From the NCBI GenBank assembly GCA_000163555.2, contig ADAC02000001.1:248001-312000 (forward strand): a stretch of DNA of 64,000 nt, written 5' to 3'. Position 1 is the first letter of the stretch. Each line of letters starts with the position of its first letter. Positions 1 through 64,000 of this stretch are shown here, piece after piece. The position numbers were made by a program, and so were the translations under genes. The DNA comes from an alpha proteobacterium HIMB114 (GTDB lineage Bacteria > Pseudomonadota > Alphaproteobacteria > Pelagibacterales > Pelagibacteraceae). The notes under the pieces are model-generated. The model was not told where the DNA came from, made no database searches, and saw nothing but the letters and a program-made list of their open reading frames with translations.

Positions 1-198
1 TCTTGATCTACTGAAATAATGTGCTTCTTTTGTCTCAATAGTTTTTTTAAATGCTTCCTCATTCATATAACCGTGCATTAAAATTTCCCCAGATTTATAA
101 TCAGTGGTGATCACAGGTATCAACCCATTTTGATCAAACTTTGGGCATAATTCTTTACCTTCTTCTACTTGTTCTACAGATATTCTTTTTTTAAACAT
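1..198 (-). CDS. hisI: Phosphoribosyl-AMP cyclohydrolase, 5' part only
   Basis: The reading frame starts at the ATG at 198 and runs off the window start after 66 codons, so only the N-terminal part is present. Visible family features are an early [12 protein letters not shown] block and the [10 protein letters not shown] segment, followed by SRSR at the window edge. HisI opens the ring of phosphoribosyl-AMP in histidine biosynthesis. It is divergent from folE, with 59 bases between the two starts, which must hold both promoters. The assignment rests on recognising the N-terminal domain; the zinc-binding cysteines lie outside the window. Confidence 0.85.
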
Positions 199-257
199 TG
201 TTATGTGTATCTATAATTGTATATTAGATTAATCAAATTTAATTATACAGGGACTAA

Positions 258-869
258 ATGACAAATAAAAATGTAACAGAATTTAAAGCAAAATTAGTAG
301 AAAAGATTAGTAAAGAGGAAGCAAAAAAAGCTATTCAAACAATATTAAAATACATTGGGGAAAATCCTGATCGCGAAGGCCTAATTGAAACCCCAAAAAG
401 AGTAATCAAAGCTTTTGATGAATATTTCTCAGGCTATGCAGAAGACCCCCAGTTATATTTGGAAAAAACTTTTGGAGATGTGGAAGGATATAACGATATG
501 GTTATTCAAAAAAACATTTCTATCCAAAGTCATTGCGAACACCATATGGCACCAATAATTGGAATTACTCATGTGGCTTATATCCCTTCAGAAAAAGTTG
601 TTGGTTTAAGCAAATTAGCTAGAGTCGTTGAGGCGTATTCAAGAAGACTGCAAACCCAGGAGAGATTAACTATGCAAATTGCCAATGCGATTAACAAAGG
701 TTTAAAAGCTCATGGAGCGGCAGTGTGTATTGATGCTGTTCACCAATGCATGACGACTAGAGGAGTAATGAAAGAAAACGCATCAACTGTAACAAACTAT
801 TTCACAGGCTCATTTAGAGATAGTCAGTCACTTCAGCAAAGATTTTTATCTTATATTAACCAAAAGTAA
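258..869 (+). CDS. folE: GTP cyclohydrolase I
   Basis: This 203-residue protein has the usual length for the family. It makes 7,8-dihydroneopterin triphosphate from GTP, the first step of folate synthesis. The zinc site is complete: Cys93 and His96 lie in the SHCEHHMAPI motif and Cys164 in HQCMTTRGV. The RRLQTQERLT segment near residue 130 is also typical. The stop codon overlaps the ATG of the next gene by one base, so the two are probably co-translated. A CADD-like candidate pABA synthase 5.5 kb downstream would feed the same pathway. Confidence 0.95.
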   Translation: MTNKNVTEFKAKLVEKISKEEAKKAIQTILKYIGENPDREGLIETPKRVIKAFDEYFSGYAEDPQLYLEKTFGDVEGYNDMVIQKNISIQSHCEHHMAPIIGITHVAYIPSEKVVGLSKLARVVEAYSRRLQTQERLTMQIANAINKGLKAHGAAVCIDAVHQCMTTRGVMKENASTVTNYFTGSFRDSQSLQQRFLSYINQK

Positions 870-1105
870 TGTTTGATATTCCTGATAAATATAAAAATTT
901 AAAAAAAGTTTATGTTGATACAACTCATGTAGCGACACAAATAGATAGCCCTAAAGTTTATTATAAAATCAAACCAAACGAAGGATATGTAGTTTGTGGA
1001 TACTGTAATATTTGCTTTATTTTAAAAGAGGACGCAGATCTTGATACGGACAGAGTATTTTTTTATAATGAAAGACAAAGTAAATTAGAACATCAATCAA
1101 ATTAA
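869..1105 (+). CDS. Small CHCC-type zinc-finger-like protein, degenerate
   Basis: This 78-residue protein overlaps the folE stop by one base. Its middle resembles the zf-CHCC domain (NDUFS6-like), with a PKVYYKI strand followed by VVCGYCNICF. The C-x2-C pair is kept. The upstream Cys and His expected before PKVY are not where the family has them; the His position is Ser here. Another His and a later Cys in the CNIC segment might substitute. In complex I the domain binds zinc in an accessory subunit, but small stand-alone bacterial copies have no clear function. The role here is unknown. Confidence 0.7.
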   Translation: MFDIPDKYKNLKKVYVDTTHVATQIDSPKVYYKIKPNEGYVVCGYCNICFILKEDADLDTDRVFFYNERQSKLEHQSN

Positions 1106-1111
1106 AATTTT

Positions 1112-2107
1112 ATGAGTTTTAAAGCTATAGTTTTAAATAAGGATGGTGAAAATTTTACCAGAGAACTTAAAGAGGTTGAAAAGTCTTTTTTAACTCATGG
1201 TAATGTTTTGGTTAAAGTAGATTATTCATCTTTAAATTTTAAAGACGGCATGATTTTAAAGAATGGAGGAAACCTGGTTAAAGATTATCCTCATATACCA
1301 GGTATAGACTTTGCAGGAACCGTTGAGGAAAGCGAGTCTGGTAAATTCAAAAAGGGTGACAAAGTCATATTAACTGGCTGGAGAGTAGGCGAGGTTTTTT
1401 TTGGTGGGTATTCTCAGTATGCAAAAGTTCAAGATGATTTTTTAGTTAAAATGCCAAATGACCTAGATAGTAAAAAGGCAATGATATTAGGAACGGCAGG
1501 CCTTACAGCTTTAATGTGTGTCTTAGCTATTCAAGCAAGAGAGACAATTTTATTAGGTGAGCCAATAAAAGATGTTTTAGTGACAGGTGCTACAGGTGGA
1601 GTTGGAAGTGTTGCAGTTTTAGCGCTTAGTAAACTTGGTTATAATGTTTCAGCCGTAACTGGAAAAAAAGATAAATCAGATTTTTTAAAATCCTTTGGAG
1701 CAAATAATATTGTAGATCGTTCAGAACTTGATCAAGATGCAAGACCAATTGATAAAGGCTTATACGACGGGGTAGTTGATACAACAGGTGGGAAAATACT
1801 TGCAAAAGCATTATCTCATACAAGACCAAATGGTATTGTAGCTGCTTGTGGATTGGCTAGTAGTTACAAATTAGAAACAACTGTTATGCCTTTTATTATT
1901 AGAGGAGTTAAGCTCTGGGGAATAGACTCTGTTACAGCTCCTGCAAAAAGAAGAGAGTTTCTATGGTCACAAGCGACTAATTATATTGATTTTAATAAGT
2001 TATCCGAGGGTGTCCAAGAATGGGGTCTTGAAAATTTAATTCAAAATTCATCTAAAATATTAAAAGGCCAAATCTCAGGAAGAGTTATTATAAACGTAAA
2101 TAAATAA
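1112..2107 (+). CDS. acuI: Acrylyl-CoA reductase-like quinone oxidoreductase (YhdH/AcuI family)
   Basis: A 331-residue medium-chain reductase without structural zinc cysteines. It carries the SLNFKD motif (residues 40-45) and an NADPH-binding GATGGVGSVAV loop (159-169), typical of the YhdH/YhfP/AcuI group. Characterised members reduce acryloyl-CoA to propionyl-CoA and so detoxify acrylate made by DMSP cleavage; that role fits a marine SAR11 cell but is inference. It lies 6 bases after the zinc-finger gene and 1 base before the LysR gene, so it is probably in the same transcript. Another quinone reductase of the same superfamily is at 56017-56991. Confidence 0.85.
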   Translation: MSFKAIVLNKDGENFTRELKEVEKSFLTHGNVLVKVDYSSLNFKDGMILKNGGNLVKDYPHIPGIDFAGTVEESESGKFKKGDKVILTGWRVGEVFFGGYSQYAKVQDDFLVKMPNDLDSKKAMILGTAGLTALMCVLAIQARETILLGEPIKDVLVTGATGGVGSVAVLALSKLGYNVSAVTGKKDKSDFLKSFGANNIVDRSELDQDARPIDKGLYDGVVDTTGGKILAKALSHTRPNGIVAACGLASSYKLETTVMPFIIRGVKLWGIDSVTAPAKRREFLWSQATNYIDFNKLSEGVQEWGLENLIQNSSKILKGQISGRVIINVNK

Positions 2108-2108
2108 T

Positions 2109-2993
2109 ATGGATTGGGATAAGTTAAAGATTTTTCATGCTGTTACCCAAGCAGGAAGTTTTACTAAAGCTGGGGAAGTATTAAATTTAAGTCAATCTGC
2201 AATAAGTAGGCAAATTCAATCTTTAGAATATGAACTTAAATGCAGTCTTTTTCAAAGACATGCAAGAGGACTGTCTTTAACTGAAAATGGAGAAACTTTA
2301 TATAAAACTGCAAATGAAGTTATTTCTAAAATTAAAGAGGTAGAAACTGACCTTGTTGAGAGAAAAGATAAACCATCTGGAAAATTAGTAGTTACCACAG
2401 TTGTTGGTTTTGGTGGAATTTGGCTTACTCCAAGAATTAAAGAATTTAGGGATAAGAATCCAGATATTGAAGTTGAGTTAGTTGTTACAAACGATGAGTT
2501 AGACCTAAGCTTAAGAGAAGCTGACATAGCTATTTGGATGAGACCTCCGAAACAACTTAATTATATTCAAAGAAAGCTGGTTGATATTAATTACCACATT
2601 TATGGTTCTTCAAAATATATAGCAAAAAAAGGGACACCTAAAACTGCAAAAGATTTAGATAAACATGATTTAATTACTTACGGGAAAGGTACACCCTCAC
2701 CTTTATCTGAAAAAGAATGGATTTTAAAATTAGGATCTAAACAAAAAAGAAAACCTGTAATGAAAGTTAATAATATTTATTCATTAATGTTAGCTGTTGA
2801 TGCTGGAGCTGGTCTAGCAGCGTTACCTGATTATATGGTGGGTGATAACAAAGGTTTAGTCCGAGTTCTTCCTGAAACAAAGGGACCAAAATATGAAGCG
2901 CATTTTGTCTACCCACAATCTTTAAAAAATGTTGCAAGAGTAAAAGCTTTTAGAGACTTTATATTTAATAAAGTTGCTGAATGGAATTTTTAA
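2109..2993 (+). CDS. LysR-family transcriptional regulator
   Basis: A 294-residue LTTR. The N-terminal winged helix-turn-helix spans about residues 1-60 (FTKAGEVLNLSQSAISRQIQ is the classic LysR helix pair). A periplasmic-binding-protein-like effector domain follows from about residue 90. It starts one base after the AcuI-like stop, so it may control that operon or itself. No operator could be pinned down. Its stop codon overlaps by 4 bases the end of a possible small ORF on the other strand. Confidence 0.92.
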   Translation: MDWDKLKIFHAVTQAGSFTKAGEVLNLSQSAISRQIQSLEYELKCSLFQRHARGLSLTENGETLYKTANEVISKIKEVETDLVERKDKPSGKLVVTTVVGFGGIWLTPRIKEFRDKNPDIEVELVVTNDELDLSLREADIAIWMRPPKQLNYIQRKLVDINYHIYGSSKYIAKKGTPKTAKDLDKHDLITYGKGTPSPLSEKEWILKLGSKQKRKPVMKVNNIYSLMLAVDAGAGLAALPDYMVGDNKGLVRVLPETKGPKYEAHFVYPQSLKNVARVKAFRDFIFNKVAEWNF

Positions 2994-3205
2994 GCACTCA
3001 AAACTCTTTTTTTTAACCTAGGTTTTTTTTGTTTTTTTAATTTTGTTTGAAGGTTTTTTAGTAATTTATATCTATTTTTAAGCTCTTTTTGTTTTGCTTT
3101 ATAACTATGATTGAGATTTTTTTTTTTTGATTTTAATATTAATTGAAAGGAAAATAAAATAACAAAATAAACGATAAGTAAAATGATACTTATTTTTAAT
3201 AACAG
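2990..3205 (-). CDS. Possible small membrane protein with a non-ATG start
   Basis: Downstream of the bactofilin gene and on the same strand there is an open frame of about 71 codons ending at 2990. It reads as a hydrophobic segment (SIILLIVYFVILFSF) followed by a very Lys-rich, helix-prone tail (KELKNRYKLLKNLQTKLKK). No ATG, GTG or TTG begins it. The first plausible codon is CTG at 3205, ten bases after a GGAG sequence inside the bactofilin stop region. In such AT-rich DNA a stop-free run of this length is unusual, but Lys/Ile-rich spurious ORFs also occur. Treat this as a candidate only. Confidence 0.35.
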   Translation of the reverse strand: MLLKISIILLIVYFVILFSFQLILKSKKKNLNHSYKAKQKELKNRYKLLKNLQTKLKKQKKPRLKKRVLSA

Positions 3206-3212
3206 AGCCGTA

Positions 3213-3533
3213 TTAAGCTCCTTTTTTTGTTAATGCTTGAATTTTTATGTTGGCACCATCTTCGATTGATATACTTTCGCCAACAACATCTCCTTCGAAG
3301 TTACACCCTCTTTTAATTTTGACTCTCTTTGCCGCTAAAGAACCTTTGATTTTTCCATTTACTTCAATTTCATCTGCATTGATATCACCATTGATTTCTG
3401 CAGTTTTTGATAAATTTACTTTATGTGCTGCAATGTTGCCATCAAATTTGCACCCAAGTATGATATCATCTTTTTCAGTTATTTTACCTTTTAATTCAAC
3501 ATCAGGTAAAAGAATTGAATTTGATGATGCCAT
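3213..3533 (-). CDS. Bactofilin (polymer-forming cytoskeletal protein)
   Basis: This 106-residue protein is almost entirely a bactofilin (DUF583) beta-helix, with repeated short strands such as GKITEKDDIILGCKFDGNIAA and EINGDINADEIEVNGKIKG. Bactofilins self-assemble into filaments without nucleotide and organise cell shape or wall enzymes. It lies 16 bases downstream of a longer bactofilin on the same strand, so the two are likely co-expressed and may co-polymerise. The termini are very short compared with typical bactofilins. No M23 peptidase, a common bactofilin partner, is visible nearby. Confidence 0.85.
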   Translation of the reverse strand: MASSNSILLPDVELKGKITEKDDIILGCKFDGNIAAHKVNLSKTAEINGDINADEIEVNGKIKGSLAAKRVKIKRGCNFEGDVVGESISIEDGANIKIQALTKKGA

Positions 3534-3549
3534 TTAGACTTTTGTATTT

Positions 3550-4062
3550 TTAATTATCTTCTTCTTTAGCTGTACCGAAGAAACCACCACCAGATTTTTT
3601 ATTCGTTTCTTCTTCGTCTTTTACTAATTTGATTTTTGATTTTTGGAAATCTTCATCTGACATTTCAGCAATTGTTCCACTAATCTTTCCACCTAAAGCA
3701 ATTTCTAAATCTTTATATCTTATTTCTCCTTTTGCTACTCCTGAAGAAGAAACAGATAATGTACCAGCAACTTGTAAGTTACCATCGTAATTACCTTCAA
3801 TTTCAGCAGTCTCAACAGCCGTCTCCCCATCGACACCGCCACCATTTTTGACACTTATTTTTCCAGCAGCAACTTTCCCAGTGTGTTTACCATTTACAAT
3901 AACTTCATTTGGAGCATTAATTTCACCATTTACAGAAACACCAGAACCGATATGAATATTACCTTCCTTGGTACCGTCCATTGATGATGTTCTTGAAGTA
4001 GTAGACCTTGTAAAAGGGCTTCCAGTAGATTGATTATTATTTTCGTCGTCAAAAATTGCCAT
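3550..4062 (-). CDS. Bactofilin with disordered N- and C-terminal tails
   Basis: A 170-residue bactofilin. A Ser/Thr/Asn-rich, probably disordered N-terminus (about residues 1-32) precedes the beta-helical repeat core (about 33-135, with turns such as GSGVSVNGEINAPNEVIVNG). A charged tail follows (EEETNKKSGGGFFGTAKEEDN). It is first in a two-gene bactofilin pair. The GGGFFG element near the C-terminus could be a membrane or partner docking motif (inference). The upstream region (4063-4137) lies between this gene and a divergent LysE exporter. Confidence 0.88.
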   Translation of the reverse strand: MAIFDDENNNQSTGSPFTRSTTSRTSSMDGTKEGNIHIGSGVSVNGEINAPNEVIVNGKHTGKVAAGKISVKNGGGVDGETAVETAEIEGNYDGNLQVAGTLSVSSSGVAKGEIRYKDLEIALGGKISGTIAEMSDEDFQKSKIKLVKDEEETNKKSGGGFFGTAKEEDN

Positions 4063-4152
4063 TTTTATAATTCCTTTTTGTTAATAAGATTTTATAAAAC
4101 AACATATTAATAGAATCCAGTCAAATTATTATGTAAATTGATATTTTTTGTA

Positions 4153-4767
4153 ATGATTTATCTTTTTACAGGTCTCATAATAGGTTTTTTTGTTGCATTA
4201 CCAGTAGGAGCTGCTGCTTTATTATGTATAAATCGATCAATTCAATATGGCTTAAAAGCAGGCGTATTTACTGGTTTGGGAGTTGCAACTGCAGATTTAG
4301 TTTACGGTTTTATTGCAGTATTTGGACTTTTTGCAATTTCAGGAGAGACATTAGAAAATCAACCAGTTTTAAGGTTAGCAGGAGCATTTTGCATTATGTT
4401 TATTGGTTTAAGAATGATGACCAAAGTTCCAAATACAAATTCTGATAATACACTTCATGAAACGGCCTTCAAGGATTCATTAACTGGCTTTTTAGTAACA
4501 ATTAGCAATCCAATGACCATAATTGCCTTTGTGGCTGCTCTTTCTTACGTTAATTATTTAATGGAAGAAATCAGTTACTTTGGATCTTTGCTTATAATTA
4601 CAGGTATTTTTTTTGGCTCTTTTTTTTGGTGGTTAGCGCTTTCATCTTTATCAATAAAATTAAAGGATAAATTAACTTCAAATTTCTTAAGAAAAATTAA
4701 TTTAATTTCCGGTTCATTAGTTTTTATTTTTGGAATATTACTTGTTTTAAGTATAAAGAGTTTTTAA
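4153..4767 (+). CDS. LysE/RhtB-family exporter
   Basis: An integral membrane protein of about 204 residues with roughly six hydrophobic segments and the family signature near the N-terminus (GFFVALPVGAAALLCINRSIQYG). LysE/RhtB proteins export amino acids or related metabolites. I chose the ATG at 4153; a TTG at 4138 would add five residues. The stop overlaps the rseP start by one base, so the two are coupled. Two other LysE-type genes occur at 16896 and 20713. Confidence 0.85.
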   Translation: MIYLFTGLIIGFFVALPVGAAALLCINRSIQYGLKAGVFTGLGVATADLVYGFIAVFGLFAISGETLENQPVLRLAGAFCIMFIGLRMMTKVPNTNSDNTLHETAFKDSLTGFLVTISNPMTIIAFVAALSYVNYLMEEISYFGSLLIITGIFFGSFFWWLALSSLSIKLKDKLTSNFLRKINLISGSLVFIFGILLVLSIKSF

Positions 4768-5867
4768 TGTTGCAGTATATTTTATCTTTTGTTGTTTTGA
4801 TCTCTGTTGTTGTGTTTGTTCACGAATATGGACATTATTATTTTGCAAAGAAATATAAAGTTGGCGTCACTGATTTTTCTATAGGTTTTGGTAAAGAATT
4901 ATTTGGTTTTTACGACAAAGATGGAACAAGATGGAAAATATGCGCAATTCCACTTGGTGGATATGTAAAGTTTTTTGGAGATAGTAATTCAGCCTCTCAA
5001 CCTGTCAGTTTATCCAAAATTGACGATAAAGATCATTCCAAATTATTAACTACAAAGCCATTATATCAAAGGGCAATAATTGTTTCCGCAGGTCCAATAG
5101 CTAACTTTATATTAGCTATTTTTATTTTCTCATTAATCTTTATGACTGTTGGAAAAGATATTACTGTTCCAATTATAACTGAAGTTCAACAAAATTCACC
5201 TGCTTCAAAAGCTGGGTTGAAGAGTAATGATCAAATTACTTTTATTGATGAGAAAAAAATTGAAAGCATTAATGATGTTGCTTTGTACATAACCACAAGT
5301 AAATCCGATAAAGTAAAGGTAGAGGTTTTAAGAAATCAAAGACCTTTATCTTTTATTATTGAACCTGAAAAAAAAATTACTAAGGATAATTTTGGTAATA
5401 ATATTGAAAGAAAATTAATTGGAATAAAAATAGCTCCTCTTAAAGGTAAAATGGAAAAAGAAAAACTTGGTCCATCAAAAGCGATATTTTTATCTATTAA
5501 AGAAACCTATAATACAATTTCAATGACACTATCTTATTTAGGAAAAATGATTGTTGGAAAAGAAAGTGCTAATCAATTAGGAGGTCCTATTAAAATTGCA
5601 CAAATTTCAGGAAAGGTAGCTGAACATGGATTGATACCTTTCTTATCGATCATGGCATATATATCAATCAGCTTAGGCTTAATTAATTTATTTCCAATCC
5701 CCTTGTTAGACGGTGGTCATTTATTTTTTTATTTAATTGAATTTTTAAGAGGAAAACCATTAAGTGAAAATATTCAAATTTATTTTTATAAATTTGGAAT
5801 GGCTGTTTTGTTTACTCTAATGTTTTTTGCAACTTTTAATGATCTTAAAAGTCTTGGATTGTTTTAA
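4767..5867 (+). CDS. rseP: RIP-type site-2 zinc metalloprotease (RseP-like)
   Basis: A 366-residue intramembrane protease. The zinc motif HEYGH is in the first helix (near residue 20), a PDZ domain follows (about 125-205), and the third zinc ligand is in the PIPLLDGGHL motif near the C-terminus. RseP-like enzymes cut membrane-spanning anti-sigma factors or leftover signal peptides. It overlaps the LysE-type gene by one base instead of sitting beside dxr and bamA as in many proteobacteria, so the neighbourhood gives no substrate. Confidence 0.92.
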   Translation: MLQYILSFVVLISVVVFVHEYGHYYFAKKYKVGVTDFSIGFGKELFGFYDKDGTRWKICAIPLGGYVKFFGDSNSASQPVSLSKIDDKDHSKLLTTKPLYQRAIIVSAGPIANFILAIFIFSLIFMTVGKDITVPIITEVQQNSPASKAGLKSNDQITFIDEKKIESINDVALYITTSKSDKVKVEVLRNQRPLSFIIEPEKKITKDNFGNNIERKLIGIKIAPLKGKMEKEKLGPSKAIFLSIKETYNTISMTLSYLGKMIVGKESANQLGGPIKIAQISGKVAEHGLIPFLSIMAYISISLGLINLFPIPLLDGGHLFFYLIEFLRGKPLSENIQIYFYKFGMAVLFTLMFFATFNDLKSLGLF

Positions 5868-5916
5868 AAAGTCCTTTTTTACAAACCATTAGTTGAAATC
5901 TGTGGTTAAAAAGTCC
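5864..5916. repeat. Pair of 11-bp direct repeats upstream of HU
   Basis: TTAAAAAGTCC occurs at 5864-5874, overlapping the rseP stop codon, and exactly again at 5906-5916. The copies are 42 bases apart centre to centre, close to four helical turns, which would place both on one face of the DNA. They lie 75-127 bases upstream of the HU start. They could be a protein-binding pair that controls HU, or chance repeats in AT-rich sequence. Confidence 0.45.
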
Positions 5917-5990
5917 CCCAAAATGATTTTTCGTTGATTTTATTGAGTTTTTGAAAGAATGTTAATTATTAACGATTCGAAAGGACCAAA

Positions 5991-6266
5991 ATGAACAAAA
6001 AACAGCTTGTTGCTAAAATTTCTAGCACACTAAACTTAAGCAAAGCTGATGCCGAGAGGACATTTGATAGTATAACTAATATTATTTTAGATGCGCTTAA
6101 AGATGATGACGCGGTAAAAATTGCAGGTTTTGGTACTTACAAAGTAGCAAAAAGAAAAGCAAGACAAGGAAGAAACCCAAGAACTGGGGAAACTATCCAA
6201 ATCTCAGCTTCGCAAAAAGTGAAGTTTTTACCTGCAAAAGCTTTAAAAGACATGTTCAATAAATAG
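5991..6266 (+). CDS. hup: HU-family DNA-binding protein
   Basis: This 91-residue protein has the standard HU length. It has the IAGFGTYKVAKRKARQGRNP arm region and the GETIQISASQKVKFLPAKALK C-terminus. HU bends DNA and compacts the nucleoid. It stands alone between a 123-base upstream region carrying two direct repeats and a strong terminator. A purine-rich AAAGGA precedes the ATG. It is probably a highly expressed single-gene transcript. Confidence 0.97.
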   Translation: MNKKQLVAKISSTLNLSKADAERTFDSITNIILDALKDDDAVKIAGFGTYKVAKRKARQGRNPRTGETIQISASQKVKFLPAKALKDMFNK

Positions 6267-6272
6267 TCTTTC

Positions 6273-6309
6273 AAAACAGCCTTATTTTTCGATAAAATAA
6301 GGCTGTTTT
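6273..6309 (+). terminator. Perfect 16-bp terminator hairpin after HU
   Basis: AAAACAGCCTTATTTT (6273-6288) pairs without mismatch with 6294-6309 around the five-base loop TCGAT. The 3' arm ends in TTTT, and a T-rich stretch follows shortly. It starts 7 bases after the HU stop. Confidence 0.9.
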
Positions 6310-6411
6310 AAATCTTATTTTTTTCACACAATTAAATAAATCACGTTTTTATTGATTGAATTATTGATCAATAAAAATAAAGTTAATGTAATTAATTATA
6401 TAGGAGTCGAC

Positions 6412-7083
6412 ATGTTTTCAAAAAAATTAGCAGATAAATTAGATGAATATCATCTATTAAAACATCCATTTTACCAGGCGTGGAATGAAGGAAAATTAAA
6501 TAGAGAAATTATAAAAGATTATGCCGAGCAGTATTATCAGCACGTAAAAGCTTTCCCAAGATATATCAGTGCAACACATTCTTTATGTGAAGATATTTCA
6601 AAAAGAAAAGTGCTTTTGGAAAATTTACAAGAAGAAGAAGATAGAGACAATGATCATCCTAAACTTTGGAAACAGTTTGCAATGGCGTTGGGAGCTGATG
6701 ACAAGGAAATTGAAACAAAAGATCAAGATAGTTTCACAAAAGATATGATCGATAATTTTTTCAAACAAGCAAGATCAAGTTATGCCGAAGGACTTGGTTC
6801 TTTTTATACCTATGAAAGACAAGTTCCAGAAGTTGCTGATGTAAAAATTACTGGATTAAAACAACACTATGGTGTCGATACCAAAAAAGGGCTACAGTTT
6901 TTTGAAGTTCATAAAGATGCAGATGTAATCCATAGAGCTGAATGCGAAAAACTTTTGGATGAACTTACTCTAGAAGAACAAGCAAAAGCAGAAAAAGCAG
7001 CACTAACGACTGCTAAATTTATGTGGAACTTTTTATCTGGAGTGGCTTTAAAGCACAAATTACCTTTGGAGTGTGCAGCCTAA
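6412..7083 (+). CDS. CADD-like iron protein, candidate p-aminobenzoate synthase
   Basis: A 223-residue helical protein of the TenA/PqqC fold, CADD subgroup. I chose the ATG at 6412 because AGGAG at 6402-6406 sits 5 bases before it; a longer frame opens at 6352. The metal ligands of the family are visible: Glu75 and His82 (EEEDRDNDH), Glu135 (YTYER), and His167, Asp171, His174 (HKDADVIH). Tyr21 and Lys145 align with Tyr27 and Lys152 of Chlamydia CADD, residues reported as needed for self-sacrificing pABA formation (from memory). A role in folate synthesis is supported by folE in the window but not proven. Confidence 0.78.
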   Translation: MFSKKLADKLDEYHLLKHPFYQAWNEGKLNREIIKDYAEQYYQHVKAFPRYISATHSLCEDISKRKVLLENLQEEEDRDNDHPKLWKQFAMALGADDKEIETKDQDSFTKDMIDNFFKQARSSYAEGLGSFYTYERQVPEVADVKITGLKQHYGVDTKKGLQFFEVHKDADVIHRAECEKLLDELTLEEQAKAEKAALTTAKFMWNFLSGVALKHKLPLECAA

Positions 7084-7098
7084 ATAATTAATTCTTAA

Positions 7099-7127
7099 AA
7101 GCGTAGCCCTACAAAACGGCTGCGCTT
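7099..7127 (+). promoter_or_regulatory. Hairpin directly upstream of serC (serC-leader-like)
   Basis: AAGCGTAGCC (7099-7108) pairs with GGCTGCGCTT (7118-7127), 10 pairs including one U-G, around a 9-base loop. It ends 9 bases before the serC ATG and no T-run follows, so it is not an obvious terminator for the plus strand. A serC leader RNA whose last stem overlaps the ribosome-binding site is known upstream of serC-serA operons in some alphaproteobacteria. Whether this short hairpin belongs to that class is inference. Confidence 0.5.
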
Positions 7128-7136
7128 AAAATCTAA

Positions 7137-8285
7137 ATGTCTAAGCCAATAACAAAGCCTAATAGTCCATATTTTTCTTCAGGTCCTTGTAAAAAAAGAC
7201 CCGGTTGGAATACATCCAAGTTTGACTTGGAAACACTGGGAAGATCACATAGAGCAAAACCTGCAAAAGAAAAATTATTACAAGTTATTGAACAGTCAAA
7301 AAAAATTTTAAACTTACCAGCTAATTATAAAGTTGGAATATTAGCTGGCTCAGACACAGGAGCTGTTGAGGCTGCAATGTGGAATTTACTTGGACCAAAT
7401 GGTGCCGAAGTTTTAGCTTGGGAAAGTTTTGGATTGGACTGGGCAAAAACGGTTACTGACCAATTAAAAATCGAAGGAAGTAATGTTCACAAAGCTGATT
7501 ATGGTAAATTACCAGATTTATCAAAAGTAGATTTTAGCAGAGATGTTCTTTTTAATTGGAATGGAACAACCTCAGGAGTTAGAGTTCCTGATGCAAACTG
7601 GATACCAGATAATAGAAAAGGTTTAGTTTTATGTGATGCGACATCCGCTGTATTTGCCATGGAAATGAATTTTGCAAAGCTTGATGTTATCACATGGTCG
7701 TGGCAAAAAGTATTAGGCGGTGAAGGTGCCCATGGGATGATTGCATTATCTCCAAAAGCAATTGAGCGTTTAGAGACACACAATCCTAAATGGCCATTAC
7801 CAAAAATATATAGATTAACGTCAAAAGGAAAGTTGGCTGACGGAGTTTTTAAAGGTGCAACTATCAATACCCCATCCATGTTTTGTGTAGAGGATGCTCT
7901 TGATGCACTAGCTTGGATTGAGTCTATAGGTGGTGCAAAAGGTGCGATTGATAGATCGAATAAAAATCTTGATGCAGTCAAATATTGGGTTGAACAAAGT
8001 GATTGGGCAGATTTTTTATGTGAGGATAAATCAAATTTATCTTCAACCAGCATTTGTCTGAAAGTTAAAGACAGTAACTTTTTAAAGTTAAGTGAAGAAG
8101 AACAATCTAATAAAATTAAGGAAATCAACAATCTTTTGGATAAAGAAAAAGTAGCATACGACATTAATTCATATCGAACAGCACCTCCTGGTTTTAGAAT
8201 CTGGGGTGGATCAACTGTGGAAACTTCTGATATTGAAAATTTATTACCTTGGTTAGATTGGGCTTATGCTGTAGTAAGCAGCTAA
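7137..8285 (+). CDS. serC: Phosphoserine aminotransferase
   Basis: A 382-residue PLP enzyme of the alphaproteobacterial SerC type. It starts with the [12 protein letters not shown] motif and has the PLP lysine in [15 protein letters not shown] near residue 190. It converts 3-phosphohydroxypyruvate and glutamate to phosphoserine. Its stop is immediately followed by the serA ATG, and serB overlaps serA by 8 bases, giving a tight serC-serA-serB operon. Several SAR11 genomes were reported to lack these genes, so their presence is notable. Confidence 0.95.
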
Positions 8286-9866
8286 ATGTATAAAGTTTTA
8301 ATTGCAGATAAGCTTAGTGAGGAAGCAGTAAGCATCTTTAAAGAAAATGGAATTGAAGCAGTTGTGAAAACTGGTCTAGGTGAAAAAGAATTAATAAAAG
8401 AATTAGAAACTTGCGATGGCCTAGTTGTTAGATCCGCAACAAAGCCTAACAAAAATATTATTGAAAAATCTAAAAGACTTAAAGTGATTGGAAGAGCTGG
8501 TATTGGAGTTGATAACATTGATCTTGAGGCCGCTACCAATAATGGAAAAGTTGTAATGAATACTCCTTTTGGAAATTCTATAACAACTGCAGAGCACGCA
8601 ATCACATTAATTCTATCTACTGCGAGGCAAATACCATTTGCTGATAAAACTACTCATGAAGGTAAATGGGAAAAATCTTCAATCAAAGGAGTAGAGGTAA
8701 CCGGAAAAACTTTAGGTATAATTGGCTGTGGTAATATCGGTTCAATTGTTGCCAATAGAGCTTTAGGATTACATTTTAAAGTGATTGTTTTTGATCCATT
8801 TTTACAAGATGATCGAGCAAAGGATATGGGAGTTGAAAAAGTTGAATTAAACGATTTATTTAAAAGATCTGATTTTATAACTTTGCACACTCCTTTAACT
8901 GAGAAGACAAAAAATATTATAAATAAAGATTCATTTAAACTAATGAAAAAAGGTATTCGAATTGTAAATTGTGCAAGGGGTGGATTGATTGATGAAGAAG
9001 CTCTGAAAGAAAATCTGGAAGGTGGTCATGTTGCAAGTGCTGCATTAGATGTTTTTATAAATGAGCCCCCAAAAGATAGTCCTTTACTTGGAACCAAAAA
9101 TTTAATTATGACACCTCACTTAGGGGCATCCACAACTGAAGCACAAGAAAAAGTTGCCTTGCAAGTTGCAGAACAAATTTCAGATTATTTAAAAACTGGT
9201 GCTATTACAAATGCTGTGAATACTTTTTCATTAACAGCCAAAGAGTATAATTCTGTACAGCCCTACTTAAAACTTTCTGAGCAATTAGGTGGATTTGCCG
9301 GTCAATTAACAGAGAATGCTATCAAAAGAATTGAAATAGAGTTTGAAGGTCAGGTATCACAAATAAATACTCAACCATTAATGCAAACTATGATTTGCGC
9401 ACTGTTAAAATCAAATTTTGATGGTGTGAATGTTATTAATTCAATTCTAGTTGCAAAAAATAAATCTATTCAGATATCAGAGACCAAGCATGAAAAAGCA
9501 TGCGAATACCAATCATGTGTAACTCTTACTATCGAGACAGATAAACAAACAAGATCAGTTTCGGGAACTTTATTTGGTGGTAAGCCAAGAATAGTAAATG
9601 TTAAAGGTATCAAAATCGAAGCTGAACTTGCTAAGCATAATCTTTATATTAGCAACGAAGATAAACCAGGTTTTATAAGTAATTTATCTAAAATATTGTC
9701 AGATAATAATATTAATATCGCAACATTTAATCTTGGAAGAAAAGATAGTGGCGGAGAAGCCATTGCCCTTATATCTACAGACAATCCGATAGAAGAAAAA
9801 GTCTTAGATGGTATAAAAAAATTACCACTGGTTATTCAAGCAAAAACACTCACTTTTAATGAATAA
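8286..9866 (+). CDS. serA: D-3-phosphoglycerate dehydrogenase
   Basis: A 526-residue long-type SerA. The order is a substrate domain with the NAD-binding loop GIIGCGNIGSIVAN (about residues 144-157), catalytic Arg in NCARGGLIDEE, Glu downstream, and His in MTPHLGAST. An intervening domain and a C-terminal ACT domain (DKPGFISNLSKILSDNN region) follow, the latter often sensing serine. It oxidises 3-phosphoglycerate as the committed step of serine synthesis. SerA can also reduce 2-oxoglutarate to D-2-hydroxyglutarate; a YdiJ-like enzyme at 58335 could remove that product. Confidence 0.96.
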   Translation: MYKVLIADKLSEEAVSIFKENGIEAVVKTGLGEKELIKELETCDGLVVRSATKPNKNIIEKSKRLKVIGRAGIGVDNIDLEAATNNGKVVMNTPFGNSITTAEHAITLILSTARQIPFADKTTHEGKWEKSSIKGVEVTGKTLGIIGCGNIGSIVANRALGLHFKVIVFDPFLQDDRAKDMGVEKVELNDLFKRSDFITLHTPLTEKTKNIINKDSFKLMKKGIRIVNCARGGLIDEEALKENLEGGHVASAALDVFINEPPKDSPLLGTKNLIMTPHLGASTTEAQEKVALQVAEQISDYLKTGAITNAVNTFSLTAKEYNSVQPYLKLSEQLGGFAGQLTENAIKRIEIEFEGQVSQINTQPLMQTMICALLKSNFDGVNVINSILVAKNKSIQISETKHEKACEYQSCVTLTIETDKQTRSVSGTLFGGKPRIVNVKGIKIEAELAKHNLYISNEDKPGFISNLSKILSDNNINIATFNLGRKDSGGEAIALISTDNPIEEKVLDGIKKLPLVIQAKTLTFNE

Positions 9867-10740
9867 TAAATTTTTATCATTAGTTGCAAATGAAAAATTT
9901 GTAGCTGATGAATTAATAAATTTTTGTAAAGAAAATTTTTCTTTTAAAATATTAAGCACCAGAACTCTTTCAAACCATGCATTAGAGGTTGAAATAGAAA
10001 ATTTTGATATAAATAAAACTCAAGATTTAAATAAAATTTTTAATCAGAAACAAATTGATTTTTGTATTAGAGATAAAAATTTCAAAGATTTTAAAGTTTT
10101 ACTTTGTGACATGGATGCAACCATGATTGCAAATGAAACATTAGATGATTTAGTAAAAATTACTGGCTCAGACTATAATGTTGATGAGACAAGCAAGTTA
10201 GCAATGGAAGGTAAAATTGATCTTAGAACTACACTTAAAAATAGGGTGGAAATTCTAAAAGGTCAGCCAAAAAGTTTAATAAATGAAGTATTAAAAGGTA
10301 TTAAATTTAATCCTGGCGGCAAAACACTAGTGAGTACACTTAATAATTTAGGATTTGAAAGCAATCTAATAACCGGTGGTTTTAAACCAATTTCAACATA
10401 CGTTGGTAAAGAGCTAGGATTTAAAAATGTAATTAGTAATGAATTTAATTTCGATGAGAATAATTGTTTTACTGGGGACTATGTTCCTATTACTGGACAA
10501 AAAAATTCAAAATATATGTATATGGAAAAAATTAACAAAGAAAAAAATATCCCATTCGCAGAAATGGTTTCAGTTGGCGATGGATCAAATGATTTAGAAA
10601 TGCTTAAACACTCAGGCCTAGGTATTGGATATCATGCGCATCAGATCATAAAAAATAATATTTTAAATCAAATTAATTTTACAAATTTAGAAACAGTTCT
10701 ATATTTTTTAGGTATAAAAGAAGAAAATTTTATAATTTAA
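9859..10740 (+). CDS. serB: Phosphoserine phosphatase
   Basis: A 293-residue HAD phosphatase. An N-terminal domain of about 75 residues precedes the catalytic motif LCDMDATMIANE with Asp84 and Asp86. Motif III/IV is VSVGDGSNDLEML, followed by GIGYHAH. It removes phosphate from L-phosphoserine, finishing serine synthesis. The 8-base overlap with serA suggests translational coupling. Confidence 0.94.
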   Translation: MNNKFLSLVANEKFVADELINFCKENFSFKILSTRTLSNHALEVEIENFDINKTQDLNKIFNQKQIDFCIRDKNFKDFKVLLCDMDATMIANETLDDLVKITGSDYNVDETSKLAMEGKIDLRTTLKNRVEILKGQPKSLINEVLKGIKFNPGGKTLVSTLNNLGFESNLITGGFKPISTYVGKELGFKNVISNEFNFDENNCFTGDYVPITGQKNSKYMYMEKINKEKNIPFAEMVSVGDGSNDLEMLKHSGLGIGYHAHQIIKNNILNQINFTNLETVLYFLGIKEENFII

Positions 10741-10746
10741 AATTAA

Positions 10747-11736
10747 ATGAAAATTTGCGTTATATATTCTCATCATAAGTTAGGGGACTTAATTTGGCAG
10801 TTACCGTATATTAAATCTATAAGCAGTCATCACAACTCCAGAATCACCTTGATCACAAGACCAACAACGCAAGCAAAAGATATATTAAAAGATGAAAATT
10901 ATATTAATAATTTTTTTTATTGTAATTTCCGCAAAGGAATATGGTATTTTTTAGAAATTTTTATTTTATTTAATTTTTTTAAAAAGAATAATTTTTCTCA
11001 TGTTTATATCTTGGATAAAATATCTAGACCGGCAATTGCTGCTAAGCTAGCTGGTATAAAAAACATAATTGGTCCAGGTGTCAAAAATCAAAAAAAATGG
11101 CTCACATGTTGTAGTTACTTAAGTTTAAACGAATATAAAATACTTAATTATTCTGAGCAGTCTGAGATGGTATTAAATTTAAATGGTATTAATGTCTTAG
11201 ATAAAATACCGAGAATAAACATCCATGAAGATAGTTTAAAGAGTATTGAGCCAAAAATAATTTTAAATAATAAAAATTTTGTATCTTTTGGTGTAGATTC
11301 ATTTGAACCTTATAAGATGTGGTTTGAAGAGCAATTTGCAGAACTTGCTAACAAGTTAAATGATGCTGGTATTACAGATCAGATTTTTTTAATATCATCT
11401 AAAGCTAATTCACAGATTGTAAAAAAAATAATTAATCTTTCAAAAAGAGATATATTTTATAATTGTTCAAAACTAAACTTATTAGGAGTAATAAAAGTAA
11501 TAAAAAAATCAAAATTTTTTGTGGGTAATAATTCTGGCCCTTTAAATTTAGCCTCAGCGTTAAATATTAGAGCTTTTGGTTTGATTGCCAATGATAAGGT
11601 AAGCGAATTAAGAAATAGCAATATAAGTCCAATATTGCCTGATGATTATGAGGATAAATTTTACAGAGACAGGGAGGGCATGAGAAGACTAAATGTTGAA
11701 AAAGTTTATAATCAAATTATTTCAGATTTAAACTAG
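10747..11736 (+). CDS. Glycosyltransferase family 9 (heptosyltransferase-like)
   Basis: A 329-residue protein with the GT9 pattern: an N-terminal HHKLGDLIWQLPY segment and a C-terminal donor-site motif GNNSGPLNLASALN. GT9 enzymes add heptose or similar sugars to lipopolysaccharide core. It follows serB by 6 bases and may be read through from the serine operon. Its codon use is very Asn/Lys/Ile-rich like its neighbours. The last 9 bases overlap the convergent bcp gene. The sugar is not predictable from this sequence. Confidence 0.8.
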   Translation: MKICVIYSHHKLGDLIWQLPYIKSISSHHNSRITLITRPTTQAKDILKDENYINNFFYCNFRKGIWYFLEIFILFNFFKKNNFSHVYILDKISRPAIAAKLAGIKNIIGPGVKNQKKWLTCCSYLSLNEYKILNYSEQSEMVLNLNGINVLDKIPRINIHEDSLKSIEPKIILNNKNFVSFGVDSFEPYKMWFEEQFAELANKLNDAGITDQIFLISSKANSQIVKKIINLSKRDIFYNCSKLNLLGVIKVIKKSKFFVGNNSGPLNLASALNIRAFGLIANDKVSELRNSNISPILPDDYEDKFYRDREGMRRLNVEKVYNQIISDLN

Positions 11737-12195
11737 ATTATTTTTTAGAAAATTAAGTACCTCTTTAACATGTTCTTTGACTTTTACATTATTCCAAATT
11801 TTTATTACCTTTTGATTTTTTCCAATAAGAACAGTTGTTCTTTTTATGCCCATAAACTTTTTTCCATACATTGATTTTTCACCCCAGGCACCAAGTTCTT
11901 TTATAAGTTTAATATTTTCATCAGATAGCAATTTAAATGGAAATTTAAACTTTGATTTAAATTTTAAATGACTTTCAATGCTATCTTTTGAAACACCAAT
12001 AATCTCGGTATTTAATTTTTTAAATTTTTTATAATCTTTTGCAAACTCAATAGACTCGGTAGTACAACCTGGCGTATTATCTTTTGGATAAACATAAATA
12101 ATTAAATTTTGTTTTAAATTTTTTTTTAAGTGAAAAATCTTTCCATTTGTTGATGGTAATTTAAAGTCTTTTAATAATTTATTTTCTTTAATCAT
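11728..12195 (-). CDS. bcp: Thioredoxin-dependent peroxiredoxin of the Bcp/PrxQ type
   Basis: A 155-residue peroxiredoxin with peroxidatic Cys44 in YPKDNTPGCTTESIEF. It is the only cysteine in the protein: the resolving Cys that E. coli Bcp has five residues later is Ile-Glu here. It would therefore have to work as a 1-Cys peroxidase, resolved by an outside thiol. It reduces hydrogen peroxide and organic peroxides in the cytoplasm. The start lies 28 bases from the divergent rhodanese gene. Confidence 0.9.
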   Translation of the reverse strand: MIKENKLLKDFKLPSTNGKIFHLKKNLKQNLIIYVYPKDNTPGCTTESIEFAKDYKKFKKLNTEIIGVSKDSIESHLKFKSKFKFPFKLLSDENIKLIKELGAWGEKSMYGKKFMGIKRTTVLIGKNQKVIKIWNNVKVKEHVKEVLNFLKNNLV

Positions 12196-12223
12196 AATAA
12201 TTTAAAATTTATAATGTCCTATT

Positions 12224-12616
12224 ATGAAATTAAAAACATCTAAAGAGCTTGTTGATGAAGCTATGGATAAAATTAAAACTTTATCTCCTTTAGAACTTAA
12301 AGAATTACAAAAACAAAAACCAGATTTAGTATTGATTGATATTAGAGATATTAGGGAGCTTAAGAAAACAGGAAAAATCAAAGGTGCAAAACACATGCCA
12401 CGCGGCATGCTTGAATTTTGGCTAGATCCAGAAAGTCCATATTATAAAAAAGATATCACGCCAGATAAGACAAAAGTTTTATATTGCGCTTCAAATTGGA
12501 GAAGTGCTTTAGCTGCATTAACAATTCAAGAAATGGGTTTTAATAATGTTTCTCATATTAAAGGCGGATTTCAGGCTATGGTAGATGAGGGTTTTGAAAC
12601 CGAAATAATTGAATAA
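12224..12616 (+). CDS. Rhodanese-like domain protein
   Basis: A single rhodanese domain of 130 residues. The conserved DIRDIRE segment lies near residue 40 and the active-site loop CASNWRS at residues 88-94 with Cys88 intact. Such proteins bind sulfur as a persulfide and pass it to acceptors such as thiosulfate-derived or tRNA-modifying systems. An N-terminal helical stretch of about 25 residues precedes the domain. The partner is unknown; the thiouridylase MnmA is 3 kb away, which is suggestive only. Confidence 0.88.
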   Translation: MKLKTSKELVDEAMDKIKTLSPLELKELQKQKPDLVLIDIRDIRELKKTGKIKGAKHMPRGMLEFWLDPESPYYKKDITPDKTKVLYCASNWRSALAALTIQEMGFNNVSHIKGGFQAMVDEGFETEIIE

Positions 12617-12617
12617 T

Positions 12618-13202
12618 TTATTTTTTTGCCTCTCGAAAAACAAACTCTAATCTGTCTTGACCAAAAAACATTTTAGATCCAACAATGAAAGTGGGTGCTC
12701 CAAAAACGCCTTTTTTAAAAGCATTGTTGGTTTTTGTTTTTAAATCATCTTTAATTTTTTGATCACTTAATTTTTCAATAAAACTTTTTGGATTAATATC
12801 CATGTTTTTAATAAAACGTTCTAAAATTTTACCATCATTTAAGTTAAGCGAGTCAACCCATGCAGCTTTGTAAAACTGATCAACATAATTATTAAGAAAC
12901 CCTTCTTTTTCAGCGACTAAAGCACCTCTCATTATATTTACTGTCTTTAATGGAAAGTATCTATTAAACTGAAACTTAACCTTAAACCAATCTGCACAAA
13001 TTTTTAAATCTTTAATCATATGTTTGGCTCTTGATGGATTTAATCCAGGCGCTGTAATATTCGCTAATTGATGAATTCCACCAAGGAGTATTGGCATATA
13101 GTTAACTTTAATTTTATTTTCTTTTTCAAAACGTTTTATTTGTTCATGAGCAAGGTAGGAGTAGGGACTACTAATATCAAAATAAAATTCAATTTTTTTC
13201 AT
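12618..13202 (-). CDS. DsbA-fold 2-hydroxychromene-2-carboxylate isomerase-like protein
   Basis: A 194-residue thioredoxin-fold protein starting with KIEFYFDISSPYSYLAHEQI, where Ser replaces the DsbA CxxC. It has the cis-Pro motif GVFGAPTFIVG near the C-terminus. This is the HCCA isomerase / kappa-class GST group, which uses glutathione in aromatic catabolism or other isomerisations. No other aromatic-degradation genes are adjacent, so the true substrate is open. Its start codon overlaps the stop of the ABA4-like gene by one base. Confidence 0.85.
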   Translation of the reverse strand: MKKIEFYFDISSPYSYLAHEQIKRFEKENKIKVNYMPILLGGIHQLANITAPGLNPSRAKHMIKDLKICADWFKVKFQFNRYFPLKTVNIMRGALVAEKEGFLNNYVDQFYKAAWVDSLNLNDGKILERFIKNMDINPKSFIEKLSDQKIKDDLKTKTNNAFKKGVFGAPTFIVGSKMFFGQDRLEFVFREAKK

Positions 13203-13708
13203 TATTCATGCAGCTTTAATCTTTGAGCAATTAATAATCTCAAAAATAAATATAAAAATAAACCTACTGGTCCACTAAAATAAGTTAAAATTAGAGGGAA
13301 TATTGCAATGTACTTATGAATGTTTAATCTCATCGCATCATTTGCTATCCAGGCACCGAGGAATAAACTTAATGTTAAAAAATGTATCCAAAAAATTAAA
13401 ACAAACAGGGTATTATCCATTAAAGACATTAGCTCATCTAACCCTAAATAAAGCCTAAAGTTATTTAAGACATCGAGAGGATCTTTTTTTATTAGATTCT
13501 CAAATGCTCCAGAGGGATAAATTTGCTCAAAAGCTAAATAGCCATATGTGAGTGCTAAAATAAAAGGGATAAATAGGTTGTTAACTAAACCCTGAGTAAT
13601 TTTTGAACTTGGAGAAAAAATAATTAACAGCCAAAGTGGAATTACACCAATATTTGCAAATTGGTATATCATTTCTAAGGTAAAAAAATCTTTGATCGTT
13701 TCTAACAT
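13202..13708 (-). CDS. ABA4-like membrane protein (DUF4281)
   Basis: A 168-residue protein with about four hydrophobic helices and the family pattern: NIGVIPLWLLIIFSP early, then FWIHFLTLSLFLGAWIANDA, then a GPVGLFLYLFLR C-terminal helix. The plant homologue ABA4 acts in neoxanthin formation; bacterial copies are uncharacterised. The genome encodes a retinal protein at 55261, so a carotenoid or retinoid role can be imagined, but no carotenoid gene lies beside it. It is first in a two-gene minus-strand unit with the isomerase-like gene. Confidence 0.75.
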   Translation of the reverse strand: MLETIKDFFTLEMIYQFANIGVIPLWLLIIFSPSSKITQGLVNNLFIPFILALTYGYLAFEQIYPSGAFENLIKKDPLDVLNNFRLYLGLDELMSLMDNTLFVLIFWIHFLTLSLFLGAWIANDAMRLNIHKYIAIFPLILTYFSGPVGLFLYLFLRLLIAQRLKLHE

Positions 13709-13730
13709 ATGGTAACGTCCTAGTTTATAT

Positions 13731-14291
13731 ATGAATCAATCTAAATCAATCCATCAAAACTTAGATACAGTAGAAGAAATAAAGGAATTGGCACTAAAGT
13801 ATTTAGATAAATATCAACCTTCAAAAAAAAGTTTGCAAATTTATTTATTCAGAAAAGCGATTGATGCCCAGAGTAATACAATTGAAAAAAGTGAGATTAT
13901 AAAGAAAATTGATATTGTTTTAGATGATTTAGAAGAAAAAGGTATTTTAAATGATACTCTTTACTCTGAAATTAAATCAAAGAATTTTTTAAAACGTGGT
14001 TACTCTTTGAATAAAATAAAACAACATTTGTCTCAAAAGGGCATCGGAAGTGAACTTTTAAAGCAAACTATTGAGAAAATTCAAAATGATCATACAAATC
14101 CTGATTTTTATTCTGCAATAAGAATATGCAAAAAGAGAAGACTAGGACCATACCGTCCAGATGCTAATAAAGAAATTTTTTATAAAAAAGATATGGGTGT
14201 TTTAGCCAGATCAGGTTTTAGTTATGATTTATCAAAAGAAGTTTTAGCTTTAGACAGAAAACAACTCAAAATTTATGAGAAAAAGCTTTAG
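13731..14291 (+). CDS. recX: RecX-family regulatory protein
   Basis: A 186-residue basic, all-helical protein with RecX-type three-helix repeats (ALKYLDKYQPSKKSLQIYLFRKA, then LNDTLYSEIKSKNFLKRGYSLNKIKQHLSQKGI). RecX binds RecA filaments and limits recombination. It has a long N-terminal segment for the family. The recA gene is not in the window. It diverges from the ABA4-like gene by 22 bases. Confidence 0.82.
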   Translation: MNQSKSIHQNLDTVEEIKELALKYLDKYQPSKKSLQIYLFRKAIDAQSNTIEKSEIIKKIDIVLDDLEEKGILNDTLYSEIKSKNFLKRGYSLNKIKQHLSQKGIGSELLKQTIEKIQNDHTNPDFYSAIRICKKRRLGPYRPDANKEIFYKKDMGVLARSGFSYDLSKEVLALDRKQLKIYEKKL

Positions 14292-14292
14292 T

Positions 14293-14430
14293 TTATTTTT
14301 TACCTTTCTTTCGCTTTTCTTCCTCAACTAATTCATTTATCTTTTTTTGCATGGTTTGTCTTACAACACTAAAAACAATGATGCCAAAAATTGATACACT
14401 TACGATTATGATTAATATAGTCTTGACCAT
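14293..14430 (-). CDS. 45-residue single-helix membrane protein
   Basis: This small frame begins at the ATG at 14430, which overlaps the cysQ stop as TAATG, and ends at 14293. It encodes one hydrophobic helix (TILIIIVSVSIFGIIVFSVV) followed by a charged tail (QKKINELVEEEKRKKGKK). The start coupling to cysQ and the TM-plus-charged-tail layout support a real gene. I recognise no family. It ends one base after the convergent recX stop. Confidence 0.6.
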   Translation of the reverse strand: MVKTILIIIVSVSIFGIIVFSVVRQTMQKKINELVEEEKRKKGKK

Positions 14431-15203
14431 TATATTTTTGAATTCCTTCTAATTAATAATGAAGGATTTTTAAAACCCCTTTTGCCATATAGTATTTTTT
14501 TATTTTGATGAGTTCTCACAATTGCTCCAGCACCTTCTGCAATAGCATGACCAGCAGCATAATCCCATTCTCTTGCTCGTGCTCTGGCAGCATAAAAGTC
14601 AAATTCTGAACTTGCAATCATACAAAATTTTAGAGAACTTCTCATGCTCACAAAATGATTAATTTTATATTTTTTTAAAATTCGTCTTATAATTTCAGAT
14701 GGTTTTGATGAGTTTGTTAATGCAATTTTGTCTCTTTTTTTTATCTTTGAACAATCTAATTTGATTTTTTTCTTTTTATCAAAAATTTCATAGGCTTTAT
14801 TTTTTCCAAACGAGTAAAACAATCTTTTCTTTTTTGGCGCATAAATAATACCAGCTACTGGTTTTTGGTTTATAATTAAGCCTGCATTAATTGTATATTC
14901 TGATCCACCTTTTATATATGAACTTGTCCCATCGATTGGATCAACTAACCAAAAAGTTTGTCTTTTTTTAATTTTTGTATTTTTAATAGTTTCTTCAGAA
15001 ACAACTTCTATTTCAGGTGATATTTTTTTTAAAAACTTTTGTAATATTTTATCAACCTCTAAATCACCATTGGAAACAGGTGTTCCATCATCTTTGGTAA
15101 ATATTTTTAGCTTTTTTGCACATTGTATTGATTCAGATCCCGCCTTATAAAAAATTGGAATAAGTTTTTTGATTAGCTTTTGTGTATCAATTTTATTCTT
15201 CAT
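14430..15203 (-). CDS. cysQ: Inositol-monophosphatase-family phosphatase, CysQ type
   Basis: A 257-residue enzyme with the metal-binding motifs of the family: SEET (motif Glu), WLVDPIDGTSSYIKG (Asp pair) and the C-terminal WDYAAGHAIAEGAGA. CysQ hydrolyses 3'-phosphoadenosine-5'-phosphate, a by-product of sulfate assimilation; other family members act on inositol phosphates. It is the middle gene of an overlapping three-gene chain with the DUF3553 gene upstream and the 45-residue membrane protein downstream. CysQ is favoured over SuhB because of the SFGKNKAYEIFDKKKK-type insert region, but this is moderate. Confidence 0.85.
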   Translation of the reverse strand: MKNKIDTQKLIKKLIPIFYKAGSESIQCAKKLKIFTKDDGTPVSNGDLEVDKILQKFLKKISPEIEVVSEETIKNTKIKKRQTFWLVDPIDGTSSYIKGGSEYTINAGLIINQKPVAGIIYAPKKKRLFYSFGKNKAYEIFDKKKKIKLDCSKIKKRDKIALTNSSKPSEIIRRILKKYKINHFVSMRSSLKFCMIASSEFDFYAARARAREWDYAAGHAIAEGAGAIVRTHQNKKILYGKRGFKNPSLLIRRNSKI

Positions 15204-15366
15204 ATTTTTCTAAAGTAATTTCGGAGGTATTTATAGTTTTTTTCCCCGCATTTTGAAAATTTACTGTTACCTTATTATCTACAATTGACTGTACTTGACC
15301 GATACCCCAATCTTTGTGAGATGGGTGGATTACAAAGTCACCGGGATCATAGTCATATACATGCAT
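15193..15366 (-). CDS. DUF3553 small protein
   Basis: A 57-residue protein starting at 15366 and overlapping the cysQ start by 11 bases. The sequence GDFVIHPSHKDWGIGQV at its start and the VTVNFQNAGKKTI strand are typical of DUF3553, a short SH3-like or CarD-like barrel found widely in alphaproteobacteria. Related folds bind RNA polymerase or helicases, but this family has no fixed function that I know. It is divergent from mnmA, with only 33 bases between the starts. Confidence 0.75.
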   Translation of the reverse strand: MHVYDYDPGDFVIHPSHKDWGIGQVQSIVDNKVTVNFQNAGKKTINTSEITLEKYEE

Positions 15367-15399
15367 TTTAAAATATGATTATCGTGATATACCGATGTT

Positions 15400-16533
15400 A
15401 TGAGTTTAGCAATCACAGATATTACAGAGAAGAATATACTTGGTTTTGATAAAGATAAATCTCAAACGAAAGTCGTTGTTGCAATGTCGGGAGGCGTTGA
15501 TTCTTCTGTAGTTGCAGCTCTTTTGAAAAAAGATGGCTATGATGTAATTGGAATTACACTCCAGTTATTTGATTACGGAAAAATTGGAAAAACAAAAGGG
15601 ACATGTTGCGCTGGGAAAGATATTTATGATGCAAAAAAAGTTTGTGATCAACTTGAAATTAAGCATGAAGTTTTCAATTATGAGTCGATATTTAAAGAAG
15701 AGGTCATAGAAAAATTTGCAGATAGTTACATAAAAGGAGAAACTCCAATTCCTTGTGTCGATTGCAATCAAACTGTAAAATTTAGAGATCTTTTTAAATC
15801 GGCAAAAAATTTAGATGCTGATGCATTAGCAACGGGACACTATGTTAAGAGAATATTTAATCATAGTGCCATGATGTATAGACCAGAGGATTTAAATCGC
15901 GATCAAAGCTATTTTTTATTTAATACTACCCAAGAACAACTTGATTATCTTAGATTTCCTTTAGCTTCATTACCAAAAACCAAAACTAGAGATATTGCCA
16001 GAGATTTAAAATTACAAGTTGCAAATAAACCAGATAGCCAGGATATTTGTTTTGTTCCAAACGGTAATTATAAGACAATTGTAGAAAAGCTAAGACCAGA
16101 GTCATTTGTTGAAGGTGAAATTGTAGATACTAAGGGAAAAATATTAGGAAAACATAATGGGATAGCAAATTTTACAATAGGACAAAGAAAAGGAATAAAA
16201 GTATCATCAATCGATCCTTTCTTTGTAATAAGAATTGATCCTAAGAAAAATCAGGTAGTTATAGGATCACGAGAAGAACTTTCAGTTCAAACTATTTATT
16301 TAAAAGACATAAATTATCTTTGCGATAAAGAGCAATTAAATGGCGATTTTTTTGTTAAGGTGAGATCTACAGGAAATCTATTAGAGTGTAATGTGTCTGA
16401 TAATGGACATAAAGTAACGCTTTTAAGCGGCGAGACAGGAGTTTCACCTGGTCAAGCATGTGTATTTTATAAAAAGGATGAGTTTGGAATGAGAGTGTAT
16501 GGAGGTGGATGGATAGATAGAACGGAGAAATAA
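15400..16533 (+). CDS. mnmA: tRNA-specific 2-thiouridylase
   Basis: A 377-residue enzyme that thiolates U34 of tRNA for Lys, Glu and Gln. The ATP-pyrophosphatase loop AMSGGVDSSV lies near residue 28, the catalytic Cys is in PCVDCNQTVKF, and the persulfide Cys is in DSQDICFVPNG. The C-terminal beta-barrel domain ends with MRVYGGGWI. The gene is complete and of normal length. Confidence 0.97.
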   Translation: MSLAITDITEKNILGFDKDKSQTKVVVAMSGGVDSSVVAALLKKDGYDVIGITLQLFDYGKIGKTKGTCCAGKDIYDAKKVCDQLEIKHEVFNYESIFKEEVIEKFADSYIKGETPIPCVDCNQTVKFRDLFKSAKNLDADALATGHYVKRIFNHSAMMYRPEDLNRDQSYFLFNTTQEQLDYLRFPLASLPKTKTRDIARDLKLQVANKPDSQDICFVPNGNYKTIVEKLRPESFVEGEIVDTKGKILGKHNGIANFTIGQRKGIKVSSIDPFFVIRIDPKKNQVVIGSREELSVQTIYLKDINYLCDKEQLNGDFFVKVRSTGNLLECNVSDNGHKVTLLSGETGVSPGQACVFYKKDEFGMRVYGGGWIDRTEK

Positions 16534-16617
16534 TTATTTCTTTTTATTTTTTCTTCTATTTCTTCTTCTCTTAGATCCGATTTTTCTTCGACCTCGATGT
16601 TTTTTTGGATATCCCAT
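16534..16617 (-). CDS. 27-residue highly basic protein, possibly ribosome-associated
   Basis: A tiny frame on the minus strand, starting with ATG at 16617 and ending at 16534 directly against the mnmA stop. The product begins MGYPKKHRGRRKIGSKRRRN; 17 of its 27 residues are Lys or Arg. Its composition and length recall very small ribosomal proteins such as THX, bL37 or bS22, but I cannot align it with any of them. Three consecutive Arg-rich codon blocks and the tight packing against mnmA argue against chance, although no ribosome-binding site is seen. Confidence 0.5.
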   Translation of the reverse strand: MGYPKKHRGRRKIGSKRRRNRRKNKKK

Positions 16618-16682
16618 TTTATGTTTTTTATTAAATTAAAAGTTGTATTTAGCAGATTTTTATTTTATTTACTAGATCGAAT

Positions 16683-16877
16683 ATGAGTTCAACTTTTAAA
16701 AATAACAAACCTTTAGATTTCACTAAAAATGAAGAGAACTCAAAAAATAATATAGATTACTTCAATTTAAAAGAAGATAGAGCCAAAGAGGACAAGCAAG
16801 AAAAAGTCCAAAGTGTTTTATTCGTATCTGCTGCAGCTGTTTTTATCGTAGCATTTGTTGCTATAATTTATTCTTAA
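16683..16877 (+). CDS. Small tail-anchored membrane protein
   Basis: A 64-residue protein with a charged, Asn/Lys/Glu-rich N-terminus (about residues 1-43) and one hydrophobic C-terminal helix (VLFVSAAAVFIVAFVAIIYS). This layout predicts a tail-anchored or single-pass inner-membrane protein with its N-terminus in the cytoplasm. I recognise no family. It lies 18 bases before a LysE exporter and may be in the same transcript. Confidence 0.6.
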   Translation: MSSTFKNNKPLDFTKNEENSKNNIDYFNLKEDRAKEDKQEKVQSVLFVSAAAVFIVAFVAIIYS

Positions 16878-16895
16878 AATAAAAATAACTTTTTT

Positions 16896-17501
16896 ATGAT
16901 TACTACCGAACTTTTTATCGGGTTGATTACTTTCTATTTTGTAATGTTTATGACACCAGGTCCAAATAACATTATGTTAACTATATCTGGCATAAAATTT
17001 GGTTTTAAAAAAACTATTCCCCATATGATTGGTATTCCACTGGGTCATGTTACACAAATTGCACTAGTAGCATGTGGACTTGGAAAATTTTTTCAAATGT
17101 ATCCTGATATTCAAAATATTTTAAAAATCTTAGGGTGTATTTATTTATTTTATCTTGCTTATAAAATGTTCGGTTCATTAAATGCAAAAACTAATGAAGA
17201 CAAGTTATCTGGTCGTCCAATGAAAATGTATGAATCTATTTTATTCCAATACCTAAACCCTAAAGCGTGGGTAGCTTCGATGACAGCTGTAACTGTTTTT
17301 TTTCCAAATCAAGAAAATTTTATAGTTGGAGTGCTATTTTTAACATTAAGCGCTCCTTTGTTAGAAGTTATTGCTGTTACAACATGGGCAGGTTTTGGTG
17401 CAACGATAAAAGTGTTTATATCCAATAATAAAATAAAAAAATTTATTGAAATTTTAATGGCTATTTTATTAATATTAACTTCAGCATTTATTTTAATATG
17501 A
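16896..17501 (+). CDS. LysE/RhtB-family exporter
   Basis: A 201-residue polytopic membrane protein with the family motif near the N-terminus (MFMTPGPNNIMLTISGIKFGFKK, TPGPN core) and a conserved QYLNPKAWVASM segment near residue 112. It likely exports an amino acid. Its end overlaps the YjbQ gene by 4 bases (ATGA), so the two are translationally coupled. Confidence 0.9.
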   Translation: MITTELFIGLITFYFVMFMTPGPNNIMLTISGIKFGFKKTIPHMIGIPLGHVTQIALVACGLGKFFQMYPDIQNILKILGCIYLFYLAYKMFGSLNAKTNEDKLSGRPMKMYESILFQYLNPKAWVASMTAVTVFFPNQENFIVGVLFLTLSAPLLEVIAVTTWAGFGATIKVFISNNKIKKFIEILMAILLILTSAFILI

Positions 17502-17917
17502 AACAAATTTTTAAAGACATTAATTTAAATACAAATGGTCAAAAACTAATTGATTTTACAGACGAAGTTTTTGAGTTTGTAAAAAGTTCTAAAATTAATA
17601 ATGGAATTTTAAATTTAAGCATTTTACATACTAGCGCTTCTTTAATTATTCAAGAAAACGCCGACTCTGATGTACAAAAAGATTTATTAAATTTTTTTGA
17701 TAAGTTAGTACCTATGGATCCAAGGTTATATGTCCATGGTATTGAGGGCAAAGATGATATGCCAGCCCATATAAAGACAGCTTTAACAAACACTCACCTA
17801 ACGTTAAGCATTAAGAATAGTAAAATGATTTTAGGTACTTGGCAGGGCATTTATTTATTTGAACACAGAACAAACCAGCAAAATAGAACAGTTTTCTCTC
17901 ATATTTTTGGTGAATAG
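17498..17917 (+). CDS. yjbQ: YjbQ/UPF0047 family protein
   Basis: A 139-residue protein typical in length for the YjbQ family. It has the ILHTSASLIIQENAD motif and the C-terminal GTWQGIYLFEHRTN motif, whose His residues form the putative metal or active site. Family members show weak thiamine-phosphate synthase activity, but the physiological role is not settled. It is coupled to the upstream LysE exporter. Confidence 0.9.
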   Translation: MKQIFKDINLNTNGQKLIDFTDEVFEFVKSSKINNGILNLSILHTSASLIIQENADSDVQKDLLNFFDKLVPMDPRLYVHGIEGKDDMPAHIKTALTNTHLTLSIKNSKMILGTWQGIYLFEHRTNQQNRTVFSHIFGE

Positions 17918-17959
17918 TATTGACCAAACTTTAACATTCAACTAAAAGCTGAATTACTT

Positions 17960-18445
17960 ATGGTAAAAAAGAAAAAAACCAAAAAGACAAAAAAGTCTAA
18001 AAAAGTTTCAAAAAGAAAAGTTTCAAGAAGATCTGCTTCTGCAAAATCTTCAGATAATACTAATCTTATAGTTTATGGAGCATTAGCTGCTGCTATTGTT
18101 GCTCTGATAATTTTTGCTTTCCCAAGTGGAAATCAAACAAGCAACAATACTCCTTCACAAGTAGTAAAAGAAAACAAAGTTTCAGATATTAAAAAGACCA
18201 AAGAAGTAAAAGCTTTAAATATTCCAAAAAAGAAAAAAGCTATTAATCAATCATCATTTAACGAAAAAGAAGTACAAATTAGATTTGCTGAGATTGATTA
18301 TAATAGTAATAAAAAAATATCTTTAAAAGAGTATCTTTATTATTTCAAAGACAAGGCCCAAGGTAAAAAACAATTCAAGCGAGTTGATAAAAATGGAAAT
18401 AAGTCGATTAGCTACGAAGAATACCTAGCCTTTAAAAAAAGATAG
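17960..18445 (+). CDS. Membrane-anchored EF-hand protein
   Basis: A 161-residue protein with a very Lys/Arg-rich N-terminus (residues 1-30), one transmembrane helix (about 34-53, LIVYGALAAAIVALIIFAF), a linker rich in Lys and Ser, and two C-terminal EF-hand loops, DYNSNKKISLKE and DKNGNKSISYEE. The second loop is canonical; the first has Lys at the seventh loop position. The EF-hands would face the periplasm and bind calcium. Function unknown. Confidence 0.8.
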   Translation: MVKKKKTKKTKKSKKVSKRKVSRRSASAKSSDNTNLIVYGALAAAIVALIIFAFPSGNQTSNNTPSQVVKENKVSDIKKTKEVKALNIPKKKKAINQSSFNEKEVQIRFAEIDYNSNKKISLKEYLYYFKDKAQGKKQFKRVDKNGNKSISYEEYLAFKKR

Positions 18446-18508
18446 TTAATTCACAATAAAATCAAATTCAAATTGACTTTTATAAACCCTTGGTTCATTT
18501 AAGCGCTT

Positions 18509-20701
18509 ATGGTTTTTAGTAAATTGTTTTCAATTTTCTCAGGTGAAAAAGATACTGTAGTTAGTCAAACAACTATTAATGGAAAATTATATAAATTCGT
18601 AAATTCTAAAATACTACCAGGTACAGATATTACCGAAAAAGAGTTCTGGGACGGTTTTGTTAAAGCGGCAAACGAACTTGCCCCTGAAAACAGAGATCTT
18701 TTAAAAAAAAGAGATGAGATCCAATTAAAATTAGATGAGTGGCATAAAAATAATAAAGATAAAATTAATTTTGAAGAATATAAAAAGTTCCTAAAGGAAA
18801 TTGGTTATTTGGTTGAAGAGAAAGAGAAATTTCAAATCGAAACATCAAATGTCGATGACGAAATTGCCAAAATTGCAGGTCCGCAATTAGTTGTTCCAAT
18901 TGATAACGCAAGATATGCGCTAAATGCTGCTAATGCGAGGTGGGGCAGTTTATATGATGCTCTTTACGGTACAGATATTATCAGCGAAGATAATGGTAAA
19001 GAAAAATCTGGTGGTTATAATCCTAAAAGAGGTGAAGAGGTTATCGCGCTTGGTCGTGAGTTTTTAGATGTTAATTTTAAATTAGAAAATGGTAGTTGGT
19101 CAGATGTGAAATCTTTTGCAAAAGAAAGTAATAATCTAAATATGCAACTTGAAAATGGTTCGTTCACAAAATTAAAAAATCTTTCAAAATTTGTTGGTTA
19201 TAAGGGAGATAAAGAAAGTTTAACTTCAATATTTTTAAAAAATAATAATCTTCATATAGAAATTCAAATCAATTCAAATCATCCAATAGGTAAGTCAGAT
19301 AAAGCAAATATCAGTGATATTGTATCTGAATCTGCAATTTCAACTATCATGGATTTAGAAGATTCTGTTGCCGCGGTAGATGCTGAAGATAAAGTAAAAT
19401 GTTACTCAAATTGGCTTGGTATTATGAAAGGCAACCTTGAAGCAAAAATGCAAAAGGGTGGAAAAACAATAGTTAGAAAATTAAATGAAGATAAAGAGTT
19501 TCTAGATATTAATGATAATCCTGCAAAACTTCATGGTAGATCTTTATTATTAATTAGAAACGTCGGCCATCTTATGACCAATCCAGCAATTAAATTGAAC
19601 GATGGTTCAGAGATTCCTGAAGGTATAATGGATGCTTTTATAACTGTGTTATGTGCAAAACATGATTTTAAATTAAAGAAAAACTCTAGAACTGGGTCAG
19701 TTTACATTGTTAAACCAAAAATGCATGGTCCGGAAGAGGTAGCTTTTGCAGATAAAATTTTCTCTAAAGTAGAAGAGGTTCTCAAGCTTGAACCAAATAC
19801 TATTAAAATGGGTATTATGGATGAGGAAAGAAGAACTACTGTAAATTTAAAAGAAGCAATAAGAAATGCAATAAAAAGAATAGTATTTATTAATACAGGT
19901 TTCTTAGACCGAACTGGTGATGAAATGCACACATCTTTTGAGGCAGGTCCTATGATCTTCAAAGGTGATATGAAAAAATCAATTTGGTTAAATACTTATG
20001 AAGATTGGAATGTTGATGTTGGATTAGAGTGTGGTTTTTCTGGAAAAGCACAAATTGGAAAAGGAATGTGGGCTATGCCAGATAAAATGAAAGATATGAT
20101 CGAGCAAAAAATTGGTCATCCAAAATCAGGCGCTAACTGTGCTTGGGTACCATCACCAACAGCGGCAACACTGCATTCAACCCATTATCATCAAATTAAT
20201 GTTTTTGATCAACAAAAAGAATTAGCATCACGTGGTAGAGCAAATTTAGATAGCATTTTAACTATTCCTGTAGCGGACAGACCAAATTGGTCAGCCGAGC
20301 AAATTCAAAAAGAAATTGAAAATAATTGCCAAGGTATTCTTGGTTATGTTGTAAGATGGGTTGATCAAGGTGTTGGTTGTTCAAAAGTTCCAGACATAAA
20401 TAACGTTGGATTAATGGAAGATAGAGCAACACTTAGAATTTCATCTCAGCATATTGCAAATTGGTTACATCATGAAATTTGTACCAAAGAACAAGTCATG
20501 GATACTATGAAGAAAATGGCAAAAGTTGTTGATGGTCAAAATGCTGGAGATCAAAACTATACACCAATGGATGGTAATTTTGATAACTCGATTGCTTTTA
20601 AAGCAGCATGTGATTTAGTCTTTGAAGGTAAAGTTCAACCATCTGGTTATACTGAGCCAATCTTACACAAGAAAAGATTAGAAAAAAAAGCTTCTCACTA
20701 A
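18509..20701 (+). CDS. glcB: Malate synthase G
   Basis: A 730-residue malate synthase of the G isoform, condensing glyoxylate with acetyl-CoA to malate. The catalytic Arg-Glu-Asp region is visible ([37 protein letters not shown], and the C-terminal [12 protein letters not shown]). Only 63 bases separate it from the EF-hand gene, and they contain no room for a glycine riboswitch, which was reported upstream of malate synthase in other SAR11 strains. A weak TTGACT / 17 / CATTTA promoter at 18474-18502 would place the transcript start almost at the ATG. Confidence 0.97.
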
Positions 20702-20712
20702 TCATTAAATAA

Positions 20713-21348
20713 ATGTCGATCACTGAATTGTATTTTTATGCATTTGCGATGTTTATTTTGTTTCTCACCCCAGGTCCTGTTTGGGTTGTTCTTTTGGCTA
20801 GAATTTTTTCAAATGGATGGTCGGGTGGGCTACCATTAGCTTGTGGAGTTATTATTGCAGATTTTACTTGGTCTTTTTTAGCAGTAATATCTATATCTTC
20901 TATTAGCGAAGCTATACCATCTATAACAAAAACATTAACTTGGGTTGCTGCAGGATTTTTTTTATATTTAGCAATCAAGTTATGGTTAAAACCATCTTAT
21001 GATTTAAATAATATTAAATTATCAAAGGTTTCATCAAAATTAAAATTTAATTCTATTTATTTGGAAAGTTTTTTGACTGGTTTACTAGTTAATTTTTCAA
21101 ACCCAAAAGCTATTCTTTTTTACATAAGTATTATGCCAGGTTTTTTTGTATTAAATCAATTAACAAATACTGATGCAGTAATAATTGCATCAATTTCTGC
21201 TTTAGTTCCCTTTATTGGTAACATAATATTAATTGCATTAGTATCACCCGTAAGACAGCTTATGCAAAACCCTTCTGCTCAAAAAAAACTAAATCAAATT
21301 AGTTCAATACTTTTATTAATTGTAGCGGTTATGATTTTAGTACTTTAA
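20713..21348 (+). CDS. LysE/RhtB-family exporter
   Basis: A 211-residue polytopic protein with the TPGPVWVVLLARIFSNGW variant of the family N-terminal motif and an NFSNPKAILFYIS segment near residue 128. It follows glcB by 11 bases and is probably transcribed with it. The substrate is unknown; co-transcription with malate synthase might hint at export of a C2-derived amino acid such as glycine, but this is speculation. Confidence 0.88.
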   Translation: MSITELYFYAFAMFILFLTPGPVWVVLLARIFSNGWSGGLPLACGVIIADFTWSFLAVISISSISEAIPSITKTLTWVAAGFFLYLAIKLWLKPSYDLNNIKLSKVSSKLKFNSIYLESFLTGLLVNFSNPKAILFYISIMPGFFVLNQLTNTDAVIIASISALVPFIGNIILIALVSPVRQLMQNPSAQKKLNQISSILLLIVAVMILVL

Positions 21349-21371
21349 TGTTATTTTGTTAAGACACAGGC

Positions 21372-21402
21372 GTGACAAGTGGGATTTTATATTGTAGATA
21401 AT
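21372..21402 (+). promoter_or_regulatory. Sigma70-type promoter of tRNA-Met
   Basis: GTGACA (21372-21377) and TAGATA (21395-21400, followed by AT) are separated by 17 bases. The -10 box ends 10 bases before the tRNA, consistent with a transcript starting near 21407. Both boxes have five or four matches to consensus. Confidence 0.55.
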
Positions 21403-21410
21403 CCAGCAAT

Positions 21411-21487
21411 GGCGGGGTAGCTCAGTTGGTTAGAGCACGGGACTCATAAGCCCGGTGTCGGCAGTTCAATTCTGCCTCCCGCTACCA
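21411..21487 (+). tRNA. tRNA-Met (anticodon CAT), elongator type
   Basis: A 77-base cloverleaf with encoded CCA. The acceptor arms GGCGGGG and TCCCGCT pair with G-U at both ends. The D arm is GCTCAGTTGGTTAGAGC, the anticodon loop CTCATAA carries CAT, and the T arm is GGCAG-TTCAATT-CTGCC. The D-arm and lack of an unpaired 1-72 initiator C-A argue for elongator rather than initiator Met. The innermost anticodon-stem pair is A-G, a mismatch. A lysidine-modified Ile-CAT tRNA cannot be fully excluded. Confidence 0.93.
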
Positions 21488-21492
21488 AAAAT

Positions 21493-21885
21493 ATGAAAAA
21501 AAAATACGAAGCAATGGTGCTCTCATGCATAGACCCAAGATGCCAATCAAAAGTATATAATATTTTAAAAAAGAAAAAATTAACTAATAAATACAGCGCT
21601 TTTAATATTGCTGGAGCAGCCATTGGTGTTACTGCAAATCAGTTTAAAAATTGGCATAAAGTGTTTTGGAGTAACTTAGATATTTCTATTAAATTACATG
21701 GAATAAAAAAATTGATTGTTTTTAATCATACTGATTGTGGAGCTGCAAAAATTGCAAATGGTAAAAAAGAATTTTCAATTAAAAATGAAAATAAAATTCA
21801 TCAAATTTCTTTTAATAAAATAAAATCAAAACTTTTAAAAAAACATCCAAATTTTAAAATTGAATTTAAAATAATTAAGGTTTAG
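21493..21885 (+). CDS. Short beta-carbonic-anhydrase-like protein
   Basis: A 130-residue protein, much shorter than usual beta carbonic anhydrases (about 200). It keeps the zinc and catalytic signatures: Cys12 with the Asp-Arg dyad in LSCIDPRCQS, and the HTDCGAAK motif near residue 78. It lacks most of the C-terminal dimer region. It starts 6 bases after the tRNA, so it may be transcribed with it, and overlaps the convergent apt gene by 4 bases. It may be a carbonic anhydrase or a relative acting on another small molecule. Confidence 0.75.
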   Translation: MKKKYEAMVLSCIDPRCQSKVYNILKKKKLTNKYSAFNIAGAAIGVTANQFKNWHKVFWSNLDISIKLHGIKKLIVFNHTDCGAAKIANGKKEFSIKNENKIHQISFNKIKSKLLKKHPNFKIEFKIIKV

Positions 21886-22409
21886 TGGCCAGGAAATTTG
21901 ATTAACGAAAAGGTTTTATAACCTTTGTTATTGAGTTTTTTATTTCCAGGTAAGTCAAACAAATCTATTAAAAAAATAAATCCTACAACTTTTGATTTTG
22001 TTTTTTCAATTAATTTGGCAGCTGCCAATGCAGTTCCACCAGTTGCTATAAGATCATCAATTATTAGCACTTTATCATTTTTATTCAGAGAGTTTTTATG
22101 AACTTCAATTATATCATAACCATACTCAAGCTTAAATTTTTGGGAAAACGTTTTTCCAGGTAATTTATTTTTTTTTCTTAGTAAAACCAAAGGTTTCTTA
22201 AGTAAAAAACATAATACAGAAGCGAACACAAAACCCCTTGATTCAATTGCTGCAATTTTAGTAAATTTTAATTTTTTTGAAATTGTAAGCATTTTTTTTA
22301 TAGTAAAATTAAATGCTTTCTTATTTTCCAGTAACGAGGTGATATCTCTAAACAAAATTCCTTTTTTTGGATAATTTGGAATACTTCTGATAGCTTTTTC
22401 TAATTTCAT
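21882..22409 (-). CDS. apt: Adenine phosphoribosyltransferase
   Basis: A 175-residue enzyme that makes AMP from adenine and PRPP. It starts with IPNYPKKGILFRDITSLL, and the PRPP-binding loop VLIIDDLIATGGTALAA is present near residue 115. It diverges from mtnP, with 30 bases between starts. That placement makes sense, because MtnP releases adenine from methylthioadenosine and Apt recovers it. Confidence 0.96.
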   Translation of the reverse strand: MKLEKAIRSIPNYPKKGILFRDITSLLENKKAFNFTIKKMLTISKKLKFTKIAAIESRGFVFASVLCFLLKKPLVLLRKKNKLPGKTFSQKFKLEYGYDIIEVHKNSLNKNDKVLIIDDLIATGGTALAAAKLIEKTKSKVVGFIFLIDLFDLPGNKKLNNKGYKTFSLIKFPGH

Positions 22410-22439
22410 TTTTTTAATATTTAATATACCTAAACAAAT

Positions 22440-23306
22440 ATGAATAAATTAGCAATCATTGGAGGCAGTGGCCTTTATAATATCGATGGTATTAAAGATG
22501 AGAAGTGGTTAAACGTAGATACACCTTGGGGCAAACCCTCAGATCAAATTTTAGAAGCAAAAATTGAAGACAAGCAAGTTTATTTTTTGCCAAGACATGC
22601 AAGAGGACATAAAGTTAATCCGTCTAATATTAACTTTAGAGCAAACATTGATGCCTTAAAACAACTTGGCGTAACTGACATTATCTCTGTATCAGCTGTG
22701 GGATCGTTAAAGGAAGAATTAGAGCCAGGAAAATTTGTTCTAGTTGATCAGTTTATAGATAGAACTTTTGCACGAGTTAAAACATTTTTTGATAAAGAAA
22801 TTGTAGCCCATGTTTCTATGGCAAAACCAACAAGTCCAGGTTTAATGAAGGCATGTGAGGAGGTTTTAAAAAAACTAAGTTTAAAATACAAGGTTGGCGG
22901 AACGTACTTAGTTATGGAGGGTCCTCAGTTTTCATCTCTAGCTGAATCAAATTTATACCGCTCGTGGGGATGTGACGTGATTGGAATGACTAACATGCCA
23001 GAAGCTAAATTAGCCAGAGAAGCTGAAATTCGTTACACATCTGTTGCAATGGTAACCGATTATGATTGCTGGCACGAAGATCACGAGGATGTTTCTGTTG
23101 AGCAAGTTATAAAGACATTGTTGAGCAATGCAGATAACGCTAGAAAAATGATAGTAGAAGTTGTTAAAAATTTTGAGAACTTTGTCGATCCAAAAGATCC
23201 AGCAAATAATTGTTTAGATACAGCAATAATCACTGATCGTTCACATTGGACAGAGTCAACAAAACAAGAGCTAAAAAATATTGCTGGAAGAGTTTTGAAA
23301 AGTTAA
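22440..23306 (+). CDS. mtnP: S-methyl-5'-thioadenosine phosphorylase
   Basis: A 288-residue purine phosphorylase of the MTAP type. It starts with LAIIGGSGLYNIDGI, and has FLPRHARGHKVNPSNI near residue 50 and the substrate-binding VMEGPQFSSLAES and DVIGMTNMPEAKLAREAE blocks. It splits methylthioadenosine, the by-product of spermidine synthesis, into adenine and methylthioribose-1-phosphate. The mtnA gene follows without a gap. Confidence 0.96.
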   Translation: MNKLAIIGGSGLYNIDGIKDEKWLNVDTPWGKPSDQILEAKIEDKQVYFLPRHARGHKVNPSNINFRANIDALKQLGVTDIISVSAVGSLKEELEPGKFVLVDQFIDRTFARVKTFFDKEIVAHVSMAKPTSPGLMKACEEVLKKLSLKYKVGGTYLVMEGPQFSSLAESNLYRSWGCDVIGMTNMPEAKLAREAEIRYTSVAMVTDYDCWHEDHEDVSVEQVIKTLLSNADNARKMIVEVVKNFENFVDPKDPANNCLDTAIITDRSHWTESTKQELKNIAGRVLKS

Positions 23307-24359
23307 ATGAAAATTGATGGTAAGCATTATTTAACTATTTGGCACAATGAAAATGAAGGTAATGTTTGTATAATAGATCAAACAAAATTACCTTTTGAGT
23401 TTATAATAAAAAAATTAAATACTTACCAGGATGGCTTTGTAGCAATAAAAGATATGCTTGTGAGAGGTGCTCCACTAATTGGAGCGACTGCAGCTTATAG
23501 CATTTATCTTGCGGCAAAAGAGAATGAAAATTTTGATTATATAAATGAAAAAATTACAAATATTAAAACCGCAAGACCTACAGCGGTAAATTTAGCATGG
23601 GCAGCTGATCGTATTTTAAAAAATATTGATAGATCAAATATTAAAAATTCAATTTTAAATGAATGTAAAAAAATTTGTGAAGAAGATATCAAAATTTCAG
23701 AAAGTATTGGAAATCATGGTTTAGAATTAATTAGAAAAATTAAAAAAGAGAAAGTAAATATTCTTACGCACTGTAATGCTGGATGGCTTGCAACAATAGA
23801 TTGGGGAACCGCAACTGCCCCGATTTATAAATCTAGAGATGCTGGTATCAATATTCATGTTTGGGTAGATGAAACAAGACCTAGAAACCAAGGTTCATCA
23901 CTTACGTCTTATGAATTATTAAATGAAGAAATTGAGCATAAAATTATAGCTGATAATGTTGGAGGACTTTTAATGCAAAGAGGCATGGTAGATATGTGCA
24001 TTGTAGGAACAGACCGCGTTAGTGAAAATGGGGATGTTGCAAATAAAATTGGAACCTATTTAAAAGCTTTAGCTGCAAAAGATAATAATATCCCTTTCTA
24101 TGTTGCTTTACCAAGTACAACTTACGATAAAAAAATTCTTAAAGGAAAAGATATTCCAATTGAGGAAAGATCTGATGATGAGTTAAAGTTAATGAATGGT
24201 TTTGATCAAGATGGAAAATTAAAACAGGTAAATATTTATCCAAAGAATAGCAAAGGATTTAATTTAGGATTTGATATTACTCCAGCTGAGCTTGTTACAG
24301 GATTTATAACTGAAAAGGGAATTTTTAAACCAGAAGAGTTAAGAGAAAATTTTAAATGA
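23307..24359 (+). CDS. mtnA: Methylthioribose-1-phosphate isomerase
   Basis: A 350-residue member of the eIF2B-like isomerase family. The catalytic Cys is in ILTHCNAGWLATIDWGTA, with a conserved GTDRVSENGDVANKIGTY block downstream. It converts methylthioribose-1-phosphate to methylthioribulose-1-phosphate. It begins directly after the mtnP stop and overlaps the next aldolase gene by 4 bases (ATGA), so the three form one operon. Confidence 0.96.
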   Translation: MKIDGKHYLTIWHNENEGNVCIIDQTKLPFEFIIKKLNTYQDGFVAIKDMLVRGAPLIGATAAYSIYLAAKENENFDYINEKITNIKTARPTAVNLAWAADRILKNIDRSNIKNSILNECKKICEEDIKISESIGNHGLELIRKIKKEKVNILTHCNAGWLATIDWGTATAPIYKSRDAGINIHVWVDETRPRNQGSSLTSYELLNEEIEHKIIADNVGGLLMQRGMVDMCIVGTDRVSENGDVANKIGTYLKALAAKDNNIPFYVALPSTTYDKKILKGKDIPIEERSDDELKLMNGFDQDGKLKQVNIYPKNSKGFNLGFDITPAELVTGFITEKGIFKPEELRENFK

Positions 24360-24991
24360 ATGAATTATTTTTAAGAAAAAAAATAATTAAATTTTCAAAA
24401 TTATTAAATAAAACTAACCTGTCGCCACTAAGATCAGGAAATATTTCAGTAAGGTGCAAAAATGGTTTTTTAATAACTCCAAGCGGTATGAAATATGAGA
24501 AATTAAAAACTAAAGACATTGTATTTGTGAATATGAAAGGAGAGTTTAATAAGAGTAAAAATAAACCATCATCCGAATGGAAATTTCACAAAGATATTTA
24601 TAAAAACAGAAATGAAAGCAAAGCGATAGTCCACTGCCATTCTAAAAATGCCTTAGTTCTTTCATGCATTCGAAAGAAGATACCTGCATTTCATTACATG
24701 GTCGCTGTAGCAGGTGGCGTAGATATTAGATGCGCAAAGTATGCAACCTATGGTACCAGTCAATTATCTAGAAATATTATCACAGCTTTAAAAGAGCGCT
24801 CAGCCTGTTTGATAGAAAATCACGGACAGGTTTCATTTTCAAATAATTTAGAAAATGCATTTGAATTAGCCCAAGAAGTTGAGCATTTAGCTGAGCAGTA
24901 CCTGGAATGTTTGAGAGTTGGCAAACCTAAAATTTTAGCAAATTCTGAAATGAATAAAGTTTTAGCCAAAGTTAAAAATTATAAACAGTAA
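24356..24991 (+). CDS. Class II aldolase-family protein (Ald2-like or MtnB-like)
   Basis: A 211-residue class II aldolase/adducin domain. It has the phosphate-binding SGNISVR and PSGMKYE segments, catalytic Glu in KPSSEWKFHKDIY, and zinc histidines in IVHCHSKNAL and IENHGQV. The position after mtnP and mtnA means its substrate is very probably methylthioribulose-1-phosphate. Either it cleaves it to DHAP and methylthioacetaldehyde (DHAP shunt, Ald2) or dehydrates it (MtnB, methionine salvage). No mtnC, mtnD or mtnK gene is nearby, which favours the shunt. This choice is inference. Confidence 0.82.
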   Translation: MNELFLRKKIIKFSKLLNKTNLSPLRSGNISVRCKNGFLITPSGMKYEKLKTKDIVFVNMKGEFNKSKNKPSSEWKFHKDIYKNRNESKAIVHCHSKNALVLSCIRKKIPAFHYMVAVAGGVDIRCAKYATYGTSQLSRNIITALKERSACLIENHGQVSFSNNLENAFELAQEVEHLAEQYLECLRVGKPKILANSEMNKVLAKVKNYKQ

Positions 24992-25064
24992 TCAAAAAAG
25001 GTTGATAATACTGAGAGTCTCTGTATACCGCGGTTAAGGGCTAAAAATCTTGTCGAGATCTCTG

Positions 25065-25094
25065 ATGAACAAGGTTTTGAAGTTTAAGCTTTAG
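25065..25094 (+). CDS. Possible 9-residue leader peptide (MNKVLKFKL)
   Basis: ATG at 25065 opens nine codons ending with TAG at 25092-25094. The ATG is in the loop of the first leader hairpin and the stop is in the loop of the terminator hairpin, so a translating or stalled ribosome would disturb both. The upstream GAGA is a weak ribosome-binding site. The placement is suggestive; there is no direct evidence of translation. Confidence 0.3.
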   Translation: MNKVLKFKL

Positions 25095-25111
25095 CAAGCT
25101 TTAATTTTTTT
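25086..25111 (+). terminator. Attenuator-type terminator inside the speD-speE leader
   Basis: AAGCTT (25086-25091), loop TAGC, AAGCTT (25096-25101), then TTTTTTT at 25105-25111. Beyond one T-T mismatch two more A-T pairs can form. It lies 18 bases before the start codon, so its use would shut off the gene. Confidence 0.5.
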
Positions 25112-25128
25112 GAAAGAAGGGAGGCCTA

Positions 25129-26169
25129 ATGAATAAAGTAGGCGAACACATCACATTAGATTTTCTTGGAGTATATGAAAATCACTCTGTAGAATTTTAC
25201 GAAAAAATTTTTAAAAAAATTGCCGAAGTTGCAAAAGTTGAAATAGTAAATATTTCCAAATATGTTTTTACTCCACAAGGTGTAACTTTACTGTGTTTGC
25301 TTAAAGAGAGTCATATGAGCTTTCATACTTTTCCCGAAAAAGGGATTGTGAGTTTTGATTTTTTTACATGTGGTGCTGTTAGTCCAAGTGTATCATTAGA
25401 GATTTTAAAAAAAGAATTACCTCATACATCAGTAATTAAAAAAGATTTCGAAAGAGATACCGTTCATCATTATAAAGATATTTATAGTTCTGAAGGTATT
25501 AAAAAGTTTTATATGGTTGAAGAAGTTATTAAAAACTTTAAATCTCAAGCTGGACAACATATCGAAATATTAAAGCTTAAAGAATTTGGTAATGCATTAT
25601 TTATAGATGGTGAAATTCAAGTAGCTGAGAAAGATGAAGAATTATACTCAAGTACATTTGTAAAATCAGGACTTGGGTTATCCTCGAAAAACTCAACCGC
25701 TGCAATTATAGGCGGAGGTGATGGAGGAGTCGCTAGAGAGTGTGTAAAAAATAATTTTGATTATATTGATTGGTTTGAATTGGATAAAGAAGTTGTAGAT
25801 GCATGCCAACAATATTTACCTGAGGTCTTTAAAAATATTCACAAAAGCAATAACGTAAATTGTATTTGGGGTGATGCTTTTAAAAATATAGTTTCTTGCG
25901 AAAATGAAAAATATGATCATTTGTTTATAGATTTAAACGATGACCAATTTTGTATTGATCTTGCAGCAAAAAACATAAATGACATTAAGAGAATTACAAA
26001 GAAAAATGGAGTTATTACTGCTCAAGTTGGATCAAAAGATAAAAAACCATCTCAAGTTAATAATTGGAAAGAAACTTTAGAAAGCGCATTTGGCAATTCA
26101 AAGATTTCAGAAATCTACATTCCAAGCTTTGATTGTAGTTGGAATTTTATAAGTTCAATTAATAAATAA
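25129..26169 (+). CDS. speDE: Fused S-adenosylmethionine decarboxylase and spermidine synthase
   Basis: A 346-residue two-domain protein. Residues 1-115 are a prokaryotic AdoMet decarboxylase. The self-cleavage site is Glu60-Ser61 in KESHMSFHTFPE, with His66 and Cys81 at the spacing seen in Thermotoga SpeD (Ser63, His68, Cys83). Residues 120-346 are an aminopropyltransferase with LFIDGEIQVAEKDEELY (157 onward) and the GGGDGG nucleotide loop (195-200). Cleavage at Ser61 would detach the first 60 residues and leave a pyruvoyl end on the rest. Such fusions are known in a few bacteria. The enzyme makes spermidine and releases methylthioadenosine, which the upstream mtn operon consumes. Confidence 0.93.
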   Translation: MNKVGEHITLDFLGVYENHSVEFYEKIFKKIAEVAKVEIVNISKYVFTPQGVTLLCLLKESHMSFHTFPEKGIVSFDFFTCGAVSPSVSLEILKKELPHTSVIKKDFERDTVHHYKDIYSSEGIKKFYMVEEVIKNFKSQAGQHIEILKLKEFGNALFIDGEIQVAEKDEELYSSTFVKSGLGLSSKNSTAAIIGGGDGGVARECVKNNFDYIDWFELDKEVVDACQQYLPEVFKNIHKSNNVNCIWGDAFKNIVSCENEKYDHLFIDLNDDQFCIDLAAKNINDIKRITKKNGVITAQVGSKDKKPSQVNNWKETLESAFGNSKISEIYIPSFDCSWNFISSINK

Positions 26170-26966
26170 TGAAATTTAATGCTGCTTGTTTGCAGCTGAC
26201 ATCTAATGATCAGCCAAAAGAAAATCTAGATCAAGTTATAAAACTATCTGATCAAGCTGTTAAAGATGGAGCTCAAATTATTTTAACTCCGGAAAATACT
26301 TTCCTACTCACTTTAGATGAAGGTGTTTTGAAGGAAAAATCTGAAGATTATGAAAAAGGATTTTGCATTAATGAAATCGTTAAATATGCAAAATCTAATT
26401 CAATTTGGTTTTTAATTGGTGGAACACCAGTAAAAGAAAATAATAATATTTTTAATAGATCAGTTTTAATTAGTCCAAAGGGAGAGATAGTTACAACATA
26501 TGATAAGATTCATATGTTTGATGTAAATTTACCAAATGGAGAAAGTTATGAAGAGTCTAAAAAATTTAAAGCTGGGGAAAGTTTATCAGTAACAAAATTA
26601 CCATGGGGAAATTTAGGCTTATCAATTTGTTATGATTTAAGATTTCCAAATCATTATAGGCAATTAATGAAAAAAGGTGCTGATTTTTTAGCGGTACCAT
26701 CAGCATTTACAAAAAACACTGGTGAAAGACATTGGCATATTCTTCTAAGATCTAGAGCTATAGAAAACTTTTGTTATGTTCTAGCCCCGGCTCAAACTGG
26801 AAAACATTTTAATAATCGAGAAACTTACGGACATTCAATGATTGTTTCACCTGATGGTGTTGTTTTATCTGAAAAAAAAGAAGACATTGGTTTGATAATT
26901 TCTGAGATAGATATTGAGAAAGTTAAAAAAATCAGGTCAGAGATTCCAAGTATAAGTTTTGATTAA
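26169..26966 (+). CDS. Carbon-nitrogen hydrolase, Nit1-like amidase
   Basis: A 265-residue nitrilase-superfamily protein with the Glu-Lys-Cys triad in TPENTFL, YDKIHMFDVNL and SICYDLRFPNHYR. The KIHMFDV and CYDLRFP wording matches the Nit1 branch, whose members hydrolyse deaminated glutathione; a related branch (Nit2) is omega-amidase. Omega-amidase would fit a methionine salvage context, since that pathway ends in transamination with glutamine. Its start overlaps the speDE stop by one base (TAATG). Confidence 0.9.
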   Translation: MKFNAACLQLTSNDQPKENLDQVIKLSDQAVKDGAQIILTPENTFLLTLDEGVLKEKSEDYEKGFCINEIVKYAKSNSIWFLIGGTPVKENNNIFNRSVLISPKGEIVTTYDKIHMFDVNLPNGESYEESKKFKAGESLSVTKLPWGNLGLSICYDLRFPNHYRQLMKKGADFLAVPSAFTKNTGERHWHILLRSRAIENFCYVLAPAQTGKHFNNRETYGHSMIVSPDGVVLSEKKEDIGLIISEIDIEKVKKIRSEIPSISFD

Positions 26967-27361
26967 TATTTATCGTAACTTTTAACTTCTGAGATATTTG
27001 ACCCAGATAATTGATTGATCTTATTTTTTATTTTAGCTCTGTTGTCATTTTCAATATAGACACTTCTTGCTAATTTAATAAATTTTTCTCCAAAATCTTT
27101 ATTTCTTTCACAGTCTCGCTTACCATCTTCGATGTCCCATAGTTTTGAATTTATAGCTTTTAAATCATTGTACAAAGATTTAATTTCATCAGTAATACTT
27201 ACATCATTTTTTAAAGTATTATTTAAACTCTCAAGTTCTTTGGTGACAATTTTTGTTTTTTCAGTGTCTTTTAGATTTTTTTGCTTAATTTCTAAAATAC
27301 TTATTTTATCTAATAGCTCACCTACTGATATTTCGGCAAAAATTTTATTAGCTGAATTCAT
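26963..27361 (-). CDS. DUF6165-family protein
   Basis: A 132-residue, highly charged helical protein beginning with IFAEISVGELLDKISILEIKQKNL, the typical start of the DUF6165 family. Members are often found among polysaccharide or glycosyltransferase genes, as here: it diverges from a GT9 gene by 27 bases. The protein has long predicted coiled stretches and an SKLWDIEDGKRDCER motif. Function unknown. Confidence 0.7.
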   Translation of the reverse strand: MNSANKIFAEISVGELLDKISILEIKQKNLKDTEKTKIVTKELESLNNTLKNDVSITDEIKSLYNDLKAINSKLWDIEDGKRDCERNKDFGEKFIKLARSVYIENDNRAKIKNKINQLSGSNISEVKSYDKY

Positions 27362-27388
27362 AACTAATTGATAATACTAAATCAGTCT

Positions 27389-28309
27389 ATGTCAAATATT
27401 CTAATTATTAAACATGGTTCTCTTGGTGATATAGTTCAGATATCGGGCGCCTTACAAGATATTCGAAATCAATTTAAAGATAGTACAATTTTTATATTAA
27501 CAACTTTTAAATTTAAAAATCTATTTGAAGAATGTCCATTCATTGATGAGGTAATAGTAGATAAAAGGTTACCAAGATGGAATTTTTTCTATTTATTAAA
27601 ATTAATAAAAAATATCAGAAGTTTTAATTTTGAGATTTGTTTTGACCTTCAGAATTCTTCAAGGACAAATTTTTATAGAAAAAATTTTAAAATTAAGAAT
27701 TGGTCTTCTTCACTTACAGTTTTACAAAAAGATGAAACAAAAAAACAATTTGATCAGGAGGGTGTTATAGAACGTTTTAAAGTTCAATTAGATAGATCTA
27801 ATATTAATGACACAAGTCATGTATTGAAACCTGATTTTTCATGGGCAATTGAAGAAAGTTTTCAAATCAAAGAGCAAAAATATATTTTTTTAGCACCTTT
27901 TAGTTCTCCAAAATTAAAACATAAAGTTTGGCCATACTTTAAAGAATTAATTGAGTTATTAAAAAATGAATTACCTCAATATGAATTAATAACAGCACCA
28001 GGGCCAAGTGAGATTGGTCAATGTAAAGATATAGGTCTTAAGATGATTTTAAATAATGATAAACCAACAAGCATTTGTCAACTTGCAAAAGTAATAAAGC
28101 AGTCATCTTTTGTTATAGCAAATGATACAGGACCAGCTCATATTGCTGCTCACTTAGGGTGCAAGGGTGTTGCATTGTTTGGTCATCATACTTCTGCAAA
28201 AAAAGTAAGTATTGAAACAGAAAAATTTAAAGTTATTGAATCTAACTCCCTTAGGGAAATTACTCCTCAACAGGTATTAAAGTTTGTGAAAGATAAAATT
28301 TTTACATAA
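27389..28309 (+). CDS. Glycosyltransferase family 9 (LPS heptosyltransferase-like)
   Basis: A 306-residue GT9 enzyme counted from the ATG at 27389; an upstream TTG at 27368 would add seven residues. The acceptor-side motif IIKHGSLGDIVQISGAL opens the protein. The donor-side motif FVIANDTGPAHIAAHLGCKGVALFG is complete, better conserved than in the GT9 protein at 10747. It probably adds a heptose or similar sugar to the lipopolysaccharide core at the inner membrane. Confidence 0.92.
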   Translation: MSNILIIKHGSLGDIVQISGALQDIRNQFKDSTIFILTTFKFKNLFEECPFIDEVIVDKRLPRWNFFYLLKLIKNIRSFNFEICFDLQNSSRTNFYRKNFKIKNWSSSLTVLQKDETKKQFDQEGVIERFKVQLDRSNINDTSHVLKPDFSWAIEESFQIKEQKYIFLAPFSSPKLKHKVWPYFKELIELLKNELPQYELITAPGPSEIGQCKDIGLKMILNNDKPTSICQLAKVIKQSSFVIANDTGPAHIAAHLGCKGVALFGHHTSAKKVSIETEKFKVIESNSLREITPQQVLKFVKDKIFT

Positions 28310-28529
28310 AAAAATATTTGTAAAAACCAATAATCGAAAAAGGAATTTGTAGGGCAAAATTTGTTAGCACCGCCTTATCCTTATGGATATACCCATGAAT
28401 AGTCCAAGCTACAATTCCGGGACCATGAAAAAAAATATTTAACGGATAAATATTTAAGTACATTAATAATATCCCAATGAAGACCAAGATGGTACCAAGC
28501 CACTTTAAATTATTTTTTACAAAGTTCAT
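28302..28529 (-). CDS. Small membrane protein of unknown function
   Basis: A 75-residue protein with two or three hydrophobic segments (GTILVFIGILLMYLNIY, FALQIPFSIIGFYKYFF) and a conserved-looking HGPGIVAWTIHGYIHKDK centre. I do not recognise a family with confidence. It overlaps the convergent GT9 gene by 8 bases and precedes nothing on its strand, so it is probably the last gene of the minus-strand unit with the GT4 enzyme and thioredoxin-like gene. Confidence 0.6.
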   Translation of the reverse strand: MNFVKNNLKWLGTILVFIGILLMYLNIYPLNIFFHGPGIVAWTIHGYIHKDKAVLTNFALQIPFSIIGFYKYFFM

Positions 28530-28533
28530 TAAG

Positions 28534-29628
28534 TTAAATTTGAATAAGATCTAAATATTTTTTAATTTGTTTATCCCAAAAGAATTCTTCAGAAAATTTT
28601 TTTGCTTTATCGCCCATGGATTCAAATTTATTATTTTCCATAATATTAATTAAACAATTATAAATTTCGTCATGCTTTTCTCCGTCACACAATAAACCAG
28701 TTTCATTATGCTTTATAATATCAGCCGCGCCACCCGCTTTTCCTCCAATAGAGGGAGTTCCATATTTAGCTGCTTCTAAGAAAGATATTCCAAAACCTTC
28801 AATTGATTTTCCTACCTGTATTGAGGGCATAATAAAAAAATCCGCTGTTTTAATTAATGAATTTTTTAACTCCAAAGACGCCTCACTTAAAAAAATAATA
28901 TTTTTATTTAAATTAAGATTTTCTACTTGTTTTTGTAGATTTTGTTTTTCTTCACCATCACCAATAATAATAAATCTAAAATTTTCATATCTTGCTTCAA
29001 AATTTTTTAAGGCAAGAAGTGTTTGCTCTAAACCTTTTCTTTTTTCTAATCTACAGACTGTAATAATTTTTGGATTTGCATTGTTATAAATTTCTAAGGC
29101 TGCACTCTCATCACAATCTTCATTAATATTATCAGTTCCGGGGTTGATTATTTTAATCTTTTCTTCCGGAATTCCTTTTTCGATAGCTAGGTTTTTAGTG
29201 AATTCAGAATTTGCAATTATATACTTAGTTTTAGATAATGAATTTTTCATTCTTATATTCAAAAAGGAGCCATTAGGGTGATTAATTTCTTTTCCGTGAA
29301 TTAAACAAATTGTTGGTATTGATTGGCAAATATTTTTAGATAGTTTTTCTATACTCTTCCAGTGATCTGATATTAATGCAGAGATATTTTTATTTTGGTT
29401 AAAATAATCTTGTATTTGATTTGCTTTTCTAAACTTTCTTATAAATTTGAAACCTTTAATTCTTTGAATTTCATATTTTTGATTTTTATCAAATTCATGT
29501 GCATTTTTTATATCTTCCGCAAAAACTTTCACTTTAGAATGTTTAGATAAATGCTTAGCAATATCTGACATTAAAATTTGCATTCCACCCATCTCAGGAA
29601 GAAAATTTCGAGTAGTAATTATTATCAC
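28534..29628 (-). CDS. Glycosyltransferase family 4
   Basis: About 364 residues from a GTG at 29628 placed 1 base after the preceding stop; an ATG at 29682 would give 382 residues but overlap the upstream gene by 53 bases. It has a GT4 layout: N-terminal VIIITTRNFLPEMGGMQILM (acceptor domain) and a C-terminal donor domain with VCRLEKRKGLEQTL and the EGFGISFLEAAKYGTPSIG motif with both Glu residues. It uses an activated sugar to build a surface glycan. It lies in a minus-strand pair with the thioredoxin-like gene. Confidence 0.88.
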   Translation of the reverse strand: MIIITTRNFLPEMGGMQILMSDIAKHLSKHSKVKVFAEDIKNAHEFDKNQKYEIQRIKGFKFIRKFRKANQIQDYFNQNKNISALISDHWKSIEKLSKNICQSIPTICLIHGKEINHPNGSFLNIRMKNSLSKTKYIIANSEFTKNLAIEKGIPEEKIKIINPGTDNINEDCDESAALEIYNNANPKIITVCRLEKRKGLEQTLLALKNFEARYENFRFIIIGDGEEKQNLQKQVENLNLNKNIIFLSEASLELKNSLIKTADFFIMPSIQVGKSIEGFGISFLEAAKYGTPSIGGKAGGAADIIKHNETGLLCDGEKHDEIYNCLINIMENNKFESMGDKAKKFSEEFFWDKQIKKYLDLIQI

Positions 29629-29629
29629 T

Positions 29630-30181
29630 TTATTTCCACTTAATATTACATCCCATACTTGGATATTGGTTTTTTGGACCACTTTTTGATTGTGAAATCT
29701 CTATCATGGCTTCCATCAATTCATTCTTACTTCCATCAACCGGAACTAAGTCTTTCATTTCCCTCAACCTACCACGATATTGGAGTTCATGATTGGAATT
29801 ATATCCAAAAAAATCAGGAGTACATACAGCTCCATATTTTTTTGCAATTTCTTGAGTTTCGTCAAATAAATAAGGGAAGCTAAAATAATTTTCTTGTGCA
29901 AATTTTTTCATATTATCAAAACTATCATCTGGATAATTAGCAGTATCATTTGACATAATTGCCACTGAGTTTACGTTATATTTTTTTAGACTTAAGGCAG
30001 TTGAACTGAGTTCTTTGATTATGGCCTTAACATACGGACAATGATTGCAAATGAACATAACGAGTGTTCCATTTTTTCCCTTAATATCTTTAAGTGTATA
30101 ATTTTTTTCATCTACAGACTTTAAATTAAAATCATAAATTTTTTCCCCAAAGCTACAAATAGGTGTTTTTTCAAGTGCCAT
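29630..30181 (-). CDS. Thioredoxin-like redoxin (AhpC/TSA-type)
   Basis: A 183-residue thioredoxin-fold protein. The active-site region reads FICNHCPYVKAIIKEL, a C-x2-C motif with sequence CNHC characteristic of a widespread 'thioredoxin family protein' group in marine bacteria. A MSNDTANYPDDSFDNM segment follows, and AVCTPDFFGYN carries the cis-Pro. No signal peptide is visible, so it is cytoplasmic. The substrate is unknown; thiol peroxidase or disulfide reductase activity is plausible. Confidence 0.85.
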   Translation of the reverse strand: MALEKTPICSFGEKIYDFNLKSVDEKNYTLKDIKGKNGTLVMFICNHCPYVKAIIKELSSTALSLKKYNVNSVAIMSNDTANYPDDSFDNMKKFAQENYFSFPYLFDETQEIAKKYGAVCTPDFFGYNSNHELQYRGRLREMKDLVPVDGSKNELMEAMIEISQSKSGPKNQYPSMGCNIKWK

Positions 30182-30211
30182 AGTAAATATTATTATATAT
30201 ATACCTTAATT

Positions 30212-30724
30212 ATGATTCATCAACTTGGAGATAAAATCGTAAAAAGAGATGGAAAGAACTGGATTGCAGATAGTGCTAAAGTTATAGGTAACATTCATTT
30301 AAAAAATGATTGCAGTATTTGGTTTGGAGCTGTTTTAAGAGGCGACATTGAAAAAATCACAATAGGTGATGGAACTAATGTTCAAGATAATAGCGTTGTA
30401 CACACTGATGATGGATGTGAATGTATAGTTGGCTCAGGTGTAACTGTTGGACATATGGTAATACTTCATGGATGCTCAATTAAAGATGATAGTTTAATTG
30501 GAATGGGAGCTACAATTTTAAATAACGCAAAAATTGGAAAAAATTGTATTATTGGTGCAAATTCACTAATTACAGAAAACAAAGAAATACCAGACAGATC
30601 TTTAGTTATGGGCTCTCCTGGTAAAATCATACGAGAAGTAACAGATCAAGAAATTGAAGCGATAAAAGAAAATGCAAGAAGATATTCTGCAAATTGGAAA
30701 AATTACGAAAAAGGTTTTAAATAA
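30212..30724 (+). CDS. Gamma-carbonic-anhydrase-like hexapeptide-repeat protein
   Basis: A 170-residue left-handed beta-helix protein of the YrdA/PaaY/CaiE group. It has the IWFGAVLRGDIEKITIGDGTNVQDNSVVH block and the metal histidines in VVHTDDG, VTVGHMVILHGC, with a C-terminal helix. Members bind zinc or iron as trimers; some hydrate CO2, many have unknown roles. It diverges from the redoxin gene by 30 bases. Confidence 0.92.
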   Translation: MIHQLGDKIVKRDGKNWIADSAKVIGNIHLKNDCSIWFGAVLRGDIEKITIGDGTNVQDNSVVHTDDGCECIVGSGVTVGHMVILHGCSIKDDSLIGMGATILNNAKIGKNCIIGANSLITENKEIPDRSLVMGSPGKIIREVTDQEIEAIKENARRYSANWKNYEKGFK

Positions 30725-30725
30725 A

Positions 30726-31343
30726 CTAAGGTGTTAGCCACTCAGTGTTAACTGAGCCATTATCTTCAATATTTATTTTTGCCCTACGGTGACCTTGAGA
30801 GGCAAGGTATAGCCATTCCATTTCTCTAATTTTACTTTCCACTACACAGAAGTTGTCATAACCTATTTCGGTATCTTCAATTTTTGGATTTTTACCTTCA
30901 AGTTCTTTTGGGTAACCGGGGTGAGGATTTTCAGAAACTGACCCTGGTGCATTTGTTGCGAGATAACATTTTCTACTGATTATCATTGTTTTTTTCCAAG
31001 CCTCATCAGTAATTTTATCTTTATAATGTATAGTAGCTTCTCCTTTTGCTCTTACCTGTATTTTTCTTTTTTTATTATAAAATAAAAAATAAATATTATT
31101 ATTTTTCTTTAAAGCTTCTATTTTAGATGATCTTAGGTCAGTATGAAATCTTAATACTCTTCTATCTTTGAAAGCTCCCCTTAAAACAACTATCCTTCCA
31201 TCTGATATTTGCCCTTTATTAACAATGACAACAGGTAACCTAAAATCCTCTGATCTATCGACTACACCCCTTGATAAGAGAGTCCAAATTTCATCAAAGA
31301 TTAAATCTTTATTGTTATAAAAATCTGGAACTTTCTCGTTCAC
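30726..31343 (-). CDS. Pyridoxamine-5'-phosphate-oxidase-like flavoprotein
   Basis: A 205-residue split-barrel FMN protein with RVLRFHTDLRSSKIEALKKN and VRAKGEATIHYKDKITDEAWKK, typical of the general-stress or PNPOx-like family, and a C-terminal EWLYLASQGHRRAKINI segment. It is shorter than, or different from, true PdxH at the substrate-binding C-terminus, so vitamin B6 oxidation is not assured. It is separated by 4 bases from the beta-hydroxyacid dehydrogenase gene upstream and likely shares its transcript. Confidence 0.82.
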   Translation of the reverse strand: MNEKVPDFYNNKDLIFDEIWTLLSRGVVDRSEDFRLPVVIVNKGQISDGRIVVLRGAFKDRRVLRFHTDLRSSKIEALKKNNNIYFLFYNKKRKIQVRAKGEATIHYKDKITDEAWKKTMIISRKCYLATNAPGSVSENPHPGYPKELEGKNPKIEDTEIGYDNFCVVESKIREMEWLYLASQGHRRAKINIEDNGSVNTEWLTP

Positions 31344-31347
31344 CTGA

Positions 31348-32220
31348 TTACTTTTTTGGAAGCAAGGTTATTAGACTAGAGGTATCAAACCTATTACCAC
31401 CATTTTTTTGAACTTCTGAATAGTACTGGTCTACAATTTCAGTTACAGGAAGTTTTGATCCATTTGTTTTTGCCTCTTCCATTGCAATTCCAAGATCTTT
31501 TCTCATCCAGTCAACTGCAAAACCATAATCAAATTTATCATCTAACATTGTTTTAAATCTGTTTTCCATTTGCCAAGATTGAGCAGCACCTTTAGAAATA
31601 ACTTCAACTACATCTTCAACATTTAAACCAGCATTTTGCCCAAACCTTAATCCCTCTGATAATCCTTGTACTAATCCAGCAATACAAATTTGGTTTACCA
31701 TCTTTGCGAGCTGTCCACTTCCTGCGCTACCTAAAAGTTTAATTTTTTTACTGTAGCAATCAATAATTGGTTCAGCTTTTTCAAAATCTGACTGCTGTCC
31801 GCCAACCATTACAGTTAGTGCACCATTCTCTGCTCCAGCTTGTCCACCAGAAACTGGGGCATCTAAAAAACCAAAACCTTTTTCAGTCGCTGTATTAAAT
31901 AATTCTCTTGCAACTTGAGCCGAAGCTGTTGTGTTATCAATAAATACAGCTCCCTTCTTAACATTTTGAAATGCACCATCTGAACCAGTTGTCACTTCTC
32001 TTAAGTCGTTGTCATTTCCAACGCATGTAAAAATAAAGTCAGCATCTTTTGCCGCTTCGGCAGGTGTTGCTGCTGTTTTTCCTTTGTAAGTACCAGTCCA
32101 TTTATCAGCTTTTGCTGAAGTTCTATTATAAACTGTTACATCGTGACCAGCTTTTGATATATATCCAGCCATTGGAAAACCCATGACACCTAAACCGATA
32201 AAAGCAACTTTGTGAGACAT
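31348..32220 (-). CDS. NAD(P)-dependent beta-hydroxyacid dehydrogenase (HIBADH/glyoxylate reductase family)
   Basis: A 290-residue enzyme with the N-terminal Rossmann motif FIGLGVMGFPMAGYISKAGH, the substrate motif DAPVSGGQAGAENGALTVMVGG (near residue 118) and the catalytic Lys in GQLAKMVNQICIAG. The family includes 3-hydroxyisobutyrate, tartronate-semialdehyde and succinate/glyoxylate semialdehyde reductases; the exact substrate cannot be fixed here. AAGGAG precedes its start. A link to glyoxylate handling (glcB, aminotransferase at 61275) is possible. Confidence 0.92.
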   Translation of the reverse strand: MSHKVAFIGLGVMGFPMAGYISKAGHDVTVYNRTSAKADKWTGTYKGKTAATPAEAAKDADFIFTCVGNDNDLREVTTGSDGAFQNVKKGAVFIDNTTASAQVARELFNTATEKGFGFLDAPVSGGQAGAENGALTVMVGGQQSDFEKAEPIIDCYSKKIKLLGSAGSGQLAKMVNQICIAGLVQGLSEGLRFGQNAGLNVEDVVEVISKGAAQSWQMENRFKTMLDDKFDYGFAVDWMRKDLGIAMEEAKTNGSKLPVTEIVDQYYSEVQKNGGNRFDTSSLITLLPKK

Positions 32221-32244
32221 TTAAATAACTCCTTATAATTACTA

Positions 32245-33462
32245 ATGTTTAATTTTCATTTTATAAAATCAAATTTTAAATACCTACTTTTTGGTTTCCT
32301 AATGACTTTCTGCTCAAGCTTTGGGCAAACTTTTTTCCTAGGTATTTTTAACCCGTTTATAAGACAAGATTTAAATTTAAGCCACTCTGAATTTGGTGGA
32401 ATTTATTCAATTGCAACACTTGTGAGTAGTTTAAGTATTATTTGGTTAGGTAAGAAGATAGATGATTTTAAACTTAGAAATTTTGCAATTTTTGTTTGTT
32501 TATCATTATTTTTTGCTTCTATTTTTATAAGTCAATTATCGAGTCTCTTACATCTTATTTTTGCATTATTTTTTTTAAGGTTATTTGGACAGGGTTTAAT
32601 GAGCCATACTTCTAGTACAGCTATGGCAAAATTTTTTAATAGAAATAGAGGAAAGGCTCTTGGTATTGCGTGGCTTGGTTTAACATTTGGTGAAGGTATT
32701 TTGCCAGGTCTAGTAATTTTACTTTTAAATTTTATGATATGGAAAAAAGTTTGGATCATTATTGCGACTTTTCTTTTTATTTTTGTAATGCCACTTATTT
32801 TATATCTTTTAAGAGACTTTAAAGATAATTCTGAAGAACCAGATCAATTAAAAGTAAATTTAAACATTAAAAACTGGACAAGGGGAGAGGTTTTAAAAGA
32901 TATAAAGTTTTATTTTTTACTACCAGCTGTTCTTTGTCCTCCATTTTTAATAACTGGTATTTTTATCAATCAGACTTTCCTATTTGAAAGTTCAGGGTGG
33001 GGCATTAGTTATATAGCGCCAAGTTTTACTGCTTATGCAATTTTTACATTAATTTCTCTGCAAGTTTCCGGGTATTTAATAGATAGATTTAGCGCAATTA
33101 AAGTATTGCCATTTTATCTCCTGCCTATGATAACAGGCTTTGTGATTTCTTATTTATTTCAATTTTCACTATCACCAGTTTTGTTTTTTATTTTTATTGC
33201 AATTACAAATGGTACAGCAAATGTGCTTATCACCTCTACATGGTCAGAAATGTACGGCACCAAACATCTTGGAGCAATTAGATCAGTTACAGTTGCACTT
33301 ATGGTTTTTTCAACCTCTTTATCTCCTATATTATTTGGATACTTAATTGATGATGGGTTAAATGCTCAAAATATATTTTTATTTATGGTTTTATATGCAA
33401 TATTTGCCAACCTTCTTTTTTGCCTCAAAATAAAGAGTTATAAGCCTGTTATTACCGCTTGA
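32245..33462 (+). CDS. Major facilitator superfamily transporter
   Basis: A 405-residue protein with about twelve hydrophobic segments. A conserved SHSEFGGIYSIATLVSSLSI region lies after the first helix and an RNRGKALGIAWLGLTFGEGI loop in the first half, similar to MFS carboxylate/oxalate-type (OFA-like) carriers. Substrate unknown. It diverges from the dehydrogenase gene by 24 bases, and rpoZ follows after 33 bases. Confidence 0.9.
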   Translation: MFNFHFIKSNFKYLLFGFLMTFCSSFGQTFFLGIFNPFIRQDLNLSHSEFGGIYSIATLVSSLSIIWLGKKIDDFKLRNFAIFVCLSLFFASIFISQLSSLLHLIFALFFLRLFGQGLMSHTSSTAMAKFFNRNRGKALGIAWLGLTFGEGILPGLVILLLNFMIWKKVWIIIATFLFIFVMPLILYLLRDFKDNSEEPDQLKVNLNIKNWTRGEVLKDIKFYFLLPAVLCPPFLITGIFINQTFLFESSGWGISYIAPSFTAYAIFTLISLQVSGYLIDRFSAIKVLPFYLLPMITGFVISYLFQFSLSPVLFFIFIAITNGTANVLITSTWSEMYGTKHLGAIRSVTVALMVFSTSLSPILFGYLIDDGLNAQNIFLFMVLYAIFANLLFCLKIKSYKPVITA

Positions 33463-33495
33463 AATTTCATGACAAAATCATTATAAGCCTCGCCA

Positions 33496-33951
33496 ATGGC
33501 AAGAGTCACAGTTGAAGATTGTTTAGAAGTTGTAGATAACCAATACGATCTAGTTATTTTAGCAAAAGAGAGAACTTTGCAAATAGGTGCAGGTGATAAA
33601 CCTATGGTCTCTGAAGATAATGATAAAAAAACAGTTTTATCTCTAAGAGAAATTGGAGACAAATTACTAGACCAAAAGACTTTAGAAACACAAACTGTAG
33701 ATAGAGCAAGAGAACATCCAGAAGATGCAATGGAACAAGAAGAGTATGATGCTCCAGAAGGAGATGCATTTGAAGAAATTTACAAAGGTGAAGTTTCTAA
33801 ATCTGGTCAAGCTATATTGCCTTCAAAAAGATCTAGAAAAGTTCCTACCCCAAGCATGAAAGCAAATGATGTTACAGATGATGATGATGACTTTTCAGAT
33901 GATAATGCAGATGAAGTAAGCGATACTCCTGCTGAAGAGCAAAACTCTTAA
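33496..33951 (+). CDS. rpoZ: RNA polymerase omega subunit with long acidic tail
   Basis: The first 65 residues are a standard omega subunit (MARVTVEDCLEVVDNQYDLV, DNDKKTVLSLREIG). The protein continues to 151 residues with an acidic, low-complexity tail (for example DDDDDFSDDNADEVSD). Omega binds the beta-prime subunit and helps assemble RNA polymerase, and is part of one ppGpp site. The tail is longer than in most bacteria and may be disordered. The end overlaps the convergent CoA-transferase gene by 4 bases. Confidence 0.95.
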   Translation: MARVTVEDCLEVVDNQYDLVILAKERTLQIGAGDKPMVSEDNDKKTVLSLREIGDKLLDQKTLETQTVDRAREHPEDAMEQEEYDAPEGDAFEEIYKGEVSKSGQAILPSKRSRKVPTPSMKANDVTDDDDDFSDDNADEVSDTPAEEQNS

Positions 33952-35093
33952 ATTCCAAATTCTTTTAGTATTTTTTCACGGTGCTGATCCAAATTAGGTA
34001 TTTCGCCTCTGGTATTTTTATCCTCATATGAAGACATTTTGATTGGATTACCAGCCATTTTAAATTCACCAATTTTATTATGCATTGCACTTACAATCAT
34101 ATTACGCGCTTTAGTTTGAGGGCTTTCAACAGCCTCTTTTATATTATTAATTGGACCGCAAGGTATTCTTTTAGCCTCTAGCACTTTGCACCATTCAGAT
34201 GTTGTTTTGTCTTTAAGTTTCTCTTCTAATATTTTTTTAAGTTCTTCTATGTTTTTATTTCTATCCGCATTAGTTTTAAATTTTGCATCTTTATATAATT
34301 CTAAATCAAATACTTTGCACATACCCTCAAACAACTTATCGTTTCCAGCGGCAATAATAATGTAACTATCTTTTGTCTTAAAAGCTTCAAACGGAGAGAT
34401 AGACGGGTGTCTTGATCCCATTGGTTTTGGAATTTCACCTTTAGACAAATATCTTGCAATTGCGTTTTCAAGGATAGCTATCTGACAGTCTAACATTGAT
34501 ACATCAATATACATTCCTTTACCTGTTTTTTGCCTATCATATAAAGCAGCGTTAATTCCAATTGCAGTAAATAACCCAGCTGTAATATCTCCAATTGAAG
34601 TTCCAACTCTTGTTGGTTCGCTATCAGGCTGACCTGTTACACTCATTAACCCACCCATACCTTGAACAACCATATCGTATGCAGGCAATTCTTTTAAAGG
34701 TCCTGTTTGACCAAAACCAGATGCAGATGCATAAATTAATTTTGGATATTTATTTTTTAAATTTTCCCAACCATAACCCCATTTGGTTAGAGTACCTGGT
34801 TTAAAGTTCTCAACAAGAATGTCGGTCTTATCTAAAATTTTTTCAAAAATTTTTTTATCTTCTTCAACTTTTAAATTTAGAGCAATACTTTCCTTATTAC
34901 GATTAAGTGACATAAAGTATGCTGATTGATCTTCAATAAAAGGTCCAAAGCCTCTAGAGTCATCTCCCACACCTGGAGCCTCAACTTTTATCACTCTAGC
35001 TCCAAGATCTGAAAGTATCATGGTGCAGTAGGGTCCAACCAAGACTCTTGTTAAATCTAGCACTAATAACCCAGATAATGGCCCTTTATTCAT
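33948..35093 (-). CDS. CaiB/BaiF-family CoA-transferase (class III)
   Basis: About 381 residues from the ATG at 35093; an ATG 36 bases upstream at 35129 gives 393. The family start GPLSGLLVLDLTRVLVGPYC, the catalytic Asp in YDMVVQGMGG (near residue 155) and GTSIGDITAG are present. Class III enzymes move CoA between carboxylic acids. It is divergent from a TRAP transporter followed by malonyl-CoA decarboxylase, so it may make malonyl-CoA from imported malonate (inference from context). Confidence 0.9.
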   Translation of the reverse strand: MNKGPLSGLLVLDLTRVLVGPYCTMILSDLGARVIKVEAPGVGDDSRGFGPFIEDQSAYFMSLNRNKESIALNLKVEEDKKIFEKILDKTDILVENFKPGTLTKWGYGWENLKNKYPKLIYASASGFGQTGPLKELPAYDMVVQGMGGLMSVTGQPDSEPTRVGTSIGDITAGLFTAIGINAALYDRQKTGKGMYIDVSMLDCQIAILENAIARYLSKGEIPKPMGSRHPSISPFEAFKTKDSYIIIAAGNDKLFEGMCKVFDLELYKDAKFKTNADRNKNIEELKKILEEKLKDKTTSEWCKVLEAKRIPCGPINNIKEAVESPQTKARNMIVSAMHNKIGEFKMAGNPIKMSSYEDKNTRGEIPNLDQHREKILKEFGI

Positions 35094-35155
35094 GTTGATC
35101 TTGATATCAAAATATAGTTCAATAGCCAATAATTTAACAAACAGGGGAGATATAA

Positions 35156-36169
35156 ATGAAATTTAAAAAATCATTTATCTATTTATTTGCTGCTGTTTTC
35201 TTATTTGCTGGAGTAGGTGAGTCTTTTGCTAAAACATTAAAAGCAAGTCACCAATGGCCGGGTACAAAAAGAAAAGACGGTAAATTCGATGTTCGTCACG
35301 AAATGGTTCAAATCATTGCTGATGAAATGAAAAAAGCAAATGTTGGAGTAAATATTAGAATTTATCCAGCTAAATCACTTTATAAACCAAAAGAGCAATG
35401 GAAGCCGATGACAACTGGTCAGTTGGATATCTCTGCATTTCCATTAGCTTATGCTGCAAAATTCCATCCAGAGTTTGATATTACATTAATGCCTGGAATG
35501 GTTAAAAATCATAAGCATGCATTGAGAGTAAATAACTCACCAATGATGAAAACAATTAAAAAAATCATCAATGATGCGGGTGTTGTAGTATTATCTGATG
35601 CTTGGTTAGCAGGTGGTTTCGTATCAAAGAAAAATTGTATTACGAATCCAGAGTCAGTTAAAGGTCAGGTTTTCAGAGCTGCAGGAAAAGCATTTAACCA
35701 AATGCTTGAAGGTGCAGGTGCTGGTATTCAAGGAATGCCATCTTCTGAAATTTATAATGGTCTTCAAACTGGAGTACTTGATGGCGCAAATACAAGTTCA
35801 GGAAGTTTTGTATCTTACAGAATTTATGAACAAGTTAAGTGTGCAACACCTCCAGGTAAATATGGACTATGGTTTATGTATGAGCCAATTCTTATGTCAA
35901 AGAAGTCTTTTGACTCTTTAACTTCAAAGCAACAAAAAGCTTTAATGAAAGCTGGAAAAGTTGCGGAAAAGTATATGACAAGAGAAGCTGCTGGTTTAGA
36001 CACTACTATGGAAAAGGCTTATAAAAAAGCTGGTGTTAAACTTTCTTACATGACTAAAGCTGATTTTGATGCTTGGTTAGCTATCGCTAAAAAAACATCA
36101 TACAAGAACTTTGCAACCAAAGTTCCAGGTGGTCAAAAATTAATTGACCAAGCTTTAGCAGTAAAATAA
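35156..36169 (+). CDS. dctP: TRAP transporter solute-binding protein (DctP family)
   Basis: A 337-residue periplasmic binding protein with a signal peptide (LFAAVFLFAGVGESFAKT, cleavage after SFA). The DctP fold follows, with the carboxylate-binding Arg region QVFRAAGKAFNQMLEG and YNGLQTGVLDGANT. AGGGGAGA precedes the ATG. A strong terminator separates it from the permease genes. Genes downstream and upstream suggest malonate or a similar dicarboxylate as ligand. Confidence 0.94.
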   Translation: MKFKKSFIYLFAAVFLFAGVGESFAKTLKASHQWPGTKRKDGKFDVRHEMVQIIADEMKKANVGVNIRIYPAKSLYKPKEQWKPMTTGQLDISAFPLAYAAKFHPEFDITLMPGMVKNHKHALRVNNSPMMKTIKKIINDAGVVVLSDAWLAGGFVSKKNCITNPESVKGQVFRAAGKAFNQMLEGAGAGIQGMPSSEIYNGLQTGVLDGANTSSGSFVSYRIYEQVKCATPPGKYGLWFMYEPILMSKKSFDSLTSKQQKALMKAGKVAEKYMTREAAGLDTTMEKAYKKAGVKLSYMTKADFDAWLAIAKKTSYKNFATKVPGGQKLIDQALAVK

Positions 36170-36182
36170 AAGCTTAAAATTA

Positions 36183-36213
36183 ATACCCCTGCTAATTGCA
36201 GGGGTATTTTTTT
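36183..36213 (+). terminator. Terminator between binding-protein and permease genes
   Basis: ATACCCCTGC (36183-36192) pairs perfectly with GCAGGGGTAT (36198-36207) around loop TAATT, followed by seven T that run right into the dctQ ATG at 36214. It should stop most transcripts after dctP and allow partial read-through to the permease. Confidence 0.88.
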
Positions 36214-36708
36214 ATGACTGATAAATTTATAAAATTTACTGAACAAGTTGCAAAAATCTGCGGAATATTTGCTGCAGGTTGTTTGTTATTATCTATAGTT
36301 TTAATTACAGAATTAGTTTTTGAGCGTTATCTTTTTAGAAACGCAATTACATGGCAGACCGAATTAGTTACGATGTTGCTTGTTGCATCTACTTTTATTG
36401 GAAGTGCTTGGGTTTTAAGTGAAAAAGGGCATGTTAATATGGAATACTTGTATACTTTCATGTCTGAAAAAAGTGTAACTAAATTAAAAATTTTTACCGA
36501 TAGTTTGTGTTTAATATTCTTTTTAATTTTACTTTATGTGAGTTTTGAGATTACAGCTGATGCTTTTATAAACAATCATAATACAGGTACAATTTGGAGC
36601 CCTCCGTTGTGGATACCATACTCGTCCATGCTGATAGGAGCATTTTTGATGACGATATCTTATGTAGCTCAAATTATTAAACTTTTTAGAAAGTTAAAGG
36701 AATTTTAA
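36214..36708 (+). CDS. dctQ: TRAP transporter small permease (DctQ)
   Basis: About 164 residues from the ATG at 36214, four membrane helices, with ITWQTELVTMLLVASTFIGSAWVLSEKGHVNMEYL typical of DctQ. A longer frame from 36196 would start inside the terminator and is rejected. No ribosome-binding site is possible because the T-run abuts the ATG; translation may be weak or leader-independent. Its stop overlaps the dctM start by one base. Confidence 0.92.
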   Translation: MTDKFIKFTEQVAKICGIFAAGCLLLSIVLITELVFERYLFRNAITWQTELVTMLLVASTFIGSAWVLSEKGHVNMEYLYTFMSEKSVTKLKIFTDSLCLIFFLILLYVSFEITADAFINNHNTGTIWSPPLWIPYSSMLIGAFLMTISYVAQIIKLFRKLKEF

Positions 36709-38057
36709 TGGAATTTATCGCAAATATGGATCCATTATTACTTGGTTTGATAGTCGGTCTTTTTACCGTAGCCATGTTATTTTCAGGAATACCTATTGCA
36801 TTTGGACTGTGTGTTACATCTTTAGTTTTTTTATTTTTAGCTGAAGGTTTTCAAATTCTTAATGTTTATGCAGAGACCTTTTATGCAGGTTTAAATTCTT
36901 TCGTTTTACTGTCTATTCCGATGTTTATTCTTATGGGGATGGCGGTTGCCAATTCCCCTGCAGGTAAAGATTTATATACTGGTTTAGACAGATGGCTTTG
37001 GAGATTACCAGGTGGTTTAGTAGTTTCTAACATTGGAGCTTGTTCAATATTTGCAGCTCTTAGCGGATCAAGCCCAGCAACATGCGCTGCGATTGGAACC
37101 ATGGGGATACCCGAGATGAGAAAAAGAGGATACTCGGCAGAACTTGCTACTGGATGTATTGCTGCTGGTGGAACTCTTGGTGTTTTAATACCACCAAGTA
37201 TTGTTCTAATCGTTTATGGTTTAGCAACAGGAACATCTATTGGAAGATTATTTTTATGTGGTGTAATCCCGGGCTTACTACTTGCCGGATTATTTATGCT
37301 CTGGGCTTATATTTATTCTTACTTTATTGATAAATCCTATGCTGAAAGAGCCAGAAATAGAATTCCACCAACTTTTAAAGAAAAAGTAGAAGTTATCCCA
37401 AGGGTTTTTCCTTTCTTGGCGATAGTAGTTGGGGTTCTTTATGTACTTTACGGAGGTATTGCTACCCCTTCTGAAGCATCGGGCGTAGGTGCGTTCCTTG
37501 TTTTTGTGATGATTGCTGTAGTTTATAAAATTTATCAACCAAAAAAAATATGGGATATTGTAAAAGTTTCAATGAAAGAAAGCGTAATGATAATGTTCAT
37601 TATTGCTGGCTCATATATATTTGCATTTAGTTTATCATCTTTGTACGTAACACAATCTATTGCTCAAACTATTGTTGAGATGGGTTTAAACAAATGGTTA
37701 TTGTTTTTTTATATTAATATCTTTTTATTAATCGCAGGTTTCTTTTTACCGCCAGTTGCAGTTATTGTTATGACGTCTGCAATCTTACTTCCAATTATTA
37801 CTGAATTTGGTTTTGACCCTTATTGGTTTGCGATTGTATTTACAATTAATATGGAGATTGGCTTAATAACACCACCCGTAGGTCTTAATTTATATATCAT
37901 CAAAGGTATAACTCCTGATGTTAGCTTAAACCAAATTTTAAGAGGATCAATTCCTTTCATGGTAATGATGATGATTTGCATAGTGATTTTATGTATTTTC
38001 CCTGAGCTTGTTACATGGTTACCAGACAAGTTAATGGGTAAAGATGCTGGATTTTAA
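36708..38057 (+). CDS. dctM: TRAP transporter large permease (DctM)
   Basis: A 449-residue protein with about 12 hydrophobic segments. It has the DctM hallmarks FALSGSSPATCAAIGTMGIPEM and GCIAAGGTLGVLIPPSIVLIVYG and a C-terminal NMEIGLITPPVGLNLYI. It carries the sodium-coupled transport step. It overlaps the malonyl-CoA decarboxylase gene by 14 bases. Confidence 0.96.
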   Translation: MEFIANMDPLLLGLIVGLFTVAMLFSGIPIAFGLCVTSLVFLFLAEGFQILNVYAETFYAGLNSFVLLSIPMFILMGMAVANSPAGKDLYTGLDRWLWRLPGGLVVSNIGACSIFAALSGSSPATCAAIGTMGIPEMRKRGYSAELATGCIAAGGTLGVLIPPSIVLIVYGLATGTSIGRLFLCGVIPGLLLAGLFMLWAYIYSYFIDKSYAERARNRIPPTFKEKVEVIPRVFPFLAIVVGVLYVLYGGIATPSEASGVGAFLVFVMIAVVYKIYQPKKIWDIVKVSMKESVMIMFIIAGSYIFAFSLSSLYVTQSIAQTIVEMGLNKWLLFFYINIFLLIAGFFLPPVAVIVMTSAILLPIITEFGFDPYWFAIVFTINMEIGLITPPVGLNLYIIKGITPDVSLNQILRGSIPFMVMMMICIVILCIFPELVTWLPDKLMGKDAGF

Positions 38058-39345
38058 GAAACTTTTTTCTTCAATAGCAGACGCAGGTCAGAATTTAATA
38101 GGGAAAAAAACTGTTAAAAAAGATTTACCAACTGCACTTCAATTATGTGATGATTTAATATCTTTTAAAGGAATTGCCTCAGGTATTGCAATTGCTAGAG
38201 AGATCACTGAGATTTATAGTGTCTTTAACACAGATCAAAAATTAAATTTTTTTAAAGAATTAAATAAAAAATTCTCACCAAATAAAGAAAAAGTTGAAAT
38301 CAAAATTGCAGAATATCTTAAAGAAAAAAATGAAAAGTCATTAAATGAATTAGGAACTGCTGTTGAAGGAAATAGACAAGAACTTATTCGAAGATTAAAT
38401 ATGGCCCCAAACGGTACTCCCTTCCTTGTTTCAATGAGAGAAGATTTGATAAAATTTTTACCTATTAATCCTGAGCTTAAAACTTTAGATGAAGATATTA
38501 GGCACTTATTTAAATCATGGTTTAATCCTGGCTTTCTAAGGCTAGAAAAAATAACTTGGGAGTCAAAAGCAGCAATTTTAGAAAAAATAATAAAGTACGA
38601 AAAAGTTCATCAAATTAAAGACATGAATGATTTAAAGCGTAGATTGCAGCAAGAAGATAGAAGATTTTTTGCATATTTTCATCCAGTATTAAAAGATGAG
38701 CCTTTAATATTTGTTGAGGTTGCTTTTACAAAAGGTATTGGCAATTCTATACAAGAAATTGTTAAGCCAAAAACAGATGATAATTCAAATTATGATACAG
38801 CTACTTTTTATTCAATCAGCAATTGCCAAGAAGGTTTGATGAGAGTGACACTAGGAAATTTTTTAATAAAAAGAGTTGTCTTTGAAATTCAGGAGGAAAA
38901 CCCTAAAATAAAAAATTTTGGAACCCTTTCTCCTTTACCTGGTTTTTCTGATTGGTTTTTATCGTTAAACGACGAAAAATTAAAAGATATATTAAAAGAT
39001 TATGACATCACAAAATTAAATTTTTTAAGATCATCTGATTTAAAAATAGGAGAGCCTAAAATTATAGAGGAGAAAACAGCTATTAAAAAATTAGTAGCTC
39101 ATTATTTAATTAATGAAAAAATTAATAACAAACCTCTAAATCCAGTATCAAGATTTCACCTTGGAAATGGCGCTAGTATTTATAACATTATAATTAATGG
39201 AAATATTAGCGACTATGGATACAAAGAGTCTTTCGGTATTATGGTAAACTATGGATATCAGTTAGAAAAGTTAGAGAAAATTCATGAGGATTTTATTACC
39301 AAAGGTATTATTTCATATTCTGATAAAATAAAAAAATATGTCTAA
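38044..39345 (+). CDS. Malonyl-CoA decarboxylase
   Basis: A 433-residue MCD with an N-terminal helical domain (about residues 1-150) and a GNAT-like catalytic domain. The C-terminal active-site segment RFHLGNGASIYNI (His and Ser region) is intact, and FYSISNCQEGLMRVTLGNFLIK matches the family. It converts malonyl-CoA to acetyl-CoA and CO2. The overlap with dctM means uptake and decarboxylation are co-expressed, which argues for malonate as the transported substrate. Confidence 0.92.
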   Translation: MLDFKKLFSSIADAGQNLIGKKTVKKDLPTALQLCDDLISFKGIASGIAIAREITEIYSVFNTDQKLNFFKELNKKFSPNKEKVEIKIAEYLKEKNEKSLNELGTAVEGNRQELIRRLNMAPNGTPFLVSMREDLIKFLPINPELKTLDEDIRHLFKSWFNPGFLRLEKITWESKAAILEKIIKYEKVHQIKDMNDLKRRLQQEDRRFFAYFHPVLKDEPLIFVEVAFTKGIGNSIQEIVKPKTDDNSNYDTATFYSISNCQEGLMRVTLGNFLIKRVVFEIQEENPKIKNFGTLSPLPGFSDWFLSLNDEKLKDILKDYDITKLNFLRSSDLKIGEPKIIEEKTAIKKLVAHYLINEKINNKPLNPVSRFHLGNGASIYNIIINGNISDYGYKESFGIMVNYGYQLEKLEKIHEDFITKGIISYSDKIKKYV

Positions 39346-40330
39346 ATTAAATCGTAAAATTTCCATGGCTCCAATGATGGATTGTACAGATCGTCATGAT
39401 CGATATTTCTTAAGATTAATCAGTAAAAACATTTTTTTATATTCAGAAATGATTGCAACCGGAGCAATTCTCAATGGAGATAAAAAAAAAATATTAGAAT
39501 TTAGCGAATTTGAAAAGCCTGTAGCACTACAACTTGGCGGCAGTAATAAAAAAGAATTAGTGGAGTGTTGTAAAATTGTTGAAGATTTTGGGTATGATGA
39601 GATTAATTTGAATTTGGGTTGTCCGAGTAAAAAGGTTCAAAAAAATAAATTTGGCGCATGTTTAATTAAGGAACCAGATCTAGTTGCTGATTGCCTTTCT
39701 GCAATGGCTCAATCTACGAAACTACCAGTTACAGCAAAGACTAGAATTGGTTATGATGATGTTGAAGATTTTGATTATTTAAATTCATTTGTAGAAAAAA
39801 TTAAAAATACAGGAGTAAAAACAATCATTCTTCATGCAAGAAAAGCAATTTTAAAAGGTTTAAGTCCAAAAGAGAATTTAAGAATACCAAAACTAAATTA
39901 TAATATGGTGTATGAAATAAAAAAATCAAACCCAGAAATTGAAATTATTATCAATGGAGCGGTTACAGATACTAATCAAATTAAATCTCATTTAGAAAAA
40001 GTTGATGGAGTAATGATTGGAAGAGCTATTTATCAATCACCTTACTTTTTAGCTGATATTGAAAAAGATGTTTTTAAAAATGATGACATTTTAACAAGAG
40101 AACAAATCGTAGAAAAATTAGTCGAATATGTAGATACAGAAGTTAACAAAGGAACAAGAGTTAATCAAATTATGAGACATACGGTTGGCTTGTATCATGG
40201 ACAAAGAGGTGCAGGTAGATGGAAGAGGTATCTATCAGATAATATGATGGCAAGAGACTCTGATTTTCAAAAAGTAAAACATATTTTAAACGTTGTGCAA
40301 AATAACGAAAAAATAGAAGCGGTTACATAA
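39338..40330 (+). CDS. dusA: tRNA-dihydrouridine synthase A
   Basis: A 330-residue FMN enzyme that reduces uridines in the tRNA D-loop. It starts with ISMAPMMDCTDRHDRYFLRLI, has the catalytic Cys in INLNLGCPSKKVQ (near residue 95) and the DusA-specific TVGLYHGQRGAGRWKRYLS at the C-terminus. It overlaps the MCD gene by 8 bases although its function is unrelated. Confidence 0.96.
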   Translation: MSKLNRKISMAPMMDCTDRHDRYFLRLISKNIFLYSEMIATGAILNGDKKKILEFSEFEKPVALQLGGSNKKELVECCKIVEDFGYDEINLNLGCPSKKVQKNKFGACLIKEPDLVADCLSAMAQSTKLPVTAKTRIGYDDVEDFDYLNSFVEKIKNTGVKTIILHARKAILKGLSPKENLRIPKLNYNMVYEIKKSNPEIEIIINGAVTDTNQIKSHLEKVDGVMIGRAIYQSPYFLADIEKDVFKNDDILTREQIVEKLVEYVDTEVNKGTRVNQIMRHTVGLYHGQRGAGRWKRYLSDNMMARDSDFQKVKHILNVVQNNEKIEAVT

Positions 40331-40331
40331 T

Positions 40332-41165
40332 TTGATTACTTTAGAAATTAATCAACTGATAACTTTGATCACAGTATTAGCCATTGCTGCTACTGCATCT
40401 GGATTTATTGCGGGTTTACTTGGTGTTGGTGGTGGAATTTTAATGGTGCCAGCTCTTTATTATGCATTTTCAACTTTAAATTTTGATGAAAATATTATTA
40501 TGCATTTATCATTAGGTACATCTTTAGCTATCATAATTCCAACATCTATAATGTCTGCCAAAACTCATTATAAATTTAACGCTGTAAATTTTGATTTAAT
40601 CAAATCATTTGGCTTGCCAGTTGTGATTGGAATTTTTATTGGAACTTTTATGGCTACCCATTTAAGAACTGTCCAACTTCTATTAATGTTTTCTATATTT
40701 TCATTTTGCGTTGGTTTATTTTTTATTTTTATAAGAGAAAAAATGGGTGAAAAACCAAAATCAGTTGGGACTTTTATTAAAAGTATCACAGGTGCTTTCA
40801 TGGGTTTTATGTCTGTTCCTCTTGGAATTGGAGGTGGTTCATTGGGAGTTCCTTTTATGAGATTATTTGGTTACCCAATAAGGGAAGCAATTGGAACCTC
40901 AGCAGCTATAGGTTTTATCATTTCATTGTTTGGCGCATCATCCATGGCTTTTAGTGGTTTGATGTTTTCTGACTTTGCTGCACCATTATCAGTTGGGTAT
41001 GTAAACATTCCAGGTTTTTTAGTATTTGTACCTGTTACAATGACAATGGCTCCTATAGGCGCTAGATTAGTTCATTCAATAGATAAAAATCTCTTGAGTA
41101 AAATATTTGGAGCATTTCTTATTATTATATCAATACGAGCTTTTATTGAGTTCTTAAACTTTTAA
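40332..41165 (+). CDS. TauE/SafE-family membrane transporter
   Basis: A 277-residue protein with eight or nine hydrophobic segments and the paired family motifs IAGLLGVGGGILMVPALYY and FMSVPLGIGGGSLGVPFMRL. The family exports sulfite, sulfoacetate or other organic anions. The start is a TTG one base after the dusA stop, the only suitable codon. The next gene is 134 bases away. Confidence 0.9.
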   Translation: MITLEINQLITLITVLAIAATASGFIAGLLGVGGGILMVPALYYAFSTLNFDENIIMHLSLGTSLAIIIPTSIMSAKTHYKFNAVNFDLIKSFGLPVVIGIFIGTFMATHLRTVQLLLMFSIFSFCVGLFFIFIREKMGEKPKSVGTFIKSITGAFMGFMSVPLGIGGGSLGVPFMRLFGYPIREAIGTSAAIGFIISLFGASSMAFSGLMFSDFAAPLSVGYVNIPGFLVFVPVTMTMAPIGARLVHSIDKNLLSKIFGAFLIIISIRAFIEFLNF

Positions 41166-41234
41166 TTACAACCATAAGTTTAAATTAAAGTATTTATTAT
41201 TTGTGAAAAAAAGTTTTTTATTAACAAACTTATA

Positions 41235-41253
41235 AGTTTAATAATATTAAACT
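41235..41253. promoter_or_regulatory. Perfect 19-bp inverted repeat, candidate IclR operator
   Basis: AGTTTAATA at 41235-41243 and its exact complement TATTAAACT at 41245-41253 flank a central A. It lies 11 bases upstream of the -35 box of the iclR promoter. A related half-site, ATAAGTTTAA, also occurs near 41173. Size and placement fit autoregulation by the IclR protein. Confidence 0.6.
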
Positions 41254-41264
41254 ATTATTTATTA

Positions 41265-41293
41265 TTGACAAACTATATTGATCTCGCTAATTT
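41265..41293 (+). promoter_or_regulatory. Promoter of the iclR gene, probably leaderless
   Basis: A consensus -35 box TTGACA (41265-41270) and TAATTT (41288-41293) are 17 bases apart. The expected transcription start, six or seven bases downstream, is at the iclR ATG (41300) itself, and no ribosome-binding site precedes the ATG. Confidence 0.65.
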
Positions 41294-41299
41294 TAAATC

Positions 41300-42094
41300 A
41301 TGTCAGTTAAATCTATATCTAAAACAATGGATACTTTAGATTATTTCTTAGAATCAGACTCATCCAAGGGTATTAGCTTAAAAGAAATTTGTGATCATTT
41401 AGGATTTAAAAAATCAGCTGCACACCACATGTTGGCTACTATTTGTGATAAAGGTTATTTGTATCAAGATTTAAAAAGTAAAAAATATTTTCTAGGATCT
41501 AAGTTAAAAAAATTTGGTGAAGTTATAGATCTAAATGCAAACTCTTTTATTAATTTTGCAGATCCATTTTTAAAAAAAATTAATGATGCTACCGGAGAAG
41601 CTGTTCATCTAGCATCTTTTGAAGGCACAAAATTAATTACCTTAAGCATGTTGGAGTCAACACATCCAGTCAGAGTCGACCATGGTTTTTTAAATAAAGA
41701 TAATGCGTTTCATGCTACAGCATCAGGTAAAGCGATGTTAGCTTATATGTCAGATGGTAGTCAAAAAAAGATTTTAAAAAATAAGTTAGAAAAATTTACG
41801 AGTTTTACAATAACAAATATAAAACAATTAAGCGAAGAACTTAAAAAAATTAAAAAAAATGGTTTTTCAACTGATGATGAAGAATTTCAACCTGGTGTAT
41901 TTTGTGTTGGTTATCCAATATTTGATAATGAAAATAAACCTTTTGCCTCGATTAGTTGTTCTTCACCAAAATTTAAAATCACATCAGATAAAAAATATTT
42001 AGATAAAATAAAAAATTCTGTGAAATTTTCTGCCCTTGAAATTGGAAAATACTTTAAACAAACTAGAAAAAAAGGAGATAAACATGCCGCGTGA
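41300..42094 (+). CDS. IclR-family transcriptional regulator
   Basis: A 264-residue protein. The N-terminal winged helix spans about residues 1-65 (LKEICDHLGFKKSAAHHMLATIC) and the C-terminal ligand-binding domain has HATASGKAMLAYM and DDEEFQPGVFCVGYPIFD. It heads the long catabolic gene cluster and overlaps the following dehydrogenase by 11 bases, so it is likely the cluster's substrate-sensing regulator and controls its own promoter. Confidence 0.93.
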   Translation: MSVKSISKTMDTLDYFLESDSSKGISLKEICDHLGFKKSAAHHMLATICDKGYLYQDLKSKKYFLGSKLKKFGEVIDLNANSFINFADPFLKKINDATGEAVHLASFEGTKLITLSMLESTHPVRVDHGFLNKDNAFHATASGKAMLAYMSDGSQKKILKNKLEKFTSFTITNIKQLSEELKKIKKNGFSTDDEEFQPGVFCVGYPIFDNENKPFASISCSSPKFKITSDKKYLDKIKNSVKFSALEIGKYFKQTRKKGDKHAA

Positions 42095-43217
42095 GAACAG
42101 TATGTTGGGACATAATCAAAAATTTGAAATCCCAAAACAAATGGGTGCATGGGTTCTTAATGATCCAAACAATATTACGATCAAAAAGAAACCTGTTCCA
42201 GAACCAAAAGAAGGAGAGGTACTTTTAAAAATCGATGCAGTTGCTATTTGTGCAACTGATTTAGAAATCATGTCCCATGGTTTACCAGCCATGATTAATG
42301 GTGAATTACCTTTTAATAAAAATTTTACCTTTGGCCATGAGGCGATGGGTACGGTTGTAAAGTTAGGTGAAGGTGTTCACGAATTTAAACCTGGTGACAG
42401 AGTATGTGTGGAAATTCATGCAGGATGTAGCAGATGTGAAATGTGTAGAAAAGGTTGGTACACTTCTTGTTTAAATTACAGTTTTACTGACAGAGGACAT
42501 AAAGCAAACGGTTTCACTACTGACGGAGCATTTGCTGAATATATGACAAATAGGACTCAAACATTAGTTAAAGTCCCAGATGGTATGTCAGATGAAGAAG
42601 CTACCCTTTGTGTAACTGCTGGAACTAGTATGTATACGCTTGATGTTATGGGTGGTTTGTATGCTGGTCAAACTATAGTGATTACTGGACCTGGTCCAAT
42701 TGGATTATGTGCAGTTGGTGTTGCAAGTGCATTGGGTGCTGAAGTTATTTTAACAGGTACAAGAGATAATAGACTTGAGATTGGTAAAAAACTTGGAGCA
42801 GCTCATGTGATAAACGTTAAAAAAGAGGATGCGGTTAAAAAAGTTAAAGAACTAACCGGTGGAATTGGTGCACACTATGTACTTGAGTGTTCTGGTGCAG
42901 AAAATGCAATTAATGACGCTTCTTCAATGATTAGAAGAGGGGGGAAAATTGGTCTTGCAGCTTTCCCTTCAAAACCTGTAACTGTTGATATTGCAAATTT
43001 GGTTAGAAATAACGCTTATATCTTTGCAACAAGAGGAGAAGGTAAATCTGCTTGTCATAGAGCAATGGCTTTAATGGCTCAAAAGCGTTTTGATGCAAAA
43101 CTAATACATACTCATACATTTCCAATGAAAGATTTGGAAACAGGTTTGAAATACACAAAAGAAAGGATCGAGGACGCTATCAAGGTTGTTGTTAGAAACG
43201 ATCAAAAATTAGCTTAA
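42084..43217 (+). CDS. Zinc-dependent medium-chain alcohol/polyol dehydrogenase
   Basis: About 377 residues from the ATG at 42084, chosen because GGAG lies 6 bases before it. Catalytic zinc ligands are Cys in AICATDLE and His-Glu in TFGHEAMG. The structural zinc site CSRCEMCRKGWYTSC is complete. The NAD loop is ITGPGPIGLCAVGVASALG. It resembles threonine/sorbitol-type dehydrogenases. In the cluster it would oxidise a hydroxyl of the imported compound; the exact substrate is unknown. Confidence 0.92.
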   Translation: MPRENSMLGHNQKFEIPKQMGAWVLNDPNNITIKKKPVPEPKEGEVLLKIDAVAICATDLEIMSHGLPAMINGELPFNKNFTFGHEAMGTVVKLGEGVHEFKPGDRVCVEIHAGCSRCEMCRKGWYTSCLNYSFTDRGHKANGFTTDGAFAEYMTNRTQTLVKVPDGMSDEEATLCVTAGTSMYTLDVMGGLYAGQTIVITGPGPIGLCAVGVASALGAEVILTGTRDNRLEIGKKLGAAHVINVKKEDAVKKVKELTGGIGAHYVLECSGAENAINDASSMIRRGGKIGLAAFPSKPVTVDIANLVRNNAYIFATRGEGKSACHRAMALMAQKRFDAKLIHTHTFPMKDLETGLKYTKERIEDAIKVVVRNDQKLA

Positions 43218-43223
43218 TATTTT

Positions 43224-44153
43224 ATGCTTAGATACGACAATTACTTTATTCCAAAGACACTCAAAGAATACTTTGAATTAACATCAAAGGTTAAAGATTG
43301 TCGTATCGTAGCAGGATGTACTGATATGTTACCTTGGGCTAGAGAGGGCCGAGGAGGCGATGTTTTTTTTAAAAACGTTGTCGATGTAAGTCGAATTAAA
43401 GAGTTAAACGTATTTAAATTTGGATCAAAAAAGATTTTATTAGGAGCTGCAACTAATTACCAAAAACTTTTTCTTGATAAAAAAATTAGAAAAAGTTTAA
43501 AAGTATTACCCCAAGTATCAGTCTGGTTTGCAGATGACCAAATTAGAGAACTTGCTACCATTGGTGGTAATATTGTTAACGCTTCTCCCGCAGGCGACGG
43601 CATGCCGGCGTTTCTAACTTTAAATACTAAAGTTACAGTTGCCTCTTTTAAAAATAAAAAAATTATTAAATTAAAAATGCCTTTAGAAAAATTTGTTAAA
43701 GGTAGAAATAAAGTTGCATTAAACAAAAATGACCTTTTAGTTGATTTTGAAGTAGAAAATACAGATGGTTATGGAGCATGCTTTGAAAAAGTTGGACACA
43801 GAAGATCTTTAGTAATTTCAACTGTGTGCGTATCTTCACTAGTAAAATTAAATAAAAATAAGTTTCAAGATGTTAGAGTTGCTGTTGGTGGGGTTTGTGA
43901 AGTTCCAACTCGATTAACTAAAACAGAAAATTTTTTAAAAGGAAAATCTATAGATGAAAATAATATTTACGTAGCTTCAAAACTAGATTTAGATGTCATT
44001 CAATCAAGATCAAGAAGAGAATATAGAAGAGAAGTTTTACAAAATTTTATCATAAGATCAATTTTAAAGTCTTTAGGAAAAACCAACATCAATGAAACAA
44101 TTCAGAAATTCGACAACAAAATAGAACTAAAAATGGAGGATGCTCATGTCTAG
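43224..44153 (+). CDS. FAD-binding subunit of a xanthine-dehydrogenase-family enzyme (CoxM/XdhB type)
   Basis: A 309-residue protein with the FAD loops IVAGCTDMLPWA and the second FAD motif IRELATIGGNIVNASPAGDGMPAFLTLN (about residues 109-136), and a CODH-FAD C-terminal domain (DVRVAVGGVCEVPTRLTKTE). It carries electrons between the iron-sulfur subunit and the acceptor. Its last 8 bases overlap the next gene, whose ribosome-binding site GGAGG is inside it. Confidence 0.93.
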   Translation: MLRYDNYFIPKTLKEYFELTSKVKDCRIVAGCTDMLPWAREGRGGDVFFKNVVDVSRIKELNVFKFGSKKILLGAATNYQKLFLDKKIRKSLKVLPQVSVWFADDQIRELATIGGNIVNASPAGDGMPAFLTLNTKVTVASFKNKKIIKLKMPLEKFVKGRNKVALNKNDLLVDFEVENTDGYGACFEKVGHRRSLVISTVCVSSLVKLNKNKFQDVRVAVGGVCEVPTRLTKTENFLKGKSIDENNIYVASKLDLDVIQSRSRREYRREVLQNFIIRSILKSLGKTNINETIQKFDNKIELKMEDAHV

Positions 44154-46023
44154 TATGGAATTAAAATTAACAGTTAATGGACAAAAAATTAAAAAAACAA
44201 CACAATCTCATTACCGATTATTAGATTTTTTAAGAGAAGATTTGGATTTAACTGGAAGCAAAGAGGGATGCGGTGCAGGCGAGTGTGGAACGTGTTCAGT
44301 TTTTATCAATGGTAAATTAGTTAAAAGTTGTCTTGTACCTGCTGCAAAAGCGGAAGGTGCAAAAATTGAGACAGTTGAAGGTATTGGCAATCCTGAGAAA
44401 ATGTCAGAAATTCAAAAAGCTTTCTGCGCTACGGGTGCTAGCCAATGTGGATTTTGTATACCAGGTATGGTGATGGCAGCGACATCAACTTTGAGAAATA
44501 ATCCAAAAGCGAGCTTAGAACAAATTAAAGAAGAAATGGGCGGCAATATCTGTAGATGCACTGGATATCAAAAAATCTTTGATGCGGTTGAGATGGCAAG
44601 AGACGTTATTAATAAAGAAAAATCAGAAAAAGTATTTGAGGAGTATGACAAACCAGCAAATTCTTTTATTGGCGCAAATGTAAAAAGAATTGATGCTCCA
44701 AGCAAAGTTACTGGAAGATTAAAATATGCAGCAGATATGAAGATGCCAAACATGCTTCATATGCAGGTTTTAAGAAGTGATAGACCTCATGCGAAAATTT
44801 TAAATATCGATTTATCAAAAGCAAAAAAAATTGAAGGAGTAAGAGGAATTGTAACATGCGATGATGTTCCAGGAATTGATAACTTTGGAGTTTTCATCGA
44901 AGATCAACCCGTCTTAGCAAAAGATAAAGTAAGATACGTTGGTGAAGCTATTATTGCTGTAGCTGCGGATACACTTGAACAAGCAAAAGATGCGGTAAAT
45001 GCAATTAAAATCAAATACAAAGATCTTCCAGCGCTATATGATCCTGAAGAGGCGTTGAAGGAAAAGATTTTAATTCATGAGCATTATAAAACTAATTTAG
45101 TAAAACACATTCCAATTAGAAAAGGTAATACTGAAGAAGCTTTTAAAAAAGCCGATGTGGTTATTGAAGATGAATTTGCAACTCAGCCTGTCGAGCACGC
45201 ATATTTGGAACCAATGGCAGGAGTATCTTACATTGATCAAGATGGTGTTTTAACAATTGTTTCTCCGAGCCAAAATATCACTCATCACCGACATATGATG
45301 GCAAAAATTATGAATCTTCCAATTCATAAAGTTAGATTCATTATGTCTCCAGTTGGTGGTGGTTTTGGAGGTAAAGAAGATATGATTTACCAAGGAATGT
45401 TAGCTTTATTAGCAACAAAAACTAGACAACCAATTAAATATGTAATGACAAGAGAAGAAGATATTGTTTCTACAGCCAAAAGACACCCAAGTCGAACGAA
45501 GTACAAAATGGGTCTTACAAAAGCGGGTAGAATTCTTGCAGCAGAAATTAGTATGTTAGCTGATGGAGGTGCTTATGGTTGTTCAACAGAAGGTGTAATG
45601 AGAAAGGCTGCTATACTAGGAGCTGGTCCTTATAATATCGAGAATTTAAAAATGGATACGCGTGGAGTTTATACCAATAATACTCCAAGCGGTGCATTTA
45701 GAAGCTTCGGAGCTTTGCAAACTGAGTTTGCTACAGAGTCGATGTTAGATATTGCAGCAGAAAAGTTAAATATGGATCCTTTTGAAATTAGAAGAATTAA
45801 TGCCTTTGTAAAAGGAAATATAACTCACACAAAACAAGAATTAAATTCAGCTAGTATTAATACTGTTCTTAATGAGTTAGAAAAATTAGCTAGTTGGGAA
45901 AAAGGCTCTCCTCAATCAAGAGGTAATTCAAGAAAAGATATGTTCAGTAAAGATAACCGAGATGCATGTGAACTTGGAGCTAGATTAAAAACAAACGGAA
46001 ATGGCAAGAGGGTCGCAAGATGA
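44146..46023 (+). CDS. Fused [2Fe-2S] subunit and first half of molybdopterin subunit
   Basis: About 625 residues from the ATG at 44146 (GGAGG six bases upstream). Residues 1-160 are the two-cluster iron-sulfur subunit (GCGAGECGTCSVFINGKLVKSC, then CGFCIPGM and ICRCTGYQK). Residues 170-625 are the molybdopterin subunit up to the first cofactor-binding domain (VGGGFGGKED, SGAFRSFGALQTEFATESML). The remainder of that subunit is a separate gene downstream. In relatives these parts are split differently, CoxS being separate and CoxL one chain. Confidence 0.92.
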   Translation: MSSMELKLTVNGQKIKKTTQSHYRLLDFLREDLDLTGSKEGCGAGECGTCSVFINGKLVKSCLVPAAKAEGAKIETVEGIGNPEKMSEIQKAFCATGASQCGFCIPGMVMAATSTLRNNPKASLEQIKEEMGGNICRCTGYQKIFDAVEMARDVINKEKSEKVFEEYDKPANSFIGANVKRIDAPSKVTGRLKYAADMKMPNMLHMQVLRSDRPHAKILNIDLSKAKKIEGVRGIVTCDDVPGIDNFGVFIEDQPVLAKDKVRYVGEAIIAVAADTLEQAKDAVNAIKIKYKDLPALYDPEEALKEKILIHEHYKTNLVKHIPIRKGNTEEAFKKADVVIEDEFATQPVEHAYLEPMAGVSYIDQDGVLTIVSPSQNITHHRHMMAKIMNLPIHKVRFIMSPVGGGFGGKEDMIYQGMLALLATKTRQPIKYVMTREEDIVSTAKRHPSRTKYKMGLTKAGRILAAEISMLADGGAYGCSTEGVMRKAAILGAGPYNIENLKMDTRGVYTNNTPSGAFRSFGALQTEFATESMLDIAAEKLNMDPFEIRRINAFVKGNITHTKQELNSASINTVLNELEKLASWEKGSPQSRGNSRKDMFSKDNRDACELGARLKTNGNGKRVAR

Positions 46024-47036
46024 GTTTAACAAAAAAAAGAGGAAGAGGAGTAGCTGCGTCTTGGTACGGAATAGCAAGAACTGCTGCAATGGATCAAGCT
46101 GGTGCATGGGCAGAAATTGACGATGGTGGATCAGCAAAAATATCAACTGGTGTTACAGAAATTGGAGAGGGTATTTTAACAGTTTTAGCTCAGGTAGCCG
46201 CAGATGAATTAGGGGTTAAACCTGAAAACGTAATGATCGGTGAAAACGATACCTCAAGAAGTCCAGAGGCTGCACATGCTGGAGCTACGAGACAAACTTA
46301 CATGATTGGAAATGCAGTTGCTTTAGCTTGCAGAGGGGCAAGGCAAAAATTATTCGATGTCATGGCAAAAGAGTGGAAGGTGGATGCGAATACGATCAAA
46401 GCGCATAACGGTGAAATTTGGAGCGAGGGAACAAATTACAAAATGGAAATGAGTGAATCTATTCATATTTGCAAAAAAAAATATGGTGTGATCCCAGTTG
46501 CTGGAGAGAATTATACATCTCATCATACAGGTTTAGATCCAGTTGATGGCTCAGGCCGTCCATGGCAAGCATATGTTTTTGGTGGCCAAGTTGCTGAAGT
46601 TGAAGTTGATACCGCTACGGGTGAGGTGCAGTTACTTGGAATTTGGGCGTGCCACGATGTTGGCAAAGCAATTAACCCAAAAGGTGTAGAGGGCCAAATT
46701 GAAGGTGGCGTTGTTCAGGCTGTCGGACAAGCTTTGATGGAAAATTATGAATTAGAAAAAGGAAGAACTAAATCTGGAAGTTTTGCAAAATATATTTTGC
46801 CAACTTCATTAGATGTTCCAAAAGTAACATCAAAAATTGTTGAGGATCCAGATCCTCTCAGTCCTTTAGGAGCAAAAGGAATCGGTGAACCTGCAATGGT
46901 TCCAACTTCTCCAGCAATCATGAATGCCATTTATGATGCTATTGGAGTTAGAATTAAATCATTACCAGCGACACCTGAAAAAATCTTAAACGCTCTTAAG
47001 GAGAAGAAGCAAAACGGAAGTCGTAAATTTAATTAG
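46020..47036 (+). CDS. C-terminal half of molybdopterin-binding subunit
   Basis: A 338-residue protein corresponding to the second molybdopterin-binding domain (MoCoBD_2). It starts with RGRGVAASWYGIARTAAMDQ, has the STGVTEIGEGILTVLAQVAADEL cofactor segment and the catalytic Glu in AKGIGEPAMVPTSPAI. It overlaps the preceding gene by 4 bases (ATGA), the usual arrangement for coupled translation, and the break falls in the linker between domains. A sequencing frameshift is therefore less likely than a real gene split. Confidence 0.92.
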   Translation: MSLTKKRGRGVAASWYGIARTAAMDQAGAWAEIDDGGSAKISTGVTEIGEGILTVLAQVAADELGVKPENVMIGENDTSRSPEAAHAGATRQTYMIGNAVALACRGARQKLFDVMAKEWKVDANTIKAHNGEIWSEGTNYKMEMSESIHICKKKYGVIPVAGENYTSHHTGLDPVDGSGRPWQAYVFGGQVAEVEVDTATGEVQLLGIWACHDVGKAINPKGVEGQIEGGVVQAVGQALMENYELEKGRTKSGSFAKYILPTSLDVPKVTSKIVEDPDPLSPLGAKGIGEPAMVPTSPAIMNAIYDAIGVRIKSLPATPEKILNALKEKKQNGSRKFN

Positions 47037-47068
47037 GTTTAAATTTACACTAAACACAAGGGGGAAAA

Positions 47069-48046
47069 ATGAAACTAACAAAAAAAATCGTAGGAGCTTT
47101 AGCTGCAATTACTTTATTGTTTGCTGGCGCATCTACAAACTCTTTTGCAGGAAGTCATTCAAAATTCCCAAGTAAAACTATAGAAATGACAGTTTTATTT
47201 GGTGGTACTGCAAAAAGTGTTGGACAACTAGTTGCTAAAGGTCTTGAAAAAAATCTTGGTGGAACAGTTGTTCCAGTATCTAGACCAGGTGGTGGTGGAG
47301 CTGTTGGATATAAATATATTCAGTCACGACCAGCATCAGGTTATGATATTGTATGGAATTCGAACTCTGTGAGCACGTCTCACCATAGAGGTAGAACTTC
47401 ATTTAATTACAAAGCATTTACTCCAATTGCGGCAATGTCAATTGAAGTTCCTGTTCTAGCTGTAAAATCAGGCACATTTAATTCTGTTAAAGAATTAGCT
47501 GATTATGCAAAAAAGAATCCTGGAAAATTAAAAGTTGGTATCAGTGGTAAAGGTGCTTTTACACATTTAACTTCTGCTATTATCTTTGATACTTTGGGTG
47601 CAAAAGTTACTTATATTCCATACGGAAAAGGTAAAGCGCCTGCAGAACTTTTAGCTGGAAGAATTGATGCTGCTGTTCAATGGCCTGGTCAATTTAGATC
47701 TTTTCATAAAGCTGGTCAGCTAAAAATGTTAGCTGTTACTAGTCAGGAGAGAATTGCATCTGACTCTAGCATTCCTACTATGAAGGAACTTGGTTACAAA
47801 AAAGTTGATGTAACTATGTGGAGAGGGTTAGCAGCTAAAAAAGGAACTCCTAAAGCTCAAATTAAAGCTTTAGAAAAAGCTGCTGAAGCTTATGCTAATA
47901 GCGCAGAATTTAAAGCTGCGTCTAAAAAAATCGGATTTACAATTAATTACTTAAACTCAAAACAGTTTGGTAAGCAAATTGCAAAAGACGATAAAAAAAT
48001 CAAGAAACTTATGAAGGATCTTGGTTTAGCAAAAAAAGCTAAATAA
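47069..48046 (+). CDS. tctC: TTT transporter solute-binding protein (TctC family)
   Basis: A 325-residue periplasmic protein with a signal peptide (LAAITLLFAGASTNSFAG, cleavage near residue 28). The Bug/TctC fold follows: VPVSRPGGGGAVGYKYI and GKLKVGISGKGAFTHLTSAI. A GGGGGA ribosome-binding site precedes it. It binds a carboxylate-bearing solute for the tripartite tricarboxylate transporter next to it. The 32-base gap after the molybdenum enzyme shows they are in one transcript. Confidence 0.94.
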   Translation: MKLTKKIVGALAAITLLFAGASTNSFAGSHSKFPSKTIEMTVLFGGTAKSVGQLVAKGLEKNLGGTVVPVSRPGGGGAVGYKYIQSRPASGYDIVWNSNSVSTSHHRGRTSFNYKAFTPIAAMSIEVPVLAVKSGTFNSVKELADYAKKNPGKLKVGISGKGAFTHLTSAIIFDTLGAKVTYIPYGKGKAPAELLAGRIDAAVQWPGQFRSFHKAGQLKMLAVTSQERIASDSSIPTMKELGYKKVDVTMWRGLAAKKGTPKAQIKALEKAAEAYANSAEFKAASKKIGFTINYLNSKQFGKQIAKDDKKIKKLMKDLGLAKKAK

Positions 48047-48054
48047 ATTTTCAA

Positions 48055-48522
48055 ATGAGAGAAAGCAAGTTCTATCTATTCTTAGGATTGGGTGTTCTTG
48101 CTTTCTCAATCATTTGGATCACATTGGTTTTTTTTCAAATAGAGGGTGATTTGGGTGGCTATGCTAATACACCCAGAACCATCCCATTTTTTCTAGGAAT
48201 ATGTATGTCTATTTTAGGGTTAGTATTTTTGTATCAATATAAAGTTGGCTATGTTCCAAAAAATAAAGCAAACCCATTACAAAAAAATGAAATTAGAAAT
48301 ATCATATTTTGTTTAATTGTATTCATTTCGTATTCTTATTTATTAAAGTACTTTGGTTTTTTAATTTCAACTCCAATCGTTGTTTTTTTTATTACAAGAT
48401 TTTTACTTGGCGAAAAAAATTGGAAACTTAACTATTTATTTCCAATAGCCATGACTGGATTAATTTATTTTATCTTCATAATATTATTAAAATCTTCATT
48501 ACCAAGAGGTGAAATTTTTTAA
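48055..48522 (+). CDS. tctB: TTT transporter small membrane subunit (TctB family)
   Basis: A 155-residue protein with four hydrophobic helices, typical of TctB. It lies 8 bases after tctC and overlaps tctA by one base. The sequence is poorly conserved in this family, so the call rests on length, topology and position. Confidence 0.9.
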   Translation: MRESKFYLFLGLGVLAFSIIWITLVFFQIEGDLGGYANTPRTIPFFLGICMSILGLVFLYQYKVGYVPKNKANPLQKNEIRNIIFCLIVFISYSYLLKYFGFLISTPIVVFFITRFLLGEKNWKLNYLFPIAMTGLIYFIFIILLKSSLPRGEIF

Positions 48523-50048
48523 TGGAAAATTTAATTACAGCTCTTGGTTTAATTGGAACCTTTGAGGTAATGATTGCAATCTCAATCGGTGCATTTGCTG
48601 GAATTATATTTGGTGCAATTCCAGGACTTACATATTCAATGGCACTTGCATTAATGCTTCCTTTTACGTTTACAATGGAGCCCGTAACAGCAATATCATT
48701 ATTACTTGCAACTTATATTGGTGGAATGACAGGTGGATCAATCTCTGCAATTTTAATCGGTATCCCAGGAACTCCATCTGCGGCCGCAACTGTTTCTGAT
48801 GGTTACTCACTAACTAAAAAAGGCGATGCAAGTATTGCGTTAGGAACAGCAGTTATAGTCTCAACTATTGGCGGTTTTATAAGTCTTGTTATTATGATTG
48901 TGCTCGTTGATTTTATTTCACAGTTTGCAATTAAATTTGGCCCTGCTGAAATTTTCATGTTGGTATTATTTGGTTTTTCTACGATATGTGGTCTTTCAGA
49001 AAGATCATTATTTAGGGGTCTAGTTGCTGGTGTTCTAGGTTTAATGCTTATGACAATAGGTACTGATGAGATTGAAGGAATATCAAGGTTTACATTTGGT
49101 AGTACACAAATGTTACAGGGAGTGAATTTATTAGTTGCAATGATTGGTTTATTTGCTGTTCCACACATTTTAGAAGTTTTTAATTTAAGACTAAACAGAG
49201 AGGACAAAACTAACTTTGAAGTCGATATTGTTAAAACAAAGTTACCAAGTTTTGCATTATTAAAAAAATACTTTAATTTAATGTTAAGGTGTGTAGGTCT
49301 TGGTACTTCAATAGGTGCAATCCCAGGATCAGGAGGACCAATCGCTGCGTTTTTAGCTTATTCTCATGCAAAAAATTCAGAAAAAAATCCTGAAGAAAAA
49401 GAAAAGTACGGTAAAGGTCATATTGGTGGAGTTGTAGCTCCAGAGACGGCAAACAATGCAGTAACTGGCGGAGCTATGGTCCCATTGTTATCACTTGGGA
49501 TTCCTGGTGATCCAGCAACAGCCATTATTTTAGGAGGATTGTTAATTCATGGTCTTTCACCTGGACCAATGTTATTTATTGAAAATGCACCTCAAGTTTA
49601 TTCCATTTATCTAGCAATATTAATTGCATATCTTGTTGTTTTTATTTTTCAGGTAAATTTCATTAAACATATTGTAAAAATCTTAAAGGTCAAACCACAT
49701 CATTTAGGAGTAGGTATTTTAGTAATGGTGATTGTTGGATCTTATGCAATCAGAAACTCTTTTTTAGATGTTAATGTCATGATTTTGATGGGTTTAATAG
49801 GTTATTTTTTTAATCGTATTCAATTACCTGTAACACCTATTGTTCTTGGAATGGTTTTGGGAAAAACTATTGAAAGTGAATACCGTACAGCAATGTCTCT
49901 TTCAGCTGGTGATCCCACAATATTTTTTAGCTCTGTTGTTAGTTTGTTATTTTTTGGATTAATTATTCTAACTATAGCGCTTCAAATTAAAAAAAGAATG
50001 CAAGATGTAAAAAAACAAAAACAACTTAAGGAGCAAGTGCAAATATGA
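48522..50048 (+). CDS. tctA: TTT transporter large membrane subunit (TctA family)
   Basis: A 508-residue protein with about 11 or 12 helices and both TctA signature halves, FGAIPGLTYSMALALMLPFTF with GGSISAILIGIPGTPSAAATVSDG, and GAIPGSGGPIAAFLAYSHAK with GGAMVPLLSLGIPGDPATAIILGG. It imports the TctC-bound carboxylate. It overlaps the ThDP-enzyme gene by 4 bases. Confidence 0.96.
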   Translation: MENLITALGLIGTFEVMIAISIGAFAGIIFGAIPGLTYSMALALMLPFTFTMEPVTAISLLLATYIGGMTGGSISAILIGIPGTPSAAATVSDGYSLTKKGDASIALGTAVIVSTIGGFISLVIMIVLVDFISQFAIKFGPAEIFMLVLFGFSTICGLSERSLFRGLVAGVLGLMLMTIGTDEIEGISRFTFGSTQMLQGVNLLVAMIGLFAVPHILEVFNLRLNREDKTNFEVDIVKTKLPSFALLKKYFNLMLRCVGLGTSIGAIPGSGGPIAAFLAYSHAKNSEKNPEEKEKYGKGHIGGVVAPETANNAVTGGAMVPLLSLGIPGDPATAIILGGLLIHGLSPGPMLFIENAPQVYSIYLAILIAYLVVFIFQVNFIKHIVKILKVKPHHLGVGILVMVIVGSYAIRNSFLDVNVMILMGLIGYFFNRIQLPVTPIVLGMVLGKTIESEYRTAMSLSAGDPTIFFSSVVSLLFFGLIILTIALQIKKRMQDVKKQKQLKEQVQI

Positions 50049-51928
50049 CTTCATTAAAAGCAGTTGAACAAAGAGCTAAAATAATTGCGAAAAACAATAA
50101 TGATTTAAATCAATGTATTGATAAAAATGCTTTGCCTAAAAATATTGATGTTTCATTATCAGAGGGGATAGTTTTAGGTTTTTTAAAACAAAATGTTAGA
50201 AAATATTTTGCTATCTTTGGTCATGGCTCAACTGACTTTGCAGAAATTTTGAGAATTTATGAAGAGCAAGGTGTTACTAAAACATATAATTTTAGAAATG
50301 AAGTTGAAATGGCGCATGCAGCTACAGCTTTACGTTGGCAATATAATGAAGTCCCAGCAGTTGTGACATCAATAGGACCTGGCGCTTTACAAGCTATGGC
50401 CGGATCACTTGCCGCTTCTTCAAATGGTGTTGGTTTGTATCATATCTATGGTGATGAAACGACTCATGGAGAAGGTTATAACATGCAACAAGTTCCTAAA
50501 AGAGAACAGGATATCTACGGCAAAATAACTGCTCTCATGTCAGAGTCGCATGTTTTTCATACTCCAGAGTCTATAAGAGATGCGATGAGAAAAGGATATT
50601 TAAAAACAAAACATCCTTATAAAGCCGGACCGTTTTATTTTATGTTACCTATTAATACTCAACCAAAAGTTATTAAAGGATTGAATTTAATAACATTACC
50701 AGGAAGAGACAGTTTAGAATTAAAAAACAATTTAAATGATAATCAAGTAGAAGCATTTGAAAAAATTATAAATAAGTATGAAAATATTGTTATCAAAGCA
50801 GGCGGTGGATCTGTAAAGTTTTCAAAAGAACTTACAGAATTTTCAGAACATCTCAACGCTCCTGTAGTTTTAGCACCAGGAAGTTTAGGTATTTTACCAG
50901 ATGCTCATGAAAACAATATGCATGTTGGAGGCAGCAAAGGTTCAATTTCTGGAAATTACGCTATGCAGAATGCAAAATTATTAATTTCAATTGGCTCTAG
51001 GTCTGTATGCCAATCAGATTGTTCAGGAATTGGTTACCCTAATGCTGAGACTGTAATTAATATTAACGCAGATCTATCTGACATGATGCATTATAATAAT
51101 ACATTAGGATTAAATGGCGATATTGGTGTTATTTTAAAACAGCTTAATTCCGCATTAAAATCAAAAAAAATTAATAGATCGAATACCAAAAAAAATTGGA
51201 TTGAAGATTGTAGAAAAAAGAAAAAAGAGTGGAATGATTTCAAAAGTAGAATTTATCAAAATGAAGTTTTAAAAGACGATGCCTTTGGCAGAGATTTACT
51301 CACTCAGCCTGCCGCAATAAAGACTGCAGTTGATTTTTCAAATAAAAATAAGTGCGTAAAATTTTTTGATGCGGGTGATGTACAGGCAAATGGTTTTCAA
51401 ATTGCTGAAGATAACGAGCCTTCAGATACATACACTGAAACAGGCGCATCTTACATGGGATTTTCAGCTAGTGCCATACTAGCATCGGCGATTGCAGATA
51501 AACCAAAATACCCAATTAGTTTTACAGGAGATGGATCTTTTATGATGAATCCTCAGGTCTTAATTGATGCAGTTTATTTAGGATTAAAAGGAATGGTTGT
51601 TATTTTTGACAATAGAAGAATGGCTGCAATTACTGGTCTTCAATATGCTCAATATGAAAAAGAATTCAAAACTAATGACGGGGTTGAAGTTGACTATGTT
51701 CAAATGGCAAATTCAGTAAAAGGCGTGAAAGGATTTTTTGGTGGTTATAATTCCAAAGAGTTTAATGCAGCATTAGAGGAAGCATATAAATTTGATGGAC
51801 TATCTGTAGTTCATGTTCCTGTTTATAGCGGTACAGATGAGTTAGGTGGTATGGGGGCATACGGATCTTGGAATGTTGGAAATTGGTGTGAAAATGTTCA
51901 AGCTGAATATGCAAAACAAAAAATTTAA
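50045..51928 (+). CDS. Thiamine-diphosphate-dependent enzyme (IolD/acetolactate-synthase-like)
   Basis: A 627-residue ThDP enzyme. The catalytic Glu86 lies in NFRNEVEMAHAA, a central domain covers about 230-380, and the ThDP-binding motif opens with G495-D496-G497 and ends near VVIFDNRRMAAI. The size and the DNRRMAAITGLQYAQY segment are closer to IolD (a C-C hydrolase of the inositol pathway) than to acetolactate synthase, but other inositol genes are absent. It probably cleaves or joins C-C bonds next to a carbonyl of the cluster's substrate. Confidence 0.85.
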   Translation: MTSLKAVEQRAKIIAKNNNDLNQCIDKNALPKNIDVSLSEGIVLGFLKQNVRKYFAIFGHGSTDFAEILRIYEEQGVTKTYNFRNEVEMAHAATALRWQYNEVPAVVTSIGPGALQAMAGSLAASSNGVGLYHIYGDETTHGEGYNMQQVPKREQDIYGKITALMSESHVFHTPESIRDAMRKGYLKTKHPYKAGPFYFMLPINTQPKVIKGLNLITLPGRDSLELKNNLNDNQVEAFEKIINKYENIVIKAGGGSVKFSKELTEFSEHLNAPVVLAPGSLGILPDAHENNMHVGGSKGSISGNYAMQNAKLLISIGSRSVCQSDCSGIGYPNAETVININADLSDMMHYNNTLGLNGDIGVILKQLNSALKSKKINRSNTKKNWIEDCRKKKKEWNDFKSRIYQNEVLKDDAFGRDLLTQPAAIKTAVDFSNKNKCVKFFDAGDVQANGFQIAEDNEPSDTYTETGASYMGFSASAILASAIADKPKYPISFTGDGSFMMNPQVLIDAVYLGLKGMVVIFDNRRMAAITGLQYAQYEKEFKTNDGVEVDYVQMANSVKGVKGFFGGYNSKEFNAALEEAYKFDGLSVVHVPVYSGTDELGGMGAYGSWNVGNWCENVQAEYAKQKI

Positions 51929-51942
51929 ATAGAAAGGTTATC

Positions 51943-53379
51943 ATGTACGAAAATTTAGGAAATTTTATTGAGGGTAAATGGTCTAATAATACAAAAGATA
52001 AAGTTGAAGTATTCAATCCTTTTAATGAAGAAGTTCTTGGAACTATTCCTTCATCTACTGAAAAAGAATTAGATGAAGCTTTAAATTCTGCAAAACAAGC
52101 CATGGAAAGTTGGAAAAAAACTTCTCCATGGGAAAGATCAAAGATAATAAAAAAAATTGCAGATTTAATAAGGGAAAGAGCAGATGACATTGCTAATATA
52201 ATGACCCTTGAAACAGGTAAGCCTTTGGCTGAAGCTAAAGGAGAAACAATGGCATCCGCAGATCAATTTGAATGGTTTTCTGAGGAGACCAAAAGAATTT
52301 ATGGACAGTTAATTGAGTCAAGAACTCAAGATACTCGTTTACAAGTGAGATATGAACCTGTTGGGGTTGTTGCTGCATTTAGCGCGTGGAACTTTCCAGC
52401 ACTACTACCGGCGCGAAAAATTGCAGCCTCAATTGCTGCTGGATGCTCAGTCATTGTAAAACCAGCTAGTGAAACACCAGGTACTTGCATGGAAGTCATC
52501 AAGGCGTGCCATGATGCAGGAATACCAAAAGGCGTAGTAAACTTTGTTACTGGCAAGTCTGGTTTTATTTCAAAATATTTAATTCAATCTCCAGTAATTA
52601 AAAAAGTATCTTTAACGGGATCAGTTGAAGTTGGAAAAGAAATTTTAAAAATGGCCGCAGAAGGTATCAAAAAAGTATCTATGGAGTTAGGAGGGCATGC
52701 TCCAGTCTTAGTCTATGATGATACAGATGTTGATTATGCTGCAACCACATGTTCCAATACAAAATTTAGGAATTGTGGTCAGGTTTGTATTTCGCCTACT
52801 CGTTTTTATGTACAGGAAAAAATTTACGATGAATTTTGTAAAAAATTTACAGAGAACACAAAAAAACTTAAATTAGGAAATGGACTTGATCCAGATACAA
52901 ATATTGGACCAATGGCAAATAAAAGGGGACTAGATCATATTGATAAACTTGTAAGAGATGCTGAAAATAAAGGAGCTGAAATTCTTACAGGAGGTTCACC
53001 AAGTAAAAAATTTAACAAAGGCTTTTTTTATGAACCAACGGTATTAAAAAATGTACCTGATGATGCCGATATTCTTTCAGTAGAACCTTTTGGTCCAGTT
53101 GCGCCAATAATAAAAGTTACAGATGAGAGTAAAATCTTTGAAATGGCAAATAGTACAAACTTTGGTTTGGCTGGATATGTATTTACTTCGTCTTTAAAAA
53201 GAGCACATGTGGCATCAGAAAATTTAGAAGTAGGCATGGTTGGGGTTAATGATATGTTGTTAGCATCTGCTGAAATACCTTTCGGAGGTGTAAAAGAATC
53301 AGGATTTGGTAGAGAAGGTGGATCACTCGGTATTTTAGATTACCTTGTTCCTAAATATACAAAATTTAAAATTTATTAA
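51943..53379 (+). CDS. NAD(P)-dependent aldehyde dehydrogenase
   Basis: A 478-residue ALDH of normal length. Asn in the AFSAWNFPALLPARKIA block, Glu in SMELGGHAPV and the catalytic Cys in FRNCGQVCISPTRFYV are all present. It is similar to semialdehyde dehydrogenases (succinate or 2-oxoglutarate semialdehyde). In this cluster it would turn an aldehyde made by the ThDP enzyme or dehydratase pathway into an acid. It overlaps the dehydratase gene by one base. Confidence 0.94.
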   Translation: MYENLGNFIEGKWSNNTKDKVEVFNPFNEEVLGTIPSSTEKELDEALNSAKQAMESWKKTSPWERSKIIKKIADLIRERADDIANIMTLETGKPLAEAKGETMASADQFEWFSEETKRIYGQLIESRTQDTRLQVRYEPVGVVAAFSAWNFPALLPARKIAASIAAGCSVIVKPASETPGTCMEVIKACHDAGIPKGVVNFVTGKSGFISKYLIQSPVIKKVSLTGSVEVGKEILKMAAEGIKKVSMELGGHAPVLVYDDTDVDYAATTCSNTKFRNCGQVCISPTRFYVQEKIYDEFCKKFTENTKKLKLGNGLDPDTNIGPMANKRGLDHIDKLVRDAENKGAEILTGGSPSKKFNKGFFYEPTVLKNVPDDADILSVEPFGPVAPIIKVTDESKIFEMANSTNFGLAGYVFTSSLKRAHVASENLEVGMVGVNDMLLASAEIPFGGVKESGFGREGGSLGILDYLVPKYTKFKIY

Positions 53380-55088
53380 TGGCAAAAAAAATCAAAGACC
53401 AAGGAATTGACAAAAGTCTCACAAATTATGGAGACAAAGAGTTTTCTTCATATCTAAGAAGATCTTTTGCTAGATCGATGGGGTACACAACCGAGTCTTT
53501 AAATAAACCAATTGTTGGTATCGTAAATACTGCAAGTGGATTAAATAGTTGCCATAGACATTTTCCAGAAATGATCGAGGCTTTAAAAAGAGGTATTCAA
53601 AGCCAAAATTGTTTAGGGGTTGATTTTCCAGTCATATCATTAGGAGAAGTTTATTTATCACCAACTAGTATGATGTTTAGAAACTTAATGTCTATGGATG
53701 TTGAAGAAATGATTAGGGCGCAGCCAGTAGACGTTGTTGTATTGCTTGGAGGTTGTGACAAAACTTTACCAGCAATGATCATGGGGGCAATTTCTGCAGG
53801 CAAACCTTATGTTGTTATGCCAGCTGGTCCAATGATTACAAATAAATATGAAAATGAGAGATTAGGCGCGTGTACTGATTGTAGAAGATATTGGGGAAAA
53901 TATCGAGGAGGAGAGATTTCTGATCAAAAAATAAAAGAAGTAGAAGGTAAGTTGGCGGCGAGTTCTGGAACATGTGCAGTTATGGGAACTGCAAGTACCG
54001 TAGCATGTCTTGTGGAAACCATGGGTTTATGTTTGCCAGATGCTTCAAGTGTTCCTGCAGTATATTCTGAAAGGTTAAAGTTAGCCGAACAAACAGGAGA
54101 AGTTGCAGCAAAAATAGCAAACAAAAAAATTAAAAAGATAAAAAAAATTAATGAAAAAGATATTTATAATGCCTTAGTGGTTCTTTTAGCGTTAGGTGGA
54201 TCAACTAATGCTATTGTTCACTTAACTGCTATTGCGGGAAGAGCTGGAATAAATATTGATCTTAAAAAATTTAACCAAATAAGTAACAAAACACCTGTTC
54301 TCGTAAATTTAAAGCCAACAGGAAGTTATTATATGGAAGATTTTTATCATGCAGGTGGAATGAAAGTTGTTTTAAAAGAACTTCAAAGTTTATTAAAAAA
54401 AGAAACTTTCACAATTGAAGGTAAAAAACTAAGTTCAGTGATAAAAGAAAACTCTAATTGTTTTCATGATCAAGAAGTTATCAGATCAAAAAAGAAGCCT
54501 TTTGAAAAACAAGGTGGCTTAGTTTCATTATTTGGAAACATTTGCCCTAAAGGCGCAATATTAAAAAGATCAGCAGCTGATAAAAAATTGTTTGAAAAAA
54601 CAGGAACTGCTTTTGTATTTGAAGACATTAAAGAAATGACAAAAAAAATTGATAATCCAAAACTAAAAATTACTAAAGATGATATTCTAGTACTTAAAAA
54701 TATTGGACCAAAAACAATTTATGGCATGCCAGAAGCCGGTTATCTTCCTATCCCAAAAAAAATATTAAAAAGTGGTGTAAAAGATATGATTAGAATTTCA
54801 GATGGAAGAATGAGTGGCACTGCATTTGGAACAATTATTCTTCATGTTTCTCCAGAATCAGCGGTTGGAGGACCATTTTCAATTTTAAAAACAGGTGATA
54901 AAATTAAGTTAAGTGTAAAAAATAAATCTTTAAATGTTTTGTTATCAAAGAAAGAATTAGAAAAAAGGCTCAAGAATACAAAAATCAAAGCGCCAATAAT
55001 TAAAAGAGGATATTTAAAACTTTATTACGACACTGTTTTGCAGGCAGATGAAGGTTGTGATTTTGATTTTTTAAAATATAAGAAATAA
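53379..55088 (+). CDS. IlvD/Edd-family dehydratase, pentonate-dehydratase-like
   Basis: A 569-residue [2Fe-2S] dehydratase. Cys58 (NSCHR), Cys126 (GGCDKT) and Cys199 (GTCAVMGTASTVA) fall one position from the cluster cysteines of Rhizobium L-arabinonate dehydratase (59, 127, 200, from memory). The DGRMSGTAFGTIILHVSPE region, with the catalytic Ser, also resembles sugar-acid dehydratases more than IlvD. It likely removes water from a sugar acid. It is the last catabolic gene; the small rhodopsin-linked gene starts two bases later. Confidence 0.9.
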   Translation: MAKKIKDQGIDKSLTNYGDKEFSSYLRRSFARSMGYTTESLNKPIVGIVNTASGLNSCHRHFPEMIEALKRGIQSQNCLGVDFPVISLGEVYLSPTSMMFRNLMSMDVEEMIRAQPVDVVVLLGGCDKTLPAMIMGAISAGKPYVVMPAGPMITNKYENERLGACTDCRRYWGKYRGGEISDQKIKEVEGKLAASSGTCAVMGTASTVACLVETMGLCLPDASSVPAVYSERLKLAEQTGEVAAKIANKKIKKIKKINEKDIYNALVVLLALGGSTNAIVHLTAIAGRAGINIDLKKFNQISNKTPVLVNLKPTGSYYMEDFYHAGGMKVVLKELQSLLKKETFTIEGKKLSSVIKENSNCFHDQEVIRSKKKPFEKQGGLVSLFGNICPKGAILKRSAADKKLFEKTGTAFVFEDIKEMTKKIDNPKLKITKDDILVLKNIGPKTIYGMPEAGYLPIPKKILKSGVKDMIRISDGRMSGTAFGTIILHVSPESAVGGPFSILKTGDKIKLSVKNKSLNVLLSKKELEKRLKNTKIKAPIIKRGYLKLYYDTVLQADEGCDFDFLKYKK

Positions 55089-55090
55089 TA

Positions 55091-55261
55091 ATGAATTTTA
55101 AATCTTTAGCACCAGTTGGTTTTTTAGTCCTAGCAATTTTAGCTATCATTTTACCAAAGGATATTTTTACGGCAATTTTGATTTTTTTGATGATTTTAAG
55201 TGGAGTAATCGCAATTTATACAAATTTAGATATTTTTGATGACATCGAAAGGGATAAATAA
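55091..55261 (+). CDS. 56-residue two-helix membrane protein preceding the rhodopsin
   Basis: A small frame from ATG 55091 to TAA 55261, where TAATG makes it overlap the rhodopsin start by one base. It encodes two hydrophobic segments (VGFLVLAILAIILP and FTAILIFLMILSGVIAIYT) and an acidic end (DIFDDIERDK). Such overlap normally means coupled translation with the rhodopsin. I recognise no family. It could be a partner subunit, an assembly factor or an unrelated passenger. Confidence 0.65.
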   Translation: MNFKSLAPVGFLVLAILAIILPKDIFTAILIFLMILSGVIAIYTNLDIFDDIERDK

Positions 55262-56010
55262 TGAATGTATTAGGATTAGTAACATCTTACACTTTTGAGT
55301 TTGCTCTTATTACAATGATAGCAGCGACAATTTATTTTTTACTTGAGAGATACAGATTAAGTGACGAATATAAACCAGTTTCAACTTTTGCAATTTTAAC
55401 TACTTCACTTGCTGTCATCGAGTATTTTAATATGAGAGAGTTTTTTACTATAGAAAACTTATCAAAACCTGATTTAAATTTTCCAACAGAATATAGGTAC
55501 ATAACCTGGTTAATCGCTACACCGATAATGCTTTATACGTATTTTGTTTTAACGAAGCTAAGTAGATACGCAAAACCAATAGTGATTTTAACAATTAGTT
55601 TAAATTTTTTAATGATTGTCTCAGGTTATTTTTCAGAAAGTGCATATTCTAATGGTTGGATGCCGATGGTCTCAGGCACTTATGTATTTTCGTATTTTTT
55701 ATTTGGAGTAGGTATGGCTTGTTGGGTTGGAATTATCTATATCTTTATCAAAGTTTTGCCTGGCCATGTTGTAAAAGTTAATGATCAAAGAAATTCAGAT
55801 TATTGTTTAAAATGTTTGGGCTTTGTACAAAAATTAATTATTTATGGATGGGCAATTTATCCTTTGGGTCTTTTTGTATCCTTTTGGGATGGTGCATCTG
55901 ACACTGCTTTAATGAGGGAAATGATTTATAACTTTGGTGACTTGTTTAATAAAGTCGGGTTTGCATTAATTTGTTTTTCTTGTGCAAAAAAACTATCAAA
56001 AAAATCTTAA
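55261..56010 (+). CDS. TAT-type microbial rhodopsin
   Basis: A 249-residue seven-helix retinal protein. The retinal lysine is Lys231 in GDLFNKVGFAL. In helix C the proteorhodopsin proton-pump residues Asp, Thr, Glu are Thr82, Ala86 and Thr93 (RYITWLIATPIMLYTYF). Glu54 and Asp227 are present. This pattern matches the TAT rhodopsin described from SAR11 strain HIMB114, reported as a UV-dependent pH sensor with calcium binding, not a pump. Without the counterion Asp97 and donor Glu108 equivalents, ordinary proton pumping is unlikely. It overlaps a small membrane protein upstream. Confidence 0.93.
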   Translation: MNVLGLVTSYTFEFALITMIAATIYFLLERYRLSDEYKPVSTFAILTTSLAVIEYFNMREFFTIENLSKPDLNFPTEYRYITWLIATPIMLYTYFVLTKLSRYAKPIVILTISLNFLMIVSGYFSESAYSNGWMPMVSGTYVFSYFLFGVGMACWVGIIYIFIKVLPGHVVKVNDQRNSDYCLKCLGFVQKLIIYGWAIYPLGLFVSFWDGASDTALMREMIYNFGDLFNKVGFALICFSCAKKLSKKS

Positions 56011-56016
56011 AAAATA

Positions 56017-56991
56017 TTAAGGGATAAAAATTGCAGGACCAAGCAGTTTCCTTGCGTGCAAATCTTCATGAGCTTTTTGAGCTTCGTCAAGAGAATATTT
56101 ATGTGCAATATTTATTTTAATTTTACCTTCTTTCATCGCAGTAAATACCCTATCAGCAGAAAGTTCTAATTCTGGTCGTGTAGCCGTATAAGGCATAACA
56201 GATGGTCTTGTAAAAAAGATAGCTTTAGGTGCTAAATGTTTTTTGACATCAAGATTTGCCACCATACCAGAAGCATTACCAAATGATAAAAACATTCCTC
56301 TTAATTTAATTGCTTCTAAAGATTTTTCAAAAGTACTTAATCCAACACCATCGTAGACAGCATCAACACCTTTGCCGTTTGTTATTTCCAAAACTTCTTT
56401 GGCAAAGTCTTGAGTGGAATAATTGATAACATGATCGCAACCATTTTTTTTTGCAATCTCAACTTTTTCATCTGATCCAACAGTACCAATTAAAGTACAG
56501 CCAATCGCTCTAGCCCATTGACAAAAAATTTGACCAACGCCACCTGCCGCAGCATGGTAAAGTATTGTATCATCCTTAGTCACTTTATAGGCTCTATGAA
56601 GTAAATATTCGCATGTCATGCCTTTTAACGTAATAGCGCCCGCATCTTCAAAACTAATCTCTTTAGGTACTTTTACTAATTTAGCCTCTGGCATCACTTG
56701 CATTTCTGAGTATGCGCCAATTGGCATTGAAGCGTGTGATACATGATCACCAACTTTTAAAAGTTTAACATTAGATCCAATTTCTTTCACAATCCCAGCA
56801 GCTTCTAAACCAATTCCAGATGGAAGTGGAATGGGGTAAAGCCCTGATCTGTGATAAGTATCAATAAAGTTTAAGCCAATAGATTTATTTTCAACTAGAA
56901 CTTCGTTGGCTTGTAATTTAGGAGTATCTTTATTTGTTATTTTTAGAACTGAAGGGTCACCAAATTCTGTAATTTCCACGACTTTAACCAT
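56017..56991 (-). CDS. NADPH:quinone oxidoreductase-like protein (zeta-crystallin type)
   Basis: A 324-residue medium-chain reductase without zinc ligands. It starts with ITEFGDPSVLKI, with SIGLNFIDTYHRSGLYP near residue 55 and the NADPH loop HAAAGGVGQIFCQWARAIG near 145. These match quinone oxidoreductase 1 (QorA). It reduces quinones or enone-type compounds in the cytoplasm. It is convergent with the rhodopsin and follows the Gate-domain gene by 6 bases. Confidence 0.92.
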   Translation of the reverse strand: MVKVVEITEFGDPSVLKITNKDTPKLQANEVLVENKSIGLNFIDTYHRSGLYPIPLPSGIGLEAAGIVKEIGSNVKLLKVGDHVSHASMPIGAYSEMQVMPEAKLVKVPKEISFEDAGAITLKGMTCEYLLHRAYKVTKDDTILYHAAAGGVGQIFCQWARAIGCTLIGTVGSDEKVEIAKKNGCDHVINYSTQDFAKEVLEITNGKGVDAVYDGVGLSTFEKSLEAIKLRGMFLSFGNASGMVANLDVKKHLAPKAIFFTRPSVMPYTATRPELELSADRVFTAMKEGKIKINIAHKYSLDEAQKAHEDLHARKLLGPAIFIP

Positions 56992-56997
56992 AACTGC

Positions 56998-57921
56998 TTA
57001 TACAGCTTTAAAGTATCTTTTGTAAATCATAAATATTAAATAACTTAAGACTAAACTAAAAATTATTCTTGCAAATAATATTCCTGAAATATGACCACCA
57101 ATAAGCGCCATCAAGATAGTATCTTCAATAATAGCATGAAGAAGATTTAGTAGCGATACTGCTAGAAAAACACTTTGCTTATCTATTTTCCCAGACTTAA
57201 CATCTTTAATTAAAATACCACCTCCATATTGAATTCCGATAGTCATACCAACTATAATAATATTCATTGCTTCTTTTTGTATGCCGAATAATTTTAAAGG
57301 AGGTACAAAAATAATTTCAAATAGTCTCTCAATACCGATTTTTTTTAGGATTTCTAAAATGATTACCATGATGCAAACAATGAAAAAAACATAAACAAGG
57401 TTTACAAACTGATAGTATAACCAGGGCCAAAATTCTGTAGGCAATGGATCCAATTTTACGAGTGTATCAAAAGGCTCCATCAATAACTCAAAATTAAAAT
57501 AAATTAATTTTAGGATAAAACCCAATAAAAAGGCTGAAAAAAATCTAAGTACTGCTGTGTAAGTAAAGCTTATTCCTGCAGCCTTACAAACCGCACTTTC
57601 TATTGGAATATTATGACATACTAATATCATTGTCGTTAATATTGTTACTTGCGCAACATTTACATCTAAGATTGGTATCAGATTTATAAATAATACAATT
57701 GCAGCATACATATTTACTAAAATGGCAGTTACTAAAACTAAGCCAAGCTCTGGAGTCAAACCAACCAAAGACATTAATGGTTGAATTAATTCGGCTAAAA
57801 ACTCTATGACTCCTGAAATTTCTAAGAGTTTAACGATGAATACGAATGGAATTAAAATTTTATAAAGGGGTATGCAGATATCCTTTATATCAAGCGCAAT
57901 CTTTAGTATAATTTTTTTCAT
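56998..57921 (-). CDS. Nucleoside-recognition (Gate) domain membrane protein
   Basis: A 307-residue membrane protein with about eight helices in two similar halves, each containing a Gate-domain type segment (ILIPFVFIVKLLEISGVIEFLAEL and IFVPPLKLFGIQKEAMNIIIVG). The GIQYGGGILIKDVKSG and HAIIEDTILMALIGGH segments are also typical. Proteins of this type have been proposed to carry or sense small solutes. The substrate is unknown. It lies on the minus strand with the quinone reductase. Confidence 0.82.
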   Translation of the reverse strand: MKKIILKIALDIKDICIPLYKILIPFVFIVKLLEISGVIEFLAELIQPLMSLVGLTPELGLVLVTAILVNMYAAIVLFINLIPILDVNVAQVTILTTMILVCHNIPIESAVCKAAGISFTYTAVLRFFSAFLLGFILKLIYFNFELLMEPFDTLVKLDPLPTEFWPWLYYQFVNLVYVFFIVCIMVIILEILKKIGIERLFEIIFVPPLKLFGIQKEAMNIIIVGMTIGIQYGGGILIKDVKSGKIDKQSVFLAVSLLNLLHAIIEDTILMALIGGHISGILFARIIFSLVLSYLIFMIYKRYFKAV

Positions 57922-57968
57922 TCACTTAAAAGGTGAGCTTTTGTAATACAAAGCTAACAGTTTTAAAG

Positions 57969-57974
57969 TATAAT
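57969..57974 (+). promoter_or_regulatory. -10 box of the GYD gene
   Basis: A perfect TATAAT at 57969-57974, 22 bases before the ATG at 57997, which has AGGAG six bases upstream. No good -35 box is visible at the expected distance (ATACAA at 57946-57951). Confidence 0.45.
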
Positions 57975-57996
57975 ATTCTTTTTAAAAAGGAGATAT

Positions 57997-58323
57997 ATGC
58001 CAAAATATTTAATAGCAGCGACGTACTCACCACAAGCAATGGCCGGATGGATTAAAGAGCCTAGTTCAGACAGGGTTGCAGCAGCCAATGGAGCAGCGTC
58101 CAAAGTGGGTGGAAAAGTAGTAAATATCACATTTGTAAGAGGCAAATATGATTTTATTGCTGAATTTGAATTACCTAATTTTGAAGCCGCAGCAGCATTA
58201 AAAATGATTACGATGTCATCTGGTGCTTTTTCAGAAATGGAAATTATGGAACCGGTGGATTTAAATCAAATTGCTAAGTCAGCTTCTAGTGCAGCAGGTG
58301 AATATAAAGCTGTAGGCAAATAA
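57997..58323 (+). CDS. GYD domain-containing protein
   Basis: A 108-residue single-domain protein of the GYD family (ferredoxin-like fold), starting with PKYLIAATYSPQAMAGWIKEPSS and containing FVRGKYDFIAEFELPNFEAAAALKM. The function of this family is unknown; members are small dimeric cytoplasmic proteins. AAGGAG precedes the ATG and a consensus -10 box is upstream. Confidence 0.88.
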   Translation: MPKYLIAATYSPQAMAGWIKEPSSDRVAAANGAASKVGGKVVNITFVRGKYDFIAEFELPNFEAAAALKMITMSSGAFSEMEIMEPVDLNQIAKSASSAAGEYKAVGK

Positions 58324-58334
58324 ACCAAAGTAAA

Positions 58335-61238
58335 TTAATTTATTGTTTCAAATAAATTAAATAAAAGTTCTGAAATATGCTTTGGTTTTTTATTAGAAAA
58401 ATCTGATATTTGATGTCTGCAACTTGTACCATTAGCAACAACATAATCGTCTTCTGTTGAATTATTAATCGCAGGTATCAAAGTAAGATACGCCATCTTT
58501 TTTGAAACATCATAATGCTTTGAGCTATATCCAAAAGATCCGGCCATTCCACAACAACTGCTATTAATCATTGAGTTTTTAATGTTTAATTCGTTAAGCA
58601 AACCAGTTAGGCCTTTGGTTCTATTTTGTGATTTTTGATGACAATGTCCGTGGATGAGGACTTTTTTATCAAAATCTTTAGGTTTGATCTGGTTACCATT
58701 TTTTATTTCATTTAAGACAAATTCTTCTAACAATAAAAAACTATTTTTGATTTTGTCTCGACCATCTAATTTTGAAAAAGATTTAAACTCATCATTAAAG
58801 GTTAATAAACACGAAGGCTCAATACCAATAACTGGAAGCTCATTGTATCCATTTTCAGTTATGTAACTCGTAAACCTTTCTAATTCATTTTTAGCTTTAT
58901 CTAGTTGACCCATAGAAATATAGGTTCTTCCACAACAAAGAGGTCTATTCAAATTGTCATTTTGAAAACTTGGTATAATGGCTTGATAACCAAATCTGTT
59001 TATAACTCTAATTGCATACATTAGATTTTTTATTTCAAAGTTAATATTAAAAGTATCTGCAAACAAAATTACTTTTTTCTCCAAATTTGGTTGAGAATTA
59101 TAAATTTCTCTAAGAGGACTTTGATTTTCTACAATTGGTAGAGATCTTTTTGAAGAAAAACCAAACCATTCGATGATTTGATTGATAATAGGAACTTTGT
59201 TTAAAAAATTAACAATTGGATTTGAAATTTTTAATAACCAAATTAATTTTGGCATATTCGAAATTACTTTATCCTTAATACTCATTGAAAATTTTTTGTA
59301 ATAGTGTGATAAAAACTCACTCTTCATTTTAGCCATGTCCACAGACATTGGGCATTCTCTTTGACAAGCTTTACAACTTACACATAGTTCCATTGTTTCA
59401 TACATACCTTTTGAGACAAATGATCCCTCTGGTAGTTGATTTGATAGTGCTAATCTTAGAGTATTTGCTCTTCCTCTCACTAAATCTTTTTCTTCTTTAG
59501 TGACTCTGTAGGAAGGGCACATTACTCCTGAGTCTAGTTTTCTACATGCTCCGTTATTGTTACACATTTCTACCGCATCAGAAAATTGACCCCAATCAGA
59601 CCAATCATAATGAGTTGATATATTTTCTGCTTTGTAATCAGATTTATATCTCATCAAAGATCTATCATCTGATTTATATGCTCTTACAATTTTGTGAGGG
59701 TTTAGTAAGTTTTTTTTATCAAATGTATCTTTGATTTCTTCAAAAGCATTTAATATTTTTTTACCAAACATTTTTTCATGAAACTCAGACCTGACAATTC
59801 CATCGCCATGTTCCCCAGAGTGTGATCCTCTATATTCTTTAACCATGTCAAACGCTTCATCAGCAATTGCTTTCATGTTTTTAATATCTTGATCTGATTT
59901 CATGTTAAGTACAGGCCTTACATGCAAAGTACCAACTGAAGCATGAGCATAAAACATCCCGCTCGTGTTATATTTTGCAAAAACATCTTTTAATCTTGAT
60001 GTATAATCAGCCAAATGATCTAAGGTTACTGCACAGTCTTCAATAAAAGCGACTGGCTTTTTATCTCCTTTTAAAGACATTAAAATATTTAAGCCAGCTT
60101 TTCTAATTTCAAAAATTTCTTTTTGGTCTGATAAATCTTCATAACTTTTATAATTGTTATTTGAATTTTGCGCTCTGACTAAACTTTCTAAATCTTTTAA
60201 TTTAGACCTTGCAAGATCCAAATCGTCATCAATGAATTCTACCATGAGAACTGCCTCTGGATTTCCTAAAATATATTTTTTTATACTTTCTGCATAAATT
60301 GGAATTTGTTTCGCAAGATCAATTAAATTATGATCCAAAAGTTCTACAGTGGTAGGTTTTAATTTTACCATTTCTTTTGTTAATTCCATCGCTTGTGCAA
60401 AACTTTCAAAATAGCAAACACCTAACACTTTTTGTTTTGGAATTGGTGAAAGTTTAAGTTTAATTTTATTAAATAATGATAATGTTCCTTCTGAACCAAC
60501 TAAGATATTAGAGGTATTAAAGCCATCCGGATTAATTAAATCAATATTGTATCCACCAACTCTTCTTTGTGTTTGAGGCCAAAACTGAGAAATATCGTCT
60601 TTAACATTTTCTCTTAGATCTAAAAATTTTTTAATAATTTCATATTGTCTATTTTGATCATTTTTTGCTTCAAGATAGTTTTTATTGATATCCTCAAAAG
60701 TATGAATAGTTCCATCATCTAATATAGCTTCAACAGCGAGAACATTATTAACCATATTTCCATAATACAAAGATCTTGAGCCACAGCTGTTGTTACCCGT
60801 CATTCCTCCAATAGTTGCTCTGCTGCTTGTAGATACATCTACTGGAAACCAAAGACCAAATTGTTTTAAATAAGAATTTAAAGTATCAAGTACAATTCCA
60901 GGCTGAACCCAAACATATTTTTCTTCTACATTAAGCTCTAAAACTTGGTTTTGATGTTTTGAATAGTCTAATACAATTGCTTCACTTACAGTTTGTCCGC
61001 ATTGTGAGCTTCCACCTCCTCTAGCAAGTAAAGGAATTGAATTTTTCTGAGAGTACTCCATCAAATTTAAAATATCATTATGATCTTTAGGCAAAACTGC
61101 ACCAATAGGTTTAATCTGATACAAAGAAGAGTCAGTACTGTATCTACCTCTTGAAAACGGGTCAAAAAGCGCTTTGCCCTTAATAAGTCCTTGGACTTCT
61201 TTTCCTATTTTTTCTGTTTGTTGGTCATTAAATTTCAT
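58335..61238 (-). CDS. FAD/4Fe-4S D-2-hydroxyacid dehydrogenase (YdiJ-like)
   Basis: About 967 residues from the ATG at 61238; an ATG at 61274 touches the divergent aminotransferase start and would give 979. The order is an FAD-binding domain (ARGGGSSQCGQTV, then GGMTGNNSCGSRS), an FAD-oxidase C-terminal domain (AHASVGTLHVRPVLN, SGEHGDG), a 4Fe-4S motif (CVSCKACQRECPM) and two CCG domains (CCGRTY; CCGMAGSFGY). E. coli YdiJ of this architecture oxidises D-2-hydroxyglutarate. That would complement SerA, which can produce it. D-lactate or glycolate are alternatives. Confidence 0.88.
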   Translation of the reverse strand: MKFNDQQTEKIGKEVQGLIKGKALFDPFSRGRYSTDSSLYQIKPIGAVLPKDHNDILNLMEYSQKNSIPLLARGGGSSQCGQTVSEAIVLDYSKHQNQVLELNVEEKYVWVQPGIVLDTLNSYLKQFGLWFPVDVSTSSRATIGGMTGNNSCGSRSLYYGNMVNNVLAVEAILDDGTIHTFEDINKNYLEAKNDQNRQYEIIKKFLDLRENVKDDISQFWPQTQRRVGGYNIDLINPDGFNTSNILVGSEGTLSLFNKIKLKLSPIPKQKVLGVCYFESFAQAMELTKEMVKLKPTTVELLDHNLIDLAKQIPIYAESIKKYILGNPEAVLMVEFIDDDLDLARSKLKDLESLVRAQNSNNNYKSYEDLSDQKEIFEIRKAGLNILMSLKGDKKPVAFIEDCAVTLDHLADYTSRLKDVFAKYNTSGMFYAHASVGTLHVRPVLNMKSDQDIKNMKAIADEAFDMVKEYRGSHSGEHGDGIVRSEFHEKMFGKKILNAFEEIKDTFDKKNLLNPHKIVRAYKSDDRSLMRYKSDYKAENISTHYDWSDWGQFSDAVEMCNNNGACRKLDSGVMCPSYRVTKEEKDLVRGRANTLRLALSNQLPEGSFVSKGMYETMELCVSCKACQRECPMSVDMAKMKSEFLSHYYKKFSMSIKDKVISNMPKLIWLLKISNPIVNFLNKVPIINQIIEWFGFSSKRSLPIVENQSPLREIYNSQPNLEKKVILFADTFNINFEIKNLMYAIRVINRFGYQAIIPSFQNDNLNRPLCCGRTYISMGQLDKAKNELERFTSYITENGYNELPVIGIEPSCLLTFNDEFKSFSKLDGRDKIKNSFLLLEEFVLNEIKNGNQIKPKDFDKKVLIHGHCHQKSQNRTKGLTGLLNELNIKNSMINSSCCGMAGSFGYSSKHYDVSKKMAYLTLIPAINNSTEDDYVVANGTSCRHQISDFSNKKPKHISELLFNLFETIN

Positions 61239-61274
61239 AATTGCTAAAGAAGATCCTTTAACATATAAGGCCAT

Positions 61275-62450
61275 ATGCCTAAATCAAATTCTTTTCAACC
61301 GGGTAAGCATTTTTTGCAGATTCCAGGACCAACCAACGTACCTGATAGAGTTTTACGAGCTATGGATTACCCAACTATTGACCATAGAGGACCAGAATTT
61401 GCCGAAATTGCCAAAAGAGTTTTAGATAAAATTAAATTAATTTTTAAAACATCTGAACCAGTTATTATTTATCCAGGTTCGGGAACAGGAGCTTGGGAAG
61501 CTGCAATTGTTAACACTCTAAACGAGGGTGACAAAGTATTGATGTTTGAGACTGGAGAATTTTCTACAAAATGGTGGGATATTGCTGAGAGACTAAAAAT
61601 AAAGAGTGATTTTGTTGAAGGTGATTGGAGAACGGGAGCTGATCCGGAGATCGTTGAGAAGAAATTAAAAGAAGACACCAATAAAGAAATCAAAGCTGTT
61701 TTTGTAGTTCACAATGAAACTTCAACTGGTGTTGCAAGTAGAATTGGTGAAATTAGAAAAGCAATGGATAATGCAAATCATCCTGCATTACTTATGGTAG
61801 ATACTATTTCTTCACTTGCTTCTATTGATTATAAACATGAAGAATGGAAAGTAGATGTTACTGTAGGTGGATCTCAAAAGGGATTATTATTACCTCCTGG
61901 ATTATCTTTTAATGCAATAAGTTCAAAAGCATTAGAAGCTTATAAGAATTCTAAATTACCAAAATCTTACTGGGACTGGAAACCAATGTTAGATAATAAT
62001 AAAAATGGTTTTTTTCCTTACACTCCCGCAACAAATTTATTTTATGGATTAGATGAAGCGATAAATATGCTTCTTGAGGAAGGATTAGAAAATGTTTTTG
62101 CAAGACATAAAAAACATGCAGAGGCGACAAGGTTAGCAGTAAAAGCTTGGGGTTTAGAAATTCTTTGTAAAAATCCTGATGAGTATTCAAATTCTTTAAC
62201 AGCGGTTATGATGCCTGATGGCCATGATGCTGACGCGTTACGTAAGGTTATACTTGATAATTATAATATGTCTCTTGGGATGGGGTTAAATAAAGTCAAA
62301 GGAAAAGTATTTAGAATTGGACATTTAGGAGATTTTAATGATCTAATGCTGTCAGGGACTTTAGCGGGCGTTGAAATGGGCTTAGCTAAAGCAGGAGTTC
62401 CATTTAAAAAGGGTGGTATTTTAGCAGCTCTGGATTATTTATCTAAATAG
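61275..62450 (+). CDS. Class V aminotransferase (serine/alanine-glyoxylate type)
   Basis: A 391-residue PLP enzyme. It starts with FLQIPGPTNVPDRVLRAMDYP and has GTGAWEAAIVN near residue 75 and the PLP lysine in VTVGGSQKGLLLPPGLSF near residue 200, the hallmark of the serine-glyoxylate / alanine-glyoxylate group. It would turn glyoxylate to glycine using serine or alanine as donor. The TRAP binding protein 71 bases downstream may belong to the same pathway. It is divergent from the YdiJ-like gene. Confidence 0.92.
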   Translation: MPKSNSFQPGKHFLQIPGPTNVPDRVLRAMDYPTIDHRGPEFAEIAKRVLDKIKLIFKTSEPVIIYPGSGTGAWEAAIVNTLNEGDKVLMFETGEFSTKWWDIAERLKIKSDFVEGDWRTGADPEIVEKKLKEDTNKEIKAVFVVHNETSTGVASRIGEIRKAMDNANHPALLMVDTISSLASIDYKHEEWKVDVTVGGSQKGLLLPPGLSFNAISSKALEAYKNSKLPKSYWDWKPMLDNNKNGFFPYTPATNLFYGLDEAINMLLEEGLENVFARHKKHAEATRLAVKAWGLEILCKNPDEYSNSLTAVMMPDGHDADALRKVILDNYNMSLGMGLNKVKGKVFRIGHLGDFNDLMLSGTLAGVEMGLAKAGVPFKKGGILAALDYLSK

Positions 62451-62521
62451 TCAAAATATATCACTAGCTATCTTCTTTAATATTTACTAAAATCAATAGA
62501 AATAATTTAACAGGGGGAAAA

Positions 62522-63511
62522 ATGAAAAACATAAAAACATTGTTCGCGACAATTGTTTCAGTTCTTTTTTTATCTTCAGTGGTACATGCAGGTGGACACG
62601 GTGGTGTCGAGCTAAAGTTTGGTCACGTTGGTAAACCAGGATCTTTGTTTCATGAGTCAGCTGAACATTTTAAAAATCTTGCAAATAAAAGATTAGGAAA
62701 AAAAGGTAAAGTAGTAACTTTTGGATCTTCTCAATTAGGAAAAGATAAACAGTTACTTCAAAAAGTTAAAGCAGGTACTGTTAACTTTTCATTACCTTCA
62801 TCAGTGATGTCATCTGTACATGATGAGTTCGGTGTATTTGATATGCCTTACATGATCAAAGACAGAAAACATATGGCTAAAGTTGAAAAACAAGTGTTAC
62901 CAGGGATCTTCAAGAACTTAGAATCGAAGACTGGATACAAAGTTTTAGCTGTATGGGAGAATGGTTTTAGACATATTACTAATAACAAAAGACCAATAAA
63001 CACTCCATCAGACTTAAATGGAATAAAATTAAGAACACCTAAGTCTAAATGGAGAGTAAAAATGTTCAAAACTTACGGTGCAAACCCAACTCCAATGGCT
63101 TTCTCGGAAGTGTTTACTGCACTTAAAACTGGAACTATGGACGGACAAGAAAACCCATATGCACAAATTGCTAGTGCAAAATTCCAAGAAGTGCAAAAGT
63201 ACTTATCTATAACAGGGCATGTGTACACACCTGCTTATGTTGTAGTTCACAAAGATCAGTGGAACAAAGTTCCAGCTGATGTGAGAAAAATTGTAGAAAA
63301 AGCAGCTCAAGACACTCAAAAGTTTGTGTACAAAAGAGCAGCAGAGTTAGAGGTATCTTTATTAAAAGTAATTAAAGATGCAGGCGTAAAAGTTAACAAA
63401 GCTAACAGAAAAGCTTTTGTTGATGGAAGTGCTGCTGTTTACAAACAGTTTGGTGACGAAGTTGGTTCAGGAAACGCATTAATTAAAAAAGTTTCTGGTC
63501 TAGCTAAATAA
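62522..63511 (+). CDS. dctP: TRAP transporter solute-binding protein (DctP family), second system
   Basis: A 329-residue periplasmic binding protein with signal peptide (ATIVSVLFLSSVVHAGG, cleavage after VHA). The DctP fold follows: KLRTPKSKWRVKMFKTYGANPTPMAFSEVFTALKTGTMDGQENP includes the substrate-binding Arg and Asn-Pro region. AGGGGG precedes the ATG. It is only distantly similar to the DctP at 35156, so a different carboxylate is expected. Confidence 0.95.
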   Translation: MKNIKTLFATIVSVLFLSSVVHAGGHGGVELKFGHVGKPGSLFHESAEHFKNLANKRLGKKGKVVTFGSSQLGKDKQLLQKVKAGTVNFSLPSSVMSSVHDEFGVFDMPYMIKDRKHMAKVEKQVLPGIFKNLESKTGYKVLAVWENGFRHITNNKRPINTPSDLNGIKLRTPKSKWRVKMFKTYGANPTPMAFSEVFTALKTGTMDGQENPYAQIASAKFQEVQKYLSITGHVYTPAYVVVHKDQWNKVPADVRKIVEKAAQDTQKFVYKRAAELEVSLLKVIKDAGVKVNKANRKAFVDGSAAVYKQFGDEVGSGNALIKKVSGLAK

Positions 63512-63523
63512 GTAATTTTAAAG

Positions 63524-63556
63524 GAGCCGGCCCTTTTCTTAGGGCCGGTTTTTTTT
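63524..63556 (+). terminator. Terminator between second binding-protein and permease genes
   Basis: CCGGCCCT (63526-63533) pairs perfectly with AGGGCCGG (63540-63547), extended by G-U and A-T pairs to 63524/63549, followed by a run of eight T (63548-63555) directly before the dctQ ATG at 63557. GC content is far above the surroundings. Confidence 0.88.
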
Positions 63557-64000
63557 AATGAACATTCAAGAATTTAAAAAAAAATACGATAAAGCTTTAG
63601 AATTTGTTTTATTTGCAATGATGGTTGCTATGGCAACTGTTGTTATTTTAGGTGTTAGTTTTAGATGGGCTGGTCACGCCTTGACTTGGTATGATGAAGT
63701 AGCATCAATGCAGTTAGCGTGGTTGACTTATTATGGCTCTGCTTACGCGGCACTAAAGGGTGGCCATATAAGTGTACCAAGTATTTTAAAATCATTTCCA
63801 TTACATATTAGAAAACCCTTGTTTTTTTTATCAAAATTATTTGTATATAGTTTCTTTATTTTACTAACCTATTACGGTTTTAAAGTGATGTTCATCGTAC
63901 AAGGTGAAACATTAACAACACTGGACTGGTTTCCTCAACCACTAGCACAATCGGTTATTCCAGTTGCATCAATATTATTCATTTTATCTGAGACATTAAA
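63557..64000 (+). CDS. dctQ: TRAP transporter small permease (DctQ), cut by the window end
   Basis: The frame opens at ATG 63557, right after the terminator T-run, and runs off the window after 148 codons. It shows DctQ features: a first helix (LEFVLFAMMVAMATVVILGVSF), TWYDEVASMQLAWLTYYGSAYAALKGGHISVP, and further hydrophobic segments. It has no visible ribosome-binding site for the same reason as the dctQ at 36214. The dctM gene would be expected next, outside the window. Confidence 0.92.

Follow-up and report, generated by a model that had tools for sequence, protein, structure and literature searches.

A conserved two-helix membrane miniprotein encoded directly before a TAT rhodopsin gene at the end of a Tct-type transport and catabolic cassette in SAR11 bacteria

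HtrI and HtrII, the transducers of haloarchaeal sensory rhodopsins, are encoded directly before their rhodopsins and are co-expressed with them. Other membrane complexes contain small accessory proteins, such as KdpF, CydX and AcrZ. The published TAT rhodopsin comes, we presume, from the SAR11 strain HIMB114. This SAR11 protein (Kataoka 2021; Sugimoto 2022/2024) is known to us through citations in PMC9601134, PMC11931529 and PMC12046560. Its photochemistry has been studied, and PMC11931529, citing Sugimoto et al., gives E54 and D227 as its calcium-binding residues; the literature covered gives no physiological role. No operon partner for it was noticed in these three articles, and the original papers may mention an upstream ORF. 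A 2023 survey (PMC10030771) includes HIMB114 among the members of SAR11 subclade IIIa that carry a second copy of rhodopsin. A non-pumping heliorhodopsin encoded together with a transporter, the ABC transporter OmrDE, has been found to modulate that transporter (PMC11109279).

We analysed a 64-kb stretch of DNA (hereafter the window) containing an ORF at 55,091 to 55,261 on the forward strand, stop codon included, which consists of 56 codons followed by TAA and encodes a 56-residue product, MNFKSLAPVGFLVLAILAIILPKDIFTAILIFLMILSGVIAIYTNLDIFDDIERDK. The preliminary description had presented it as a two-helix membrane protein with an acidic tail that shares one base with a downstream rhodopsin gene in TAATG, and the sequence confirmed this. 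Two hydrophobic stretches are present, with 19-residue Kyte-Doolittle means reaching 2.4 and 2.7, followed by the acidic tail. AlphaFold2, given only two sequences, predicted a hairpin formed by helices 3-20 and 23-55 with a mean pLDDT of 88.8; two-helix hairpins are an easy prediction. Hydropathy and the predicted model thus agree on two transmembrane helices. Positive charges favour a topology with both ends in the cytoplasm, by just two or three to one, and the acidic tail, which continues the second helix, is probably cytoplasmic.

The claim that the miniprotein is undescribed held: it had no significant match in Pfam (above the cut-off), NCBIfam, PHROGs or the PDB sequences, and belongs to no described family matched in these collections. 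A Foldseek search with the model was uninformative (E above 5), and identity with a known family was rejected. No similarity was found to the other proteins of the window, TctB included, and the phages and viral contigs searched contained no match. As no close relative of the rhodopsin was present on plasmids or viral contigs either, a phage, plasmid or viral origin was discarded.

The downstream gene (55,261 to 56,010, forward strand) encodes a 249-residue protein that matches the Pfam family Bac_rhodopsin (PF01036, E 6.6e-31) and conserves the retinal lysine, K231. Its assignment to the TAT type proved correct. In an alignment with the proteorhodopsin of the same genome (718,322 to 718,975 of the genome), helix C carries T82, A86 and T93 where the latter has D, T and E. 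E54 and D227, the residues implicated in the calcium and pH response, bear the same numbers as in the published TAT rhodopsin (cf. PMC11931529), as does T82, which is named in the title of an article on a mutant of that protein. For a rhodopsin of this type, UV- and pH-dependent photochemistry without pumping would be expected. E54 and D227 are present in all four orthologous rhodopsins identified (see below), and the T-A-T motif recurs in G007 and G014. The rhodopsin of G018 (L004, 1501-2235) reads T-A-I instead of T-A-T, RYITWLIATPLMLYIFF, and retains E54 and D227.

We determined the distribution of both genes among 397 genomes of the family. TAT-type rhodopsins were found in four of them (G000, G007, G014 and G018) with E values of 1e-90 or better, the remaining rhodopsin matches being ordinary and proteorhodopsin-like, at about 1e-26 or weaker. 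The miniprotein occurred in the same four genomes, which represent three genera, with E values of at most 5e-24, the next match being at 1e-3, and in each it directly preceded the rhodopsin gene. The expectation that the ORF would accompany TAT rhodopsins was thereby borne out. No further significant match was found in the family set, and among 172 genomes from the class none was convincing; family matches at E 0.001 or worse, as well as a weak match in G527 (E 7e-4, interrupted by two stops), were dismissed as noise. Neither gene occurred without the other in the 397 family or 172 class genomes, so that none of these separates the rhodopsin from its gene neighbourhood, and no lone rhodopsin was found in 297 genomes of the order.

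The three other orthologues have the same length and position and are 89, 82 and 79% identical to the protein of the window. Their pN/pS values of 0.08-0.23, with synonymous sites near saturation (pS 0.57-0.76), agree with the purifying selection that had been anticipated. Ratios were similar for the neighbouring enzymes and TctA (0.08-0.24) and higher for the rhodopsin (0.28-0.38); percent identities followed the same pattern, the miniprotein resembling the enzymes and TctA (79-91%) and the rhodopsin being far lower (57-69%). These values indicate that purifying selection on the miniprotein is strong, and stronger than on the rhodopsin. The idea that the ORF is fortuitous and has no product retains virtually no probability in the face of same-length orthologues in three genera and of these pN/pS values, and was rejected; judged by its conservation, the ORF is clearly a genuine gene for a selected, small inner-membrane protein. 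Across the four sequences 39 of the 56 residues are invariant. An invariant run of 11 residues at the hairpin turn was within chance given this overall conservation (p 0.19), and we do not regard it as special. Variation in helix 1 is confined to one face (p about 0.04, a weak test with four sequences), and no such pattern was seen in helix 2 of the same sequences. The pattern in helix 1 slightly supports the packing of its other face against a protein, but it could reflect packing on helix 2 instead.

The arrangement of the genes suggested that their translation is linked. The last A of the miniprotein stop codon (position 55,261) is also the A of the rhodopsin ATG, and the junctions measure -1, -1, +2 and +3 nt across the four genomes; neither in the window nor in L031 can the two ORFs be read as one continuous frame. 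On the other side, only 2-3 nt separate the stop codon of the dehydratase gene from the start of the miniprotein gene in all four genomes, and no clear ribosome-binding site precedes this start. The last codons of the miniprotein gene contain GAAAGGGA or GAGAGGGA in every genome, with an invariant AGGGA near the 3' end. In the window, this corresponds to AAGGGA at 55,249 to 55,254 (forward strand, within codons 53-55), placed 7 nt before the rhodopsin ATG; the spacing is 11-13 nt in G018 and G014. Arg54 is encoded by AGG in all four genomes, a codon that accounts for 9-18% of the arginine codons in neighbouring genes. AGGGA is therefore likely to be the Shine-Dalgarno site of the rhodopsin gene, in which case some of the constraint on the E-R-D tail may act at the level of DNA rather than of protein. 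The coupling put forward in the preliminary description gained from this putative site, but the overlap itself lost its specificity: six other junctions of the operon overlap by 1-14 nt, so that TAATG is ordinary here.

What had been missed is that the two genes close a longer series. The miniprotein and rhodopsin genes are the 12th and the 13th and last of a same-strand run headed by an IclR-family regulator (41,300 to 42,094, forward strand, as are all the genes of the run). This is followed by a Zn-dependent dehydrogenase (42,084 to 43,217), three ORFs for subunits of a Mo-hydroxylase of the xanthine dehydrogenase family (43,224-44,153, 44,140-46,023 and 46,020-47,036), a tripartite tricarboxylate-type transporter encoded in the order TctC, TctB, TctA (47,069 to 50,048), a thiamine-diphosphate enzyme whose nearest models, IolD and acetolactate synthase, score below their cut-offs (50,045 to 51,928), an aldehyde dehydrogenase resembling succinate-semialdehyde dehydrogenase (51,943 to 53,379), and a sugar-acid-type dehydratase of the IlvD/EDD family, PRK06131 subfamily (53,379 to 55,088), which stops 2 nt before the miniprotein ATG. 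The broad dehydratase subfamily is the sole NCBIfam model that a cassette enzyme matches above its cut-off. The large subunit of the Mo-hydroxylase (44,140-47,036) is divided between two ORFs that overlap by 4 nt, the first of them fused to a 2Fe-2S domain, and is also split in G007 and G014. The enzyme set suggests that the cassette handles oxidised sugar- or cyclitol-like acids. The two membrane protein genes at its end are the only ones without an evident role in transport or catabolism.

Comparison of filled and empty sites indicated that the cassette is gained or lost as a whole. It extends on the forward strand from 41,166 to 56,016, between genes for a YfcA-like permease (40,332-41,165) and a quinone-oxidoreductase-like protein (56,017-56,991). 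These two border genes abut in G003, G005 and G036, with no cassette between them, and the flanking genes of G003 are 95-98% identical to those of the window. The same site is occupied by the cassette in G007 and G014, and the gene order is identical in these two genomes and in the covered part of G018. The dehydratase orthologue occurs in the same four of the 397 genomes as the miniprotein and the rhodopsin. Because the cassette comes and goes as a block, with the dehydratase equally restricted to these four genomes, co-occurrence does not single out the rhodopsin as the partner of the miniprotein. Several local irregularities were observed: the regulator gene of G007 (L094, 1227-2022) seemingly lies in two overlapping frames, which points to a frameshift or an assembly error; the border permease gene of G014 (L115, 4231-5070) is split into two frames in the assembly; and G014 has an extra LysE-like exporter gene (L091, 4868-5455), absent from the window, which separates the quinone-oxidoreductase-like gene from the membrane protein gene that follows.

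We considered the possibility that the miniprotein acts as a transducer. Like HtrI and HtrII, it has two membrane helices, the second predicted to continue into the tail, and its gene directly precedes, and is probably co-expressed with, that of a presumed non-pumping rhodopsin. Yet it is only 56 residues long, has no Pfam match and lacks a HAMP or MCP signalling domain. Moreover, no MCP signalling domain (PF00015) was found in the four rhodopsin-bearing genomes or two relatives, while the controls were positive. A classical taxis transducer of the Htr/MCP kind, one of the roles proposed earlier, is thus unlikely and was set aside, and a sensory rhodopsin in these six genomes would need a partner of another kind. 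The miniprotein also resembles KdpF, CydX and AcrZ in being a short hydrophobic protein, here with a larger membrane protein as its candidate partner; it differs from that type in having two helices.

The likeliest explanation, to which we give a probability of roughly 45%, is that the miniprotein is a small accessory subunit that packs against the TAT rhodopsin. This preference follows from the constant adjacency of the two genes, from their probable translational coupling, and from the fact that both products are membrane proteins without a place in the route of transport and catabolism. Ribosomes leaving the dehydratase gene would be fed onto the miniprotein gene, and the ribosome-binding site in its 3' end would ensure that both membrane proteins are made together. 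The hairpin, its second helix continuing into the acidic tail, might then stabilise the rhodopsin or relay a light-, pH- or calcium-dependent change to a further membrane protein encoded by the cassette, for which the TctA/TctB permease is a candidate. The main counter-evidence is the rate of evolution: conservation of the miniprotein is close to that of TctA and the enzymes, and the rhodopsin has diverged much further, which would fit a partner evolving more slowly than the rhodopsin. The earlier proposal of a rhodopsin partner is therefore retained for its adjacency in four of four genomes, and weakened by the 13-gene context and the identical distribution of the dehydratase.

The same rate argues for a role as an accessory subunit of TctCBA or as a membrane anchor for the enzymes of the cassette, with the position before the rhodopsin reflecting operon order only. 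This would also account for the shared presence and absence of the miniprotein, the dehydratase and the whole block, and for the start of the miniprotein gene 2-3 nt after the dehydratase in all four genomes. We nevertheless consider it doubtful: three enzyme genes separate the miniprotein from TctA, whereas the rhodopsin adjoins it in every genome; the miniprotein is not similar to TctB, of which the cassette has its own; and three components suffice in other Tct systems. An arrangement in which the miniprotein bridges the rhodopsin and TctA/TctB, so that the light, pH or calcium state modulates uptake, is unlikely. The transporter, miniprotein and rhodopsin do belong to one operon in the three genomes whose coverage reaches that far, and heliorhodopsin with OmrDE offers a precedent; that precedent, however, concerns a different rhodopsin family and a different class of transporter, and includes no miniprotein. 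Finally, the ribosome-binding site within the ORF and the overlap, or near overlap, of stop and start would suit an ORF that is mainly a translated leader, whose membrane-targeting peptide serves for coupling: it would draw ribosomes to the membrane and start translation of the rhodopsin. We regard this as very improbable, since the 39 invariant residues combined with nearly saturated synonymous sites point to selection on the whole protein.

The 2023 survey describes as unclear what the second rhodopsin copy in SAR11 subclade IIIa implies (PMC10030771). The miniprotein provides a candidate membrane partner for TAT rhodopsin. Firmer than this partnership is the genetic context of TAT rhodopsin, whose gene closes a cassette for Tct transport and catabolism headed by an IclR regulator. 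It is conceivable, if decidedly unlikely, that a rhodopsin sensing light, pH and calcium acts through a dedicated miniprotein on the co-encoded Tct-type transporter, making the uptake of one specific organic acid light-tuned. If true, this would represent a new form of rhodopsin signalling in SAR11, operating without kinases or taxis proteins.
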